64,000 bases of DNA from Thermoflavifilum sp. (lineage in GTDB: Bacteria > Bacteroidota > Bacteroidia > Chitinophagales > Chitinophagaceae), in the NCBI GenBank assembly GCA_023511875.1, contig JAIMAQ010000009.1, positions 1-64,000 on the forward strand, given 5' to 3'. The position numbers were made by a program, and so were the translations under genes. Below, in pieces: positions 1 through 64,000 of this stretch (position 1 is its first letter; the number at the start of each line of letters is the position of its first letter). Below the pieces are notes generated by a model that ran no database searches, was not told the DNA's origin, and was given only the letters and a program-made list of their open reading frames with translations.

Positions 1-422
1 TCTTCACGCCATTTTTCTGAAGGTCATTTGGGGAGAAGATATGAAAAAGATTACTGGAAGTTTGATTTGATGGAGAATGATGTAATCTTCTTTCTTTGTC
101 TTGACACAAAGAAAGAAGCAAAGAAAGTTCAAGACTGCCAGAAAAATGGCTGAAATCAACGCCATTTTTCTGAAGGTCGTTTGGGGAGAAGATATGAAAA
201 AGATTACTGGAAGTTTGATTTGATGGAGAATATGTCTCCGCCATATTTCTAGTAGGCCTTAAATTTTCTTAAGTTCTCAGACAAAGAAAGAAGGCTCCAT
301 CCCAGCGGAATAAGCAGATGAAAAAAGATGTATGTGCTCGAAAGAGTACTCGACAAACACCTCGTAGAAGTATTACGCGCACGCTGAGCTGTTTATCCTA
401 TGAAGCTCATCCAACGGTGTGA
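1..422. repeat. Intergenic repeat block left of trpS
   Basis: No gene is recognised in this stretch. A 73-bp unit at 6-78 recurs at 159-231 with a single mismatch (A26 versus G179), a spacing of 153 bp. Between the copies lie two perfect hairpins: a 13-bp stem at 87-99/106-118 with a 6-nt loop, and a 12-bp stem at 139-150/161-172 with a 10-nt loop. The right half of the first stem (ACAAAGAAAGAAG) appears again at 281-293. The first copy starts almost at the window edge, so the array may continue to the left. This resembles the intergenic hairpin repeats common in Bacteroidota, but the family cannot be named without a genome-wide search. A 34-codon basic reading frame at 318-422 is probably spurious. 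Confidence 0.85.
87..118. repeat. Perfect 13-bp inverted repeat (hairpin)
   Basis: Arms CTTCTTTCTTTGT (87-99) and its exact complement (106-118) flank the loop CTTGAC. There is no T-run directly after either arm, so it does not look like a terminator. It lies between the two copies of the 73-bp direct repeat. Confidence 0.8.
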
Positions 423-1424
423 TTAATCATATGCAATTCCCATGAGCTCGCGAGCCCGCTGTAAGGTCGTTTGGGCGCTATCGCGGGCTTTTTCCGCACC
501 AACCTTGCGGATTTTTTTGAGGTATTCCACATCATTTTGCAAATCGGCAGCCCGTTGCCTGATAGGTGCTACTAGCCGAATCATATCGTTGGCAAGTTGT
601 TGTTTCAGTTCGCCATAGCGAATGGTACAACGGTCGTATGCTTCTTCAAAATGGGCAACGGTTTCGGGCGAAGAAACCAGCTTAAGGAGAAGAAACAAAT
701 TTTCGATTTCGGGCGATTTGGGGCTATGAGGCGTCGATGGCCCCGCATCGGTTTTGGCGCGGGCAATTTTTTTACGAATCAACTCATCGGAATCGGCCAA
801 ATAAATAGTAGCCATTTCATTTTCACTTTTACTCATCTTGCCTTTGCCATCGAGGCTTGGCACTTTGAGCAATTCCCCTGTTTCACTGAAGGCCATAGGT
901 TCGGGAAATAAAAAGCCAAACTTTTGATTAAAACGAGAAGCCAAGTTACGTGCCATTTCCAGATGGGGCTCCTGATCCTTGCCCACCGGCACTTTAATAG
1001 CTCTGTGAATGAGAATATCGGCTGCCATCAACACGGGATAGGTGAGTAAACCCGCATTGATGCTTTCATGGCGGCCCCGAATCTTTTCTTTGAAAGTGGG
1101 CACTTTCTCGAGCTCTCCTTTGTAAGCCAGCATGTTGAGCAATAGGTAGAGCTCAGCTTTTTCGGGTAGATCGCTTTGCACATAGATTGTAGCTTTTTCT
1201 GGATCCAATCCACAGGCCAGGTATTCGGCTAGTACCCGATACACTTGTGTGCGCAATAATTTCGGATCTTGATGGGTGGTTAATGCATGATAATCGGCCA
1301 CAAAAAAATAGCACTCGTAACTTTCCTGCATGTGTAAATATTGGCGAATGGCTCCAAAATAATTTCCCAAATGCAGAAAACCTGTGGGGCGAATGCCGCT
1401 GACGACAATTTCACGTTGTTGCAT
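423..1424 (-). CDS. trpS: Tryptophan--tRNA ligase
   Basis: Class I aminoacyl-tRNA synthetase that charges tRNA-Trp with tryptophan in the cytoplasm. With the start at 1424 the protein has 333 residues, the usual size of the family, and begins MQQREIVVSGIRPTGFLHLG. The HIGH-type ATP motif is seen as GFLHLGNYFGA, followed by the tryptophan-pocket region and, near residue 195, the signature GKGKMSKSEN. The frame stays open upstream to 1535, but those 37 extra codons do not resemble the family and carry no obvious function, so the internal ATG is preferred. It is divergent from the deoxynucleoside kinase and faces the repeat block at its 3' end. No T-box-like leader was seen. Confidence 0.96.
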   Translation of the reverse strand: MQQREIVVSGIRPTGFLHLGNYFGAIRQYLHMQESYECYFFVADYHALTTHQDPKLLRTQVYRVLAEYLACGLDPEKATIYVQSDLPEKAELYLLLNMLAYKGELEKVPTFKEKIRGRHESINAGLLTYPVLMAADILIHRAIKVPVGKDQEPHLEMARNLASRFNQKFGFLFPEPMAFSETGELLKVPSLDGKGKMSKSENEMATIYLADSDELIRKKIARAKTDAGPSTPHSPKSPEIENLFLLLKLVSSPETVAHFEEAYDRCTIRYGELKQQLANDMIRLVAPIRQRAADLQNDVEYLKKIRKVGAEKARDSAQTTLQRARELMGIAYD

Positions 1425-1569
1425 GCGCCGCAAGATAATGCATCTAGCGGAAAACAATAATTTGCCTTCTTCTCTTGCGGTGAATATTGAGCCTTGATTA
1501 AAATAGCCAGAATTCTGTTGAATTTGTATTTTCAATTTTTGATCAAATACTCAAAACTTCAGCATCGTC

Positions 1570-2205
1570 ATGAATAAAAAAGGAAAACCTAAACACATTG
1601 CTATTGCTGGCAATATTGGTGCAGGTAAAACAACCCTTACGGAATTACTCGCTCGCCATTATCAATGGATGCCGCAATATGAAGACGTGGAAAACAATCC
1701 GTATTTAAATGATTTTTATGAAGACATGCCTCGATGGGCATTTAACCTGCAGATTTATTTTTTACACCATCGGTTGAAACAACTCCTCGAAATCCAAAAA
1801 GGAAATGTAACTGTAGTGCAAGACAGAACGATTTATGAAGATGCAGAGATTTTTGCTCCCAACCTGCACGATATGGGTTTGATGTCGAAAAGAGATTTTG
1901 AAAACTATTATGATTTGTTTCAAACCTTGCGTGAGTTAATCAAGCCACCCGATTTACTGATTTATATCAAGGCTTCTGTACCTACTTTGGTCGACAATAT
2001 CCAGAAGCGTGGTAGAGAATATGAAGAAAACATTCGTTTAGACTATTTGAAAAGATTGAATGAGCGGTACAACCAATGGATCGAGCAGTATCGTGAAGGT
2101 CCCGTGCTGGTGGTTGATGCCGATCACAACCGCTTTGCTGAGCGGGAAGAAGATTTAGGAGAAATCATTGCTCGCATCGATTCGCAACTCTACGGCTTGT
2201 TTTAA
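1570..2205 (+). CDS. Deoxynucleoside kinase (dAdo/dGuo kinase type)
   Basis: Predicted to phosphorylate deoxynucleosides in the salvage pathway, transferring the ATP gamma-phosphate to the 5'-OH. The 211-residue protein has the P-loop GNIGAGKTT at about residues 14-22, a substrate segment rich in aromatic residues, the DRT motif in VVQDRTIYEDAEIFA (equivalent of the family ERS/DRS motif) and a LID region KRGREYEENI near residue 156. Length and motifs fit the bacterial dNK family (Pfam dNK). Substrate preference (dA, dG or dC) cannot be read from sequence alone. It is transcribed divergently from trpS with about 145 bp between the two starts. Confidence 0.92.
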   Translation: MNKKGKPKHIAIAGNIGAGKTTLTELLARHYQWMPQYEDVENNPYLNDFYEDMPRWAFNLQIYFLHHRLKQLLEIQKGNVTVVQDRTIYEDAEIFAPNLHDMGLMSKRDFENYYDLFQTLRELIKPPDLLIYIKASVPTLVDNIQKRGREYEENIRLDYLKRLNERYNQWIEQYREGPVLVVDADHNRFAEREEDLGEIIARIDSQLYGLF

Positions 2206-2297
2206 TCAGGGCTTGCTTAGTTGCCATTCTTGAATTATTTTTCATTGACCTTGGTGTGCCTTAAGGTCTTGTGATAAACCCTTTAAGCAAACCCTAT

Positions 2298-4340
2298 ATG
2301 TCTTCGCTACGCTCTGCTATTGTGCACTGCATGGCCATTTTGTTGTGGGTTGTTCCCGCATTGGCCCAGCAGCAATCGGACAATGCCGTCCCCTCCGCTT
2401 TGGAAGTCTTAAATGATGCTACCAATGGTTCTGAGGAAATAGGTGAACAGGCGGAAGAATGGGTTTCGGAGCTGGAATACTATCTGCAACATCCACTCGA
2501 TCTGAATCGGGCTACAGCCGAGCAATTGTCTGTTTTTCCTTTTTTGAATTCCCTACAAATACAAGCATTCCTCAATTATCGAAAACTCCTGGGAGCGTTT
2601 ACCAGTGTATATGAGCTGCAGGCTATTCCTGGGTGGGATTTAGCTACTATTCGCAAAATCATGCCTTTTGTACGTGTGCAGGAGCAGCATGCGGCCATAT
2701 CTGTGGCTTCGCGAATGCCTATTTTTCAAGCAATAAGCCGCTATCAACGCGCATTTCCTAAGTCGTGGGGATATGTCAAAACTACTGGAAGCCGCTACTT
2801 GGGCAGCCCAGATGCATGGTTGATCAAATGCCAAAGTTGGGGCGATCGTTATCGAGCAGGCTTTATTGCAGAAAAAGATGCTGGTGAACCCTGGTTTCGA
2901 AGCTTTAACTCCAAAGGTTTTGATCATTATGGGGCATATCTAGAATTAAGAAAACAAGGTATACTAGAGCGCATCACGGTGGGAGATTATGAAATCAACT
3001 TTGGGCAGGGATTGGTGAGTTGGCAAAGCTTTAGCCTTAATCATTCGGCATATGCCCTGCAGATCGAAAAAAATGCAGAGCCTATACGTGCACATAGCGG
3101 AACGGCCGAGAATGGATATTATCGGGGTATAGCCGCGCAACTGCGGGAAGGGGATTGGCAACAAGTCGTATTTTTTTCATACACTTCTCCCGGTGCCTAC
3201 TGGGATAGTGCTGATGGGCATCGGGTGATCACTTCTTGGGATCAAAATGGCTATCACCGCACACTCACGGAAAGCACACATCGCGGGGTGACTCAACTTT
3301 TTGCTGGAGGAGCTCGACTGGGCTATTATTTTTCTGCGGGTCATGTAGGTTTTAATGCAGTGTATCATCGACTCACTGTGCCCGTGCAAAAGAGCCAGAA
3401 AACGTATAACCAATTTGCATTCTCGGGCAATGTTTTATACAACATTAGTGTAGATTATGCTTTTAGCATAAGCAATCAACATTTTTTTGGAGAAGCTGCG
3501 TGGTGTGCAGGCAATCGCCTGGCTTTCTTGCAGGGCTGGATGATGCAGTTGAGCCAGACGGTAGATGTAGGCTTGCTTTTTCGCCATTATGACAAAGCTT
3601 ATCGTGCGTTTTATGCCAATGGATTTAGCGCGGGCGGGGAAACAGCCAACGAAACAGGCGGCTATTTGGCAACGGAAATGCATTGGCCGCGCTGGCAAGT
3701 GTATGCCTATGCCGATGTATATCATTTCCCTTGGTGGCGTTACCAAATCAGTGGGCCCAGCAGGGGTACAGAAGATCTGCTTCGGATCAGTTATCAACCT
3801 ATCAATGCTCCATCTTCATCTGCAACGATTATGTTACAGGTGCGCTACCGTCAGCAAGCCAAAGATGTAAAGACTAATAATGGCCAACTACCCTTGCCCA
3901 CTCAATTGTGGCAAACTCAATTTGGCTGGCAATGGGAGCGGAGTTCTTGGTGGTGGGCCTGCCGTGGCTTTTATCACGTTTTTCGGCAAACCGATAGTTT
4001 GTATCGGCAAGGAGTGGCTATCTATGGCGAATGGGGTCAACAAGTTAAGAATCGTTTTTCATGGAATACTCGCCTGGCCTGGTTTAATGTGCCAAGCTAC
4101 GAAGCTCGTATTTATACCTACGAGCGATCGGTGCTCTATCAATATAGCTATCCGTTTTACTACCACAATGGTTGGAGGGTATATCTCAATCTTCGCTACA
4201 GGCCTAGCAGGCACCTGAGTGTAGAATTACGCTGGGCTTCCACCTGGTATCTAGATCAACAGCAGATAGGTACTGGGCTCGACCAAATCGATGGTTCCAG
4301 CAAGCATCAACTAATTGCACAAATAATTTGGAAATGGTAG
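2298..4340 (+). CDS. Outer-membrane barrel protein with N-terminal helix-hairpin-helix region
   Basis: 680 residues from the ATG at 2298; an in-frame GTG at 2271 would add nine residues. A signal peptide ends near VVPALAQQQ. Residues of about 55-135 resemble tandem helix-hairpin-helix units of the ComEA type (LNRATAEQLSVFPFL and LQAIPGWDLATIRKIMPF). The rest is a long series of aromatic-rich alternating strands typical of outer-membrane beta-barrels, ending IAQIIWKW. Proteins with this layout are widespread in Bacteroidota and usually annotated only as helix-hairpin-helix domain proteins. The function is unknown; a DNA-related role would be inference from the HhH unit only. It precedes the SusC array but has no visible link to it. 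Confidence 0.85.
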   Translation: MSSLRSAIVHCMAILLWVVPALAQQQSDNAVPSALEVLNDATNGSEEIGEQAEEWVSELEYYLQHPLDLNRATAEQLSVFPFLNSLQIQAFLNYRKLLGAFTSVYELQAIPGWDLATIRKIMPFVRVQEQHAAISVASRMPIFQAISRYQRAFPKSWGYVKTTGSRYLGSPDAWLIKCQSWGDRYRAGFIAEKDAGEPWFRSFNSKGFDHYGAYLELRKQGILERITVGDYEINFGQGLVSWQSFSLNHSAYALQIEKNAEPIRAHSGTAENGYYRGIAAQLREGDWQQVVFFSYTSPGAYWDSADGHRVITSWDQNGYHRTLTESTHRGVTQLFAGGARLGYYFSAGHVGFNAVYHRLTVPVQKSQKTYNQFAFSGNVLYNISVDYAFSISNQHFFGEAAWCAGNRLAFLQGWMMQLSQTVDVGLLFRHYDKAYRAFYANGFSAGGETANETGGYLATEMHWPRWQVYAYADVYHFPWWRYQISGPSRGTEDLLRISYQPINAPSSSATIMLQVRYRQQAKDVKTNNGQLPLPTQLWQTQFGWQWERSSWWWACRGFYHVFRQTDSLYRQGVAIYGEWGQQVKNRFSWNTRLAWFNVPSYEARIYTYERSVLYQYSYPFYYHNGWRVYLNLRYRPSRHLSVELRWASTWYLDQQQIGTGLDQIDGSSKHQLIAQIIWKW

Positions 4341-4467
4341 GGTTGATTAGAAAAAAGATATTCTTTGTTGAAAAGATTTAGAAAACTAATAAAGGTAAAC
4401 ACAACGTTAAGAAATGTTATTTTTTTGTTACTTTAGCCATATTGTTCACAACAAAACATGCATGCTT

Positions 4468-7400
4468 ATGAAAAGGAAAGCATTTTACACCTTATGCCTT
4501 CTACTATGCCTTTCCCTGTGGGGCGTAGCGCAAACCCGAGTAATCACAGGCAGGGTGGTTGATCAGCAACAAGGTAGTCCATTACCTGGAGTAACCATCA
4601 AAGTAATCGGGACAAATGTAGGTACGCAATCTGGGCTGGATGGCTCTTTTCGCCTAGAAGTACCAGAAAATGCCCAATCCCTTCAGTTTAGTTTTGTGGG
4701 GTACAATCCTCAACAGGTCAACATCACGGCTGGGCGCAACAACATTACGGTGAGTCTTTCGCCCAATCCTAAGCAGCTCAATGAGGTCGTGGTAGTGGGT
4801 TATGGCCAGCAAAACCAGAAGGAGCTCACGGGGGCATTGACCCAAGTGAGTGGTAAACAAGTAGAGAATGTGCCCGTAGCTTCTATTGATCAAAACTTGC
4901 AAGGTAAAGTCCCCGGTTTGCAGATTGTAGCCACCAATGGCCAACCCGGTGCCGCGGTAAACGTGCGCCTACGTGGCATTGGATCTTTTAATGCTGGAGC
5001 TGGCCCGCTTTGGGTGATTGATGGGGTGCCGGTAAATGCGGGAGATCTTTCTCGAGGTACACCTACCACCAATGCCTTAGCCGGTTTAAACCCCAACGAT
5101 ATTGAGAGCATCACGGTTTTAAAAGATGCTGCCTCTGCATCTATTTATGGTTCTAGAGCGGCCAATGGGGTCATCTTGATCACTACTAAACGAGGTAAAG
5201 CAGGCAAAACCAACATCCGCGTAGATGGCCAATACGGATGGAATACCATCGCTTTATCTAATACTGCCAAGCCTCTTAATACCCATGAATTCTATACCCT
5301 TACCAAAGAAGGATTAATCAATGCAGGATTTGCTAGCAACGATGCGCAAGCTACCAATCTTTTCTTGCTTAATTGGGGAGATACAACTACGAATACCAAT
5401 TGGCTAGATGTAGTAACCCGAACAGGGAAGCAACAACAATATAATATTTCGGCTAGCGGGGGTAATGAAAAAACCACCTTTTATTTGTCGGGAGGCTATT
5501 TTCAGCAACAAGCTGCCACTATTGGTTCAGACCTTACTCGGTATTCTACCGATTTCAACTTGAATCATCGGCTTAGTGAGAAAATTAGCTTTGGTATCAA
5601 TACCAATGTTTCGGATGTTGATCAGCATGGCCCTTATGCAGGAGGAGCCTTCCGAAACCCACTATTATCTGCCTATTTTTTGCTTCCCAACTTGCCCGCT
5701 ACCGATAATTCAGGGAGGCCAGATACTTCGTTTACAGGATCGGTAACGGGATTATATAATCCATTAGCCATTAAGGAATTTGATCGGAACAACTTTAATG
5801 CTTTTAAGATTTTGAGCAATTTTAGTGGAGAATACAGCATTCTAACCAACTTGCGATACAATATGCGGTTTGGTATCGAATACGATAATCTCCGTGAAAT
5901 GCAATATTGGAGTCCTTTCTATGGAGATGGGAAAAATTATCAAGGATTAGGCACACAAAATATTACCAATATCTTCAACTGGGTATGGACCAATACTTTA
6001 AACTATCGTTATTATTTCAATAGCAATACTTACTTCAACATTTTAGTGGGTTATGAATCACAACTCAATCAATTTAAGGTAACTGATGTGGAAAATCGGG
6101 TCTTCCCTTATAACTTAAACTTATACGTATTGGCTGTAGCCAACAAGCCCACCACTGCAAGCAACAATGCTAGTGATTTTGCCATAGCATCGGCTTTTAC
6201 CCGAGCTGAGTTTAATTACCAGAATCGATATATTATTTCTGGTTCATTTAGACGTGATGGTTCTTCTCGGTTTGGAGCCAATAACCGGTATGGGAATTTT
6301 TATTCGGTAGGTGTATCCTGGAATGCCGATCAGGAAAAATTCTTTCAACAAGGTAGCATCAGCAATTGGATCAGTACCTTGAAGTTAAGGGCATCGTATG
6401 GAGAAAATGGAAATGCCGATATTGGCAATTATGTGTGGAGAGAATTATATGGATTTACCTCCAGCCTATCGTATAACCAAATTGGAGGTAGTGCTCCCAG
6501 CACACCCGGCAATCCCAATCTTACTTGGGAAAAGAACAAGCCTTTAGACATTGGAATAAACCTGGGTCTATGGAGTAATCGATTGAACATAGATTTTGAC
6601 TGGTATAATCGGAAGACTACAGATCTGTTATTTAATGTTCCTGCTTCTTATACTTCTGGTTTTGGTTCTTATCCCGATAATATTGGCTCATTGCAAAACA
6701 GAGGCATTGAGCTCACGGTCGATGCAAATCCCATTAGATCGGCCGTCAATTGGGATATTGGCTTTAACTTGTCTTTGAATAAAAACAAAATTCTTTCTCT
6801 GCCCAACCATAAACCTTTTGCAAATGGAGCATTTTATGAAAAAGAAGGATATGACATCCAAACCTGGTATGTACGCAAATATGCCGGTGTAGATCCACAA
6901 ACGGGTAATGCTCAATGGTATTATGATCCAGAAAATTATAAAGATTCGCTCACGACGAGTTATTCAAAAGCCCAGCGTATTTTGTTTGGCAGCGCTTCAC
7001 CCAAAGGCTTTGGAAGTGTATTCACTACCCTGTCTTACAAAGGATTTAAGTTGTATGCTCAGGTGTATTATCAATGGGGAAATTATGTAAGAGATATTTG
7101 GGCTCGCTATACCCAAGGAGATGGTTTTGGGGCATTTTTTAACAAGACGAAAAAAGAATTGCAACGCTGGCAAAAACCGGGTGATAAAACAGATGTGCCT
7201 AAATACATATACAACAATCCTACTAGTTCAAATGAGTTCTCCACGAGGTTTTTGTATAAAGGCGATTATGTACGGCTTAAAGAAATTCAGTTGAGTTATG
7301 ACTTTAGGCCACAACTGCTGCAGCACTGTATATGAATACACTTACTGTGTATGTAAGAGGGGAAAATTTGCTGACCTGGGTGAAAGATAAAAACCTCGTA

Positions 7401-7493
7401 TACGATCCAGAAGCTGCTGGGATATCGGGTCAACTCAATCTCACGGTGCCTACCATCAAAACCATTTCTGTAGGGCTTAATCTGGGGTTCTAA
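4468..7493 (+). pseudogene. SusC-family TonB-dependent receptor 1, frameshifted near the 3' end
   Basis: Outer-membrane TonB-dependent transporter of the SusC/RagA family. Order: signal peptide (MKRKAFYTLCLLLCLSLWG...), carboxypeptidase-regulatory-like domain (residues of about 25-105), TonB-box/plug region (LNEVVVVGYG, VRLRGIGSF, WVIDGVPV, SITVLKDAASASIYGSRAANG) and barrel. The first frame stops at 7335 after SYDFRPQLLQHCI. The missing C-terminus continues in another frame from the ATG at 7332 (MNTLTVYVRGENLLTW) and ends with the barrel-like ...SVGLNLGF at 7493. One missing base near 7315-7330, close to CTGCTGCAGCA, would restore about 1008 residues. Either a real disruption or a sequence error. 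The start at 4468 is chosen for the signal peptide; the frame is open from 4414. SusD1 follows after 30 bp. Confidence 0.9.
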
Positions 7494-7523
7494 TTTCTTT
7501 GAGAACATTAAAATGCTTATGTT

Positions 7524-8930
7524 ATGAAAAAATATTTCTTTCGCATATTGTTCCTCGCGATAGGCTTGCTTGTTCACCTATCTTGCTCTAAGGAATTTCT
7601 CAATCGTACGCCATACGATGCTTTACCTACCAATTCGGCTTTAAATTCGGTAACCGATTTACAAACCGCGTTAAACGGTATGTATTCCGGTTTAAAAAGC
7701 GTAAACTTGTTTGGTAGAACTTTACCTATTCTCGGAGATCTATTGGGCGGGAATATTTACATCAGCACCAAAAATTCGGGTAGATATATTCCTTATCAAA
7801 ATTTAAGTTATACCGTTGCCGATGGAGATGCGTCGGGCATTTGGATTGATGCTTACAATACAATTCTCAGGGCAAACAACATCATCAATGCCAATGTGCC
7901 GTCCTCGCCAGTTGTAGATAATATCAAGGGGCAGGCCAAGGCCGTGCGCGCCTTACTTTACTTTGAGCTCGTTACTCATTTTGCCCAGCCCTATGCCGTA
8001 AATGCCTCGGGTGAAGGTGTGCCTATTGTATTGAAGTATGATCTGCTTTTAAAACCAGCTAGAAATAAGATCAGCGAAGTGTATTCCCAGATCATTCAGG
8101 ATTTAACCGATGGGTACAACACTATGAATGGTTTAAATGTTAATTCATCTTACATGAATAAATGGGCTGCTCGCGCTTTGCAGGCAAAGGTATATTTATA
8201 TATGGGTGATTATAACAATGCTAAGCAAGCTGCCCTGGATGTAGTGAATAATAGTGGTTATACAATGATTAAAAATTCAGACTATTTGGCTTATTGGGCC
8301 AATCCCAATCCCAGAACCGATAAAAAAGAAACCTTATTTGAAGTAAGTTTCGACCCTGTTAATAATTTAGCCACCAATTCCTTAGCTTTCTTTTATGACC
8401 AAACAGGTTATGGAGATGCCTTGTGCACTGGTGCTTTATATGGCTTGTATGATTCAACAGATGTTCGGAAGCAATTGATCATAAAAGGCAGCTCAGTGCG
8501 CGGACCAAATGTCTTGGTCGTGAACAAATACCCAAACAAACCCAAAAACAATGATGATGATACTAAGGTGATTCGCTTTACCGATGTAATGTTGATTTTA
8601 GCCGAGGCTTATGCCCGTACGGGTGATGATGTGAATGCATTGTTATGGCTCAATCGAGTAGCCACAGATAGGGATCCTTCTTTTCTAGGATATATAGATA
8701 CAGGAGCAGCTTTGATCAATGATATCCTCATTGAGCGGCGTAAGGAATTGGCATTTGAAGGCGATTATTATACCAATTTTTATCGGCTAAATCTGGATAT
8801 TACGAATCGTGGAAATGAATTTCCATCCAGTGCAAGGCCGTTTTTAGCCAGCAATCCCCGCCGCATATTGCCGATTCCACAAGGAGAAATGGATAACAAT
8901 CCCAATATCCAGCAGAATCCAGGATATTGA
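7524..8930 (+). CDS. SusD/RagB-family nutrient-binding lipoprotein 1
   Basis: Surface lipoprotein that pairs with SusC1 to capture an oligomeric nutrient. 468 residues; lipoprotein signal peptide with the lipobox LSC (Cys22) in LLVHLSCSKEF. It is of the classical RagB/SusD type: a TPR-like helical body (RANNIINANVP, QAKAVRALLYFELVTHFAQPY, WAARALQAKVYLYMGDY), then the C-terminal part with RRKELAFEGDYYTNFYRLN and the typical end RILPIPQGEMDNNPNIQQNPGY. It lies 30 bp after the frameshifted SusC1 and is followed by a strong terminator, so susC1-susD1 form a two-gene unit. The ligand cannot be inferred. Confidence 0.95.
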   Translation: MKKYFFRILFLAIGLLVHLSCSKEFLNRTPYDALPTNSALNSVTDLQTALNGMYSGLKSVNLFGRTLPILGDLLGGNIYISTKNSGRYIPYQNLSYTVADGDASGIWIDAYNTILRANNIINANVPSSPVVDNIKGQAKAVRALLYFELVTHFAQPYAVNASGEGVPIVLKYDLLLKPARNKISEVYSQIIQDLTDGYNTMNGLNVNSSYMNKWAARALQAKVYLYMGDYNNAKQAALDVVNNSGYTMIKNSDYLAYWANPNPRTDKKETLFEVSFDPVNNLATNSLAFFYDQTGYGDALCTGALYGLYDSTDVRKQLIIKGSSVRGPNVLVVNKYPNKPKNNDDDTKVIRFTDVMLILAEAYARTGDDVNALLWLNRVATDRDPSFLGYIDTGAALINDILIERRKELAFEGDYYTNFYRLNLDITNRGNEFPSSARPFLASNPRRILPIPQGEMDNNPNIQQNPGY

Positions 8931-8978
8931 TACGTCCGAGCAAAGAGCAAGTTTGCAGTGGTGTAATAAGGTTGACGG

Positions 8979-9002
8979 AAGGGGCCCGAAGGCCCCTTTT
9001 TT
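8979..9002 (+). terminator. Rho-independent terminator after SusD1
   Basis: Perfect 8-bp GC-rich stem AAGGGGCC/GGCCCCTT with the tetraloop CGAA, running into a T tract. It sits 48 bp after the SusD1 stop and separates pair 1 from pair 2. Confidence 0.92.
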
Positions 9003-9022
9003 AACAAAAATTTTGTTTTTTT

Positions 9023-9096
9023 GTTAAAAAGCAATTAATTTAGGTCAATATTGTCAACCAAAATCCAACTGCTATGAAGAAAGTCTTACTCTTTCT
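9023..9096 (+). promoter_or_regulatory. Promoter-like block and conserved 5' leader of SusC2
   Basis: GTTAA (9023-9027), 8 bp, then TAATTTAG (9036-9043), a -7-like box. The 21-nt leader from GTCAACC to GCT (9053-9073) follows, then the start codon and a 23-nt coding segment. The leader and coding segment recur almost unchanged before SusC3 and SusC4. Promoter function is inferred from position and conservation. Confidence 0.55.
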
Positions 9097-12000
9097 GGTG
9101 GTAATGATTTTTACCGCTGCAAGTGCATATGCACAACAAAGAACCATTACGGGTAAGGTAGTAGATCAGAATGGTAACCCCATTCCCTTTGCTACCGTGC
9201 AAATCCAAGGTACTACACAAGGTACCACTACCGATCAGCAAGGCAATTTTAGTTTGGAGGTGCCTGCAGGAGCTCTGTTGCATATCTCTTCTTTAGGGTA
9301 TACGCCCAGAAATATTGCCCTAGGTGATCAGTCGACACTCAGGATTGAACTCACCAGCAGTGCAGCTCAGTTGAATGAGTTGGTAGTTACCGCATTAGGT
9401 ATTCAAAGAGAGAGACGTGCATTAGGATATAGTGTGCAAGATGTTAATGCTGAGCAGCTCACCGTGAATCATCCCAGTAATCCGCTCAACGAGCTATCGG
9501 GAAAGGTTTCTGGGCTACAAATCATCAGCGCATCGGGTACGCCTGGTAGCGCTGTACGCGTGCAATTGAGAGGAGCTACTTCGATATTAGGAGACAATCA
9601 GCCCCTTTTTATTATCGATGGTGTTCCAGTAGACAATTCGGAAAACCGTACGGCAAATGATGGAGGAGGTACCGCCGGTGTAGGAGAAGCCAACCGATTG
9701 GTAGACATTAACCCCGATGATATTGAAAGTATATCTGTATTGAAAGGGCCTGCAGCTGCTGCACTCTATGGTAGCCAAGCTTCAAATGGGGCGATCATCA
9801 TCACCACGAAAAAAGGCGGCCCTTTGGGTCGTAAAACCTTTCATGTTACTTATAACATTGCGTACAACAACGATCAGGTAAACAAACTACCCGAACGGCA
9901 AAACAAGTTTGCACAAGGCATATTTGGAATGTATCTGGGTCCAGATGCTAACAGCGGGTTAAAGGCTTATTCTTTTGGGCCCCTCATGGATACCATGGTA
10001 TATGATGGTGATCATACCTACTTATGGGACTCACATGGGCGCCTGGTGGGTAAAAGCCAAAACCCCAATGGGCAAAAAGCGATTGTGTATGACCCTTATA
10101 AATTTTTCCAGCATGGGCAAGGATTGATTCACAATTTATCTTTTGCTGGATCAGATAAAGATATTTCTTATCGCGTTTCTATTTCTCATGCCGATCAGGG
10201 AGGGGTAATTCCCCTATCGAGGTTCAAGAAAAACACGATTTCATTCAATACCGATTACCAATTCACACCTAAATTTTCTATTGGGAGTGCATTGACGTAT
10301 GTGTATGATTTTGCCAATCGCCCGCAACAGGGAAGTAACCTCAATGGCGTGATGCTCGGATTATTGCGTACCCCACCGAGCTTTGATAATTCGGCTGGAG
10401 TAAGTGATCCTACCGATCCGCGCGCGTATATCTTGCAAGATGGTACAGGCCGTCAGCGTAGTTATCGCGGTACGGGTGGTTATGATAATCCATATTGGAC
10501 CGTAAATATGAATCCCTTTACCGATAAGACAACCCGGGTATTTGGAAACATTACAGCCAATTACTCGCCATTTAGTTGGCTTACGATAACGAATCGCTTT
10601 GGTGGAGATTATTATATTGAAAACCAACATCAGATTTATTCAAAAGGTTCTTCTGGGAGTAATGCAGCAGGCTTGGTATTTGAGGACCAGGTGACCAGCC
10701 AAATTATCAATAATGATTTATTTGCAACGGCTCATAAACAGTTTGGCAAAGATTGGGATTTATCGCTCATGGTGGGCAACAATATCTTTCAAAACACCTA
10801 TAAACGCATTCATGTACAGGGCACAGGTTTGAATTTCAATGAATTTCAGGGCATTAACAATACCCAAAGCCAAACTTTAAGCTTAGGTTCTTCCGAGCTC
10901 AGGCGTTATGCCTTTTATTCGAGATTTTCGGCTGGATATAAAGATTATCTATATCTTGACTTAACAGGCAGGTTCGAAACTTCTTCAACACTTCCTTTGA
11001 ATAACAATACCTATTTTTATCCTTCAGCCAACTTGAGTTTTATTTTCACCCAGGCTTTGAAGATGAATACTTCAGTTTTATCGTTTGGCAAGATTCGCGT
11101 TTCGTTTGCACAAGTAGGTAAAGATCTCGATCCATATAGTTTACAAACCTATTGGGTAAGGGCTTCTGCAGGTGATGGATGGACCAATGGCATTATCTTT
11201 CCTTTTAATTCTCTCACTGGGTTCCAGAAAAGTGTAGTGCTTGGAAATAATCATTTAAAGGCAGAAAAAACTTCTCAATACGAATTCGGAACAGAGCTGC
11301 ATTTCTTTAACGACCGCATATATGTGGATTATACTTTTTACCATTATCGCAGTAGCAACCTACTCAACCAAGTATCTATTGCTAACTCCACAGGATATGC
11401 AGCTATATACTTGAATGCTGCAGACATGGAAAATAATGGTCATGAAGTCACGCTAAACATAGTTCCCATTCAAGTAAAAGATTTCTCTTGGAATTTAACG
11501 GTCAACTGGGCAACCAACCAGAATAAGGTGTTGAAATTAGGCCCTGGTATTGACCGGTTAGACTTTAATGGTTTTGCTGGCATCTTTGTTTCTGCACTGG
11601 TGGGTAAGCCTTATGGAGTAATTTATGGTACTGGTTATGAACATCAAATTCCGGGAGATGTTAAAAGCCCACTGGTCATCTATGACCAAGGCACACCTGG
11701 TGATGGTCAATATGGTTTACCTATCCTCGCTAACAATCTGGAATACTTAGGTAATCCGAATCCCAAATGGACGGGTAGCCTGGGGAATACGTTTACCTGG
11801 AAGGGGATTAGCTTATACGTATTATTTGAAGCACGGCAAAAATATGAAATGTGGAATGGTACTTGGGGAGCTATGACCAATTTTGGGGTGAGTAAAAACA
11901 CGGAAAATCGTTATACGCAATATATGTTTCCCGGCGTGATGGGGCATTATGATAACAATGGTAATCTGGTTATCGAAAATAAGCCCAACAATATACCTGT

Positions 12001-12322
12001 AACATTGGATGAAAACTATTATACAGGGGTAGGCAGTGGATTTGCCGTGAACGAACCCTATGTACAGGATGCTTCTTGGGTAAGATTAAGAGAAGTTTCC
12101 TTAGGGTATACTCTGCAAGGCAATAAAATTTTCAAACAAGCTCATCCACCTTTTGAATCGATCACCATTTCATTGGTAGGGCGCAATTTGTGGTTGCATA
12201 CCAAATACACTGGCGTAGATCCAGAAACGAGTTTGTTTGGATCACAGGTAGCACAAGGGTTTGATTATTTCAATAACCCAGGTGTCAAAACCTATGGGTT
12301 TAACCTGAACTTCAGATTCTAA
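9074..12322 (+). CDS. SusC-family TonB-dependent receptor 2
   Basis: Intact 1082-residue SusC/RagA outer-membrane transporter. Signal peptide MKKVLLFLVVMIFTAASAYA, then a carboxypeptidase-regulatory-like domain (about residues 22-108; ITGKVVDQNGNPIPFATVQI), the TonB-box-like LNELVVTALGIQRE, a plug (VRVQLRGATSI, PLFIIDGVPVDNS, ESISVLKGPAAAALYGSQASNG) and a roughly 850-residue barrel ending in the barrel-type terminus GFNLNFRF. It imports its ligand into the periplasm using TonB-ExbBD energy together with SusD2, which starts 20-40 bp downstream. Its leader and first codons match those of SusC3 and SusC4. The substrate is unknown. Confidence 0.96.
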   Translation: MKKVLLFLVVMIFTAASAYAQQRTITGKVVDQNGNPIPFATVQIQGTTQGTTTDQQGNFSLEVPAGALLHISSLGYTPRNIALGDQSTLRIELTSSAAQLNELVVTALGIQRERRALGYSVQDVNAEQLTVNHPSNPLNELSGKVSGLQIISASGTPGSAVRVQLRGATSILGDNQPLFIIDGVPVDNSENRTANDGGGTAGVGEANRLVDINPDDIESISVLKGPAAAALYGSQASNGAIIITTKKGGPLGRKTFHVTYNIAYNNDQVNKLPERQNKFAQGIFGMYLGPDANSGLKAYSFGPLMDTMVYDGDHTYLWDSHGRLVGKSQNPNGQKAIVYDPYKFFQHGQGLIHNLSFAGSDKDISYRVSISHADQGGVIPLSRFKKNTISFNTDYQFTPKFSIGSALTYVYDFANRPQQGSNLNGVMLGLLRTPPSFDNSAGVSDPTDPRAYILQDGTGRQRSYRGTGGYDNPYWTVNMNPFTDKTTRVFGNITANYSPFSWLTITNRFGGDYYIENQHQIYSKGSSGSNAAGLVFEDQVTSQIINNDLFATAHKQFGKDWDLSLMVGNNIFQNTYKRIHVQGTGLNFNEFQGINNTQSQTLSLGSSELRRYAFYSRFSAGYKDYLYLDLTGRFETSSTLPLNNNTYFYPSANLSFIFTQALKMNTSVLSFGKIRVSFAQVGKDLDPYSLQTYWVRASAGDGWTNGIIFPFNSLTGFQKSVVLGNNHLKAEKTSQYEFGTELHFFNDRIYVDYTFYHYRSSNLLNQVSIANSTGYAAIYLNAADMENNGHEVTLNIVPIQVKDFSWNLTVNWATNQNKVLKLGPGIDRLDFNGFAGIFVSALVGKPYGVIYGTGYEHQIPGDVKSPLVIYDQGTPGDGQYGLPILANNLEYLGNPNPKWTGSLGNTFTWKGISLYVLFEARQKYEMWNGTWGAMTNFGVSKNTENRYTQYMFPGVMGHYDNNGNLVIENKPNNIPVTLDENYYTGVGSGFAVNEPYVQDASWVRLREVSLGYTLQGNKIFKQAHPPFESITISLVGRNLWLHTKYTGVDPETSLFGSQVAQGFDYFNNPGVKTYGFNLNFRF

Positions 12323-12363
12323 CGGGCAAACCACTTTTATCTATGAATTTTAAAACACGTACC

Positions 12364-13746
12364 ATGAAACGCTTATCTCTCATCAGCATATGCACAGCCA
12401 TCATTTTATTAGGCTCTGTAACTTCTTGTAAGAAATATATCGATATCAACATCAGTCCCAATTCACCCTTGAATGTAAGCCCCGACGTGGTATTAACAGC
12501 AGCGGAAGTAAACTTGGGGTATGCCGTAGGTGGTGCAGATATTTCACTCATTACCGCAATTTTCAAAAAAGAAATTGTGGGCAGTGATCGCCAATTTTTT
12601 GCCTATCAGAGTTACTTTTTTGTGGCCGATAATTTTACCAATATCTGGGGTACCATGTATGAATCGGTGATGAATAATCTGTATCAACTGATGCAAATTG
12701 CTCAGGCTAAAAATTACAAGTATTATGATGGCATCGCTAAAGTACTCATGGCTTATTCTATTGGTACGACAACAGATTTATGGGGCGATGTTCCTTATTC
12801 CCAGGCCTTTCAGGGAGATGCCAATCTAAAACCAGCTTATGACAAACAACAAGATATTTATACCGCTATTTTTAAATTGTTAGACGATGCTATTGCCGAT
12901 TTTCAGACCCCAAAAGCTCAAGCAGGTGGTCTCCAGCCAGGTAAAGATGATGTGATTTATAATGGGAAAATTGCTCAATGGATGAAATTTGCAAACAGTT
13001 TGCGTTTGCGTTATTTATTGCATACTGTTAAGGTCGACAACAATGCTGTACAAAAAATCTTGAATAACCTAAATCCGCCGGGTGGATTGTTTACCAGCAA
13101 CGCAGATGATGCGAAAGTACCTTTCTTAAATGATGAATCCCGTGCTAACCCCCTGTATCAGTTTAACGAACAACGCTCTGGTTATGTGAACTACTATTCC
13201 TATTTTTCTAACCAATTGATTGCCTTACGAGATCCTCGCCTACCTGCATATTTAGATACGACCGGCTACTACAAGGGGGTGACTAATTTTAATTTGGGTC
13301 CATTGCTCGGCTCTATCAACTCACCCGTCACCCTAATGAGTTATGCAGAATTACAGTTTATTCTTGCCGAAGCATATACTCGCTCTGGTGATTATGGGAA
13401 TGGAAATACTTATTTCCAGAATGGCGTAACAGCATCTATCATGAATGCGGGTGGCAGCTCGAGTGATGTGAATAATTATTTTACAAACAACGCAACTGAT
13501 CCTCAAGTAAATTATGTTTTATCGACGAATAAGTTGATGACGGTGATCATGCAAAAATATTTTGCGCTTTATTTACAATATGAGTCTTTCTCAGATTGGC
13601 GGCGTACAGGTTATCCCAATCTTACCCCCAACACAGGTAATCAGATTCCACGAAGATACCTGTATCCCCAATCCGAACTATCGTATAATCAACAAAATGT
13701 GCCTACTGGAACAACCCTGTTTACAAAAGTATGGTGGGATCAGTAA
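12364..13746 (+). CDS. SusD-like lipoprotein 2 (SusD-2 type)
   Basis: Surface lipoprotein partner of SusC2. The start at 12364 (MKRLSLISICTAIILL) gives a clean lipoprotein signal with the lipobox TSC; an in-frame ATG at 12343 adds seven residues. The protein looks like the SusD-2 group rather than classical RagB: DLWGDVPYSQAFQGDANLKP, WMKFANSLRLRYLLHTV, and the C-terminal SDWRRTGYPNL followed by RRYLYPQSELSYN. The same WRRTGYP-type motif occurs in the SusD partners of SusC3 and, as WRKLDYP, SusC4. A terminator follows. Confidence 0.93.
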   Translation: MKRLSLISICTAIILLGSVTSCKKYIDINISPNSPLNVSPDVVLTAAEVNLGYAVGGADISLITAIFKKEIVGSDRQFFAYQSYFFVADNFTNIWGTMYESVMNNLYQLMQIAQAKNYKYYDGIAKVLMAYSIGTTTDLWGDVPYSQAFQGDANLKPAYDKQQDIYTAIFKLLDDAIADFQTPKAQAGGLQPGKDDVIYNGKIAQWMKFANSLRLRYLLHTVKVDNNAVQKILNNLNPPGGLFTSNADDAKVPFLNDESRANPLYQFNEQRSGYVNYYSYFSNQLIALRDPRLPAYLDTTGYYKGVTNFNLGPLLGSINSPVTLMSYAELQFILAEAYTRSGDYGNGNTYFQNGVTASIMNAGGSSSDVNNYFTNNATDPQVNYVLSTNKLMTVIMQKYFALYLQYESFSDWRRTGYPNLTPNTGNQIPRRYLYPQSELSYNQQNVPTGTTLFTKVWWDQ

Positions 13747-13774
13747 GGAGTATAAAGCTTAATTCTTTAGACCA

Positions 13775-13808
13775 AGAGGTGCTTAGCTTATCTAGGCACC
13801 TCTTTTTA
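13775..13808 (+). terminator. Rho-independent terminator after SusD2
   Basis: Stem AGAGGTGC (13775-13782) with GCACCTCT (13796-13803), extendable by further pairs inside, running into a T-rich tract. It closes the SusC2-SusD2 unit. Confidence 0.9.
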
Positions 13809-13872
13809 TTTAGATATGCTTGTGATGCATTAACTGTAGATTAACGAAAAATCGCATTAGTATTAAGTTTCA

Positions 13873-13945
13873 GTTAAAAAACATTAAATAATTTAGCACT
13901 TGTCAACCAAAATCCAACCGCTATGAAGAAAGTCTTACTCTTTCT
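13873..13945 (+). promoter_or_regulatory. Promoter-like block and conserved 5' leader of SusC3
   Basis: GTTAA (13873-13877), 11 bp, then TAATTTAG (13889-13896). The 21-nt leader at 13902-13922 differs at one base from that of SusC2. The first 23 coding bases are identical to those of SusC2 and SusC4. Confidence 0.55.
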
Positions 13946-16900
13946 CACGGCGCTTCTTGCAAGCGCGGTGTGGTCTTTCGGACAACAAAGAACCATTACG
14001 GGTAAGGTGGTAGATCAAAATGGGGATCCTATTCCCTTTGCCACCGTGCAAATTCAAGGTACCCAGCAAGGCACTACCACCAACCAGCAAGGTAATTTTA
14101 CTTTGGAAGTGCCTGCAAATGCTACACTTCATGTTTCATACATAGGTTATCAGGCTAAGGATGTACCTGTTGGAGATCAATCCCATCTTCAAATTACTTT
14201 AGTGAGTTCAGCTAAGGCCTTGAATGAAGTGGTAGTTACGGCATTGGGTGTGCAAAGGGAAGCCCGCTCCTTAGGATACAGCGTGGGAGAAGTGAATAAT
14301 AAAGACCTGAATGTATCTAAACCCATTAATGTGGCCCAAGGTTTAGTGGGTAGATTGGCGGGAGTACAGGTGAGTACATTGAATAACGGCGTAAATCCTA
14401 CTGTTAGGGTTCAACTTCGAGGGGAGCGTCATATTTATAGTGATAATCAGGCACTCGTAGTCATCGATGGAGTAGAAGTGAACCCCAATCAGCTAGCCAC
14501 CCTTAATCCAGAAGATATTCAAAGTGTATCGGTACTAAAAGGTGCCAGTGCTGCAGCACTTTATGGTGCTGAAGCTACTAATGGCGTGCTGATTGTAACT
14601 ACTCGAAGAGGAACGGCCAGTGGGAAGCCCATTATCAATTTCTCCTCTACAGTTACCCTAGAAAAAATTTCTTATTTCCCCAAGTTACAAGATCAATTTT
14701 CTGGATATGGAGGGGAAACGGGAACATTTAATTTAGGGCCAGGAAAGGAAAATTGGCCCGCCATTAATCCTTATACGGGATTTGCTAATTATATTCCCTT
14801 TGAAAATCAGCAGTATGGTCCTCCTTTCGATGGGAATCCGGCTAATGGATTTATAGGTGGGGCGAATGCAAAGGGGCAGTATTTTCTCGTGCCCTTCAGG
14901 CCCATTAAGCCAGATCAACGTATTGCTTTTTTCAATACGGGTGTAACTACTCAAAATAATATTTCTTATTCTGGAGGCGATCAAAAGAATTCTTATTTGA
15001 TTAGTCTTCAGGATGTTAACATAAAAGGTGTTGTACCTAAAGATCAAGCCAGAAGAACCACAGCACGATTCAATGGCGTAAAGTCTTATGGAAAATTCAC
15101 GGCTCAATATAACCTCAGTTATACCCGGCAAACCAGTGATGTGTCAGGGAATGATTTTACGCAATCCAATGGACATTACAATGCTCCAGGAGCTGTAGAT
15201 CCGCTAGGAAGGTATGGCTCTGGGGGGTGGCCAGTTTATTGGAATATTTTGAATACCCCAGCTAATATTCCCATCACTTCCTTGAAAAATTGGCAAGATA
15301 CTTCCTCATTTGCCAGTATCAATAATTATTACAATGCATATTATACCAATCCCTATTGGCAAATTGATCAATCCAGGCTACAAAACAGAACGGATAATTT
15401 TCAAGGAGATCTCTCAGCTAGTTTACAGTTAACAGATTGGTTCAATATCCTATATCGTGCAGGGGTGGTGTTAAATAATTCCTATGATCATGATTTCCGT
15501 TACCCCGTTCAATTTAGTGCTTATTCATCTACCGACCCATGGGGTGCAGGCAATTATCAATCGGGCCGGTCCAGTAGCAGGATCTGTATGGGATGGCAAT
15601 GATTATACGCGTCGGTTACAACAAGATGTATTGCTCACTTTTACTAAAAAGATTGGAGATTTTTCGGGGACTTTAATCGTGGGTAATACCATTTGGGATC
15701 ACTATCGGCACTACCAAGGAGAAGGCTCTGCTAACCTATATCTTCCAGGAATGTTTAATATCGATTTCAGACAAGGCGAGGCCGATGTGGAAGAATTTAT
15801 TGTAGATGAAAGACGCATAGGTACATATGGAGACTTGACTTTGGGGTATAAAAATGGTTTGTTTTTGCATGGCAATTTTCGACGCGACTATTCTTCTCTT
15901 CTTGTGAAAGGACATAATGCCTATAATGTATGGGACGTAGATGCTTCTTGGGTGTTTACAGATTTTATTCCTCAGCTAAAAGGCAATATTCTTTCCTATG
16001 GTAAAATCCGGGCTGCTTACAGCCAAACGGGCCAAATCACTGTGCCCCCTTATTCCATTCAACCTGCGTTTAATGTTACCGGTGGATATCCATATGGAAG
16101 CGTAGCTAGTTTAAGCTTGAGTGGTACCTATAATAACCCCAATATTGTTCCTGAAAATACTATTGAAAAAGAAGTAGGTCTGGAATTAGGTTTCTGGAAC
16201 GATCGCATTAATGTAGAAGCAGATTATTATCGAGATAATAACCGCAACCAAACCTTACCCGTTAACCTCTCTACCTCTACGGGTTATTCTTCAGCATTTA
16301 TCAATGCAGGCGAAGTGCTTACCTGGGGTTGGGAATTTGACGTGAAAGTGAATCCAATTATCCATACGCCTGGTGGCTTTATTTGGGATGCAGGAGCCAA
16401 TTTATCGATTAATGATTCGAAAGTGCTTTCCCTCATTGGCAGCGTGAAAGATTTCAATATGGGACTAAACAACCATGCAGTTGTGGGGCAGCCTTTACCC
16501 GTGATGGAACTCACCGATTTATTGCGTGATCCAGAAGGGCATCCTATTATTGATACGACTACAGGCTATCCCATTCGCGATAACACCCCTAAGATTGTAG
16601 GCCGCACTACTCCTAAATATATCCTCGGGTTAAATACCGATTTGAAATACAAAAATTTCACCTTAACCATCATTGGCGATTATCGGGGTGGATATGGCTT
16701 CTACTCCAATGCGGGCCAGAATCTCGATTTTACTGGCGCCTCGCAACATACTGCCCTCAATGGTCGCCAGAGTTTCATATTCCCTAATTCTGTTTACGAA
16801 GAAGCGCCGGGAAAATATGTTCCCAATACCAAGTACTACGTGTATGATGGGAGTATAGGCTTCTGGGTGTATAGCGACTATCGCAGAGCACAAACTAGTT

Positions 16901-17160
16901 ATTGGCTTAATGCGGCTGCTTGGAAAATCAGAACCATAAGCTTGAGTTACGATTTCAGCCAGTTTATCCAAAGAACTAAGTTTATCCACGGAGCCTCATT
17001 TACCCTTCTGGCAAATGACGTGTTCATGTTCCGCCCGAAACAAAATTTATGGACCGATCCGGAATTCAACTATACCAATGCTAACAGTTTTGGATTTACT
17101 ACATTTTATGAACTGCCGCCTACCCGGAAATTCAGTGCAGTACTTAACCTTACCTTCTAA
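13923..17160 (+). pseudogene. SusC-family TonB-dependent receptor 3, frameshifted in the barrel
   Basis: SusC/RagA transporter with signal peptide MKKVLLFLTALLASAVWSFG, regulatory-like domain (ITGKVVDQNGDPIPFATVQI), LNEVVVTALGVQRE, plug (VRVQLRGERHI, LVVIDGVEV, QSVSVLKGASAAALYGAEATNG) and barrel. The first frame runs 13923-15602 and stops after GAGNYQSGRSS. The second frame is open from 15484 and carries the continuation GPVAGSVWDGNDYTRRL to ...FSAVLNLTF at 17160. The two frames differ by +1. Removing one G from GGG at 15563-15565 joins them as NYQSAGPVAGSVWDG and gives about 1078 residues, matching SusC2 and SusC4. The position in a short homopolymer fits a sequencing error or slippage; a true pseudogene is also possible. 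Confidence 0.92.
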
Positions 17161-17200
17161 AACTATATAAATGGTTTTTATACAGTTAAAACTAAGACCT

Positions 17201-18748
17201 ATGCGAAAAAACATATATTATTCATTGATATTGCTTAGCCTATTGGTGGCTTTTAGTGGATGCAAAAAGGGATTTCTTACAGACTTAGCTCAAAATCCCA
17301 ACTCTCCATCTGGAGCTGATCCCTCTTTGGTGTTGCCTGGCGTGTTGAGCACCCTTTCTGCCAACATCAGTGGGGGTGGCACCTATCAACGTCAGGGAGT
17401 ATGGCTGGGCTATTGGAACTATAGCGGAGGTTATTCATTGAATGCAGATGTTCAAGGCTATAAAATGACTACCGACACCCCACAAGTGTGGGATAATTAT
17501 TATGGAATTTTATCCAATGCCAATTATGTTGAACAGACCTCTGCTTCCATGCCCAACATGCAGAATTTTATGGCCATTGCCAAAATCATTAAAGCCCTAT
17601 GTTTCCAATATTTGGTGGATGTGTACAACGATGTACCTTATACACAGGCTTTAAAAGGAACCGCAGACCTGTTTCCCCAATATGATAAAGGATCTGATAT
17701 TTATGATTCTTTGGTCAATCAATTAGACGAGGCTATTTCCTTGATTCAAAACTCTCCCAATGCAATTAATCCTGGAAGTAGTGATATCATGTATAATGGC
17801 AAAATGAATTTGTGGCTGAAATTTGCCAACACCGTAAAATTGAGATTATTGCTGAGGGAATCGAATGTAAGCAGTAAACAAAGTTTTATTCAATCAGAAA
17901 TTGCTAAAACCGCCAATGTTGGCTATATTGGTTTTGGAGAAGATGCTTTAGTGAATCCTGGCTATTTAAATTCAAGTGGAAAGCAAAACCCGATCTGGGC
18001 AAGTTACGCCCTCACGCCCTCGGGTTCTTTAGTCGCCGATGGATATAATTATTTACGAGGAGGAAAGGCGGCGATGGATTTTTATAAGCTGAATAATGAT
18101 CCTCGTCTGGCTTATTTTTATGGGCAAATTGGCGACGATCCACGAGATCCGAATTTCTTCAAACCCACACTTCCCGTAGATACCAGCAAGTACGCAGCTG
18201 ATCCATTGGGCGAACAAACACTTCAGCCCTCTAAAGGCTCTGGTTTAGGTCCCGGAGTGTTGAAAGGCTACAATGCCCCTTCCGTGATCATGCTGGCAGC
18301 CGAAAGTTATTTTGTTCAAGCAGAAGCAGTTGTTCGAGGATATATGAGTGGAGATGCACAAACCTTATATCAAAATGGAATCAAGGCTTCGTTTGAATAT
18401 TTAAATGTCGGTGGTCAGCAGTCTGTAGCAGATAATCTGGCACAAACTTATTATAGCCAAAATCTTCCAAATGTGGGTTGGAACGCTAGCACTGATAAGA
18501 TTAAAGCTATCATTACCCAAAAATGGGCAGCACTCAATGGGATATGTAATGTAGAAGCCTGGAATGATTGGCGCAGAACTGGCTACCCAGTAGTACCTAT
18601 TTCTGTATACTCAGGAAAAGTGGCAGATCATATGCCTTATAGATATTATTACCCCACTTCAGAATATCAAAGAAATGTAGATGCATTAAAAGCAGTTGGA
18701 GGGGATCAGGTTGATCCCTATAACGATAAAATATTCTGGGGTCAATAA
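17201..18748 (+). CDS. SusD-like lipoprotein 3 (SusD-2 type)
   Basis: 515-residue surface lipoprotein paired with SusC3. The start at 17201 (MRKNIYYSLILLSLLVAFSG) puts the lipobox SGC near residue 22; the frame is open from 17171. Motifs resemble the other SusD-2 proteins here: DVYNDVPYTQALKGTADLFP, WLKFANTVKLRLLLRES, YFVQAEAVVRGY, and EAWNDWRRTGYPVV followed by YRYYYPTSEYQRN. It is followed closely (42 bp) by the DUF1735-type lipoprotein gene, so susC3-susD3-DUF1735 appear to be one transcription unit closed by the terminator near 19787. Confidence 0.94.
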   Translation: MRKNIYYSLILLSLLVAFSGCKKGFLTDLAQNPNSPSGADPSLVLPGVLSTLSANISGGGTYQRQGVWLGYWNYSGGYSLNADVQGYKMTTDTPQVWDNYYGILSNANYVEQTSASMPNMQNFMAIAKIIKALCFQYLVDVYNDVPYTQALKGTADLFPQYDKGSDIYDSLVNQLDEAISLIQNSPNAINPGSSDIMYNGKMNLWLKFANTVKLRLLLRESNVSSKQSFIQSEIAKTANVGYIGFGEDALVNPGYLNSSGKQNPIWASYALTPSGSLVADGYNYLRGGKAAMDFYKLNNDPRLAYFYGQIGDDPRDPNFFKPTLPVDTSKYAADPLGEQTLQPSKGSGLGPGVLKGYNAPSVIMLAAESYFVQAEAVVRGYMSGDAQTLYQNGIKASFEYLNVGGQQSVADNLAQTYYSQNLPNVGWNASTDKIKAIITQKWAALNGICNVEAWNDWRRTGYPVVPISVYSGKVADHMPYRYYYPTSEYQRNVDALKAVGGDQVDPYNDKIFWGQ

Positions 18749-18789
18749 AATTAAATATCTTTTCTGTTGAGCTACTAAAACTTTTTTAT

Positions 18790-19743
18790 ATGAAGAAAAA
18801 TATTTTATATAGCCTGCTTTCCTTGACAGCATTTGTTAGCTTGTTGTTTCTCTATTCTTGTTTAAAAAACAATGAATATTATACTGATTTTTCTAAAATC
18901 ACGCCATCTATTCAATTGCCCTTAGCAGCAAATAATCTGAACAACCCCGTCACTTTTTCTTTTACCACATCGAATATACCCGATACTATACCGGTATATG
19001 TAAATGTGGCTTCAATTAGTCCATTGAATACACCTGTGACGGCAACATTAGGCTTAGATACGGGTTATTTAAATCAATATAATCAAGCCAATGGAACGAA
19101 TTATGAGTTGCTACCCGATAGTGTGTATACCATAAGCAGTTGGGATATTACGGTACCTGCGGGTCAGAGATTGGCTTACAGCAATTTGATTATTTATACA
19201 ACTAAAATGGATGCAAGCCATAACTACGTCCTTCCCATTACGATTGTGAAATCATCATTGCCGATTGAAAATTGGAATCATTTATTGTTAAATATTGTTG
19301 CTAAAAATCAATATGATGGGGTATATGATTATCGAGGGAGGGTTGTAGATCCCAATCGTCCTCAGCTCAGCAATGATTTCAATCAATATGCCGGGAGTAC
19401 TTCCGTTTATTTAATTACTGCTGGGCCCACATCTGTAGTACAGTATTGGCCAGATGTAAGTGCTAATGCTATCCCTCTTTGGAATACGAATAACAATGCT
19501 ATAAGCTATTATGGTTCTGCTGCCCCAGTATACACAATTGATCCTAATACAAATCAGATCACTTCAATAACCAATGCGTATTTGAATCCACCTAATAATA
19601 GGTCTATCACCATAAATACTGCGGTAAATAATTATTATGATCCTGCTACAAAAACGATCTATGCAAGTTTTATCATGTCGCAACCCGGTTATCAAGATGT
19701 TACTGTGTATGATACGTTAACTTATCTAGGTCCAAGACCATAG
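18790..19743 (+). CDS. DUF1735-type surface lipoprotein
   Basis: 317 residues. Lipoprotein signal peptide MKKNILYSLLSLTAFVSLLF with the lipobox YSC. The N-terminal half (NPVTFSFTTSNIPDTIPVYVNV, TATLGLDTGYLNQYNQANGT, YELLPDSVYTISSWDITVPAGQ) is characteristic of the DUF1735 (BT_3987-like N-terminal) domain, an Ig-like fold common in Sus-type loci. The C-terminal half (YDYRGRVVDPNRP...) resembles the domains that accompany it, such as DUF4361. By position after SusD3 it is likely an accessory cell-surface binding protein of that system. It is the only non-SusCD gene in the array. Confidence 0.82.
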   Translation: MKKNILYSLLSLTAFVSLLFLYSCLKNNEYYTDFSKITPSIQLPLAANNLNNPVTFSFTTSNIPDTIPVYVNVASISPLNTPVTATLGLDTGYLNQYNQANGTNYELLPDSVYTISSWDITVPAGQRLAYSNLIIYTTKMDASHNYVLPITIVKSSLPIENWNHLLLNIVAKNQYDGVYDYRGRVVDPNRPQLSNDFNQYAGSTSVYLITAGPTSVVQYWPDVSANAIPLWNTNNNAISYYGSAAPVYTIDPNTNQITSITNAYLNPPNNRSITINTAVNNYYDPATKTIYASFIMSQPGYQDVTVYDTLTYLGPRP

Positions 19744-19786
19744 CCATATTCACACTCCGCTTTACTTAAATTACATCAGCATTTTT

Positions 19787-19816
19787 AAAAGGCTCAGCAA
19801 TGAGCCTTTTTTATTT
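19787..19816 (+). terminator. Rho-independent terminator after the DUF1735 gene
   Basis: Perfect 10-bp stem AAAAGGCTCA/TGAGCCTTTT with the tetraloop GCAA, running into a T-rich tract. It closes the SusC3-SusD3-DUF1735 unit. Confidence 0.92.
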
Positions 19817-19918
19817 TTATTTCTGATTATCATAATATCCCTCTCATTCAAATTATATATATAGCTTATTTATAACTATCTCATATAAAGTCTGATATAT
19901 GCTAATTGTGAATTTTTT

Positions 19919-20009
19919 GTAAACTAAATTTGTTTTTTTAGTTAATAGTTTACTAAATTGCACCAGTCAACCAAAATCAAACTGCTATGAAGAAAGTCTT
20001 ACTCTTTCT
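19919..20009 (+). promoter_or_regulatory. Promoter-like block and conserved 5' leader of SusC4
   Basis: An inverted repeat GTAAACTA/TAGTTTAC (19919-19926/19946-19953) surrounds GTTAA (19941-19945). TAAATTG (19954-19960) takes the place of the TAATTTAG box. The 21-nt leader at 19966-19986 differs at one base from that of SusC2, and the first 23 coding bases are identical. Confidence 0.5.
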
Positions 20010-23000
20010 CACGGCGCTTCTTACAAGTGCTGTGTGGTCTTTCGGACAACAAAGAACCATTACAGGTAAAGTGATTAGCCAAGACGGCTCGCCTATTCCC
20101 TTTGCCACCGTTCAAATCAAAGGTACTACCACAGGTACAACCTCCAATGAAAATGGCGCTTTTTCCATAGAAGTACCAGCAAATGCTGTATTGCATGTCT
20201 CTTCTATTGGATATGAAGCCCAGGATGTACAAGTAGGTGCGCAAAATCAGCTTATCGTACGTTTGCTCCCTACGGCTCAAAACTTGAAGGAGATAGTGGT
20301 TACGGCATTGGGTATTGAAAGAAATAAAAATGAGTTGCCCTATGCTGCACAACAAGTAAGTGGTGATGAAGTCACCAACACTCGGCCTGAAAATTTCCTA
20401 AATGCACTTTCTGGAAAAGTAGCAGGGCTTGATGTGAAGAGAAACAACAACATGGGCGGATCTACCAATATTGTTTTACGGGGATATAAATCTATCACCG
20501 GAAACAACCAGGCCCTTATTGTGATTGATGGGGTTCCGATCGATAATACGAATTATAATTCAAGCAGTGTGAGGAATGGCTTTGGCGGATATGATTACGG
20601 AAACACAGGTGCCGACATCAATCCCGATGATATTGCTTCGATTAACGTATTAAAAGGTGCTGCTGCAACAGCCCTTTATGGCTCTCGTGCAGCCAATGGT
20701 GTTATCCTGATTACCACCAAAAAAGGAAAAAAAGGGTTGGGCATTACATTTAATATCGGTGGATCTACGGGTAGTATGGACAAATCTACCTGGGTAAAAT
20801 ATCAACATGAATACGGTGCTGGTTACTTTGATCCCGATTATTACACCTATTCCGATCCACCCTCCCCAGATCCCCATTTCTTGTACCAAATTGTGAATGG
20901 TCAATATGCCTTGGTAGTGCCTACTACTGAAGATGCTTCCTTTGGAGCTAAATTTAATCCCGGCCTACTCGTTTATCAATGGGATGCTTTTGATCCAAGC
21001 TCTCCCAACTTTGGTAAACCCACTCCATGGGTGGCTGCTAAGAATGACCCCACTACTTTTTTTGAAACTCCATATAGCTATAACACCAGTGTATTTGTAC
21101 AGGGTGGAGATGATCGGCAAACATTTAAATTGGGCTATACCCGTAATGGCGATAAGGGCATTCTTCCCAATAGCCATTTGACGAAGGATATGGTAGATTT
21201 CTCAAGCACCTATAACATCACGCCCAAATTAAGCGCTACGGCCAACATTAATTATACCAAGGAATCGGCTGTGGGTCGCTATGGCAGCGGATATGATTCC
21301 TATAACCCTGCCACCAATTTCCGGGAATGGTGGGAGATGAATGTAGATATTAAAGAACAAAAAGCAGCTTATTTCCGTACCCACCAAAACATCACCTGGA
21401 ATATGACCGATCCAGTAGGCGGAGATATTGGCCCCATATACTGGGATAACCCGTATTTCGTGCGGTATGAAAATTTTGAAAACGATCAGCGCAATCGTTA
21501 CTTTGGTTACCTCATGCTCAATTATAACCCCACTAGCTGGTTAAGTCTCATGGGCCGCGTATCACTAGACCAATACGCAGGGATACAGGAAGAACGTGGG
21601 GCTGTGGGAAGTGTAGAGGTGCCCTTCTATAGCCGTTATAATAATAATTTCAAGGAGTTCAACTACGACTTTTTGGCCAACTTTAATAAAGATCTTTCCA
21701 GTAGCTTGAACATAAAAGCCTTGCTAGGGGCAAATCTTCGCCGTACCTATTTTAATTCAATATATGCTTCTACCAATGGAGGATTGGTGATTCCGAGATT
21801 ATATTCCCTTTCGAATTCTTTAAACCCCATTAATGCCCCGTCTGAAGTAGATCAGCAAATTGAAGTTGGCGGTGTGTTTGGAGGTATCACCCTTACCTAC
21901 AAAAATTTCCTCATCTTAGACGCTACAGCTCGTCAAGATCAATCTTCTACCTTGCCTGCAGGTAAGAATAAATATTTTTATCCTTCTATTTCTGGAGGAT
22001 TTATTTTCTCTCAGCTGCTGAATAACCTTTCTTGGCTAAGCTTTGGTAAACTTCGACTCAACTACGCTGAAGTAGGTAATGATGCGCCATGGGCATTTAT
22101 TACAGATGTGTATGATAAGCCCACGCCATATGGAAGCATAGCCTTGTTTTCTGTGCCCAGTACAAAACGAAATGCAAATCTAAAGCCCGAACGTACCCGA
22201 AGCTATGAAGGAGGAATCAATCTAGGGTTTATCAACAACAGGATCGGAATCGATGTGACTTATTTCAAAACAAATACCATTAATCAAATTATCAGTATTG
22301 CCGTCCCTGCAGAAACCGGATACTCTTCTAAAGTGATCAATGCCGGAAATGTGGAGAACAAAGGCATAGAAGTAACGCTGAACTTGGTTCCTGTGAAAAC
22401 AAATAGTTTTTCCTGGAATATGGATATCAACTGGTCGCGCTATCGGAATAAGGTGATCAGTTTGTATGGGGATGCTAAAAATATTCAACTGGGCAGATTC
22501 CAAGGAGGAGTGACACTGAATGCTACTATTGGTGAACCGTTTGGGGTGCTCAAAGGAAAGGACTTTGTGTATCATTCCACCACTGGAAAGCCAATAGTGA
22601 AAAGCAGTGGATACTACCAGATTACTTCAAGCGCCGATAATATCATTGGCAACATTAATCCTGACTGGACAGGGGGAATCTCCAACACCTTCCGGTATAA
22701 AGATATTAGCTTAAACTTTTTGATTGATTTCCATCAAGGAGGAGATTTATTCTCCATCGACCAGTGGTATGGGCAAGGTACGGGCTTGTATATCGAATCG
22801 GTTGCCCTCAATGCTAATGGCAAATCTATTCGTGACCCAGTTAATCAGGGAGGTGGTTATGTGTTTCCAGGAGTTACTGCCGATGGAAAGGAAAACACCA
22901 AATATGTGCCTATTACCGGTCTAAGAGGCTTTGGATATCTGAATATGCCCAATAAAGCCTATGTATTCGATGCTAGTTATATTAAATTGCGTGAAGTGAA

Positions 23001-23217
23001 CTTAACCTATTCACTTCCTCAATCTATTGTTTCCCGCATGCATCCCTTCAAGACTTTCGATATTTCCCTTTATGGAAGTAATCTCTGGATTATTCATAAG
23101 AACTTGCCTTATGCAGATCCAGAAGAAGGGCCTAGCTCGGGAAATATTCAGGGATTCCAAGTGGGTAGCTATCCCACATACAGAAGATATGGGCTGAACC
23201 TCAAATTTACCTTCTAA
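19987..23217 (+). CDS. SusC-family TonB-dependent receptor 4
   Basis: Intact 1076-residue SusC/RagA transporter. Signal peptide MKKVLLFLTALLTSAVWSFG, carboxypeptidase-regulatory-like domain (ITGKVISQDGSPIPFATVQI), LKEIVVTALGIERN, plug (NIVLRGYKSITG, LIVIDGVPIDNT, ASINVLKGAAATALYGSRAANG) and a barrel ending YGLNLKFTF. The DNA of its first 80 bases is close to that of SusC3, while the barrel is clearly different, so the two are diverged paralogues or share a recombined 5' end. It is followed by SusD4 after 71 bp. The substrate is not inferable. Confidence 0.96.
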   Translation: MKKVLLFLTALLTSAVWSFGQQRTITGKVISQDGSPIPFATVQIKGTTTGTTSNENGAFSIEVPANAVLHVSSIGYEAQDVQVGAQNQLIVRLLPTAQNLKEIVVTALGIERNKNELPYAAQQVSGDEVTNTRPENFLNALSGKVAGLDVKRNNNMGGSTNIVLRGYKSITGNNQALIVIDGVPIDNTNYNSSSVRNGFGGYDYGNTGADINPDDIASINVLKGAAATALYGSRAANGVILITTKKGKKGLGITFNIGGSTGSMDKSTWVKYQHEYGAGYFDPDYYTYSDPPSPDPHFLYQIVNGQYALVVPTTEDASFGAKFNPGLLVYQWDAFDPSSPNFGKPTPWVAAKNDPTTFFETPYSYNTSVFVQGGDDRQTFKLGYTRNGDKGILPNSHLTKDMVDFSSTYNITPKLSATANINYTKESAVGRYGSGYDSYNPATNFREWWEMNVDIKEQKAAYFRTHQNITWNMTDPVGGDIGPIYWDNPYFVRYENFENDQRNRYFGYLMLNYNPTSWLSLMGRVSLDQYAGIQEERGAVGSVEVPFYSRYNNNFKEFNYDFLANFNKDLSSSLNIKALLGANLRRTYFNSIYASTNGGLVIPRLYSLSNSLNPINAPSEVDQQIEVGGVFGGITLTYKNFLILDATARQDQSSTLPAGKNKYFYPSISGGFIFSQLLNNLSWLSFGKLRLNYAEVGNDAPWAFITDVYDKPTPYGSIALFSVPSTKRNANLKPERTRSYEGGINLGFINNRIGIDVTYFKTNTINQIISIAVPAETGYSSKVINAGNVENKGIEVTLNLVPVKTNSFSWNMDINWSRYRNKVISLYGDAKNIQLGRFQGGVTLNATIGEPFGVLKGKDFVYHSTTGKPIVKSSGYYQITSSADNIIGNINPDWTGGISNTFRYKDISLNFLIDFHQGGDLFSIDQWYGQGTGLYIESVALNANGKSIRDPVNQGGGYVFPGVTADGKENTKYVPITGLRGFGYLNMPNKAYVFDASYIKLREVNLTYSLPQSIVSRMHPFKTFDISLYGSNLWIIHKNLPYADPEEGPSSGNIQGFQVGSYPTYRRYGLNLKFTF

Positions 23218-23288
23218 AAAACGACCATGCGATTCATATCTTCTTCTTTATTGTTAAATATATTTTTAGAGCATTAAAAAATTAAGCG

Positions 23289-24725
23289 ATGAAAAAGATA
23301 TTCATAGCCGCTATATTTCTCACAGGAGTATTGGGGGCCTGTACCAAGAATATGTATGAGCTCAACAAAAATCCCAAACAGCCGGAAAACGTGCCCGGTG
23401 AAGGCTTATTTTCCAATGCCCAGAAAAGTTTCACAGATCTCATGACCACCCCTAACGTTAACCTCAATATCTTTGAGTTGATCGTTCAATTCTGGGCCGA
23501 AATCACTTATCCGCAAGAAAGCCAATATGATTTGGGAGGAAGAAATATTCCTCAAAACTGGTGGACAACACTGTATAGGGATGTGATCAAAGATTATGAT
23601 CAAGCAAAAGTGCTTATTAGACAGGAAGATGCTTTTTCACCAGCAGATCAAAAGGTAAAAGCAAATAAATTGGCCATCACAGAGATTTGTGAGGCTTATG
23701 CTTTTAGTGTGGTGTTAAATACTTTTGGCAATATTCCTTATACGGAGGCACTCGATCCCGAAAACACTACCCCTAAATTTGATGACGCCAAAACAGTGTA
23801 TTATGCATTACTCGATAGCTTAGATAAAGCTATACAAACTTTAGATCCCAATTACGAAAGCTTTGGAAGCAATGATCTTTTATATGGGGGTGATGTATCG
23901 AAATGGATCAAATTTGCCAATTCGTTGAAATTAAAACTTGGGCTCTTGATTGCCGATGTAGATCCTGCAAAGGCAAAATCGGTTGTAGAATCGGCCGCAC
24001 CCAATGTGTTTCAGTCAAACGACGACAATGCTTTATTCCAATATCTTTCCGCACCACCCAATGTAAATCCGATTTGGACTAATCTGGTACAAAGCAATCG
24101 AAATGATTTTGTACCCGCCAAAACGCTTGTCGATACGATGAACGCCTTGAATGATCCTCGTCTCCCATTTTATTTCACCCGCGATCCTAACAATGGTTAT
24201 TCGGGAGGTATACCAGGTGCTGGAAATACATATGCTAACTTTTCTCATCCTTCAGATAAGACGAAGGCTCCCGATTTTCCAAGCTTGTGGATGGATTATG
24301 CTGAAGTAGAATTCTTGCTTGCCGAAGCCGTAGAACGTGGATTTAATGTGGGTGGAACAGCAAAACAGCACTATGATAATGCCGTCACGGCTTCCATAGA
24401 GTATTGGGGAGGAACGAGTGCAGATGCCCTTACTTATCTTGCTCAACCCTCAGTTAATTATTTAACCGCTCCGGGCGACTGGAAATATAAGATTGGTTTT
24501 CAATCTTGGATTGCCCTTTATTTAAGAGGTTGGGATGCCTGGACCCAATGGCGTAAACTCGACTATCCCGCCTTACAAAAAGCACAAAATGCACTCACCG
24601 ATATCCCCGTTCGTTACACCTATCCCATTAACGAACAAACCTTGAATAAAGACAATTATGTTCAAGCATCACAAGCTATCGGTGGAGATGATGTAACGAC
24701 TAAACTATTTTGGGATAAATATTGA
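23289..24725 (+). CDS. SusD-like lipoprotein 4 (SusD-2 type)
   Basis: 478-residue surface lipoprotein paired with SusC4. The signal peptide MKKIFIAAIFLTGVLGAC supplies a lipobox GAC at Cys18. Body motifs are NTFGNIPYTEALDPENTTPK, WIKFANSLKLKLGLLIA and AEVEFLLAEAVERGF; the C-terminal RGWDAWTQWRKLDYPALQ is followed by VRYTYPINEQ. It matches the SusD-2 layout of SusD partners 2 and 3 rather than the RagB layout of SusD1. A terminator follows at the convergent junction with the next gene. Confidence 0.94.
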   Translation: MKKIFIAAIFLTGVLGACTKNMYELNKNPKQPENVPGEGLFSNAQKSFTDLMTTPNVNLNIFELIVQFWAEITYPQESQYDLGGRNIPQNWWTTLYRDVIKDYDQAKVLIRQEDAFSPADQKVKANKLAITEICEAYAFSVVLNTFGNIPYTEALDPENTTPKFDDAKTVYYALLDSLDKAIQTLDPNYESFGSNDLLYGGDVSKWIKFANSLKLKLGLLIADVDPAKAKSVVESAAPNVFQSNDDNALFQYLSAPPNVNPIWTNLVQSNRNDFVPAKTLVDTMNALNDPRLPFYFTRDPNNGYSGGIPGAGNTYANFSHPSDKTKAPDFPSLWMDYAEVEFLLAEAVERGFNVGGTAKQHYDNAVTASIEYWGGTSADALTYLAQPSVNYLTAPGDWKYKIGFQSWIALYLRGWDAWTQWRKLDYPALQKAQNALTDIPVRYTYPINEQTLNKDNYVQASQAIGGDDVTTKLFWDKY

Positions 24726-24753
24726 TTGATGAAATAAACTCTTCTTTCTAACT

Positions 24754-24783
24754 AGCCGAGCTGCTAAAGCTCGGCTTTTTTAT
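24754..24783 (+). terminator. Rho-independent terminator after SusD4
   Basis: Perfect 9-bp stem AGCCGAGCT (24754-24762) with AGCTCGGCT (24768-24776), then a T run. The loop contains the stop codon of the convergent gene on the minus strand. The T run is only on the plus side, so it should act mainly on the SusC4-SusD4 transcript. Confidence 0.9.
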
Positions 24784-25747
24784 TTGCAGATATTTCGGGT
24801 TGAAAATCAAAAAATCGTATAGTGAAATGTACACGTTCACGACGATGAAAGGCAATATCCCAATTGCCGATATAATTGATCCAAGAAGGAACTAACATAT
24901 GCTGAAAAGAACTTAAATCTACCTGGATATGCACGTTAAAATCAAATAGAAAAGTCTTATACGAAAGTGCATATTGACGAGCAACTATACTATAATCTGA
25001 TTTTCGAAAATATGTAATCAAAGTATCGATCACAAGTTGATTGGCAAATTGAGGTTTGGCAATGGCTTGAAACACATAACAGGAATCATTGCCAAACATT
25101 TTGCTTTGAATGGCAAAATGGTACATGGGCGCAATATCGGGCTCAAAAATTCCTACTTTATGTCCTACAAAAGGAATTCCCGGTATGGGTTGGCCAGGAT
25201 TAAAAATTAGTTGTTTAAGCTCTTCAATGTGCTTTTCTATTTGATGATTCGGATCTTTTACCTCAGGTTTGCCCCCATGTACTAAATTGTCTTCTCCACA
25301 CACGGGGCCAGGATCTAAAAAAACATGTGCAAACATTTCTGCGGTATAATATCGATACTTCTGCTTGCGCTTGTTTTTATAAAAATCACCTGTAGTTTTT
25401 TCGTGTAATACCTGCAAGGTTCTGCAACCATTACGACGTGTTTGACGGGTGAGGCTTTCATAACTCGCCACCTGGTGATCTTTCTGATCAAATATCCACA
25501 TATAGTTTTCGGCTGTAAAGCCTATCACGCGTAAGGTTTTAAAGGCTTTGTAAAACGTTGTGTCATCTTTCACTCGCTGAATAAAAAGCGGAATATCAAA
25601 TCCGCTACGAGAAGCTACAATCGTTACGGAATCGAGCTGAATATGGCGTGCAATATCGTTTACTACAGCCGAGTCTTGCTGTGCACATAATTTTGTGGGT
25701 AAATAACTTAAGCTAATGGCAAGTGCCCACAGAAAAGAATTTCGCAT
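24764..25747 (-). CDS. Exported protein of unknown function
   Basis: 327 residues from the start at 25747 (MRNSFLWALAISLSYLPTKL), which gives a signal peptide cleaved near LCAQQ; the frame is open to 25777. No domain is recognised with confidence. The segment SVTIVASRSGFDIPLFIQRVKDDTTFYKAFKTLR resembles stretches in uncharacterised Bacteroidota exported proteins, and the C-terminus (DWDIAFHRRERVHFTIRFF-like) is strand-rich. It likely acts in the periplasm or at the outer membrane. It is convergent with SusD4 and divergent from the MFS gene, with a palindrome in the shared upstream region. Confidence 0.75.
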   Translation of the reverse strand: MRNSFLWALAISLSYLPTKLCAQQDSAVVNDIARHIQLDSVTIVASRSGFDIPLFIQRVKDDTTFYKAFKTLRVIGFTAENYMWIFDQKDHQVASYESLTRQTRRNGCRTLQVLHEKTTGDFYKNKRKQKYRYYTAEMFAHVFLDPGPVCGEDNLVHGGKPEVKDPNHQIEKHIEELKQLIFNPGQPIPGIPFVGHKVGIFEPDIAPMYHFAIQSKMFGNDSCYVFQAIAKPQFANQLVIDTLITYFRKSDYSIVARQYALSYKTFLFDFNVHIQVDLSSFQHMLVPSWINYIGNWDIAFHRRERVHFTIRFFDFQPEISANKKAEL

Positions 25748-25785
25748 AATCAAAATTAAGGAGAAGCGTGCGTGCAAAATGCATG

Positions 25786-25815
25786 CCTATGACGAATATG
25801 ATTTCGTCATATATA
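25786..25815. promoter_or_regulatory. Operator-like inverted repeat between divergent genes
   Basis: Perfect 8-bp arms ATGACGAA (25789-25796) and TTCGTCAT (25803-25810) with a 6-nt centre. The outer CCTAT/ATAGG bases also pair after a 2-nt offset on the right. It sits 39 bp upstream of the minus-strand start and 60 bp upstream of the MFS start, a typical place for a repressor site. No regulator gene is adjacent. Confidence 0.5.
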
Positions 25816-25834
25816 GGTAGAATCACTCATTTAC

Positions 25835-25868
25835 TTGACTAAGCAAACGAATCCTACCATTAATTTTG
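25835..25868 (+). promoter_or_regulatory. Possible promoter of the MFS gene
   Basis: TTG (25835-25837), 23 bp, then TAATTTTG (25861-25868), fitting the Bacteroidota TTG/TAnnTTTG pattern. The ATG at 25875 would be at or next to the transcription start, so the mRNA may be leaderless. Confidence 0.4.
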
Positions 25869-25874
25869 CCCCCA

Positions 25875-27116
25875 ATGACTAACCGAACTCGTCACATTCC
25901 TAGTTACTTAAATATCTCCAGTTTTCAAAAAATAACTTCGCCAAATACTATTCAAAAAATATCTCCACGGCTGCTATGGCTGATGACGGTGGGTTGTGGT
26001 GTTTCGGTAGCCAATATTTATTATTGTCAGCCCCTATTGGGCGCTTTCGCCCGGTATTTTCGGGTATCAGACGCGGCTGCCGGCAATATCAATGTGTTTA
26101 CTCAAGTGGGCTATGGATTAGGGATGTTATTGGTCGTTCCCCTGGGGGATAAGATTTCACGCCGCACCTTAATTGTAGCGTTGTTTGCGATAGCAGCTTT
26201 ATTATTGGGCATCACAGGGCTTTCGGCCAATTTATGGATGCTCGATGTATGCAGTTTGCTAGTGGGGTTTACCAGTGTATCTTGCCATGTGTTAATTCCT
26301 TATGGAGCTCATCTAGCACCCGATGAGCAAAGAGGGAAGGTGATTGGGCATTTGCTGGGTGGCTTGCTCGTGGGCATTTTGGTATCACGCACCTTAAGCG
26401 GATGGGTAGCGCAATACCTTGGCTGGCGTTGGGTGTATGAGATAGCAGGCTTACTCATGTTGTGGATGAGTGTCTTGCTGTGGATAGCATTGCCTCATGA
26501 GCAACCCGCTTTTAAAGGGAGTTATATGCAACTGATGGCATCCCTTTGGCAATTATGGCGTGAACAGCCTGTGGTGCGACAAAGCGCTTGGATAGGCGCT
26601 ACTTTGTTTGGAGCCGTATCTGCTTTTTGGGCTACCATGGCTTTTTTTCTAGAGGCTCCTCCATATCATTATTCCCTATCTTTGATCGGAATGTTTGGAC
26701 TCGTAGGTGCTGGGGGCGCTATGGCAGCTCCTTTGGTGGGAAGGATTACCGATCGTAAAAGTCCGTTACTGACTATACGCACCGGTATTTTGTTGTTGCT
26801 TGCAGGATATCTACTGTTGTTTTTTGCTCGTTGGCATATTGCCATCGTCATCGTAGGCGTTATATTGCTCGATGTGGGCATGCAAGCTGCTCATGTTTCC
26901 AACCAAGCACGTAACTATGCCTTGCTGCCACAGGCTCGTACAAGGCTCAATACCTTGTATATGACAGCATTTTTTGGAGGAGGTACATGGGGATCTATTT
27001 GGGGCAATATTGCTTGGAATCATGCTGGATGGACGGGAGTATGCGTGGCCGGATGCATCATGGCCGTGATGAGCGGAATAGTTATTTTCCCCCATCTGCG
27101 TAAAACCCATAGCTAG
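25875..27116 (+). CDS. MFS transporter
   Basis: 413-residue inner-membrane transporter of the major facilitator superfamily with about twelve hydrophobic segments. The first segment has ANIYYCQPLLGAFARYF and is followed by the loop 2-3 motif GDKISRRTL, the standard MFS motif A in a form seen in the NepI/YnfM-like drug-proton and sugar-efflux group. A second R-rich loop (GRITDRKSP) opens the C-terminal half. The ATG at 25875 is used; an in-frame TTG lies three codons earlier. The substrate is unknown. It shares a palindrome-containing upstream region with the divergent exported-protein gene. Confidence 0.9.
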   Translation: MTNRTRHIPSYLNISSFQKITSPNTIQKISPRLLWLMTVGCGVSVANIYYCQPLLGAFARYFRVSDAAAGNINVFTQVGYGLGMLLVVPLGDKISRRTLIVALFAIAALLLGITGLSANLWMLDVCSLLVGFTSVSCHVLIPYGAHLAPDEQRGKVIGHLLGGLLVGILVSRTLSGWVAQYLGWRWVYEIAGLLMLWMSVLLWIALPHEQPAFKGSYMQLMASLWQLWREQPVVRQSAWIGATLFGAVSAFWATMAFFLEAPPYHYSLSLIGMFGLVGAGGAMAAPLVGRITDRKSPLLTIRTGILLLLAGYLLLFFARWHIAIVIVGVILLDVGMQAAHVSNQARNYALLPQARTRLNTLYMTAFFGGGTWGSIWGNIAWNHAGWTGVCVAGCIMAVMSGIVIFPHLRKTHS

Positions 27117-27148
27117 TATCAATACAATCAAAAAACATATAGCCGTAT

Positions 27149-27682
27149 ATGCACAAGCCTAAACTAATTGTAGACATGGATGAGGTAATGGCCGATCCTA
27201 TTCGCAAACTTAGAGATTGGTATGCACGTGATTTTGGAGTGGTATATTCCGATGAAGAGATTTTAGGAAAACATTTAGCAGAAATTGTACCTGCAGCTCA
27301 TGCTGCCGTTTTATATCAATATTTAAACACGCCCGGCTTCTTTCGAGACTTAAACGTGATCGATGGTGCTCAAGAAGTGATGCATGCATTGAATGAACGC
27401 TATCAATTGTTTGTTGTATCAGCAGCTATGGAGTTTCCTCATTCGCTGCACGACAAATTTGCCTGGTTGCTAGATCATTTTCCTTTTTTACACTGGCAAC
27501 AAATTTGCTTTTGTGGGAGTAAACATTTGGTTTGTGGAGATATCATGATCGACGATCATAGTCGGAATTTTCATGCAGGCATAGGCAGGAAGATTTTGTT
27601 TACCAGTCATCATAACGTATTTGAGCCCGCAGAAGAGCGCGTCAACAATTGGGATGAGGTGGCGGCAAAATTGCTTTCCTGA
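27149..27682 (+). CDS. 5'(3')-deoxyribonucleotidase (NT5C type)
   Basis: 177-residue HAD-fold phosphatase predicted to dephosphorylate deoxyribonucleoside monophosphates. Motif I is VDMDEVMADP (nucleophile and acid/base Asp residues), motif II is VVSAAMEFP (Ser), and the Lys and Asp of motifs III-IV are in CFCGSKH and GDIMIDDHSRNF. Length and motifs match the bacterial NT5C/YorS-like family. It starts 32 bp after the MFS stop and may be co-transcribed with it, which would hint at nucleoside metabolism for the transporter; that is inference only. Confidence 0.9.
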   Translation: MHKPKLIVDMDEVMADPIRKLRDWYARDFGVVYSDEEILGKHLAEIVPAAHAAVLYQYLNTPGFFRDLNVIDGAQEVMHALNERYQLFVVSAAMEFPHSLHDKFAWLLDHFPFLHWQQICFCGSKHLVCGDIMIDDHSRNFHAGIGRKILFTSHHNVFEPAEERVNNWDEVAAKLLS

Positions 27683-27836
27683 ACAGCAAAAAATTTAGAT
27701 TCATCAGGCCATATGCATCTAACTAAATATATAGAAATGGGTTGTTAAGGTTTCCCTAATTCAGGTATAAGCCTTTAGCGTTAGTTTTTATTTAGGAAGC
27801 CATTTACTTATTTTTGAGCGTTTAAAAAACACTTAC

Positions 27837-28550
27837 ATGTTAGGCATTTTGCTGCAAGCCCAAGCTACAGATTCTTTACTTCGCGTAGCCGATTCTTTGA
27901 ATAAACTTGCCAATCCCACAACCACGCAAGAATCGATTAGCTTGTTTGACCTCCTGAAAAAAGGAGGCGTACTCATGATTCCGCTGGGCATTCTTTCGCT
28001 CATCGCTTTGTTTTTCTTTATAGAACGATATATCGTGATTCGAAGGGCCGGTCGGATCGAGAATAATTTTATGAACATGATTCGCGATCATATCATGAAC
28101 GGCAACGTTACCGCCGCACGCACTTTAGCCAAGAATACTGATAATCCGGCTGCACGAATGATTGAAAAAGGTATTCAACGCATTGGCAAGCCTATCGATA
28201 ATATTGAGCGCTCTATGGAAAATGTAGGTAAATTGGAAATTTACAAGCTCGAAAAAAATATGATTATTTTATCGATGGTAGCTGCGGTTGCACCGATGTT
28301 TGGCTTTTTAGGCACCATTGCTGGGATGATTCAAACATTTTTCAATATTTCTGTTACTTCCGATATTACGCTAGGAACAATTGCTGGTGGTATTTATGTA
28401 AAAATGATTACATCGGCTACTGGATTGATTATTGGTATATTTGCCTATATGGGATATAGTTATTTGAATGCGCAGATCGATAAGGTCATTCATAAGATGG
28501 AAGCAGCAGCAGCAGAGTTTATTGATATCTTACAGGAGCCAACCCGTTAA
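27837..28550 (+). CDS. exbB: ExbB/TolQ/MotA-type proton channel protein
   Basis: 237-residue inner-membrane protein of the ExbB family that, with ExbD, uses the proton gradient to energise TonB-dependent receptors. A first hydrophobic segment lies at about residues 46-64 (GVLMIPLGILSLIALFFFI), and two more are in the C-terminal half (IILSMVAAVAPMFGFLGTIAGMI and ITSATGLIIGIFAYMGYSYL), the arrangement of ExbB. The GFLGTIAGMI segment with its conserved Gly/Thr residues is the family signature. The start at 27837 leaves a short N-terminal periplasmic region. exbD follows after 3 nt. No tonB lies in the window. Confidence 0.93.
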   Translation: MLGILLQAQATDSLLRVADSLNKLANPTTTQESISLFDLLKKGGVLMIPLGILSLIALFFFIERYIVIRRAGRIENNFMNMIRDHIMNGNVTAARTLAKNTDNPAARMIEKGIQRIGKPIDNIERSMENVGKLEIYKLEKNMIILSMVAAVAPMFGFLGTIAGMIQTFFNISVTSDITLGTIAGGIYVKMITSATGLIIGIFAYMGYSYLNAQIDKVIHKMEAAAAEFIDILQEPTR

Positions 28551-28553
28551 ACC

Positions 28554-28973
28554 ATGGATCTACGGAAAAGAAGGCGAGAAGAGGCCAAGGTGGAAAGCTC
28601 CGCCCTGAACGATATTTTGTTTATCTTTTTGTTGTTTTTCCTGATCGTGTCTACCCTGGCCAATCCCAATGTAATCAAGCTTTCATTGCCGCGTGCCGAA
28701 AGCAATACCAAATCCAAGCAAACTGTAGTAGTGAGTATCGATGCGCAGCAACGTTATTATGTGGGTACCACACAGGTGCCTTTTGACCAGCTGGCACAAG
28801 TGCTGGCACCCAAGCTGGCAGGCGAAGCGGTAGATGCCACCATCGTGATTAATGCCGATAAAACGGTACCTATCGACGATGTGGTGAAAGTGATGGGAAT
28901 TGCTCAACAGCTACATGCTAAAGTGGTGCTGGCCACGGCTCATCCGGAAACATCGGCCACAAACCCTCGGTGA
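28554..28973 (+). CDS. exbD: ExbD/TolR-type biopolymer transport protein
   Basis: 139 residues with one N-terminal membrane helix (ALNDILFIFLLFFLIVSTLA). It contains the conserved membrane Asp (ND in ALNDILF) that carries protons in ExbD/TolR proteins. A periplasmic domain follows (VVVSIDAQQRYYVGTTQVPFDQL ... VINADKTVPIDDVVKVMGIA), the standard TolR/ExbD peptidoglycan-facing fold. Only 3 nt separate it from exbB, so the two are surely one operon. They could power the SusC receptors, or a Tol-like system; the sequence does not decide. Confidence 0.93.
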   Translation: MDLRKRRREEAKVESSALNDILFIFLLFFLIVSTLANPNVIKLSLPRAESNTKSKQTVVVSIDAQQRYYVGTTQVPFDQLAQVLAPKLAGEAVDATIVINADKTVPIDDVVKVMGIAQQLHAKVVLATAHPETSATNPR

Positions 28974-28999
28974 TCAAATGTTTTTGCCTAAACTTCATT

Positions 29000-29007
29000 T
29001 AGCTTTG
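29000..29007 (+). promoter_or_regulatory. -7-like box before purM
   Basis: TAGCTTTG matches TAnnTTTG and lies 16 bp before the likely GTG start of purM. No well-spaced TTG element was found upstream, so support is partial. Confidence 0.3.
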
Positions 29008-29022
29008 TACCCATAATTGCAT

Positions 29023-30207
29023 GTGTTTGTGGAAGATTCATTGTATCAACGTCGCGGTGTCTCTGCTGCTAAAGATGAAGTGCATGCCGCTGTTCAACAT
29101 CTTGAACAGGGGCTCTATCCATTAGCTTTTTGCCGCATATTCCCCGACTATCTGGCTCAAGATCCCGAATGGGTGTGCTTGTCGCATGCCGATGGTGCAG
29201 GCACAAAGTCGGTACTGGCTTATCTATACTGGCGAGAAACGGGCGACTTGAGGGTGTGGAAGGGTATTGCCCAAGATGCCTTAGTGATGAATCTCGACGA
29301 CTTGCTTTGTGTAGGGGCGTATCGTCATCTGGTCTATACGTCGACCATTGGAAGAAATGCTCGTTGGATTCCAGGAGAGGTGCTGAAAGCCATAGTGGAA
29401 GGTACACAAGCCTGCATAGACCAATTGGCAGCTGCGGAAATCGATATTCATTATCTAGGAGGTGAAACAGCCGATCTGGGCGATCTGGTACGTACCGTAG
29501 TGGTAGATGGCAACCTAACGGTGCGCTGGCCAAAAAATCGACTGATTACTAATGAAAAAATTCGCTCGGGCGACCTCATCGTAGGGCTGGCTTCCTTTGG
29601 GCAGGCTACATACGAGGATGCTTACAACAGCGGAATAGGGAGCAATGGACTTACCTTAGCTCGGCATGATTTGCTCCAACGCCGTTATGGGATAGAATAC
29701 CCAGAATCTGTTGATCCCCAACTCGATGAAACCCTTCAATATTCGGGTCCCTATCGCCTCACTGATCAGGTGCAGGGAACAAATTACACCGTTGGTCATC
29801 TCCTGCTTTCCCCCACTCGCACCTATGCACCATTCGTCAAAGCTTTGCTCGAACAACATTTCGATAAGGTGCATGGCATGGTGCATTGCACGGGTGGCGG
29901 ACAAACCAAGCTCTTGCGTTTTTTGCCTCCTGGCCTTTCGGCAATTAAAGATAGATTGTTTGCCCTGCCACCACTGTTTCGCCTGATCCGTGAAGCTTCT
30001 CGAGCCAGCTGGAAAGAATTATTTCAAGTGTTGAACATGGGCCATCGCTTGGAAATCATCGTAGATGAGTCTGATGCCGAAACGATCATCGGTCTGGCGG
30101 CTGCATTTCATATTCCAGCTCAGGTGGTGGGAAGAATTGTGCCGGCACCCGAAAAGCCCAGTTTGCAAATCATTCATCCCGAAGCAGGAAACCTCATCTA
30201 CCCCTAA
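29023..30207 (+). CDS. purM: Phosphoribosylformylglycinamidine cyclo-ligase (AIR synthetase)
   Basis: Catalyses the ATP-dependent ring closure of FGAM to AIR in purine biosynthesis. About 394 residues in the longer form found in Bacteroidota. Features seen are the N-terminal YQRRGVSAAKDEVHAAV, the ATP/Mg loop SHADGAGTKS, IAQDALVMNLDDLLCVGA, the YLGGETADLGD segment and the C-terminal domain GMVHCTGGGQTK and NMGHRLEIIVD. No ATG is in frame at the 5' end: candidate starts are TTG 29017, GTG 29023 and GTG 29029, of which 29023 is taken without strong support. It sits 43-50 bp after exbD, with a -7-like box in the gap. Confidence 0.93.
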   Translation: MFVEDSLYQRRGVSAAKDEVHAAVQHLEQGLYPLAFCRIFPDYLAQDPEWVCLSHADGAGTKSVLAYLYWRETGDLRVWKGIAQDALVMNLDDLLCVGAYRHLVYTSTIGRNARWIPGEVLKAIVEGTQACIDQLAAAEIDIHYLGGETADLGDLVRTVVVDGNLTVRWPKNRLITNEKIRSGDLIVGLASFGQATYEDAYNSGIGSNGLTLARHDLLQRRYGIEYPESVDPQLDETLQYSGPYRLTDQVQGTNYTVGHLLLSPTRTYAPFVKALLEQHFDKVHGMVHCTGGGQTKLLRFLPPGLSAIKDRLFALPPLFRLIREASRASWKELFQVLNMGHRLEIIVDESDAETIIGLAAAFHIPAQVVGRIVPAPEKPSLQIIHPEAGNLIYP

Positions 30208-30253
30208 ACATACTTGGCCAGTGAAGCTTATCTTTGTTTGAATTTTATGCATC

Positions 30254-30943
30254 ATGGATGAAGATGTAATTGTTTCGCTCCAGCATGCTCAAATTTGTCA
30301 TGGCAAAGCCGTGATCCTGAGCGATGTGAATATTACGATTCGAAAAGGAGAATTTGTATACCTTGTTGGAAAAACAGGAACGGGTAAGACCAGTTTGTTA
30401 AAAACGCTTTATGGAGATTTGCCCTTGTGCGGCGGAGAAGGCAGGGTAGTGGGTTTCGACTTAAAAAAACTAACATGGAAAACAGTGCCTTACTTGCGCC
30501 GTAACCTGGGTATTGTGTTTCAAGACTTTCAATTGCTCACCGATCGGAATGTACACGACAACCTGCTTTTCGTGTTGAAGGCTACAGGCTGGAAAGACAA
30601 AAATCTTATGGAAGAAAAGATTAATAATGTGCTGGAAAAAGTGGGTTTGAAGACCAAAGGCTATAAAATGCCTTATGAGCTTTCTGGCGGTGAACAACAG
30701 CGGGTCGATATTGCTCGGGCATTGCTCAATTCACCTAAACTCATTTTGGCCGATGAACCTACCGGCAACCTGGATCCAGAAACCTCAGACGGCATCATGC
30801 AGCTGTTGTTTCAAATTTGCCACGATTATCACACTACAGTAATCATGGCTACCCACGATTATCTCGTGTTACAAAAATTCCCCTCGCGTGTACTCCGCAC
30901 CGAACTGGGCAAGGTAAGCGATTATGCAGATATTCGCCTGTAG
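30254..30943 (+). CDS. ftsE: ABC transporter ATP-binding protein, FtsE-like
   Basis: 229-residue ABC ATPase. Walker A is [16 protein letters not shown] (from about residue 36), the Q-loop is [13 protein letters not shown], the ABC signature is [16 protein letters not shown], Walker B is [12 protein letters not shown], and the switch His is in MATHDY. The short size, the FQDFQLL segment and the lack of other domains match FtsE, the cytoplasmic ATPase that works with the membrane protein FtsX in cell division and murein-hydrolase control. In many Bacteroidota ftsE is not beside ftsX, and no ftsX is in this window. The assignment to FtsE rather than LolD or another lipoprotein exporter ATPase is probable, not certain. 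Confidence 0.8.
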
Positions 30944-30973
30944 GGCATAATCAATTTGAAATGAAATTCATTA

Positions 30974-31855
30974 ATGATGTTGAATAAAATAGCAGAAAAA
31001 GAAATAAAAACAAAAAAGCAGTTATCTAAAATGAATGAGAATCATTCAAAAGAATTTGAGCTTTTATGCCATGTCTTTAAAGATACCAATAAAATAATAT
31101 TGAATCATAAAAAATCGCTTTTGTTAAATGGTGATGTCTTGCAGGAAGATTTCTTTGATAAAGAATATTTTGATTTGATTATTACATCTCCTCCTTACAA
31201 TGTAGATATAAAATACAATTTACACAATGATGATTTAACCTATGATGAGTATCTGGAATTCTCTGAGATATGGATCAATAACTGTTACAAGTGGACGAAG
31301 AATCAAGGAAGGTTTTGCTTAAATATTCCATTGGATAAGAATAAAGGAGGTCAAAAAAGTGTGGGTGCTGATTTAACCACGATTGCTCAGAAAGTAGGAT
31401 GGAAATATCATTCTACAATTATCTGGAACGAAGGGAATATTTCCAGAAGAACAGCATGGGGCTCATGGTTATCTGCTGCAGCTCCGTATGTCATTGCTCC
31501 CGTTGAACTTATCGTAGTTCTTTATAAGAAAGAATGGAAAAAAACTAATGGTTCACAAATATCAGATATTACAAAAAAAGAATTCATGGATTGGACAAAT
31601 GGACTATGGACTTTTAATGGTGAAAGCAAAAAAAGGATAAGACACCCTGCTCCTTTCCCGTTAGAATTGCCTTATAGATGTATTAAACTATTTAGTTTTG
31701 TTGATGATATTATCTTTGATCCTTTTGCAGGAAGCGGAACTACTTTAATTGCTTCTAACAATACAAATAGATACTCCATTGGGTTGGAAATAGATTTTAA
31801 ATATTGTGAGTTAGCAAAACAAAGAATATTAAATGAGTCGGGAATGTTGTTTTAG
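30974..31855 (+). CDS. Site-specific DNA methyltransferase (beta class, probably N4-cytosine)
   Basis: 293-residue amino-methyltransferase. The catalytic motif IV TSPPYN (residues 71-76) comes before the SAM-binding motif I DPFAGSGTT (249-257), which is the beta-class order. The TSPPY form is typical of N4-cytosine enzymes, although N6-adenine cannot be excluded. The first ATG (30974) is used; a later one at 31031 is possible. The gene is visibly richer in A+T than its neighbours, with runs of A and many AAA/AAT codons, suggesting acquisition. It is followed after 17 bp by an HNH nuclease gene, so it is read as the protective half of a type II restriction-modification system. Confidence 0.92.
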   Translation: MMLNKIAEKEIKTKKQLSKMNENHSKEFELLCHVFKDTNKIILNHKKSLLLNGDVLQEDFFDKEYFDLIITSPPYNVDIKYNLHNDDLTYDEYLEFSEIWINNCYKWTKNQGRFCLNIPLDKNKGGQKSVGADLTTIAQKVGWKYHSTIIWNEGNISRRTAWGSWLSAAAPYVIAPVELIVVLYKKEWKKTNGSQISDITKKEFMDWTNGLWTFNGESKKRIRHPAPFPLELPYRCIKLFSFVDDIIFDPFAGSGTTLIASNNTNRYSIGLEIDFKYCELAKQRILNESGMLF

Positions 31856-31872
31856 TTTATAACGAAAAAGGG

Positions 31873-32466
31873 ATGAGAAAGAATATCAATAAAAGCATTA
31901 CCGATTTAATAATTGAATATTTCAAGGACCATCCCAATCAAGAATTACCCCACAGGCCAGTTGTTGATTGGGTCGAAGAAAAATATAAAAAGCTTTATCA
32001 TAGAAAACCAAGAGACACTTGGCGAGCTATTAGAAGGTTACATCAACAAGGATTTTTAATTAAAGTAAAAAAAGGAGTTTATAAGTATGATCCAGAATTT
32101 GTTACTAAAAAGGAAATAGAAGATTTTACACCAGAGTTAAAAGAACAAATACTAAAACGAGATGGTTACAAATGTGTAATCTGTGGTAGAAGCGCAATGG
32201 AGGGATATGAATTGCATGTTGACCATATCTTGCCTAAAGACAAAGGTGGCAAAGCAACATTGGAAAATGGACAAACACTTTGTTCAATCTGTAATTTTAG
32301 AAAGAAAAACTACAACCAAACAGAAAGTGGGAAAAAAATGTTTATTAGGCTTTGGGAAACAGCAAAAAGGATTGGTGACACTGAAACTAAAAAATTTTGT
32401 GAGGAAATTTTAAAAACATACGAAAAGTTCAATATCAACGGGCACATTGAATGGAAAAAAGAGTAA
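31873..32466 (+). CDS. HNH endonuclease with N-terminal winged-helix region, probable restriction enzyme
   Basis: 197 residues. Residues of about 5-75 look like a winged-helix DNA-binding region (IIEYFKDHPNQELPHRPVVD ... GFLIKVKKGVYKYDP). Residues 85-150 form an HNH nuclease with zinc-holding Cys pairs C101/C104 and C137/C140, the catalytic HVDH at residues 115-118 and Asn132. Placed directly after the methyltransferase and sharing its A+T-rich composition, it is the likely restriction partner. The recognition sequence cannot be predicted here. A homing-type HNH is less likely because of the winged-helix region and the methyltransferase neighbour. Confidence 0.85.
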   Translation: MRKNINKSITDLIIEYFKDHPNQELPHRPVVDWVEEKYKKLYHRKPRDTWRAIRRLHQQGFLIKVKKGVYKYDPEFVTKKEIEDFTPELKEQILKRDGYKCVICGRSAMEGYELHVDHILPKDKGGKATLENGQTLCSICNFRKKNYNQTESGKKMFIRLWETAKRIGDTETKKFCEEILKTYEKFNINGHIEWKKE

Positions 32467-32539
32467 TTGAGTAGATACAATTTTGGCTATATGCCATTAA
32501 AACTACGCATAGCTGCTGTACGTACCAACCATTCTAACC

Positions 32540-33652
32540 ATGAAACCCCTGATTGTCATCTCGGCACAACGCTTTTTCAGAGGGGGAACGGTGGAAGCCG
32601 TGCGCCTATGTTTGCAGGCTTTGTCGGCCGCTGTAGGGGAAAAATACTTCATTCGCGCACTGGTTTATCGTCCAGAAGATTATCCCATTTTGCCTCAGGT
32701 AGAATATGTGGCGTTTCCACAGTCTAGAAAAGGTTGGTGGCGAAGGTTATATGCAGAATATGTGCTTTTCCCTCGACTGGCAAGGCGATGGAAGCCTGTG
32801 ATCTGGCTTTCTTTACAAGACAGTACGCCGCCTGTAGATGTGCCCTACCGCGCTGTGTATTTTCATCATCCCCTCGTTTGTACATCATTGCCCTCTTCCA
32901 TCTGGTGGCAGCAGCCACGCCTCTGGGGGTTAAAAATGCTCTATCTTTTCGTTTATCTACGACATATCCATACCAATGATGCCATCATTGTACAGCAGCA
33001 CCAGCTCCGTGAAAAATTGATCGAGCGCTACCATCTTCCTCCTGAAAAAGTGTGGGTGATTCCCTTAGTCCATCGGCAATATCCATCCACATGTTCCGCC
33101 AGTCCTGCTTCGCCAACATACAGATTTTTTTATCCATCCTATCCATATGCCTACAAAAACCATTTGCTCTTATTTCAAGCGGTTCAAATCTTGGTTAATA
33201 GGGGAGTTTCTGGTTTTGAAATCATTTGCACTTGTGGGCGTAAAGAGAATGGATATATCCGAAAGCTAATCCGTCGTTTTTCCCAGTCGCTACCCTTGCG
33301 GTTTACTGGGGTGCTGCCCCATCAGGAGGTAATGAATTGGTATACACAATCTCACGCCTTGGTATATCCCTCGCTGGCCGAGACCTGGGGGTTACCACTA
33401 AGCGAGGCGGCCTCTTTGGGTAAGCCTATTTTGGCCGTTGATTTACCCTATGCGCGGGAAACACTCACTGGCTACAATCGGGTTTGTTGGTTACCACCAG
33501 ATGATGCCGAGAGTTGGGCAAATGCTATGCAGACCATGATTGATGGCCATACATGTGATAGGCCTTTGACAAGGGAGACTAAGTTTGTGCAGTCAAGTCA
33601 AATCGATTGGGCTCGGTGGCTCCAACAGGCGCTTCAGCAGTTGTCTGAGTAG
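32540..33652 (+). CDS. Glycosyltransferase (GT4-like, group 1)
   Basis: 370-residue GT-B fold glycosyltransferase, probably cytoplasmic and involved in surface polysaccharide or lipopolysaccharide assembly. The C-terminal donor-binding half is clear: RFTGVLPHQEVMNWYTQSHALVYPSLAETWGLPLSEAASLGKPILAV, containing the E-x7-E type motif of GT4 enzymes. The N-terminal acceptor half (VISAQRFFRGGTVEAVRLCL) carries the glycine-rich loop. Donor and acceptor are unknown. Its last 74 bp overlap the 3' end of the convergent glycosyltransferase gene. It follows the restriction-modification cassette by about 73 bp. Confidence 0.88.
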   Translation: MKPLIVISAQRFFRGGTVEAVRLCLQALSAAVGEKYFIRALVYRPEDYPILPQVEYVAFPQSRKGWWRRLYAEYVLFPRLARRWKPVIWLSLQDSTPPVDVPYRAVYFHHPLVCTSLPSSIWWQQPRLWGLKMLYLFVYLRHIHTNDAIIVQQHQLREKLIERYHLPPEKVWVIPLVHRQYPSTCSASPASPTYRFFYPSYPYAYKNHLLLFQAVQILVNRGVSGFEIICTCGRKENGYIRKLIRRFSQSLPLRFTGVLPHQEVMNWYTQSHALVYPSLAETWGLPLSEAASLGKPILAVDLPYARETLTGYNRVCWLPPDDAESWANAMQTMIDGHTCDRPLTRETKFVQSSQIDWARWLQQALQQLSE

Positions 33653-34796
33653 GCGTAATAGAGCACTCAGCTGAGTGAGAAGAATTTGCCTGAAGCATTT
33701 CTTGAAAAAATTGCAACCGAATTTCTTCTTTGCGAGCGATGTCTACCCGCATGCGAATGCGATAGGGCAACCTACGCAAGTGGTTTTCTTCAACAAATCT
33801 GGTGATTTGCGAGAGCAGCTCCGTATCCCAATGAAACGGTCGGTTGGGTAACTTAAAAACATGTGGGTCTTCTGGAGGAAGATCGGTATCGTCGTAAGCA
33901 ATGATCAAAGGCAATCCGGCAGCTATGTATTCACGGACTTTTAAAGGGCATGCTTGATGCATATGTTTTCGATATAGCCCCAGCGTGCCAATACCCACAT
34001 CTATTTGCGGGTAAAGTTTAGCCAGCTGTGCATCGTTTAATTGACCATGAGAAAGAATATTTTTTCGTCGGCCCGGAGCGATATCGGGGCAAACGAGGTG
34101 AAAAAAATATTGAGGCAACCGTTCAGCCATTTGCCAAACCAGGTCAATACCCTGCGATGGTATGCTTGCCGATCCTACAAAGATCAGCTGAGGCTTTCGG
34201 GCTGGGTGGGGTTGCTTGAGGGGGATGCGTTTCAAATCAATACCATTGGTAACCACACAACACGGTTTATTGTATTTTCGAAATGCTCGGGCAATCTCAG
34301 GGGTTACACAAACAAATCCTTTCACTGCTCGTAAAAGCTGACGGCGCCCTGCTCGATAAATCCATCGTCGGAAGATGGGTGTGAATTTCACCTCTTCTGT
34401 ATCGATGGTATTGATTTCCATGATCGAAAGGTGCTGACGCAGCAAGCGGGCAAGTCCTGGAAGCCAGATGTGTTGGGTGTAATAGACCAGATCGGGGTGT
34501 AGGGTTGCAAGTTCTTTTTTCATTCGTTGTACAGAAATGGCTTGTCGCAGAAAGCGTTCGGCCTTTTTGACCCATGCCCACTTGTTGGCCATGGGTAATG
34601 GGTATGGCCATTCGTTAAATATTTGCACACCTTCACATCCACTCAGCCCCTGGATCTGGTATTCGTGATCTCGGACAAGCACCCATATGCTCACCTGAAG
34701 ACCCGCTTTTCGCCAGAAAGCCACTCGATCTCGTATTTTATAAATTTTACCGCTATCATGTTGATTATCCAAGGTGATGATATATACTACATGCAT
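33579..34796 (-). CDS. Glycosyltransferase (GT4-like)
   Basis: 405-residue GT-B type glycosyltransferase. The N-terminus MHVVYIITLDNQHDSGKIYK resembles the acceptor domain of GT4 enzymes. The C-terminal domain has LIFVGSASIPSQGIDLVWQ, DAQLAKLYPQIDVGIGTLGLYRKHMHQACPLKVREYIAAGLPLIIAY, with the usual conserved Lys-x-x-Glu and small residues of the nucleotide-sugar site. Its tail (...EAPVGATEPNRFDLTAQT) extends into the convergent glycosyltransferase, so the extreme C-terminus may be a recent extension. Substrate unknown. Confidence 0.85.
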   Translation of the reverse strand: MHVVYIITLDNQHDSGKIYKIRDRVAFWRKAGLQVSIWVLVRDHEYQIQGLSGCEGVQIFNEWPYPLPMANKWAWVKKAERFLRQAISVQRMKKELATLHPDLVYYTQHIWLPGLARLLRQHLSIMEINTIDTEEVKFTPIFRRWIYRAGRRQLLRAVKGFVCVTPEIARAFRKYNKPCCVVTNGIDLKRIPLKQPHPARKPQLIFVGSASIPSQGIDLVWQMAERLPQYFFHLVCPDIAPGRRKNILSHGQLNDAQLAKLYPQIDVGIGTLGLYRKHMHQACPLKVREYIAAGLPLIIAYDDTDLPPEDPHVFKLPNRPFHWDTELLSQITRFVEENHLRRLPYRIRMRVDIARKEEIRLQFFQEMLQANSSHSAECSITPTQTTAEAPVGATEPNRFDLTAQT

Positions 34797-34939
34797 ACAG
34801 CAAGGCTTCAGTGGACTTGGGCGACTCTATTGACAAAGCGCATTCATCCCATCAAGATGTAGAGAGACATTTAAAGTTAATCAAATACTGGCATTTTTTT
34901 TAAAAAGGCGAGCCATGTGAATATTATGCAAAATTGTAC

Positions 34940-34947
34940 TACCTTTG
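34940..34947 (+). promoter_or_regulatory. -7-like box before rpsO
   Basis: TACCTTTG fits TAnnTTTG and lies 28 bp before the rpsO ATG. No TTG was found at the expected distance upstream. Confidence 0.4.
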
Positions 34948-34975
34948 CAGCTACTAAAAAAGTAAGTATTTTCCA

Positions 34976-35251
34976 ATGTCGTCTTATTTCACTACAGAAC
35001 AAAAAGCAGCACTCATTCGCGAATTTGGCGGTAACGAGAAAAATACGGGCAGCATTAGCGCCCAGATTGCCCTGCTTACCTATCGGATCAACCATATTTC
35101 CGAGCATATTAAAGAACATAAAAAAGATTTCTCAACCACGCGTGGCCTACTCAAATTGGTGGGGCAACGAAAGCGCTTGCTCACCTATCTGGCCAGAACA
35201 GATCTAGAGGCTTATCGAGCTTTGATTGAAAAGCTTGGATTAAGAAAATAA
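34976..35251 (+). CDS. rpsO: 30S ribosomal protein S15
   Basis: 91-residue primary 16S rRNA-binding protein of the small subunit platform, also a component of the central-domain bridge. The sequence has the S15 pattern: TGSISAQIALLTYRINHISEHIKEHKKDFSTTRGLLKLVGQRKRLLTYL, including the conserved His and Arg residues that contact rRNA. Length is typical. It lies just before pnp, the classical rpsO-pnp order, with a strong hairpin terminator between them. Confidence 0.98.
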   Translation: MSSYFTTEQKAALIREFGGNEKNTGSISAQIALLTYRINHISEHIKEHKKDFSTTRGLLKLVGQRKRLLTYLARTDLEAYRALIEKLGLRK

Positions 35252-35268
35252 ACCTGGTTTTCATGACA
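35110..35268 (+). other. Coordinate placeholder for the rpsO-pnp hairpin; see entry 35268-35110 corrected below
   Basis: This line duplicates the terminator entry that follows and carries no separate annotation. Confidence 0.
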
Positions 35269-35310
35269 ACTATTCCCAACCCACCAAGCGCGTTGGGAAT
35301 AGTTTTTTTA
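35268..35310 (+). terminator. Rho-independent terminator/attenuator between rpsO and pnp
   Basis: Perfect 13-bp stem AACTATTCCCAAC (35268-35280) with GTTGGGAATAGTT (35292-35304), an 11-nt loop, and a run of T. It starts 17 bp after the rpsO stop and ends about 26 bp before pnp, so pnp depends on read-through or on its own start site. Confidence 0.93.
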
Positions 35311-35335
35311 TAGATCTTATAAAGCAAAATACACT

Positions 35336-37582
35336 ATGAGTTTACAACCTATATCCGTAGAATTTGATCTCGGCGATGGCCGAACCGTGCAGATTGAAAC
35401 TGGGAGATTGGCCCGCCAGGCCGATGGAGCGGTTACTGTGCGTATGGGCGATTGCATCATACTCGCCACGGCAGTAGCCAGTAAAGAACCTCGAGAAGGC
35501 CAAGACTTTTTTCCGTTGATCGTAGATTATCGAGAAAATTTTGCTGCTGCTGGCCGCATACCAGGCTCTTTTTTCAAGCGCGAGGGCAAGCTTTCCGATT
35601 ATGAAGTGCTGGTGAGCCGGCTCATTGATCGAGCACTTAGGCCTTTGTTCCCCGACGATTATTTTTGTGATGTACAGGTGCTCGTTACCCTCGTTTCTTC
35701 TGATCAAGAAGTGATGCCCGATGCCTTAGCTGGATTAGCCGCATCGGCAGCACTGGCCGTTTCGGATATACCCATTCAGGAATTAATTTCTGAAGTGCGT
35801 GTGGCTCGGGTTAACGGCGAATTTATTATCAACCCTACGCGTAGCCAGCTCACCCAAGCCGATATGGATTTTATTGTAGGTGCCACGGCCAAAAACATTC
35901 TCATGGTGGAAGGCGAAAGCAAAGAATGCCTGGAGGACGACCTTATTCAGGCTATTCAAAAAGCCCATGAGGCGATTAAAATTCAGGTTGCTGCACAGGA
36001 GGCACTCAGAGAAAAGGCAGGAGCAAAGCCCAAGCGTGATTATCCTAAGCCCCATCGTAATGAAGCTTTGCGAGAAAAAATTACCGAACTAGCCAAAGAT
36101 CGCATTTCAGCTATTGCTCATGCCAACACCACAAAAGCCGAGCGCAATGAAGCTTTTAAAAAGCTTCGAGAAGAAATCACCCAGGCTCTGGGTGAGCTTC
36201 CTGCCGAAGATCAGCCTCTTGTGGGTTACTATTTTCACGAGTTGCAACGTGAAATTGTGCGAAACATGATTTTGGATGAAGGCAGAAGGCTCGATGGACG
36301 TGGGTTAACCGATATCCGCCCGCTCGATATGCAGATAGATGTATTGCCATCCACTCATGGCTCGGCGTTGTTTACTCGAGGAGAAACGCAATCGCTCACC
36401 ACGGTTACCCTTGGTACCCCGGAAGATGAATTGTTGGTAGAAACAGCTGCACTTTCCGATTATAGCAACTTTATTTTACACTATAATTTTCCTCCCTTCT
36501 CGACAGGCGAGGTGAAAATGATGCGTGCTCCTGGCCGCCGCGAGATTGGCCATGGCAATCTCGCTATGCGCTCTCTCAAGCAAATGATGCCCAATGGTGA
36601 TTATCCTTATACCGTTCGGGTGGTATCAGATATTCTCGAATCAAATGGGTCATCGTCGATGGCTACGGTTTGCGCAGGGTCGCTAGCCTTGATGGATGCA
36701 GGTGTACCGCTGCTCAAGCATGTAGGGGGCATTGCCATGGGCTTGATTTCTCGACCATCAGATGGTAAATATGCTATTCTCACCGATATCTTAGGCGATG
36801 AAGATCATCTGGGCGATATGGATTTTAAAGTAGCAGGTACACGCGAGGGCATCTGTGGGGTGCAAATGGATATTAAAGTAGACGGATTGAGCATGGAAGT
36901 AATGCGTGAAGCTCTTGAACAGGCTCGCCAGGCTAGGCTATTTATTCTCGATGCCATGTACCAATGCATACCCCAACATCGTGATGAGCCCAAGCCTCAT
37001 GCGCCGAGAGTGGTGAAGATGTTCATTGATCGCGAATTTATTGGGGCCGTCATTGGTCCGGGTGGTAAAATCATCCAAGAAATTCAACGTGAAACAGGCA
37101 CTACCATTAGTATCGAAGAAGTAGGGGCTACTGGGGAGGTGAGTATTTTTAGCAGCGATAAGAAAAGCTTAGAGAAAGCTGTGCAATGGGTTAAAGGCAT
37201 TGTGGCTGTGCCTACCGTTGGGGAAACCTACGAGGGTGAAGTAAAGGCCGTGATGCCCTATGGTGCTTTTGTAGAATTTTTGCCTGGCCGTCAGGGCCTA
37301 CTGCATATCTCGGAAGTTTCCTGGAAACATCTCGATAGCCTCGAGGGTGTGTTAAAAGAAGGAGATAAGATTAAGGTGAAGCTCACCGGTGCCGATCCAA
37401 AAACCGGTAAATTTAAGCTTTCCCGCAAAGCCCTATTGCCCAGGCCTGAAGGCTATCATCAGCCGTCAGTAAATGCGTCCAATCGAGGACCGCGAAGTGG
37501 GCGGCCGCATTCTCGCCAAGGCACGCCGCACGTGCGACATCCCAGGGGCCCTGCACACCCTGACCAAGAACCCGAAGCATAA
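35336..37582 (+). CDS. pnp: Polyribonucleotide nucleotidyltransferase (PNPase)
   Basis: 748-residue phosphorolytic 3'-5' exoribonuclease, working as a trimer in RNA decay. Two RNase PH domains are present: the first at about residues 1-220 (TGRLARQADGAVTVRMGDCIILATAVAS) and the second near 310-540 (DIRPLDMQIDVLPSTHGSALFTRGETQSLTTVTLGTP), with the GDEDHLGDMDFKVAGT catalytic segment. A KH domain (REFIGAVIGPGGKIIQEIQRE) and an S1 domain (GETYEGEVKAVMPYGAFVEFLPGRQGLLHIS) follow. The last 40 residues are a low-complexity Arg/Pro/His tail. The length is as expected. The start ATG at 35336 follows the terminator hairpin by 26 bp. Confidence 0.98.
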   Translation: MSLQPISVEFDLGDGRTVQIETGRLARQADGAVTVRMGDCIILATAVASKEPREGQDFFPLIVDYRENFAAAGRIPGSFFKREGKLSDYEVLVSRLIDRALRPLFPDDYFCDVQVLVTLVSSDQEVMPDALAGLAASAALAVSDIPIQELISEVRVARVNGEFIINPTRSQLTQADMDFIVGATAKNILMVEGESKECLEDDLIQAIQKAHEAIKIQVAAQEALREKAGAKPKRDYPKPHRNEALREKITELAKDRISAIAHANTTKAERNEAFKKLREEITQALGELPAEDQPLVGYYFHELQREIVRNMILDEGRRLDGRGLTDIRPLDMQIDVLPSTHGSALFTRGETQSLTTVTLGTPEDELLVETAALSDYSNFILHYNFPPFSTGEVKMMRAPGRREIGHGNLAMRSLKQMMPNGDYPYTVRVVSDILESNGSSSMATVCAGSLALMDAGVPLLKHVGGIAMGLISRPSDGKYAILTDILGDEDHLGDMDFKVAGTREGICGVQMDIKVDGLSMEVMREALEQARQARLFILDAMYQCIPQHRDEPKPHAPRVVKMFIDREFIGAVIGPGGKIIQEIQRETGTTISIEEVGATGEVSIFSSDKKSLEKAVQWVKGIVAVPTVGETYEGEVKAVMPYGAFVEFLPGRQGLLHISEVSWKHLDSLEGVLKEGDKIKVKLTGADPKTGKFKLSRKALLPRPEGYHQPSVNASNRGPRSGRPHSRQGTPHVRHPRGPAHPDQEPEA

Positions 37583-37669
37583 CCTGCTGTGGCTAATATT
37601 ATATGTTAATCAAAGAAGGTAAACGCTTTTCTTGCCTTTCGGGTATATTTGTATAGTGCATTCCAGCTT

Positions 37670-38332
37670 ATGTCGGAACTGATGCTCATCATATTGGCTT
37701 ATCTAATAGGCTCTGTGTCTAATGCCGTATGGATTGGCAAGCGTTTTTTTCATATGGATATTCGAGAATACGGTAGCGGCAATGCCGGAGCCACGAATAC
37801 TTTTCGGGTATTGGGGCCTAAAGTAGGTACAATAGTATTGGTGCTCGATATGGTGAAAGGAGTTATTGCCGTGGAGCTAGCTTATCTCATTCCTTACTAT
37901 GCCCAACCCGGGCATGCCGCACAACTGATGAACTTTCAGCTAGCGCTTGGATTGGCAGCAGTGCTGGGGCATATTTTTCCTATTTGGGCTGATTTTCGCG
38001 GGGGAAAGGGGGTGGCAACATTGTTTGGAATGGTATTGGCCATACAACCCATGGTGGCACTTATTTGCGTAGGAGTATTTGCCCTGGTTTTGTTGCTCAC
38101 TCATTATGTATCGTTGAGTTCTATATTGGCGGCAATTGCCTTTCCGATATTGATTTTATTTGTCTTCAAAGCACATCAGCTCATCTATCAGCTGTTTGCC
38201 ATAGCCATTGCCTTGTTGGTGGTGATTACCCATCAAAAAAACATTCAGCGGCTGCTCAACGGAAGGGAAAACCGAGTCTCCTTCTTTCGCAAACGTAAGC
38301 ATCGCCCTACAGATCAAGAAAATAAACACTAA
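37670..38332 (+). CDS. plsY: Glycerol-3-phosphate acyltransferase PlsY
   Basis: Inner-membrane enzyme that transfers an acyl group from acyl-phosphate to glycerol-3-phosphate, the first step in phospholipid synthesis. 220 residues from the ATG at 37670 (an in-frame TTG lies at 37649) with five or more hydrophobic segments. The three family motifs are visible: GSGNAGATNTFRVLG near residue 40, GHIFPIWADFRGGKGVATLFG near residue 115, and the later THYVSLSSILAAI. A -7-like TATATTTG (37644-37651) lies just before the start. Confidence 0.96.
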   Translation: MSELMLIILAYLIGSVSNAVWIGKRFFHMDIREYGSGNAGATNTFRVLGPKVGTIVLVLDMVKGVIAVELAYLIPYYAQPGHAAQLMNFQLALGLAAVLGHIFPIWADFRGGKGVATLFGMVLAIQPMVALICVGVFALVLLLTHYVSLSSILAAIAFPILILFVFKAHQLIYQLFAIAIALLVVITHQKNIQRLLNGRENRVSFFRKRKHRPTDQENKH

Positions 38333-38380
38333 AATCGGTATTGTGTTTGGTATATTCGTGGTGAAACAAATCCCTTTACT

Positions 38381-39202
38381 ATGCGAAGCCATCGGTTGAA
38401 TTTCATGATGGGAATCTTGGTAATCTTGGCAATAGGCCTTATAGAGAGTTGTTCACAAGTGCCTATCACTGGGCGTACACAGCTGCATCTAGTACCTGAG
38501 AGTTCATTAGATCAGATGGCGCTTACTGAATACCGAAGTTTTCTTTCGCAAAATAAGGTGGTACCAGCCAGTTCACCGCAGGCAGAGATGGTGCAGCGTG
38601 TGGGAGAGCGGTTGGCAAAAGCCATCACCCTATATCTTACCCAACATGGGTATGGCGATAGGGTAGCCAATTACCATTGGGAATTTCATTTGGTAGACAA
38701 CAAAGAAGCCAATGCCTGGTGTATGCCAGGAGGTAAAGTAGTCGTATACACGGGCATTTTGCCTTATACCCGTGATGAAAACGGGCTAGCCGTGGTCATG
38801 GGTCATGAAATTGCTCATGCTATTGCTCAACACGGGGCCGAGCGCATGTCGGAACAGTTATTACAACAGGCCGGCGGGCAAGCATTGGCTATTTTTATGC
38901 AGGAGAAACCACAGGCCACCCGCGATGCCTTTCTCCAGGCCTATGATATCGGTACTACTGTAGGTGCTGTATTACCTCATTCTCGTAAGCAAGAATCAGA
39001 AGCCGATCATTTAGGATTAATCTTCATGGCACTTGCGGGTTATGATCCACATGCCGCACTCGATTTCTGGCAACGCATGTCGCAGGCAGGTACTGCGCAA
39101 ATTCCTACTTTTCTCAGTGACCATCCCAGTGATGCACAACGCATCGCAAACATCAAAAAATGGATTCCCGAGGCTATGAAATATTATCATCAACGACCCT
39201 GA
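38381..39202 (+). CDS. M48-family metalloprotease lipoprotein
   Basis: 273-residue periplasm-facing zinc peptidase. Signal peptide with the lipobox ESC (IGLIESCSQVPITGRTQL), so it is probably anchored in a membrane. The zinc motif is HEIAHAIAQHGAER, with the third ligand Glu in RKQESEADHLG. The CMPGGKVVVYTGIL strand is typical of the Oma1/LoiP/BepA group. Such enzymes handle outer-membrane protein quality control; a specific substrate cannot be named. No TPR region is present after the protease domain, so it is closer to LoiP/YggG than BepA. It is convergent with the cupredoxin gene with 16 bp between stops. Confidence 0.93.
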   Translation: MRSHRLNFMMGILVILAIGLIESCSQVPITGRTQLHLVPESSLDQMALTEYRSFLSQNKVVPASSPQAEMVQRVGERLAKAITLYLTQHGYGDRVANYHWEFHLVDNKEANAWCMPGGKVVVYTGILPYTRDENGLAVVMGHEIAHAIAQHGAERMSEQLLQQAGGQALAIFMQEKPQATRDAFLQAYDIGTTVGAVLPHSRKQESEADHLGLIFMALAGYDPHAALDFWQRMSQAGTAQIPTFLSDHPSDAQRIANIKKWIPEAMKYYHQRP

Positions 39203-39218
39203 TCCTCTTTTCAGTTGT

Positions 39219-39590
39219 TTATTGCACGGTGATGGTGCCTTTCATATTCGTATGAATCGAACAGTGATAATGGTAAGTACCTGTGTCATTAAAAGTATAG
39301 GAATAAGTTTTACCAGAAGTGAGATTTCCACTATCAAATTTCCCATTGTCGTCGGTTACCGTGTGGGTAACAGGATCATTATTGGTCCATTTCACGGTAG
39401 TGCCTTTGGTTACGGTGAGGCTAGCGGGAGAAAAGGCATATCCGTAGATGCTTATGGTATTACCTGTACTGCCTCCTGGCGGGGTTCCTCCTCCTGGGGT
39501 GCCGTAATTGTAACTATTAGAGGATTTGCTGCAAGAGGTCCATATCGTGCAGACGCTTCCGATGAGCAGCACATAAAGAAGATATCTCAT
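39219..39590 (-). CDS. Cupredoxin-domain lipoprotein (plastocyanin/azurin-like)
   Basis: 123 residues. Lipoprotein signal peptide with the lipobox TSC (Cys20), a Gly/Pro/Ser/Asn linker (about residues 22-42), and a cupredoxin domain at about 43-123. Candidate type I copper ligands are His in DPVTHTVTDD, then Cys, His and Met in YHYHCSIHTNMKGTI, the usual C-x-x-H-x-x-M spacing. A role as a periplasmic electron carrier or copper-binding protein is inferred. It is convergent with the M48 protease and lies next to the YebC-family gene on the same strand. Confidence 0.9.
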   Translation of the reverse strand: MRYLLYVLLIGSVCTIWTSCSKSSNSYNYGTPGGGTPPGGSTGNTISIYGYAFSPASLTVTKGTTVKWTNNDPVTHTVTDDNGKFDSGNLTSGKTYSYTFNDTGTYHYHCSIHTNMKGTITVQ

Positions 39591-39647
39591 GGCGTAAAGG
39601 TTTTATTCCAATAATACGTCATGAAGAACTCAAAGGTTGCCTTGTAG

Positions 39648-40361
39648 TCAGACGAGATTATGATAGACGTGTTGCACGTCGTCGTCTTGCTCGAGTTTAT
39701 CTATTAGTTCCAAAACCTGTTGGGCTTGTTGTTCGGGCAGCTCTACCACTGAAGTAGGGATGTAGATGAGTTGAGATTGTATGACGGGAATGGCTTTTTG
39801 TTCTAAAAATTCACTCATTCGCCCAAAGTCGTGAAAAGCTGTGCGTATGATGAGTTGGCCTTCCTCATTTTCGCCAAAATCTTCCATACCGTAATCGATG
39901 AGTTCCAATTCTACTTCATCTAGATCTTGCACCTTTTCTTTTTCGATCACAAATTCGCCCATACGTTTAAATAGAAATGCCACTGATCCGCTGGTAGCCA
40001 GGCTTCCCCCACTTCGGTTAAAGTGCATACGCAAGTTGGCTACTGTGCGTGTGGGGTTGTCGGTAGCCGTTTCCACCAGCACCGCTACTCCATATGGGGC
40101 GTAGCCTTCATAGATGAGTTCCTCATAAGCCGATTTCTCTTTGTCCATTGCCCGTTTGATAGCCGCTTCAATACGGTCTTTGGGCATGTTCACGCTCTTG
40201 GCATTTTGAATGATGCGGCGTAGGGTGGGATTGTTTTCTGGATCAGGCCCTCCTTGCTTAACGGCAATTTCAATTTCCTTGCCCAAGCGTGTAAACTGCT
40301 TAGCCATCCGGTCCCACCGGGCAAACATTTTAGCTTTCCGAACTTCGAATATCCTTCCCAT
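39648..40361 (-). CDS. yebC: YebC/PmpR-family (TACO1-like) protein
   Basis: 237-residue conserved protein of the YebC family, members of which bind DNA as regulators and, in more recent work, relieve ribosome stalling on proline stretches. Characteristic segments: N-terminal KAKMFARWDRMAKQFTRLGKEI, NPTLRRIIQNAKSVNMPKDRIEAAIKRA, EELIYEGYAPYGVAVLVETATDN and FNRSGGSLATSGSVAFLF. The N-terminus (MGRIFEVRKAKMF) is the version common in Bacteroidota. It lies 25 bp upstream of nothing on its own strand except the cupredoxin gene (57 bp), and follows the permease gene, so these three minus-strand genes could be co-transcribed. Confidence 0.96.
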   Translation of the reverse strand: MGRIFEVRKAKMFARWDRMAKQFTRLGKEIEIAVKQGGPDPENNPTLRRIIQNAKSVNMPKDRIEAAIKRAMDKEKSAYEELIYEGYAPYGVAVLVETATDNPTRTVANLRMHFNRSGGSLATSGSVAFLFKRMGEFVIEKEKVQDLDEVELELIDYGMEDFGENEEGQLIIRTAFHDFGRMSEFLEQKAIPVIQSQLIYIPTSVVELPEQQAQQVLELIDKLEQDDDVQHVYHNLV

Positions 40362-40386
40362 GGATGATGCAATATCCTTTCCGTGT

Positions 40387-42051
40387 TTAGCTGATTTTTT
40401 CTTTTATTGCTACTTTTTGTTTATTTTTTTGGATGCTGCGTAGCAATTGGATGAGTGCAAAAATACATACAGCAATTTGAATCAGTGCCACGGTGAACAC
40501 CCAATTTTCAGGAGAGTACAACGACATGATCAGCAAAACAATCGTAACTAAAGCCAAAGGCAAAGCTTCAATCACAAAATATCGCTTGGGCCGCGTATCT
40601 AGGTCGTGCACTACATGACTGTTGTGTTGGCTATATAAGTAAAAAACATCTAATCCAATAGCCATCCAGATGATTAGCCGTAGCCAGGTATCGAAAGGCA
40701 GAGTGAGCATGACCAAAAAGGGAAATAAGATTCCTAAGAAAGGCACTATGGGGTAGCCTGGTGTTTTAAAAGGACGATGTAAGTCGGGCTTGGTTCTTCG
40801 CAGAATTAAAATTCCTGCCGATACAATGGTAAAGGCCAGCAAGGTACCTATCGAAACCAATTCACCCAATAGCCCAATAGGAAATAGCCCGGAAACGATC
40901 ATGGCTACAAGACCAGTGACAATTGTGGTGATATAAGGTGTGCGGAAGCGGGGATGTAGCTTGCTGAAAGCTTGAGGAAGCAAGCCATCATTGGCCATAG
41001 AATAAAAAATACGCGGCTGCCCCATGAGCATCACCAAGATCACGGAGCTTAGCCCAGCAATAGCCCCGATCTTAACGGGGAAACGCAGCCAGAAAAGATC
41101 AGGGCCTGCAGCATTTACGGCTACGGCCACTGGGTCGGCTACATTCAGCTCCTTATAATTTACCATGCCCGTCATCACAAATCCCATAGCAATGTAGAGT
41201 ATGGTACAAATAAGTAATGAGCCTAAGATGCCCCAGGGCATATCTTTTTGTGGATTTTTTGCTTCTTGAGCGGCCGTGGATACGGCATCGAAGCCAATAT
41301 ATGCAAAAAAGATCACCCCGGCAGCCCTAAACACACCGCTCCACCCAAAAATTCCCCAGTTACCTTGGTTTTCAGGGATAAAAGGATGATAATTTTCTGG
41401 AACGATATAATGGATACCGAATCCGATAACCAGGAAAATCACCAACAGCTTGACCAACACGATAATATTATTGAATCGGGCCGATTCTTTAATGCCAATC
41501 ACCAAAAGTGTAGTCATCAAGGCAATGACAAACATAGCAGGTAAGTTCAGGAAAGCTCCTGAGGCCGTGAGCTGGTGCGAAGCGGGATCGTATACCAAAG
41601 GAGCATTTGACAGATAAGGTGGAATCACTATACCAATGTCTTTCAAAAAACTGGTTACATAACCCGACCATCCTACGGCTACGGTGGAAGCGCCGAACAA
41701 GTATTCGAGAATCAGGTCCCAACCTATCACCCAGGCAATAAATTCTCCCAGGGTGGCATAAGCATAAGTATACGCAGAACCGGCAATAGGAATCATAGAA
41801 GCAAATTCTGCATAACACAATCCAGCAAATCCGCAAGCAATAGCCGCAATCACAAAAGAAATCACCACACCTGGACCCGCATATTGGGCTGCAGCCTGGC
41901 CAGTGAGCACGAAGATACCTGCTCCAATGATGGCGCCGATGCCTAAGGCTACTAAATTGGTACGGGTAAGTGCACGTTTTAACCCTTTTTCAGTTTCTGC
42001 TGCTTCAGCAAAGAGTTTTTGTAGTGGTTTCGTAATAAACAATCGGCTCAT
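40387..42051 (-). CDS. Amino acid permease (APC superfamily, CAT-like)
   Basis: 554-residue inner-membrane transporter with about twelve to fourteen hydrophobic segments. Conserved APC segments: [25 protein letters not shown] in the first helix, [40 protein letters not shown], and [26 protein letters not shown]. These match the cationic amino-acid transporter-like branch (YfnA/CAT family). The specific amino acid is not predictable. It lies between gcvP (upstream, 92 bp) and yebC on the same strand. Confidence 0.94.
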
Positions 42052-42143
42052 AGTAGTGTTTTAAGACCAAAAAATAACTGTGTCATCAAAAAGTCATTGC
42101 CAAATATAAAACCTTCATCTCAAAACCTGCTGATTTTTCATGC

Positions 42144-45056
42144 CTATTGTTTTTGTTCTTGATCGGCATAGGCACTGATAGGCTGACAGGTACAGATTAG
42201 ATGGCGATCGCCTAAAGTTTGGTTGATGCGGCTCACAGGTGGCCAATATTTATTTTCCTGAACAAAGGGAAGTGGATAGGCAGCAGTTTCTCGCGAATAT
42301 AGATGCTGCCATTGGTTGGCCACGACCATTTGATGGGTGTGGGGAGCATTCTTTAGTGGATTGTCTTGACGATCCATTTTCCCTTCAATAATGTCTTGTA
42401 TTTCTTCATAAATTTTCAATAGCGCATCACAAAAGCGATCCATCTCATCGACGTCCTCACTCTCGGTGGGCTCAATCATCATTGTACCAGGCACTGGGAA
42501 ACTAATGGTGGGTGCATGAAAGCCAAAATCCATGAGTCGCTTAGCTACGTCTTCTACTTCCACACCAGCTGTTTGTCGAAAGGGGCGTAGGTCGATGATG
42601 AATTCATGTCCACAGGTATGGTGTTGCCCAGTGAAAAGCACTGGAAATGCTTTTTCTAGTCTGGCTTTCATATAGTTGGCATGTAAAATAGCATGCTCGC
42701 TAACTTGTTTGAGGCCTTTGGATCCTAACAGGCGGATGTAGGCATAACTAATGATCAAAATTGACGGCGAGCCATATGGTGCTGCACTAACGGCATGAAA
42801 TCTTTCGGCACTATTGCCATTGCCCTGCCGATAGCTTGGTTGGTGAAACAACCAGTGATCGGGTAGGTAAGGGGCAAGAAATTGTTTAGCACAGATGGGT
42901 CCCATGCCGGGGCCACCTCCCCCATGAGGAATAGCAAAGGTCTTGTGCAGATTGAGGTGGCAAATATCGGCCCCAATAGCAGCTGGCGAGGTGAGGCCAA
43001 TCTGTGCATTCATGTTGGCCCCATCTAGATATACCAATCCTCCACAATCATGTACAATTTCGCAAAGGGTACGGATATGTTCTTCGAAGATACCATAGGT
43101 ACTAGGATAGGTGATCATGGCACCGGCCAGTTGATCGCGATATTGCTCGGCTTTTTGGCGAAAATCAATGAGGTCGATGTATCCATTTTCGGTGGTTTTT
43201 ACCGTCACTACTTGCATGCCAGCCATCACAGCACTGGCGGGATTAGTACCATGTGCTGAAAGCGGTATCAGCATGATTCGGCGATGCGATTGGTTGTGAG
43301 CGGCAAAATATCGGCGAATGGTAAGTAGCCCAGTATATTCACCTTGTGCTCCACTATTAGGCTGAAAGCTGCATGCATCGAACCCTGTAATTTGGCAAAG
43401 ATACTCGCTCAGTCGTTTAATCAATTCTTGATAGCCACGGGTTTGGCTTGCAGGGGCAAAAGGATGTATCTGGCTCCAATGCTGCCAGCTGAGGGGGAGC
43501 ATCTCAACAGCAGCATTCAGCTTCATCGTACAGCTGCCCAGAGGTATCATACTTCTGGTGAGCGAGATATCTTTAGCGGCTAATGCATGCATGTAACGCA
43601 TCAGCCGGGACTCAGTATGGTATTGATGAAAAACTGGATGAGTAAGAAAGGCAGAGCTACGTTGTAAAGCAGCTGGAATATGTGAAAAAAATTCGTCTTC
43701 AGAAAGGATAAACTGCGATCTATCTTGCCCTTTCAATAAGGCAAAAACATGTAAGATATCGAGCACATCGGAAGTTGTGGTGGTTTCATCTAAGGAAATA
43801 CCGATATGATGCGGATCGGGATAGCGAAAGTTCATCTGATAGCTTTCGGCTAATTCTCGAACCGCTTCTTGCTGATCAGTTGGAATCCACAGTGTATCGA
43901 AGAAATGATGGTGCTTGCAGGCAATACCCAGCTCGGAAAGCCCTTGATATAAGGCTACAGTGAGTTGATGTACTCGGCGGGCTATTTTTTTTAACCCATC
44001 GGGGCCATGATACACGGCGTACATAGCTGCCATATTGGCCAGCAAGGCCTGTGCCGTACAGATGTTGGAGGTGGCTTTTTCTCGCTTGATGTGCTGTTCG
44101 CGGGTTTGCAAGGCCATGCGTAGAGCACGGTTGCCTTGACTATCTACACTTACTCCAATGATGCGCCCTGGAATGTATCGTTTGAAGATTTCTTTAGCCG
44201 AAAAAAAAGCTGCATGTGGTCCTCCAAAACCTAAAGGCACTCCAAAACGTTGGGTAGAACCAACGGCTACATCGGCATCCATTTCGCCGGGAGGTACCAG
44301 CAAGGTCAGGGCTAAGAGATCGGTAGCCATTACCACATACCCACCAGCGGCGTGGACATGTTTAATGAAATCGCGATAATCCTGAACGGCCCCTTCATTG
44401 TCGGGATATTGGACAATGGCTCCGAAAAAATGCTCATCTATAACAGCCTCTTGCCAGTTGCCTACCACACAGGTAATATCGAGGGGTTCAGCTCGTGTAA
44501 GCAAAACATCGATGGTTTGTGGAAATAAGCGATTATCTATAAAAAAATATTGCCTGCTTGTGCCTTCTTGCTGGGAGAAACGATGCAGCATCAGCATGGC
44601 TTCGGCAGCAGCCGTGCTTTCATCGAGCAAAGAGGCGTTGGCAATAGGAAGAGCAGTTAGGTCGGCTACCATGGTTTGAAAATTCAACAGGCTTTCCAAC
44701 CGGCCCTGTGAAATCTCAGCCTGATAAGGAGTATACGGAGTATACCAATCGGGATTTTCGAATAAGTTGCGTTGGATAACTGCAGGCGTGTGGGTACCAT
44801 AGTAGCCCTGGCCAATGAAGTTGCGAAATACCTGGTTTTGCAGAGATAAAGCTTTCAGCTCAGCCAATAGCTCCTGTTCGCTAATGGCAGGAGGTAAGTT
44901 TAATGGCTCATGCAAACGTATGTTTTCTGGAATGGTACGATCGATCAGCTCATCGAGGCTGTTTAAGCCCAAGCGGTGTAAAAGAGCTGCTGTTTGTCCA
45001 TAGCTTCCAATATGCCGACTTACAAATGAGGCATCATCTAATGAAGAATTGTTCAT
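42144..45056 (-). CDS. gcvP: Glycine dehydrogenase (aminomethyl-transferring), P protein of the glycine cleavage system
   Basis: PLP enzyme that decarboxylates glycine and passes the aminomethyl group to the lipoyl arm of GcvH. About 970 residues, the full-length single-chain form with two homologous halves. The PLP-lysine segment is in HLNLHKTFAIPHGGGGPGMG in the second half, with the glycine-rich loop directly after. The first half has ASLLDESTAAAEAM and GFGGPHAAFFSAK. The start at 45056 (MNNSSLDDASFVSRHIG) is preferred over 45068. gcvT and gcvH are not adjacent. No glycine riboswitch was recognised upstream. Confidence 0.97.
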   Translation of the reverse strand: MNNSSLDDASFVSRHIGSYGQTAALLHRLGLNSLDELIDRTIPENIRLHEPLNLPPAISEQELLAELKALSLQNQVFRNFIGQGYYGTHTPAVIQRNLFENPDWYTPYTPYQAEISQGRLESLLNFQTMVADLTALPIANASLLDESTAAAEAMLMLHRFSQQEGTSRQYFFIDNRLFPQTIDVLLTRAEPLDITCVVGNWQEAVIDEHFFGAIVQYPDNEGAVQDYRDFIKHVHAAGGYVVMATDLLALTLLVPPGEMDADVAVGSTQRFGVPLGFGGPHAAFFSAKEIFKRYIPGRIIGVSVDSQGNRALRMALQTREQHIKREKATSNICTAQALLANMAAMYAVYHGPDGLKKIARRVHQLTVALYQGLSELGIACKHHHFFDTLWIPTDQQEAVRELAESYQMNFRYPDPHHIGISLDETTTTSDVLDILHVFALLKGQDRSQFILSEDEFFSHIPAALQRSSAFLTHPVFHQYHTESRLMRYMHALAAKDISLTRSMIPLGSCTMKLNAAVEMLPLSWQHWSQIHPFAPASQTRGYQELIKRLSEYLCQITGFDACSFQPNSGAQGEYTGLLTIRRYFAAHNQSHRRIMLIPLSAHGTNPASAVMAGMQVVTVKTTENGYIDLIDFRQKAEQYRDQLAGAMITYPSTYGIFEEHIRTLCEIVHDCGGLVYLDGANMNAQIGLTSPAAIGADICHLNLHKTFAIPHGGGGPGMGPICAKQFLAPYLPDHWLFHQPSYRQGNGNSAERFHAVSAAPYGSPSILIISYAYIRLLGSKGLKQVSEHAILHANYMKARLEKAFPVLFTGQHHTCGHEFIIDLRPFRQTAGVEVEDVAKRLMDFGFHAPTISFPVPGTMMIEPTESEDVDEMDRFCDALLKIYEEIQDIIEGKMDRQDNPLKNAPHTHQMVVANQWQHLYSRETAAYPLPFVQENKYWPPVSRINQTLGDRHLICTCQPISAYADQEQKQ

Positions 45057-45179
45057 AAAGTTGACCACTAATGTGTTTAAACACGCAAATTTAGGATAGT
45101 CTGTCTGTAAAAATGCGCCGATGTTTCAGAAATAATGTGATCTCCATCCAGATTGTTTCACGAGTTTAATGGCAAAGGG

Positions 45180-45210
45180 TTGGATTTTTACAGAGGAACG
45201 ACTATCTTTC
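45180..45210 (+). promoter_or_regulatory. Probable promoter of the GlsB-type gene
   Basis: TTG (45180-45182), 20 bp, then TATCTTTC (45203-45210), a near match to TTG/TAnnTTTG. The ATG is 17 bp downstream. Confidence 0.45.
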
Positions 45211-45226
45211 TCAAATAATTTATTTT

Positions 45227-45508
45227 ATGACCATCGGCGGTTTTCTCATTTTATTGCTCATTGCAGCCATTTGCGGCGCTATAGGGCAGAGTTTAGCAGG
45301 ATATAATCTTGGGGGTTGTTTGGTTTCCTTGATTGTGGGGCTAATTGGGGCATATATTGGCACCGTGCTGGCCTCACGGCTCCATTTCCCGTTGTTGTTG
45401 GCGATTCGTATTCAGGGTGAAACCTTTCCTGTGGTTTGGGCTGTGCTGGGTTCAGCCATATTTACTTTTGTGGTGGCTCTTTTGCGTGGCCTTATTCGTA
45501 AAGCTTAA
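45227..45508 (+). CDS. GlsB/YeaQ/YmgE-type small membrane protein
   Basis: 93-residue inner-membrane protein with three hydrophobic segments. The first is GFLILLLIAAICGAIGQSLAGY with the Gly-rich pattern of the transglycosylase-associated (GlsB/YeaQ/YmgE) family; the second is GGCLVSLIVGLIGAYIGTVLA. A variable loop and a last helix (VVWAVLGSAIFTFVVALLRGLI) complete it. Family members are often stress-induced, but the function is not known. It starts a plus-strand group (3-nt gap to the next gene), suggesting co-transcription with the oxidoreductase. Confidence 0.88.
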   Translation: MTIGGFLILLLIAAICGAIGQSLAGYNLGGCLVSLIVGLIGAYIGTVLASRLHFPLLLAIRIQGETFPVVWAVLGSAIFTFVVALLRGLIRKA

Positions 45509-45511
45509 ATT

Positions 45512-46918
45512 ATGTCAAACAGAAGAACCTTTTTAACCCAAATGGGTGGCTTAATCGGTTGGGTAACCGGTAGCCACTTGTGGGCAGGCGTAACAGCAAG
45601 TCCCGCAAAGACCAAGACATACGAGCTTTCTCCACTTATTTTTCCTATGTCGGGTGAAAGAGTGCGCGTGGCTACCGTAGGCATGGGAATTATGGGTTTT
45701 CAAGACACACGTTCTGTGACTCGGGTGCCAGGAGTGGAGCTTGTGGGTGTAGCCGATTTATATGATGGTCATTTGCGCAGGGCAAAAGAAGTATTTGGAG
45801 ACCAACTATTCACGACGCGTGATTACCGAGAATTGCTCGCTCGAAACGATATAGATGCGGTGATGATAGCCACGGCCGATTTGTGGCATAATACCGTAGC
45901 TATTGATGCGTTGAGGGCGGGAAAGGCCGTGTATTGTGAAAAACCAATGGTGCAACATCTCGACCAGGGGAAGGGTGTGATTGCTGCAGAGCAGCAATAT
46001 GGTAGGCCGTTGCAAGTGGGTAGTCAGCGCGTGAGCAGTGTGTTGTTTGCACAGGCAAAAAAATTATATGAGGCCGGAGAGATTGGCGAACTCAATCTTG
46101 TTGAGGCACGCATTGATCGGCATAGTGCCCTAGGCGCCTGGCAGTATTCTATTCCGCCCGACGCCTCCCCACAGACGATCGATTTTCAAACTTTTCTTAA
46201 AGACACGCCACCAGTGCCGTTCGACCCGGTTCGCTTTTTCCGCTGGAGAAATTATCAAGCCTATGGCACAGGCATCCCGGGTGACTTGTTTGTGCACTTG
46301 CTCAGTGGCTTGCATTTTATTACCGGTGCTTTAGGACCTACACGCATTTTTGCTACAGGTATGCTGAGTTACTGGAAAGATGGCCGCGATGTGCCCGACC
46401 TGATGATTGCCGCGATAGACTACCCTGCTCGAACGGGTTATCATCCAGCATTTCGGGTAATGTTGGAAGTAAATTTCGCCGATGGAAGTGGTGGCGGAAG
46501 TTATACCCGATTGGTGGGTTCGGAAGGGATGATCGAAATTGGCGACACAACTTGTGTGTTGAAACGCATGCCTCTGCCTCAGGCTCCTGGCTACGGCGGC
46601 TGGGATAGCTTTGAGACTTTTCCTATGGAAATACAGCAGGCATTTGTGAAACAATATGATGAGCGATATCCTTCCAACACTCGTCTGGCACCCCCTGCTG
46701 AGCAAATCGTGTTTACTGCTCCTCAAGGTTATGACGATCATCAAGAGCATGTGCAGCATTTCATAGATGCCGTGCGAGGAAAGAAAAAGGTGGTGGAAGA
46801 TGCTAGCTTTGGTTTTCGTGCAGCAGCACCAGCTTTGGCTTGTAACTTAAGCTATTTTCAGCAGAAGCCAGTTTACTGGGATGCCGGGAAGATGCAATTG
46901 GCTAGTTTTTCTGGATAG
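45512..46918 (+). CDS. Gfo/Idh/MocA-family oxidoreductase with Tat-type signal
   Basis: 468 residues. The N-terminus SNRRTFLTQMGGLIG is a twin-arginine export signal, so it probably acts in the periplasm carrying its bound NAD(P). The Rossmann part has VRVATVGMGIMGFQDTRSV, then DAVMIATADLWHNTVAIDALRAGKAVYCEKPM, the EKP motif of the family. The C-terminal domain (FRWRNYQAYGTGIPGDLFVHLLSGLHF) supplies the substrate site. Exported members often act on sugars or modified glycans; the substrate is unknown. It starts 3 nt after the GlsB-type gene and is followed after 8 nt by the DUF488 gene, so the three form an operon. Confidence 0.93.
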   Translation: MSNRRTFLTQMGGLIGWVTGSHLWAGVTASPAKTKTYELSPLIFPMSGERVRVATVGMGIMGFQDTRSVTRVPGVELVGVADLYDGHLRRAKEVFGDQLFTTRDYRELLARNDIDAVMIATADLWHNTVAIDALRAGKAVYCEKPMVQHLDQGKGVIAAEQQYGRPLQVGSQRVSSVLFAQAKKLYEAGEIGELNLVEARIDRHSALGAWQYSIPPDASPQTIDFQTFLKDTPPVPFDPVRFFRWRNYQAYGTGIPGDLFVHLLSGLHFITGALGPTRIFATGMLSYWKDGRDVPDLMIAAIDYPARTGYHPAFRVMLEVNFADGSGGGSYTRLVGSEGMIEIGDTTCVLKRMPLPQAPGYGGWDSFETFPMEIQQAFVKQYDERYPSNTRLAPPAEQIVFTAPQGYDDHQEHVQHFIDAVRGKKKVVEDASFGFRAAAPALACNLSYFQQKPVYWDAGKMQLASFSG

Positions 46919-46926
46919 TTGTTTCT

Positions 46927-47487
46927 ATGCAGCATAGCGATGTGCCTCTCCAAACAGATTCTGGGCTTTCTGTTTTCACCATTGGCCATTCCACCCATTC
47001 AATAGAGCGTTTTTTGGGTTTGCTTCAAGCACATGAGATAGCTTTATTGGTAGATATTCGCTCTTTTCCTGGCTCTCGCTATGTGCCCCAATTTAATGCT
47101 GAGCAACTTGCAGAGACGCTCTCGAAAGCGGGAATGGCTTATCGGCATCTACAAGCTTTAGGAGGCAGAAGAAAAGAGCTGCCGCACTCGATAAATACGG
47201 GTTGGAAGAATGCCTCGTTTCGAGGCTTTGCCGATTATATGCAAACCGCACATTTTGAAGAAGGCTTACAAGAGCTTATTACGCTGGCCATGAAGCAGCA
47301 CACGTGTATCATGTGTGCCGAAGCCTTGCCCTGGCGCTGCCATCGCTCATTGGTGGCCGATGCCCTGCTGGTACGAGACATACAAGTATGGCATATCATG
47401 CCCGATGCGCATCTGGCTCCGCACGTGCTTACGCGTTTTGCTCAGGTAAAAGGAACACAGGTTTGGTATCCTGCTTCAGATGTGTAG
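46927..47487 (+). CDS. DUF488-family protein
   Basis: 186 residues. The N-terminus FTIGHSTHSIERFLGLLQAHEIALLVDIRSFPGSR is the hallmark of DUF488, and the later CAEALPWRCHRSLVADALL contains its conserved Cys-Ala-Glu and Cys-His-Arg residues. The biochemical function of the family is not established. It starts 8 nt after the oxidoreductase, so it is probably read from the same transcript, and is convergent with the ABC1-kinase gene with 26 bp between stops. Confidence 0.93.
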   Translation: MQHSDVPLQTDSGLSVFTIGHSTHSIERFLGLLQAHEIALLVDIRSFPGSRYVPQFNAEQLAETLSKAGMAYRHLQALGGRRKELPHSINTGWKNASFRGFADYMQTAHFEEGLQELITLAMKQHTCIMCAEALPWRCHRSLVADALLVRDIQVWHIMPDAHLAPHVLTRFAQVKGTQVWYPASDV

Positions 47488-47513
47488 CCATTTCCCTTTT
47501 GCTGGTTGGTCAC

Positions 47514-48884
47514 CTATTTGGAATCTTCAATCAGTGCAGTAGAATGTTCGGGACGGAGATAGGAACGCAAGGAATCGATATGTTGCCAGCTCGTTTTCAC
47601 CTGGGCTTTGAGGTCGCCCAATAAAGAGTATAGTCCGAAATAGGTGCGGTTGATATACAGCGAATGTCGTGTGCCTCTCACAATTTTAGAATGGCGTACT
47701 TCTGGAAGAGAATACACATAGTCGGTATATGCATAGATTTCGTTGAAAAAATCGGGATCTCCGAAGTCAAATATTTCACGTTGGAAAGGTAATGTGGTGA
47801 GGTCAATTAATTTTTGAAACAAATCTGAGAAAAAACGAATTTCTTTTTCTGTATCCGTTGGATGTAAAATACCCAGTTGCCGAAAGATTTCCATTCGGTG
47901 GGCCTCGTCGCGCAAAAGTTCGGGGCGGGTAAGGGCAAAATAATGACTATAGAAATCATCTGGTATTTCTTTGACACAACCAAAATCAATAATCCCCACT
48001 TGACCATTGGGTTGAAACAAGAAATTTCCTGGATGTGGATCGGCGTGTACTTTTCGCAAGTGGTGAATTTGAAATTGGTAAAAATCCCATAAAGCTTGTC
48101 CAGCTCGGTTGCGTACTTCTTGACTGGGTTGTGTATCTAAAAATTCGGGTAGATGGAGTCCTTCGAGCCAATCCATCGTGATGATTTTATCCGAAGAATA
48201 TTCAGGATAATAATGTGGGAAAATGAGCCCGGGTAGGGAGGAACATTCTGCCGTTAGCTCACGGGAACGTTGCAGTTCGAGTTGATAGTTGGTTTCTTCG
48301 AGCAGCTTGGTTTCTACCTCTTCGAAATATTGATCCATATCGGCTTCCTGAAGACCAACGATGCGGATAGCGATAGGCTTCACGATGCGCAGGTCTGATT
48401 TCACACTATGTGCTACTCCTGGATATTGGATTTTGACGGCTAATTTTTTCCCATTTTTCCAGGCTTCATGCACCTGCCCAATCGAGGCGGCATGTGAAGC
48501 ATGGATATTGAAACGATCGAAGAGTTGCGCAGGGGTTTTTCCCAGGCTTTTCAAAAAAGTGTTTACCACTAAGGGGCCGCTCAGCGGAGGTGCGCTGTAT
48601 TGCGATAAGGCAAATTTTTTTGCATAAGCAGGAGGGAGAAATCCGCGGTCGAGGCTGAGCATTTGTGCTACCTTTAAGGCGCTACCTTTAAGGTTGCTCA
48701 GTACATCGTAGATATCTTCTGCATTGGCTTCATGTAGTTGCTCTCTGGGCACAGAAGGATCGATTAGCTTACGGGTATAATGTTTAACATAATTTACCCC
48801 TAATTTAGCCCCTGTAAATGCGAAACGAGCTGCACGTTCCACCTTCGTGGTGGGTATGCTATTTTGTTCTTTGGGGATATTCAT
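47514..48884 (-). CDS. ABC1/UbiB-family atypical kinase
   Basis: 456 residues, cytoplasmic or membrane-associated, of the AarF/UbiB family. Seen are the N-terminal LKGSALKVAQMLSLDRGFLP, the Ala-rich loop HAASIGQVHEAWKNGKKLAVKIQYPG with the Lys, and KVHADPHPGNFLFQPNGQVGIIDFGCVKE, the catalytic DPHPGN and DFG-type residues. The family signature is K-x-G-Q before MLS; here it reads K-V-A-Q, so the Gly is Ala. The function in this organism is not known, though such proteins are linked to lipid or quinone metabolism. It overlaps the upstream TetR-like gene by 4 bp. Confidence 0.92.
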   Translation of the reverse strand: MNIPKEQNSIPTTKVERAARFAFTGAKLGVNYVKHYTRKLIDPSVPREQLHEANAEDIYDVLSNLKGSALKVAQMLSLDRGFLPPAYAKKFALSQYSAPPLSGPLVVNTFLKSLGKTPAQLFDRFNIHASHAASIGQVHEAWKNGKKLAVKIQYPGVAHSVKSDLRIVKPIAIRIVGLQEADMDQYFEEVETKLLEETNYQLELQRSRELTAECSSLPGLIFPHYYPEYSSDKIITMDWLEGLHLPEFLDTQPSQEVRNRAGQALWDFYQFQIHHLRKVHADPHPGNFLFQPNGQVGIIDFGCVKEIPDDFYSHYFALTRPELLRDEAHRMEIFRQLGILHPTDTEKEIRFFSDLFQKLIDLTTLPFQREIFDFGDPDFFNEIYAYTDYVYSLPEVRHSKIVRGTRHSLYINRTYFGLYSLLGDLKAQVKTSWQHIDSLRSYLRPEHSTALIEDSK

Positions 48885-49510
48885 GCTTTTTTCGTCAAAA
48901 GAAACTTACCAAAATCTACAATTCGATCGAGCGTATGGCTGCCTACCAGGTCGAAGCTTAGATTAACGGCTTTTTCGATAGCCGCATCGGTGAGTTCAAA
49001 CTGCTTGCTATCATCATGTATCCAATATTTTAATACAAACAGCAGTTGTGCCCAGAATCCGTATTTGTATTGATCGGTTAAGAGTTTACGGTTTTTGATT
49101 TCCCGTTGTTCGATGCCTGCCTGAATGAGTTTTTCGACGTAATCTAAAAAAGCCTGTTTACATGTAGCTAGCTGATGGTCGGCGAAGGCAGGTAAAAACA
49201 ACCGATGTTGTTGCAGCAAGATATAGCTTCGGTGATCGCGCAGTTTTTGAATCCAGAGATAATAGAAAGCCAACAATTTCTCGCGAGCAGAATATTGCTG
49301 ATAGGTTTCATCTTGCTGGAGCTGTTGCACAGTATCTTCGAAAAGCTGCTTCCAAAAGTCTTTTTCTACGGCGCTAAAAGAAGCATATGATTCGTAGAAC
49401 TCACGTTCGGAAATGCCTATTTGTTGAGCAAAAGCATATACCGAAGAAGGTGGCTCACCATGCTCGAGCCAATATTGCTCATAGGCAGCACAAATTTCAC
49501 GCGGTGTCAT
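48881..49510 (-). CDS. TetR-like transcriptional regulator
   Basis: 209 residues. The N-terminus has a helix-turn-helix pattern (SSVYAFAQQIGISEREFYESYASFSAVEKDFW), matching the first helices of TetR proteins. The rest is helical, with a C-terminal region resembling TetR ligand-binding domains found next to ABC1 kinases in Bacteroidota. It overlaps the ABC1-kinase gene by 4 bp (translational coupling) and probably controls that operon; this is inferred from position. No clear palindrome was identified in front of it. Confidence 0.8.
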   Translation of the reverse strand: MTPREICAAYEQYWLEHGEPPSSVYAFAQQIGISEREFYESYASFSAVEKDFWKQLFEDTVQQLQQDETYQQYSAREKLLAFYYLWIQKLRDHRSYILLQQHRLFLPAFADHQLATCKQAFLDYVEKLIQAGIEQREIKNRKLLTDQYKYGFWAQLLFVLKYWIHDDSKQFELTDAAIEKAVNLSFDLVGSHTLDRIVDFGKFLLTKKA

Positions 49511-49607
49511 AATCGAAGTTTAATTGTGCATTTAATTTACGAAGAAGATTATGCAATTCAACAAAGAAATAGGCAGATGGTTGAGAAATTAACGTTTTTT
49601 TGTGCAC

Positions 49608-52600
49608 ATGCGCCTCTTGTTGGATGCAGGCTATAGCCATCTGCTAACACGGCGTTGTGGCTGTGGTAAATGGATGCTAACCAGCATGTTGATGACTTGT
49701 TGCGCGTTACACGTGTTGCAAGCTTCTGCCCAAACCCATCAGCGTGCAGCTCAGATATGGAAGAATTTGAGATCAACATGCTTGAAGTTAAGTGGCGATA
49801 CGCTTGTTATCGATACCCTCAGCATAGTGCCGGGTAGCTTACGTGTATACGGTGTAGCCGATAGTGATTATATCGTCTATCCATTACAAGGATATCTGGT
49901 ATGGAAGCATTGGCCTGCGCTCGACAGTGTATGCCTACAATATCGGGTATTGCCTCAACAACTCGCTGCACCCATTTTCCGATATTCTCCTCAACTCGCT
50001 CAACAAGGTTTTGTGTTGAATACAGCTTATCAGCCCGGTGAATTTCCCTCGCTAAGCAGGCATATGCCAGGCCAATTGGAATATTCAGGTAGTTTGGGGA
50101 GAAGCCTCGGTTTTGGCAATAACCAGAGCGTGGTGGTAGGCTCGGCCATGAATTTGCAGGTGTCTGGATATTTGCCCGATAGTATTCGCGTGGAAGCTGC
50201 CGTCAGCGATCAGCAGTTACCTATCCAACCTGCAGGCAATACGGCCACCTTGCAAGAGCTCGATCAAGTGTATGTGCGATTTACTCGGCGGGCTGATCGG
50301 GTACAACTGGGCGATTTTGACCTTAGTGGACAAACTTATTTCATGCGCTTTTTTAAGCGTTTGCAAGGAATATCGTTTAGTCATGGTTGGGAGGCTTCTC
50401 CAGACGACATTTCCAGCAAGGGCTCTTCCAAAATAAAGTTTCAGCTGGCGGGGGCTATTTCAAAGGGTATCCAAGCAAGAAATATCTTTCAAGGCCAGGA
50501 AGGCAATCAAGGCCCATACCCTCTACATGGCAATCAAGGGGAACTCAATATTTTGGTGCTGGCGGGTACAGAAAAAGTGTATCTAAATGGGCAGTTGTTG
50601 CAAAGGGGAGTAGACCGCGATTATGTGATCGATTATAATACAGGGCAAATCACCTTTACTCCACACCGCCTCATCACTTCAGATAGCCGCATACAAGTGG
50701 AGTTTGAATACGCTAATCAATATTACCAAAATATACTTTGGTATGCAGCTGGTTGCTGGCAACCCACATCTCATATAGAAGTGAATATGCATGTATACAA
50801 CAATACCGACAATCGAAGAAATCCATTGGTGGCCCCACTCGATGCGGGTCAACAGCAGTTTCTTCGTCGAATAGGCCTGCATACTGATCAAGCTTTTTAT
50901 CCCAACGCTGTACCTGATACAGCCATCACACAACAGGTTCTTTATCGGCGTATCGATACGGTAGTCAATGGCATTCTATACGATAGTGTGTATGTCTTTA
51001 GCCAGCAATTATCAACAACAGACACGCTGTATCGGGTGAGTTTTAGTTATGTGGGGGCAGGGCGGGGCGATTATGTATTAAGCCAGAGTCTGCTCAATGG
51101 ACACGTGTATAGCTGGGTAGCCCCAGTGAATAATCAGCATCAAGGCGATTATGTAGCAGCCGTTTTATTGGTAGCTCCTCGCAGTCAACAACTGGTTACC
51201 TTGAGCACCGAGGCTCGGCTTTCCCCTCGAAGCACACTAGAAGGCGAGGTTGCGTGGAGTCGTTTGAATGTCAATACTTTCTCACCTGCTGCCGCTCATC
51301 AAGGCATGGCTGCTCGGCTTGGTTTTCAACAGGAGATACCCATTTCACATTTTTTTTCCCGACCTGCCAGCGTACAAACCCAGCTTAGATATACCTTCAC
51401 CTCCCCGCAATTTCAAGCTTTGCAACCCTATCGCCCCATGGAGTTTAATCGTGATTGGAGCTTACCATTAGATAGCATATTGGCGCCCGCCAATGAACAC
51501 CTCATATCTTTTTCTACGGGCATCGCTCAACCTGAAGGGTTAAGCCTAAACTATTTATTTCAAGGTTACTGGCGTAGCCTGGATGCTCTGCCTGATGTGG
51601 GTTTTCGTGGACTGGCTCATCAATTAAATTGGACCTATACCTATAGGCAATTTTCCACGCAAGCCCAGTTGGCTTTTACCCATGTGTTTAGCCCTACATA
51701 TTTGGCCAGCATGTGGAAGCCCATTATTTCTCTTGCCAAAACCTGGCATGTTGAAGGCAATGCACATTGGGAGTGGCGTGTTAGCTGGCGTCAGGAAAAA
51801 GATGCCATAAAAGCTACACAAGCCGATACCTTACTCCCCAATAGCTATGATTTTCAGGAAACCACTATCGTGATGGAAAGGCAAGCATTGTGGGGCAACA
51901 TAGGTTTTTCGGCTAATTATCGCAGCGATCTTATGCCTCGAGGCAAAGCAGGATTTGGAAATGGAGTGCAGGGCAAAACCTATCGATTATTTGGTAGCCG
52001 TGAAGGTCTGTATCATCAAATCCAAGGAGAATTGGCTTATCGAAATGTGCACATCCAGGATAGCGGTTTTCTCTTTCATCGCGATACTTCACGAACAGAT
52101 ATTTCTGGGGGTCGATTTCTCACTGGCCAAGTGATCGATCATGTGGCTACGAAAAATGGTTTTTTAGACCATCATCTGGTGTATACCCTTACTGGTGGGC
52201 AGCAGCAAGAGCTAGCGTATACCTATGTAGAGGTGCCTACTGGGCAAGGCCAATACATATGGATCGATTACAATCACGATGGCATTGCACAAACCAATGA
52301 ATTTCAGCCAGCTTCTTTTAAAGATCAAGGCAATTATGTGCGGATATATACTCCTGGCAGTCGATTTTTACCTACACGTCTGGTACAATGGGACCAACAA
52401 TGGACGCTTACGCCGGCTCGTTTCTGGTCAGCACCACCTTCCCGCTTAGCCCGTTGGCTCTCTCAACTGCGTGTGAATAGTCGTATCAACCTGTCTCGAC
52501 AACGGCTGGCTGGTAGTGGATTTTTATTCAATCCATTTCAACGTTCAGGTGGTGATTCGGCGTGGGTAAATAGCCATACCGAGATGATGCATAGCGTGTT

Positions 52601-53219
52601 TATCCATCAACTCAGTGCCAGCTGGAATCTAAATTATACATATCAATGGGTGAGCGATTGCCAACAAATGCTGTATGGGCAGCAGATGCATGCGTTACGC
52701 CAACATACAGTTCGCCTGCATTGGAATGCCATAGCTGGGTATAGCTTTTCGGGGGAATGGACAGCCGGGCGGACGGTCGACAGCCTTGCTGGCCAGGCTG
52801 AACAGCGCTATGATTACACCTTTCAGAGCTGGGCTCCTACAGTGCAATATGTGCCCAATACCCAATGGCGGGTGGAATGGCGATACAACTGGGAACATAA
52901 GCAAAATGCTATTGATGCGGGTGGTGAAAGCTACTCGGGACAAGCCATAACGGGTATGCTGAACTGGAGCCGGCTTGCAACAATGCGCTTAGAGATCAGC
53001 TGCACCTGTAAATACATCCGTTTCCGGGGCGCAACGAGTAGTGCTGCAGGATTTAGCATGCTAGAAGGACTAATGCCTGGCAGAAATTGGCTTTGGCACA
53101 TAGGATGCACTCGCCGGCTTGCAGGCAATATAGAACTCGATTTTATTTACGAGGGAAGAAAAACCGCAACCGCTCGAGTCATTCATACCGGTACAGCAAC
53201 CATCAGAGCGGTCTTTTAG
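49608..53219 (+). CDS. Very large outer-membrane protein, unknown function
   Basis: About 1203 residues. A signal peptide is present if translation starts near MLTSMLMTCCALHVLQASAQ (ATG at 49674); the longer ATG at 49608 or GTG at 49602 leaves a long N-region, so the start is uncertain. After an N-terminal soluble region (VYGVADSDYIVYPLQGYLVW), there is a segment with EKVYLNGQLLQRGVDRDYVIDYNTGQITFTP, a pattern seen in several large Bacteroidota surface proteins. The remaining 800 residues are alternating aromatic strands ending in RVIHTGTATIRAVF, indicating a beta-barrel. No enzyme motif was found. It stands alone on its strand and is convergent with the coiled-coil gene after 13 bp. Confidence 0.82.
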   Translation: MRLLLDAGYSHLLTRRCGCGKWMLTSMLMTCCALHVLQASAQTHQRAAQIWKNLRSTCLKLSGDTLVIDTLSIVPGSLRVYGVADSDYIVYPLQGYLVWKHWPALDSVCLQYRVLPQQLAAPIFRYSPQLAQQGFVLNTAYQPGEFPSLSRHMPGQLEYSGSLGRSLGFGNNQSVVVGSAMNLQVSGYLPDSIRVEAAVSDQQLPIQPAGNTATLQELDQVYVRFTRRADRVQLGDFDLSGQTYFMRFFKRLQGISFSHGWEASPDDISSKGSSKIKFQLAGAISKGIQARNIFQGQEGNQGPYPLHGNQGELNILVLAGTEKVYLNGQLLQRGVDRDYVIDYNTGQITFTPHRLITSDSRIQVEFEYANQYYQNILWYAAGCWQPTSHIEVNMHVYNNTDNRRNPLVAPLDAGQQQFLRRIGLHTDQAFYPNAVPDTAITQQVLYRRIDTVVNGILYDSVYVFSQQLSTTDTLYRVSFSYVGAGRGDYVLSQSLLNGHVYSWVAPVNNQHQGDYVAAVLLVAPRSQQLVTLSTEARLSPRSTLEGEVAWSRLNVNTFSPAAAHQGMAARLGFQQEIPISHFFSRPASVQTQLRYTFTSPQFQALQPYRPMEFNRDWSLPLDSILAPANEHLISFSTGIAQPEGLSLNYLFQGYWRSLDALPDVGFRGLAHQLNWTYTYRQFSTQAQLAFTHVFSPTYLASMWKPIISLAKTWHVEGNAHWEWRVSWRQEKDAIKATQADTLLPNSYDFQETTIVMERQALWGNIGFSANYRSDLMPRGKAGFGNGVQGKTYRLFGSREGLYHQIQGELAYRNVHIQDSGFLFHRDTSRTDISGGRFLTGQVIDHVATKNGFLDHHLVYTLTGGQQQELAYTYVEVPTGQGQYIWIDYNHDGIAQTNEFQPASFKDQGNYVRIYTPGSRFLPTRLVQWDQQWTLTPARFWSAPPSRLARWLSQLRVNSRINLSRQRLAGSGFLFNPFQRSGGDSAWVNSHTEMMHSVFIHQLSASWNLNYTYQWVSDCQQMLYGQQMHALRQHTVRLHWNAIAGYSFSGEWTAGRTVDSLAGQAEQRYDYTFQSWAPTVQYVPNTQWRVEWRYNWEHKQNAIDAGGESYSGQAITGMLNWSRLATMRLEISCTCKYIRFRGATSSAAGFSMLEGLMPGRNWLWHIGCTRRLAGNIELDFIYEGRKTATARVIHTGTATIRAVF

Positions 53220-53232
53220 CCGGCTATTGATT

Positions 53233-54204
53233 TCACAGAAAACCACCTTTTCGCATGTCTACATCTCCCTGGCCAATTAGATAGCCATTTTCATAAATTT
53301 CCACTTTGTAGGTGCCCGGTTTGAAAGGAGCATTTTGTTTCCAATCGATATCTACATGCGTCTTCTTTCCGGTTTCATAGTTTACCGTTTTCATGGCGGT
53401 ATAGAGTTTTTCCGTGCCGTCGGCCAGCGTAAAGCGGCCCGATCCTAAGGCTTCCACAGCCAGGGGTTTGCCATCGGGGTCGGTGATGCATACGTAGATG
53501 TCTTTTGGACCAGAAGGTGTAATGCGGTTTTCATCGAGATCAAAACTAACTCGCATCATATCGGCTCGCTTAGCCCGAGTGGTTTCAACTTCTTTACCAC
53601 TTTTTTTCAGGTGGAGTGGGATGATCTCAATATGAGATGCATGCAATACACTTCCTAGTTGCACTTGTTGTGCAAGTTGCTGATTGACTTGTTGGGCGGT
53701 GTCTAGGTTACGTTTCAAAGAATCGCGTTGTTGGGTGAGCACGATTTTTTCGCCTTCCAGGCGTTCAATTTCTTGTTTATATTGTTCAATTGTCGCATTG
53801 AGCTGCTGAATAAGTTGGCGAGCTTCTTCTAGCTGTGCTCGAGTAGCATTGCGATCGTTGAGGATGCTTTGGATGCGTGCTTTTAAGGCGCTGATTTCTT
53901 TGTTATTGGCCTTCAATAGGCTATCCATGTGGGTATTTTGCGAAGTCAGCTGATCGATCATCGCATTGGCAGCCTCGTATTCCTTTTGCAGCTCATTGCG
54001 AGCAGAATCGGTAGAAGCGATTTGCTGAGTAAGTTGAATTTCCTTTTGTTTGTGTTGCGATTTATCGTAAATCAAATATCCCCAGGTAGCCAACAGTGCA
54101 ACGATGAGGATGATGTACAATAGACTCCGGTTTCCACGTTTTTCGGGAGTGGGGTCGGCGCTTGAAGAAGCACCTGGCTCGGTAGGAAATTGCGTGTCTG
54201 CCAT
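53233..54204 (-). CDS. Membrane-anchored coiled-coil protein, unknown function
   Basis: 323 residues from the ATG at 54204 (MADTQFPTEPG); the frame is open to 54237. A short Pro/Ser-rich cytoplasmic N-terminus is followed by one membrane helix (SLLYIILIVALLATWGYLIY, about residues 26-45). A long heptad-like coiled coil follows (about 50-190; KQKEIQLTQQIAS through LKRNLDTAQQVNQQLAQQ), then a strand-rich C-terminal domain ending YLIGQGDVDMRKGGFL. The C-terminal domain should be periplasmic. Such proteins are common and uncharacterised in Bacteroidota. It is divergent from the exonuclease gene with overlapping upstream regions. Confidence 0.8.
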   Translation of the reverse strand: MADTQFPTEPGASSSADPTPEKRGNRSLLYIILIVALLATWGYLIYDKSQHKQKEIQLTQQIASTDSARNELQKEYEAANAMIDQLTSQNTHMDSLLKANNKEISALKARIQSILNDRNATRAQLEEARQLIQQLNATIEQYKQEIERLEGEKIVLTQQRDSLKRNLDTAQQVNQQLAQQVQLGSVLHASHIEIIPLHLKKSGKEVETTRAKRADMMRVSFDLDENRITPSGPKDIYVCITDPDGKPLAVEALGSGRFTLADGTEKLYTAMKTVNYETGKKTHVDIDWKQNAPFKPGTYKVEIYENGYLIGQGDVDMRKGGFL

Positions 54205-54228
54205 ATGTTGTAGGTTTTGGTGAAAAAA

Positions 54229-55020
54229 ATGAATCATTTACAAATTAGTAAAATTTTTTTTCTGGTGTTCAAGCAAATATCCTTAACAGATCTTCTCTTT
54301 CTCGACATCGAAACAGTACCCGCTGAATCTCATTTTCATCAGTTGCCGGCCATTATGCAAGAACTCTGGATGGAAAAATTATCAAAAACTAAGCCAGAGT
54401 CTGAAATGTCTGCTGCCGATGCTTATGCCAATCGAGCGGGCATTTATGCAGAGTTTGGAAAAATTATCTGCATCAGCATGGGATTTTTTTATTATCTGCC
54501 TTATGATGGAATAAATAAACGCCTGCAATTGCGCGTCACTTCTTTTAGTGGGGATGATGAAACTCAGGTACTGAACGGATTTTTTGGGGTAATCGAGAGG
54601 TTAAACAATAAAGACACTTTGAAATTTGTCGGGCACAATATTCAAGAATTTGATTTACCCTACATATGTAGGCGAGCCATTATTTTGGGGCTCGAATTAC
54701 CCGAAAAGCTCCAATGGTATGGCAAGAAACCCTGGGAAGTGCCCGTGATAGATACCTTGCATTTGTGGCGGTTTGGAGATCATAAACATTATATTTCTTT
54801 ACAACTCCTCACCACGGTATTGGGGATTGCTTCTCCAAAAGAAGACATGCGCGGAAGTGAGGTGGCCAGCATTTACTGGCAAGAACATGATTTGGAGCGG
54901 ATAGCTCAATATTGTCAGAAAGATGTGGTAGCGGTTGCGCAACTTTTGTTGCGGCTACGGCATGAGCCCTTGCTTGCAGAAGATCAAATTGAATACATTA
55001 GACAAATTCCAATAAAGTGA
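54229..55020 (+). CDS. 3'-5' exonuclease (DEDDy-type, RNase H-like)
   Basis: 263 residues from the ATG at 54229 (upstream in-frame TTG 54217). Exonuclease I motif: LLFLDIETVP (Asp and Glu). Exo II: FVGHNIQEFDLPYICRR (Asn and Asp). Exo III: RIAQYCQKDVVAVAQLL (Tyr-x3-Asp), so this is a DEDDy-type nuclease like the predicted PolB-related 3'-5' exonucleases of Bacteroidota. It probably trims single-stranded nucleic acid; the substrate is not known. It overlaps the 3' end of the convergent metallophosphoesterase gene by 23 bp. Confidence 0.9.
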   Translation: MNHLQISKIFFLVFKQISLTDLLFLDIETVPAESHFHQLPAIMQELWMEKLSKTKPESEMSAADAYANRAGIYAEFGKIICISMGFFYYLPYDGINKRLQLRVTSFSGDDETQVLNGFFGVIERLNNKDTLKFVGHNIQEFDLPYICRRAIILGLELPEKLQWYGKKPWEVPVIDTLHLWRFGDHKHYISLQLLTTVLGIASPKEDMRGSEVASIYWQEHDLERIAQYCQKDVVAVAQLLLRLRHEPLLAEDQIEYIRQIPIK

Positions 55021-56236
55021 TTTCTGGCAAGATACCTACGCGGCCCGGATACCCTATGAATCCATAACCTCGATTCACGTAAATATATTGTTGACCTTCT
55101 CGGTACAGGCCTGCCCATTGGCGATATACATATTGGCAAGGGCTCCACTTGAACCCGGGTATTTCTACGCCGAATTGAAATCCATGGGTATGCCCCGAGA
55201 GTGTGAGTTGAATATCGGGAAACTCAGGGCGGACTTGTGCATCCCAATGGGTAGGATCGTGTGAGAGGAGAATTTTAAACGGGTAGGCTTCAGTGCCTGC
55301 ATAGGCTTTTTTTAAATCTCCATATCGAGAAAAATGGCGTAATGCACTCCAATTTTCTACGCCTATCAGAGCGATCTGCTGACCTTGTCGATCTAAAATG
55401 GTGTGGGCGTTGTTGAGCATGTGCCAACCCATGTTGGCTTCTATTTGTTTCAGTTGTTCTAGATTTTTTGCCTTGGCTTCCGCACTTGGCCATTGAGTGT
55501 AATCGCCATAGTCGTGATTACCCAAAATGGAATAAACGCCCATAGGCGCTTTGAGTTGAGAAAAGAGTTCTTGATAATCTGCTAACTCTTCATGATGGTT
55601 GTTGATGAGATCGCCGGTGAAAAAAATAATATCGGGTTTTAGGTCCATAGCCATTTGCACGCCTTTGGCTACTAGATCGGGTCGGGTAAAGCTGCCTGCA
55701 TGGATATCGGAAATTTGCACGGCTCTAAGTCCTCGGAAAGCCTCTGGAAAGTCGGGAAAATGCAGCTTCACATGATGAATGCGATAACGGTATTTATTCG
55801 ACATGCCATATAATAAACTCCCATACAATATGCCGCCCACAATGAGTCCCGTGGCCGAAAGAAATTGAGATCTACTAATGGTAGCGTCGCGTACAGCATC
55901 GCCTATTTCGCCGTGTGGAGCCCAAAGCTTTGCCAGCCAGGCTATACCTCTTCGGATATCATCAATCAATAACCACACATCTACCAAAACCTTTCCTAAG
56001 ATGGCTCCAATAGCAATGGTATAGCCTGTCATACGTTGGTGCATGGGTATATGCAAGGATGCCGAGAAAAACAGGAACAAGTAGCTTATCAATGAAAAAG
56101 CAAGATATGCTCCATATATCAATAGCTTGGCTTTGCCGTGCCAGCCGTGTACTAGCGTGCGTACTGCTTGAAACGCATACCAATCAATAGCCAGTAAAAT
56201 CAAGATGACCCAGGTGCTGCGTAAGATCGATAACAT
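54998..56236 (-). CDS. Membrane-anchored metallophosphoesterase
   Basis: 412 residues. Four hydrophobic segments occupy about residues 1-155. The catalytic domain follows, with calcineurin-like motifs VQISDIHAGSF (Asp, His), FFTGDLINNH (Gly-Asp), ILGNHDYGDY (Asn-His), ILLSHDPTHWD (His) and LTLSGHTHGFQFG (Gly-His-x-His). The layout resembles YkuE/YaeI-type phosphoesterases that act on lipid-linked or nucleotide substrates. The actual substrate cannot be named. It lies 14 bp after the FMN-reductase gene on the same strand, suggesting an operon, and overlaps the exonuclease end by 23 bp. Confidence 0.92.
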   Translation of the reverse strand: MLSILRSTWVILILLAIDWYAFQAVRTLVHGWHGKAKLLIYGAYLAFSLISYLFLFFSASLHIPMHQRMTGYTIAIGAILGKVLVDVWLLIDDIRRGIAWLAKLWAPHGEIGDAVRDATISRSQFLSATGLIVGGILYGSLLYGMSNKYRYRIHHVKLHFPDFPEAFRGLRAVQISDIHAGSFTRPDLVAKGVQMAMDLKPDIIFFTGDLINNHHEELADYQELFSQLKAPMGVYSILGNHDYGDYTQWPSAEAKAKNLEQLKQIEANMGWHMLNNAHTILDRQGQQIALIGVENWSALRHFSRYGDLKKAYAGTEAYPFKILLSHDPTHWDAQVRPEFPDIQLTLSGHTHGFQFGVEIPGFKWSPCQYVYRQWAGLYREGQQYIYVNRGYGFIGYPGRVGILPEITLLEFV

Positions 56237-56250
56237 CGTGCTGCTAAGTT

Positions 56251-56757
56251 TTATAGTTTTAAAAACGATTCAATTTGTTGACGAATCAGTTCCAAGGTGT
56301 GCGGATCAGTAATTTCGCCTTTTTCATTCATCAGTTGCTTAACCAAGGAGAGTGGCAGTTTATTGGGATGTACGATGATGTTTAAGTAATGAAGTACACC
56401 TGTAAAATGATCTAATCCACGTAGATTACCGCCTCGTCCCTCGGCTACGCCGGTGAGCAAGGCTTTTTTATTATACCAGCATTCTTTATAACGGGTGAGA
56501 TCCATAAACATTTTCACTGCACCAGAAAAACTACCATTGTATTCGGGTAAGATGAAGATGAATTTCTGAACCGGAATTATCCAGGAATTCTCGATCTCTT
56601 CTAATTGAGGTGTGCGTTTGTTCAGGTCTAATCCTTCTAAGGAAAGCAGATAGGCGGTCACCGGATAGGCTTGCAGCATATCTACATACTGTTGAGCAAT
56701 TTTTCGGGTGCGACTGCCTGGCCTGTTCGTGCCTGCAATAACGGTAATGACTTCCAT
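56251..56757 (-). CDS. NADPH-dependent FMN reductase-like flavoprotein
   Basis: 168-residue flavodoxin-fold protein. The FMN phosphate-binding loop is AGTNRPGSRTRKIA near residues 8-21, and the second FMN contact is LPEYNGSFSGAVKMFMD. The motif GVAEGRGGNLRGLDHF is characteristic of the FMN_red family (SsuE/ArsH/azoreductase-like). Its physiological electron acceptor is not known. The metallophosphoesterase gene starts 14 bp downstream on the same strand. Confidence 0.92.
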   Translation of the reverse strand: MEVITVIAGTNRPGSRTRKIAQQYVDMLQAYPVTAYLLSLEGLDLNKRTPQLEEIENSWIIPVQKFIFILPEYNGSFSGAVKMFMDLTRYKECWYNKKALLTGVAEGRGGNLRGLDHFTGVLHYLNIIVHPNKLPLSLVKQLMNEKGEITDPHTLELIRQQIESFLKL

Positions 56758-56821
56758 GATGATGAGGCAAACCTACATAAAAAGCCAGAGTCGCATATAA
56801 TCCACATCAGATCCACATCGG

Positions 56822-56854
56822 TTTGCCGCTTTCGGGAGAATGGTTGTATTTTTG
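56822..56854 (+). promoter_or_regulatory. Probable promoter of the UPF0173 hydrolase gene
   Basis: TTTG (56822-56825), 21 bp, then TATTTTTG (56847-56854). Both boxes and the spacing fit the Bacteroidota housekeeping pattern. The start codon is 32 bp downstream. Confidence 0.6.
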
Positions 56855-56886
56855 TAAAATTCTATTTAAGCTTAAATGAGCGAGCA

Positions 56887-57567
56887 ATGAAACTTACCTA
56901 TTACGGGCATGCATGTTTTGCCGTGCAGGTTGGTCATCGTCATATTTTGTTTGATCCTTTTATCACGCCCAATGAATTGGCAAAACATATTGACATTCAT
57001 CAGATTCCGGCCGACTACATCTTGATTTCACATGGCCATGCCGATCATGTTGCCGATGTGGCTGCTATTGCCAAACGCACGGGTGCTACGTTAGTGTCTA
57101 ATTTTGAAATCATTGAATGGTTTCAAGCACAAGGTTTTCATCAGGTGCATCCCATGAACCATGGAGGGAGTTGGAATTTTGATTTTGGAAAGGTGAAATA
57201 TGTAAATGCCATTCACTCGAGTAAGTTGCCCGACGGGGCCAATGGAGGTAATCCTGGCGGATTTGTTTGCCAGACTGCCGAGGGCAATTTTTATTATTCG
57301 GGCGACACGGCGCTTACGCTCGACATGCAGCTTATTCCACGATTTGCGCGTATCGATTTTGCGGTATTGCCCATCGGCGATAATTTTACCATGGGTTATG
57401 AAGATGCGTTGATAGCTGCTGAGCTCATCCAAACCGAGCGAGTGGTGGGCGTACATTACGATACATTTGGATACATCAAGATCGATAAAGCAGCGGCTCA
57501 GTTGGCCTTCCAGCAAGCGGGTCGTCAGCTGTTATTACCCGCCATTGGGGAAACTATTGAGCTATGA
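56887..57567 (+). CDS. UPF0173-family metal-dependent hydrolase
   Basis: 226 residues with the metallo-beta-lactamase fold. Motifs: MKLTYYGHACFAV at the start, LISHGHADHVADVAAIAKR (His-x-His-x-Asp-His zinc ligands), YSGDTALTLDM and VVGVHYDTFG near the end. The frame is open upstream to 56671, but the family N-terminus is MKLTYYGHACF, so 56887 is the start. The substrate is unknown. It precedes the parA-parB genes by 37 bp. Confidence 0.95.
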   Translation: MKLTYYGHACFAVQVGHRHILFDPFITPNELAKHIDIHQIPADYILISHGHADHVADVAAIAKRTGATLVSNFEIIEWFQAQGFHQVHPMNHGGSWNFDFGKVKYVNAIHSSKLPDGANGGNPGGFVCQTAEGNFYYSGDTALTLDMQLIPRFARIDFAVLPIGDNFTMGYEDALIAAELIQTERVVGVHYDTFGYIKIDKAAAQLAFQQAGRQLLLPAIGETIEL

Positions 57568-57604
57568 GTCGTTGTCGTTGTTTTTCAACTTTATTTAATC
57601 ATCC

Positions 57605-58405
57605 ATGGGGAAAATCATTGCTTTAGCTAATCAAAAAGGGGGCGTGGGCAAAACCACTACGGCCATCAACCTTTCGGCTAGCCTGGCCGTATTGGAATAC
57701 AAAACGTTGTTGGTAGATGCCGATCCGCAAGCCAATAGCACTACTGGTTTAGGTTTTGACTTGCGCAATATTCAGCAGAGTGTGTATGATTGCATGGTCA
57801 ATGAAGCGCGAGCTCGCGATATTATTTTGCAAACCGAAATTAAAGATCTGCAGCTATTGCCTGCTCATATCGATCTGGTAGGGGCTGAATTGGAGCTGAT
57901 TCACCATCCCAACCGCGAGCATGTGCTCAAGCAAGTGCTCGACCCCGTGAAGGCAGATTATGATTTTATTCTCATCGATTGCTCGCCTTCATTGGGATTG
58001 ATTACCGTGAATGCTCTCACAGCAGCAGATTCTGTGATCATCCCCGTGCAATGCGAATTTTTTGCTCTCGAAGGTTTGGGCAAATTGCTCAATACCATTA
58101 AGATTGTGCAGACTCGCCTGAATACTTCACTCGAAATTGAAGGCATATTGCTCACCATGTATGATGGTCGCTTACGGTTGAGCAACCAAATTTTAAGTGA
58201 AATCAGGCACCACTTTCACGATTTAATATTCGATACCATCATCCATCGCAATACACGCCTGGCCGAAGCACCAAGCCTGGGCAAGCCCGCCGTACTTTAT
58301 GATGCAGATAGCAATGGTGCACTACATTATCTTAATCTTGCCCGGGAAATTCTTCAGAAAAACGATGCTACTCGTATTCAGTTGAAAGATAAAATCATTG
58401 CCTGA
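57605..58405 (+). CDS. parA: Chromosome-partitioning ATPase ParA (Soj-type)
   Basis: 266-residue deviant Walker ATPase that drives chromosome origin segregation with ParB. The P-loop is NQKGGVGKTTTAINL with the extra signature Lys, Walker A' is LLVDADPQANSTTGLG, and Walker B is DFILIDCSPSLGL. It has no N-terminal helix-turn-helix, so it is a chromosomal Soj-type ParA. Its stop codon overlaps the parB start (TGATG), so translation is coupled. The parA-parB-DUF5683-dapB order is typical of Bacteroidota. Confidence 0.97.
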   Translation: MGKIIALANQKGGVGKTTTAINLSASLAVLEYKTLLVDADPQANSTTGLGFDLRNIQQSVYDCMVNEARARDIILQTEIKDLQLLPAHIDLVGAELELIHHPNREHVLKQVLDPVKADYDFILIDCSPSLGLITVNALTAADSVIIPVQCEFFALEGLGKLLNTIKIVQTRLNTSLEIEGILLTMYDGRLRLSNQILSEIRHHFHDLIFDTIIHRNTRLAEAPSLGKPAVLYDADSNGALHYLNLAREILQKNDATRIQLKDKIIA

Positions 58406-59343
58406 TGTCTGCCAGTTCACATAAAAAAACCAGTCAGCCTTCGGGCAAAGAAGCATTAGGTAAGGGCATCCGCTCTTTGCTTCAGCATATCGATGCTGAT
58501 TTTAAATCGCCATCCGGTGCATTGGCCGACGAGAAAGTAATGACGGCTACAACGTTTGAACGCATTCCCCTGGATCAAATCGAGGTTAATCCCATGCAAC
58601 CCCGTCGGGATTTTGATGAGAAAGCTTTGGCAGAGCTGGCCCAATCGATTCAGGTCCACGATGTCATTCAACCCATTACCGTAAGTCGCATTGACCACAA
58701 GCAATATCGATTAATTGCAGGAGAAAGACGTTTACGAGCGGCACGTATGGCTGGATTAAAAGATATCCCCGCCTATATTCGCCGGGCCGATGACCAACAA
58801 TTGTTGGAAATGGCCCTTACCGAAAACCTACAGCGAGAAGATCTCAACGCTATCGAGACGGCGCTGAGTTATCGCCGCTTAATAGAAGAATGTGGGCTTA
58901 CCCAAGAACAAGTTGCCGAACGCGTGGGCAAAGAACGTAGCACGGTAACTAATTACTTGCGTTTACTCAAATTGCCACCCGATATTCAAGTGGCTGTGCG
59001 TAAGGGCGAAATCAGCATGGGGCATGCACGAGCCATCATCAACATAGAAAACGTTGAACAACAATTATTCGTTTTTCATGAGATCATACACAAACAGCTA
59101 TCGGTGAGGCAAACGGAAGAATTGGTCCGACGCATTACCACTCAGCCCAAAAGCAAACGATCTGCTGCCACCGCTCAACTGCCGCCAGCCTATCAACGCA
59201 TACAAGATCAGTTGATGGATTTGTTTTCTACACGGGTAAGATTACAACGCAATGCAGCCGGAAAGGGCAATATTTCTATTGATTTTTATTCGGATGAAGA
59301 GCTCAATCGTATCCTGGAATTGTTGCAGCGCATCCGTTCGTGA
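58405..59343 (+). CDS. parB: Chromosome-partitioning protein ParB
   Basis: 312-residue CTPase/DNA-binding protein that loads at parS and forms the partition complex. The N-terminal nuclease-like domain has IEVNPMQPRRDFDEKALAELAQSIQ and GERRLRAARMAGLKDIPAYIRRA (the GERRxRA CTP motif). The central helix-turn-helix is TQEQVAERVGKERSTVTNYLRLLKLP. A C-terminal dimerisation region ends IDFYSDEELNRILELL. It overlaps parA by one base at TGATG. No canonical parS site was seen in the window. Confidence 0.97.
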   Translation: MSASSHKKTSQPSGKEALGKGIRSLLQHIDADFKSPSGALADEKVMTATTFERIPLDQIEVNPMQPRRDFDEKALAELAQSIQVHDVIQPITVSRIDHKQYRLIAGERRLRAARMAGLKDIPAYIRRADDQQLLEMALTENLQREDLNAIETALSYRRLIEECGLTQEQVAERVGKERSTVTNYLRLLKLPPDIQVAVRKGEISMGHARAIINIENVEQQLFVFHEIIHKQLSVRQTEELVRRITTQPKSKRSAATAQLPPAYQRIQDQLMDLFSTRVRLQRNAAGKGNISIDFYSDEELNRILELLQRIRS

Positions 59344-59356
59344 TCAAACACCTCCA

Positions 59357-60022
59357 ATGTGGGGTATTCATGGTCTTTTCCGATCGATTCGCTATTTGAT
59401 CTGGTTGAGTGTGTATGTGATTGTTGTAGCTCCCCATGCATCTGCACAACAAGCCACTTTGAATACGGATACCTTGCCTGCGTCGACAGATACAGTTCTC
59501 GTGCAAGATACTGCATCACGAGTAGCCGATACGCTTGCTTCAGCTCCCACCGATAGTTCAACACATTACCATGATCCACGTTTGGCGGCATTGTACTCGG
59601 CCGTGCTTCCTGGATTGGGGCAAGCCTATAACCATAAATATTGGAAAATTCCTATTGCTTATGCCGGACTGGGTGTGGCGGCAGGAGTTTTTGTTTACAA
59701 CTATAAACAGTTTATCTTGTTTCGAGATGCTTATCGGCTTAGCTTTACGGGTCAGAAAACGGGGGACCCTTTTGTAGATCAATATGGCCCGCAAGACCAG
59801 AAACGGATTCGCGATATTTACCGACAGTATGTAGATTATTCGGCATTGGCGTTTATGGGTGTTTATGTGATCAACATTGTAGATGCTTTGGTGGATGCGC
59901 ATTTATATTACTTTAATGTTTCTGATAATCTCACTCTTCGCTTGCAACCCGTGATGCATCCAGGCTATATGGGTTATGGGTTAGTCGTGAATTTTTATTC
60001 GAAGAAACACATGAGGAATTAA
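59357..60022 (+). CDS. DUF5683-domain exported protein
   Basis: About 221 residues from the ATG at 59357, which gives a signal-like N-terminus (WGIHGLFRSIRYLIWLSVYV ... HASAQQ); the frame is open to 59252 inside parB. After a Thr/Ser/Asp-rich linker, the DUF5683 region reads LAALYSAVLPGLGQAYNHKYWKIPIAYAGLGVAAGVFVYN, then QYVDYSALAFMGVYVINIVDALVDAHLYYFNVSDNLTLRLQP. It has membrane-associated helices and no known activity. It begins 13 bp after parB and is typical of this locus. Confidence 0.9.
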   Translation: MWGIHGLFRSIRYLIWLSVYVIVVAPHASAQQATLNTDTLPASTDTVLVQDTASRVADTLASAPTDSSTHYHDPRLAALYSAVLPGLGQAYNHKYWKIPIAYAGLGVAAGVFVYNYKQFILFRDAYRLSFTGQKTGDPFVDQYGPQDQKRIRDIYRQYVDYSALAFMGVYVINIVDALVDAHLYYFNVSDNLTLRLQPVMHPGYMGYGLVVNFYSKKHMRN

Positions 60023-60174
60023 TCATAAAAAACTTTTGCAAATAGGTATTTGAATAAATAGATTCATGCTCATATAAGTGAAATTTAAATGGGGGGAGCC
60101 GACTCGCCTAAAATAAATTGCTCATTAATGGTAGATATATATGCTTGATCGATCCATTAAACGTTGCCCAACAT

Positions 60175-60182
60175 TTATCTTT
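60175..60182 (+). promoter_or_regulatory. -7-like box before dapB
   Basis: TATCTTTG fits TAnnTTTG and lies 56 bp before the GTG start of dapB. No clear TTG at the right distance was found. The 216-bp gap between the DUF5683 gene and dapB otherwise holds no recognised feature. Confidence 0.35.
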
Positions 60183-60238
60183 GTTCATGTGGTTCAACAA
60201 AGAGCATTATTTTAAACTAAATATTAAATCATTTTCTC

Positions 60239-60964
60239 GTGAAAATAGCCCTTATTGGATATGGAAAGATGGGTAAAACCATTGAACCCATTGCTTTGCA
60301 ACGTGGACATGAAATTATTTGTCGGGTGGATGTACACAATCGTGCAGAATGGCTAAAGCCCGAAAAATTATCGAGTGCAGATGTAGCGATTGAATTTACT
60401 ACACCAGAATCGGCTGTAGATAATCTACTGGCTTGTTTTGAAGCAGGTGTACCTGTAGTTTGTGGTACTACTGGATGGTTACAGCGTTGGCCCGAGGTTG
60501 AAAAGATTTGCAGAGAAAAACAGCAAACTTTGTTATATGCTTCCAATTTTAGTTTAGGAGTGAATTTGTTTTTCGCCATCAATAAATATCTGGCTGAGCT
60601 AATGGCGGCTTATCCACAATATGAGGTACAGATTCGCGAAGTTCATCATACCCAAAAAAAAGATGCTCCTAGTGGTACAGCCATCACGCTGGCCGAGCAA
60701 ATTTTGCAGCGAATCAGTCGGAAAAAATCATGGGTTAACCGTCCATCTCAGCAGCCCGAAGAGCTTTCCATTCTTTCTGAACGTATCGATCCAGTACCGG
60801 GCATTCATGTGGTAGAGTATAGCTCTGCTGTTGATCAAATCGAAATCAAACATACGGTGCATTCGCGAGAGGGTTTTGCGTGGGGAGCAGTGTTGGCCGC
60901 GGAGTGGGTACGGGATAAAAAAGGCATCTACACCATGGAAGATGTGCTGGGCTTGAAAAAATAA
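60239..60964 (+). CDS. dapB: 4-hydroxy-tetrahydrodipicolinate reductase
   Basis: 241-residue enzyme of lysine/diaminopimelate biosynthesis that reduces HTPA to tetrahydrodipicolinate with NAD(P)H. N-terminal dinucleotide-binding motif MKIALIGYGKMGKTIEPIA, then VVCGTTGWLQ and YASNFSLGVNLFFAINKYLAELM. The substrate-binding and catalytic region has REVHHTQKKDAPSGTAITLAEQI, with the family His-His-x3-Lys-x-Asp-x-Pro-Ser-Gly-Thr pattern. GTG is the start codon. It follows the DUF5683 gene, as is common in Bacteroidota. Confidence 0.97.
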   Translation: MKIALIGYGKMGKTIEPIALQRGHEIICRVDVHNRAEWLKPEKLSSADVAIEFTTPESAVDNLLACFEAGVPVVCGTTGWLQRWPEVEKICREKQQTLLYASNFSLGVNLFFAINKYLAELMAAYPQYEVQIREVHHTQKKDAPSGTAITLAEQILQRISRKKSWVNRPSQQPEELSILSERIDPVPGIHVVEYSSAVDQIEIKHTVHSREGFAWGAVLAAEWVRDKKGIYTMEDVLGLKK

Positions 60965-60975
60965 TCAGGTCTTAT

Positions 60976-61935
60976 CTATTGCTTTTTTAACTGTTGCAGG
61001 TTTTGTAGCATATCTGCAGTCATCGTTTCCAGATTAAAGGCAGGCTTCCAACCCCAATCATTTCGTGCTAGGCTATCGTCGATACTTTCTGGCCAGCTTT
61101 CAGCAATTTGCTGGCGAAAGTCGGGCTGGTAGCACACTTCAAAATGGGGATTATGCTGTAGAAGAGCCTGTGCAAGCTCGGCCGGGGAAAATGAAAACGC
61201 ATGAATGTTGTAACTGCTATGCAGGCTAATACGATTGGCCGGGGCTTCCATCAGTTCAATAGTTGCTCGAATAGCGTCGGGCATATACATCATGGGCAGG
61301 GTCGCATGGGCATCGAGTGGGCAACAATATTTTCGGTTTTCGACGGCAGCATGAAACATTTCAATGGCATAATCGGTAGTTCCCCCACCTGGGGCCGATT
61401 TATAGCTAATCAATCCTGGATACCTTAGGCTACGGATGTCAACGCCATAGCGTTCATGGTAATATTCGCACCATCGTTCACCAGCTAGCTTGCTGATGCC
61501 ATAAGCTGTGGTGGGCTCTAAAATAGTATGTTGAGGAGTTTGTTGTCGGGGAGCTCCTCGGCCAAATACGGCAATAGAGCTAGGCCAATATACCTTATGG
61601 AGATTTTCTTCTCGGGCAATTTCTAATACATGGATCAGGCTTTGCATGTTGATATGCCAGGCCAAAGCAGGATTTTTTTCAGCTGTAGCGGAAAGGATAG
61701 CTGCAAGATGATAGATCTGGGTGATGTGATGCCGTATCACCAGTACGTGGAGCATTTCTCGATTCATCACATCGAGTGTCACATAGGGGCCTGTGCCCTT
61801 CAGCAAGGGATGTTCATCTCGCAAATCGGCAGCAACAACATGCTGTGGCTCGTAAATCTTACGCAGGGCTAGCGTGAGTTCTACCCCAATTTGCCCGCAA
61901 GCCCCAATCACCAGGATGCGTTCTTTTACAGGCAT
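60976..61935 (-). CDS. NAD-dependent SDR, L-threonine 3-dehydrogenase-like
   Basis: 319-residue extended short-chain dehydrogenase. The NAD loop is ILVIGACGQIGVELTLALRK; Ser and Tyr-x3-Lys catalytic residues are in WPSSIAVFGRG and TTAYGISKLAGERWCEYY. The stretch YGVDIRSLRYPGLISYKSAPGGGTTDYAIEMFHAAV is characteristic of the SDR-type threonine dehydrogenases described in Flavobacteria, which convert L-threonine to 2-amino-3-ketobutyrate. A UDP-glucose epimerase-like role is the alternative but less likely. It is convergent with dapB and divergent from kdsA. Confidence 0.87.
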   Translation of the reverse strand: MPVKERILVIGACGQIGVELTLALRKIYEPQHVVAADLRDEHPLLKGTGPYVTLDVMNREMLHVLVIRHHITQIYHLAAILSATAEKNPALAWHINMQSLIHVLEIAREENLHKVYWPSSIAVFGRGAPRQQTPQHTILEPTTAYGISKLAGERWCEYYHERYGVDIRSLRYPGLISYKSAPGGGTTDYAIEMFHAAVENRKYCCPLDAHATLPMMYMPDAIRATIELMEAPANRISLHSSYNIHAFSFSPAELAQALLQHNPHFEVCYQPDFRQQIAESWPESIDDSLARNDWGWKPAFNLETMTADMLQNLQQLKKQ

Positions 61936-62033
61936 AAAATAGTGTCGTAAAAATCTGCTGCAAATTGTTTGATTTTTGGGTTTTGAAAAAATGAAAATAA
62001 TCCAAATGATGAAAAGGTTTTAGGTTTGCGTGT

Positions 62034-62873
62034 ATGATCAACGAACGTATGACCAACATGCATTTTTTATTTGAAGGCCAGGATTATGATCCCAGCATGT
62101 TTTTTCTTATTGCGGGTCCTTGCGTGGTAGAAGATGAGGCCTTGCTCAACACAGTGGCTCAACAGGTGAGCCATATCTGCCAGCGCTTGGGCATTCCTTA
62201 CATCTTTAAATCGTCGTACCGAAAAGCCAATCGCACGCGAGCCGATGCTTTCATGGGTATTGGCGATGAAAAGGCTTTGAGATTGTTGCAACAGGTGAGG
62301 CACAATTTTCATTTACCTGTGCTTACCGATATTCATACTCCACAAGAAGCGGCCATGACAGCCCAATATGTAGATGTCTTACAAATACCCGCTTTTTTAT
62401 GTAGACAAACTGAGTTGCTCCAAGCTGCTGGAGCTACAGGCAAAGTGGTCAACATCAAAAAAGGACAATTTGTGAGTGGAGAGGCCATGCGTTTTGCGGC
62501 AGAAAAGGTGAAGCAAACGGGGAATAACAAAGTGATGCTCACCGAGCGAGGTTCTATGTTTGGTTATGGCGACTTAGTCGTTGATTTTCGCAATATACCC
62601 ATTATGCAAGCAACTCAGCTGCCCGTAGTGGTAGATTGTACCCATTCTTTGCAGCAGCCCAATCAAGCGAGTGGAGTTACGGGCGGTAGGCCGCAGCTCA
62701 TAGAGACCATTGCCTGCGCAGCAATTGCTACCGGGGCCGATGGTATTTTTATTGAAACACACCCCGAGCCTGCTCGCGCTAAATCAGATGGAGCCAATAT
62801 GTTGGCTTTACACTTGATGGAGCCGCTATTAGAAAAATTGGTGCGTATTCGAAAAGCCCTGATACAAGCTTAG
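62034..62873 (+). CDS. kdsA: 3-deoxy-8-phosphooctulonate synthase (KDO-8-P synthase)
   Basis: About 270-279 residues. Condenses arabinose-5-phosphate with PEP in KDO/lipopolysaccharide synthesis. The first ATG (62034) is used; ATGs at 62049 and 62058 are also in frame and 62058 gives an N-terminus (MHFLFEGQDYD) like the family. Key segments: IAGPCVVEDE, FKSSYRKANRTRADAFMG, VLTDIHTPQEAA, IPAFLCRQTELLQAAG, VVDCTHSLQQPN and IETHPEPARAKSDG. The Cys in AGPC corresponds to the metal ligand of the metal-dependent class, where the metal-independent E. coli type has Asn; this follows from known family structures. Confidence 0.96.
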   Translation: MINERMTNMHFLFEGQDYDPSMFFLIAGPCVVEDEALLNTVAQQVSHICQRLGIPYIFKSSYRKANRTRADAFMGIGDEKALRLLQQVRHNFHLPVLTDIHTPQEAAMTAQYVDVLQIPAFLCRQTELLQAAGATGKVVNIKKGQFVSGEAMRFAAEKVKQTGNNKVMLTERGSMFGYGDLVVDFRNIPIMQATQLPVVVDCTHSLQQPNQASGVTGGRPQLIETIACAAIATGADGIFIETHPEPARAKSDGANMLALHLMEPLLEKLVRIRKALIQA

Positions 62874-62874
62874 T

Positions 62875-63354
62875 TTATTTTTTTTCTGGTAGATAGCTAC
62901 GCAGCATCCACGCCATTTTTTCGTGTTTTTCCATTAAACCTACCAGGAAATCATTCGTGCCCGCATCTTCAAATTTAGTATCGGCTTGCTTGGCCATCTT
63001 ACGAATTTCGCGAATCAAGGTTTCGTGATCGTCTAACAAAATTTGTAGAGCTTTTTCCTGGGTTTCACCGGCTTGTCCTTCGGTAAGATTGGTAAGTTTG
63101 AGGTAATCTTCTAAGGTGGCTACTGCATAGTGCCCCAATTGCCGAATACGTTCGGCTAAATCATCGATCATAGTTGCCAGCTCTTTGTATTGTTCTTCCA
63201 GAAAACGATGGATTTCCGCAAAACTTCTACTTTCTAAGTTCCAATGATAGTTGCGGGTTTTGATATACAAAACGGTTTCGTCGGCCAACAAGGTGTTGAG
63301 TAATTTGGCTTCTTCTTGAAGATTTTTTTCAGGGATACCAATATTTGCTTTCAT
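62875..63354 (-). CDS. dps: Dps-family DNA-protection/ferritin-like protein
   Basis: 159-residue ferritin-like protein that forms a 12-mer, oxidises ferrous iron and protects DNA during stress. The ferroxidase-centre residues of the Dps type are visible: RNYHWNLESRSFAEIHRFLEEQY (His), then DDLAERIRQLGHYAV (Asp/Glu), and the C-terminal EKHEKMAWMLRSYLPEKK. Length is typical. Convergent with kdsA with one base between stops. About 90 bp of A+T-rich sequence lie before its start on the minus strand; no clear promoter boxes were identified. Confidence 0.95.
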   Translation of the reverse strand: MKANIGIPEKNLQEEAKLLNTLLADETVLYIKTRNYHWNLESRSFAEIHRFLEEQYKELATMIDDLAERIRQLGHYAVATLEDYLKLTNLTEGQAGETQEKALQILLDDHETLIREIRKMAKQADTKFEDAGTNDFLVGLMEKHEKMAWMLRSYLPEKK

Positions 63355-63446
63355 AATAAAAAAAATTAATAGATAAAAAATTGATTAACCATGAAAATAG
63401 TGTCAATAATTATACCATGATAGGTAAATGCCAAAATATCAGGAAG

Positions 63447-64000
63447 TTAGCCACCCAATATTTTTTTGATTTCATGCAGTTTGAGTAAAGCCTCAACTGG
63501 GGTAAGTCGGTTGATATCGATGCCAGTGAGCAGATCTCGGATTTGCTGGAATACCCATGTTTGCTCGTCGAAGATACTAAGCTGATATGTAGGGCTTTGT
63601 TGGATATGGCGAGTGACGGGTGTTTGGTCAGGATGCTTTTGTTCGAGTTGATGTAAGATTTCTTCCGCTCTTTTTACTAATTCGGGTGGCATGCCTGCCA
63701 TTTTGGCCACATGGATGCCGAAGCTATGCCGGCTGCCGCCAGGAGCCAGTTTGCGCAAGAATATAATTTTATTGCCCGATTCGGTATGGGTGATATGAAA
63801 ATTTTTTACTCTTGGCAAGAATTGTTCGAGTTCATTTAATTCATGATAGTGAGTAGCGAATAAAGTTTTTGGATGCTGAGTAGTGCCCTGGTGAAGGTAT
63901 TCCACGATACTCCAGGCAATAGAAATTCCGTCGTAGGTGCTGGTGCCGCGGCCTATTTCATCGAGGATCACCAAGCTTCGTTGGGTAAAATTGTGGATAA
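63447..64000 (-). CDS. mutS: DNA mismatch repair protein MutS, C-terminal part (cut by window edge)
   Basis: The 3' end of a gene that continues beyond position 64000. Visible are the Walker B region of the ATPase, LVILDEIGRGTSTYDGISIAW, the LFATHYHELNELEQFLPRVKNFHITH motif, and FLRKLAPGGSRHSFGIHVAKMAGMP near the dimer interface. The frame is open to the edge and upstream codons read HNFTQRSLVILDEIGR, as in MutS. The protein recognises mismatches and drives repair with MutL. The first base of the gene is outside the window. Confidence 0.97.
   Translation of the reverse strand, partial: IHNFTQRSLVILDEIGRGTSTYDGISIAWSIVEYLHQGTTQHPKTLFATHYHELNELEQFLPRVKNFHITHTESGNKIIFLRKLAPGGSRHSFGIHVAKMAGMPPELVKRAEEILHQLEQKHPDQTPVTRHIQQSPTYQLSIFDEQTWVFQQIRDLLTGIDINRLTPVEALLKLHEIKKILGG

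Follow-up and report, generated by a model that had tools for sequence, protein, structure and literature searches.

A mobile two-gene restriction-modification unit of Thermoflavifilum sp. with CCGG as its predicted recognition site

Gene content and insertion site

Two adjacent genes, encoding a DNA methyltransferase (MTase) and a putative winged-helix/HNH (wH-HNH) restriction endonuclease, lie between an ftsE-like gene and a glycosyltransferase gene in the window (the whole 64,000-nucleotide stretch of Thermoflavifilum sp. DNA that was analysed; Table 1). An earlier note on this DNA had described an A+T-rich restriction-modification cassette in which the MTase and a 197-residue nuclease are 17 bp apart. 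These open reading frames and their spacing are correct (the gap in the ORF list is 31856-31872), and so is the composition: the inserted genes have a G+C content of 31.7%, compared with 44.2% for the ftsE-like gene, 48.3% for the glycosyltransferase gene and 43.6% for the whole window. Only one of 1251 sliding 1493-bp segments is equally A+T-rich, and that one overlaps the cassette. A second A+T-rich stretch is located at 18401-20243, with a lowest value of 34.4% G+C over 1493 bp.

Table 1. Coordinates of the features discussed (window positions unless a locus is named)
Feature	Position	Strand	Description
ftsE-like ABC ATPase gene (left neighbour)	30254-30943	+	one codon shorter than sister genes at the insertion
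Inserted unit, best-supported limits	30941-32522		1582 bp; first bases are the stop codon of the ftsE-like gene
MTase gene	30974-31855	+	beta-class DNA methyltransferase, 293 aa; m4C at CCGG predicted
Presumed target-recognition region	31385-31609	+	MTase residues 138-212; limits chosen by us
Nuclease gene	31873-32466	+	putative winged-helix/HNH restriction endonuclease, 197 aa
Winged-helix domain	31873-32094	+	nuclease residues 1-74; cullin WHB Z 9.5, Fur Z 8.3
HNH domain	32122-32322	+	nuclease residues 84-150; EcoKMcrA HNH Z 8.0; PF01844
attC-like remnant	32470-32522		aligned to the L001/L002 attC-like site; neither core boxes nor fold retained
Glycosyltransferase gene (right neighbour)	32540-33652	+	name given in the earlier note from sequence alone
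LexA-MTase fusion	L023:3530-4969		
LexA-MTase fusion	L034:3521-4945		
LexA-MTase fusion	L035:2412-3806		
LexA-MTase fusion	L049:5595-6968	-	
LexA-MTase fusion	L065:5564-6919	-	
LexA-MTase fusion	L220:1504-2910		

Insertion between these two neighbours, proposed in the earlier note together with a search for an empty site in relatives, is borne out by four of four same-genus genomes: in each, the ftsE-like gene (93-94% identical) and the glycosyltransferase gene are adjacent without the insert. The ftsE genes of the sisters are longer by one codon at this end, and the stop codon TAG of the window gene is formed by the first three bases of the insert. On the other side, 17 nt separate position 32522 from the glycosyltransferase ATG, and the corresponding spacing in the sisters is 17, 17, 17 and 16 nt. 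The matching spacers and the codon difference indicate that nothing was duplicated or lost beyond approximately one base. The unit is present in a single copy in the host genome (2.7 Mb in 35 contigs), the sequence of its right end occurs once in that genome, and no convincing repeats were found at its ends.

The nearest relatives of the unit are at loci L001 and L002 (L and G numbers are our handles for loci and genomes), which have identical nucleases and unlike flanks. In a blastn comparison with these loci, positions 30944-32523 align at 84% and the match ends there. Both relatives start with GTTAGGC and end with GCCTAAC, a long imperfect hairpin and GTT, a layout that suggests an integron cassette with an attC-like site. 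The bottom strand of this site is predicted to fold with -17.7 kcal/mol in L001 (z -4.40) and -15.2 kcal/mol in L002 (z -2.93). The window copy lacks matching R''/R' boxes and the hairpin, both of which L001 and L002 have, and its right end folds with -6.3 kcal/mol (z -0.96 against shuffles), barely better than chance. In L002, an oppositely oriented tyrosine recombinase gene begins approximately 0.15 kb upstream of the unit; its product passes NF040815 (recomb_XerA_Arch, 'site-specific tyrosine recombinase/integron integrase') with 237.5 bits (cut-off 220) and is below the cut-off of the integron integrase model TIGR02249 (223.5 vs 265). The region L002:3036-5747, with the apparent start of a further gene past the attC-like end, is a possible Bacteroidota integron. 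In the host, a search at E 0.001 gave just two tyrosine recombinases; they share 36% and 30% identity with the L002 enzyme and are probably Xer proteins. Exact R''/R' pairing was observed in 3 of 93 units (L001, L002 and L006), compared with 0.55 on average and at most 3 in 200 re-pairings; the L006 boxes are far out, at 250 and 95 bp. Since L001 and L002 look like one element and the L006 boxes are distant, the integron reading rests on one element, and we lean only slightly towards an integron route for this lineage.

The two proteins and their relatives

The MTase matches PF01555 over nearly the whole length of the model (E 1.1e-44). TSPPY (motif IV, residue 71) precedes DPFAGSGTT (motif I, residue 249), the order that defines the beta class to which the earlier note had assigned it, and the catalytic and SAM motifs (SPPY, DPFAGSGTT) are intact.

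The same note had read the nuclease as a winged helix joined to an HNH domain, and both domains are recovered. PF01844 matches residues 101-146 (E 1.1e-12; 48.3 bits, cut-off 21.4), while no Pfam model exceeds its cut-off in the N-terminal part. An AlphaFold2 model built from 50 family members has a mean pLDDT of 87.3 with a pTM of 0.44, which makes the individual domains fairly trustworthy and their relative arrangement uncertain. On a second look at the Foldseek matches, the winged helix fits the cullin WHB domain with an rmsd of 4.4 over 70 positions and Fur with 1.8 over 64; the HNH domain fits EcoKMcrA (Z 8.0, rmsd 2.4 over 66), Cap5 (Z 7.9) and IscB (Z 7.8), where a Z of approximately 8 may mirror common arrangements and the HNH assignment is settled by the PF01844 sequence match. 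The Foldseek search with the nuclease model gave nothing at E ≤0.001: its top rows are McrA-type HNH domains (EcoKMcrA, ScoMcrA) and winged helices, and the absence of known wH-HNH restriction enzymes from them is no proof that none exist. Residues D117, H118, N132, N141, C101, C104 and C137 are invariant in the 50 sequences, and R47, D48, R51 and R54, in or before the third helix of the winged helix, are invariant or nearly so. The recognition helix of this domain comprises residues 49-58. PADLOC and NCBIfam matches to PtuB, IscB and Cas9d (HNH) and to AbiEi (weak winged helix) were rejected as signs of kinship, none involving a full-length model. A PDB sequence search matched 20 sequences, the best of them in the HNH core, and no characterised full-length relative was found in NCBIfam, the PDB sequences or the open-access literature. 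A close match to a well-studied system, which the earlier note had named as evidence against its reading, exists for the MTase, linked by gene order (see below), and was not found for the nuclease.

Relatives of the nuclease were found at 76 loci in a scan of genome contigs (74 with an unbroken match of 90 residues or more, two as the HNH core only), and the pair is thus not due to chance. The neighbour is an MTase of the window family at 57 loci, a C5 MTase at six and a distant, convergently oriented LexA-fused beta MTase at two; the rest comprise five loci without these MTases, four cut by a contig end and the two HNH cores. The 57 window-family MTases are at least 54% identical, with 54 upstream of the nuclease and three downstream; some are broken or cut, and that of L060 is truncated. 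The nuclease gene therefore adjoins an MTase gene, and the two are kept together across relatives. The domain pairing, described in the earlier note as less common, proves to belong to a widespread family: its hosts include Bacteroidota, Spirochaetota, Elusimicrobiota, Patescibacteria, Cyanobacteriota, Bacillota and Campylobacterota, together with two archaeal MAGs (Nanoarchaeota and Micrarchaeota), and some of these host names may be wrong as most records are MAGs. The unit is also found on a Calditerrivibrio plasmid. Among 395 Bacteroidota genomes, six loci outside the host have an MTase at least 59% identical, with the nuclease adjacent in all six; in L120 both genes look broken.

No record in the phage collection had one place covering 80% of the nuclease, and the MTase at E 1e-20 matched eight records there, all cyanophages and approximately 38% identical. 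Two of 63 viral-contig loci (L271 and L272) match most of the nuclease, and both hold the MTase, which was searched for in these two; the remaining 61 match less strongly, for the most part in the HNH core. A single MTase is accompanied by both a wH-HNH and a BsaWI-type nuclease in the same cluster at L052, L053 and L122, all outside the Helicobacter family (BsaWI-type evidence: PF18643 E 1.3e-21 in L052, just under cut-off in L122, tblastn only in L053). At L071:4962-7634, a wH-HNH relict is located beside a BsaWI-type gene and an MTase of a third type, which has a YHRYPAKF motif.

At five family loci from Patescibacteria (L023, L034, L035, L049 and L065), an in-frame fusion joins the MTase to a whole LexA repressor, which comprises a DNA-binding domain and an S24 peptidase domain, with Ala-Gly where cleavage is expected and both the Ser (GDSM/GNSM) and the Lys (TLKK) present. 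A window-family MTase is followed by the nuclease in L023, L034 and L035; a related MTase faces the nuclease in L049 and L065. Ten of 379 Patescibacteria genomes match LexA-MTase at E 1e-60, two of them near full length (one is the L023 genome). By tblastn, the matches in L225, L227 and L229 extend beyond LexA into the window MTase; inspection by eye shows MTase-like motifs in L222 and L226 and only LexA in L224. In L220, a LexA-MTase is convergent with a BsaWI-type nuclease (PF18643 E 6.9e-10). No paper on such fusions was found in the open-access literature; we would guess from this architecture that restriction-modification is placed under DNA-damage control.

Evidence bearing on the recognition site

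Four H. pylori-like MTases (L176-L179) are 58.0-58.8% identical to the window MTase over 243 residues. For L176 and L178 the identity is 59-60% overall, 68.5% in the presumed target-recognition region, within the limits we chose for it, and 46% around motif IV. MTases beside ThaI-family nucleases (PF15514 E 4.9e-89 and 1.9e-95) show 35-36% identity in the recognition region and 54-55% in the motif I part; ThaI reads CGCG. By eye, the gene order in L176-L179 is BsaWI-type nuclease, MTase, ClpB-like gene, presumably that of hp0262, hp0263 and hp0264, and by this order we take these loci to be the H. pylori hp0262-hp0263 locus. The BsaWI-type nuclease matches PF18643 at the two loci scanned (E 2e-30 and 2.7e-35). 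Excerpts of PMC6381644 report m4C at 3535 of 3542 CCGG sites and orthologues of hp0262 (restriction) and hp0263 (methylation). Excerpts of PMC3936762 describe M.Hpy99VIII (jhp0248) as a beta-class enzyme producing m4C at CCGG (3581/3624), listed without an accompanying restriction gene. The beta motif order and a conserved recognition region, as expected of an M.Hpy99VIII-type enzyme, are both found in the comparison with L176 and L178.

The same kind of MTase is paired with either of two nucleases within one bacterial family. In the family of Helicobacter sp. G440 (L074), 64 of 121 genomes have an MTase match at E ≤1e-30, and 57 loci from 57 of these 64 genomes carry wH-HNH (35 loci) or a BsaWI-type nuclease (22 loci), never both and never neither, as called by tblastn above 50 bits in stretches that, for 30 of the 57, reach only approximately 1.5 kb to each side of the MTase. 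The genomes left out are G446 (38% identical, sister type, seen as L146) and G458, G474, G493, G518, G523 and G553, with weak, broken or sister-type MTase matches. Matches to several of the 35 wH-HNH copies are split into two or three pieces, and these copies are probably broken; the nucleases of L150-L152 are located over 1 kb downstream and extend past the end of the locus, and the BsaWI copy of L168 is a fragment. L168 is placed among the wH-HNH-paired rows of an MTase tree that was used for this locus only, as it includes an L049 row in the wrong frame (branch of approximately 10 changes per column).

Exchange of the other partner points to the same word. A C5 MTase of the L056/L048 type adjoins wH-HNH at six of the 76 loci, Pseudanabaena and a Defluviitaleaceae MAG (L048) among them. 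With its recognition region as query, the only records at E 1e-3 were seven plasmid MTases, 58-74% identical. The neighbours of the five looked at are one HpaII-family nuclease (L109, PF09561 E 4e-100), two MspI-family nucleases (L110, PF09208 E 2.5e-27; L113, by annotation) and two weak BsaWI matches (L111 and L112, E 1.9e-4 and 6.2e-4, below the Pfam cut-off). The stretch TL(C/V)STYHKIQRLTGTFVK(D/G)G is common, exactly or nearly, to the Pseudanabaena and L048 C5 MTases and those of L109, L110 and L113, is nearly shared by those of L111 and L112, and is absent from the C5 MTases of L114 (two), L115 and L070. MspI reads CCGG. So does HpaII, according to excerpts of PMC11837570. Each nuclease type is thus seen with each MTase type, the combination of BsaWI-like nuclease and C5 MTase resting on the E-values below cut-off. 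The C5-paired nucleases are 53-60% identical to the window nuclease in their best piece and are placed in the sister part of the nuclease tree (56 rows, 99/99), outside the 11-row clade of the window (L068 is not in the tree), so that a specificity common to both is presumed. Because they occupy two places in the tree, the L048 branch having only 89/85, two independent swaps are suggested.

The host genome is depleted in CCGG: the observed/expected ratio is 0.74 in 429 kb (675 vs 917; bootstrap 0.69-0.79), and a smaller sample of 84 kb gave 0.72. Same-genus genomes have ratios of 1.07, 1.09 and 1.10 (180-200 kb each) and, for the fourth, 1.06 (33 kb). Relative to three sister genomes, CCGG is the most depleted of the 256 tetramers, and its ratio is below that of each of the three in all 16 flanking base pairs. 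Of the four NCCGGN palindromes, TCCGGA shows the strongest effect in the host; a second system as the cause of its rarity was rejected, the loss being seen in all 16 flank contexts. The insert itself holds no CCGG, with approximately one expected at its composition. A search of the host limited to PF00145 and PF01555 found no C5 MTase (PF00145) and no other PF01555 MTase. For CTAG the ratio is 0.68 in the host and 0.13-0.38 in the four same-genus genomes, a far weaker depletion in the host. As other words such as CTAG also differ between the host and its sisters, depletion alone would not name the site. Furthermore, a site takes time to become depleted, while the A+T-richness of the unit and its absence from the sisters suggest recent acquisition; an earlier CCGG system could be the cause.

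Proposed function and comparison with known systems

We interpret the locus as a mobile Type II restriction-modification system of two genes, directed at CCGG, with a probability of roughly 80%. The earlier note had left the recognition site unknown; it can be predicted from the comparisons above, and CCGG is the most likely one. In the proposed mechanism, the MTase would mark CCGG in host DNA with N4-methylcytosine, and the nuclease would bind the unmethylated word. The winged helix probably helps recognition, as it is the sole other DNA-binding-type fold of the protein and has the near-invariant R47, D48, R51 and R54. The HNH site (H118, N132, N141), held by a zinc, is predicted to cut unmethylated CCGG, and incoming phage or plasmid DNA would be cut at this word.

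The site may be longer with CCGG at its centre (YCCGGR or WCCGGW, for instance), or the nuclease may be more selective than its MTase: the recognition site of BsaWI, for which the BsaWI-type relatives are named, is longer with a CCGG core, and TCCGGA is the palindrome most affected in the host. This is unlikely, given that depletion is seen in 16 of 16 flanking pairs and that HpaII and MspI read CCGG. A related MTase is also published as methylating plain CCGG (excerpts of PMC6381644 and PMC3936762). Somewhat less probable again is that the two genes have decayed or fallen silent and lack activity. The attC-like end in the window is degraded, 10 of 77 loci were flagged because a frame shift or stop interrupts the matching part of the nuclease gene, and the fragmented Helicobacter-family copies add to this picture; both window open reading frames are nevertheless intact, all invariant nuclease residues are present, and CCGG is depleted in the host.

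Least probable, and in our view very improbable, is a Type IV, modification-dependent nuclease. The same pair of domains occurs in Type IV enzymes of 224-283 aa tested for Gm6ATC dependence (excerpts of PMC11037411), and the closest HNH folds include the modification-dependent EcoKMcrA and also ScoMcrA. In the same excerpts, however, stand-alone winged-helix fusions are the rule, with no MTase within three genes in 87%, while the window nuclease has an MTase as its neighbour and its relatives adjoin one of the three MTase kinds at 57, six and two of 76 loci. CCGG-type MTase partners from two unrelated classes fit protection, not conflict.

Under the preferred reading, a Type II system for CCGG, a short nuclease family for which no description was found would be a family of CCGG enzymes. 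The exchange network would also be a clear example of nuclease and MTase evolving separably, with a common DNA word as the only link between them. The sequence of a restriction enzyme seldom reveals its specificity; here partner exchange on both sides, a published methylome and site depletion converge on one four-base word, which makes the prediction testable by a single digest. The open-access literature searched, REBASE not included, yielded no account of a wH-HNH enzyme belonging to an orthodox CCGG system. We give even odds to the broader proposal that wH-HNH enzymes form a new class of orthodox restriction enzyme and a further structural answer to CCGG, freely exchangeable across many phyla, with either half swapped (wH-HNH for BsaWI-type; m4C for HpaII/MspI-type m5C) and, through the LexA-fused MTases of some Patescibacteria, under DNA-damage control.

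Among known enzymes, the Type IIP HNH nucleases KpnI, PacI and Hpy99I (excerpts of PMC4081073) have the same HNH class in an orthodox Type II system; they have other recognition sites, and none was recognised among the 20 matched PDB sequences. SruGXI and other Type IV wH-HNH enzymes likewise combine a winged helix and HNH in one short protein, but are described in excerpts of PMC11037411 as m6A-dependent and their fusions as mostly stand-alone; by that description they are set apart from the window enzyme, which is shorter and beside an MTase. The HpaII and MspI systems have the predicted site of the window system, and MTases beside nucleases of these two families share the recognition region with the wH-HNH-paired C5 MTases of Pseudanabaena; in contrast to the m4C predicted here, the HpaII and MspI systems produce m5C, and their nucleases are of unrelated families. 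The closest system is hp0262-hp0263/jhp0248 (M.Hpy99VIII), linked to our loci by gene order: its MTase is 58-59% identical, with the same motif order and a better conserved recognition region, whereas its nuclease is BsaWI-type (PF18643) and that of the window is wH-HNH.
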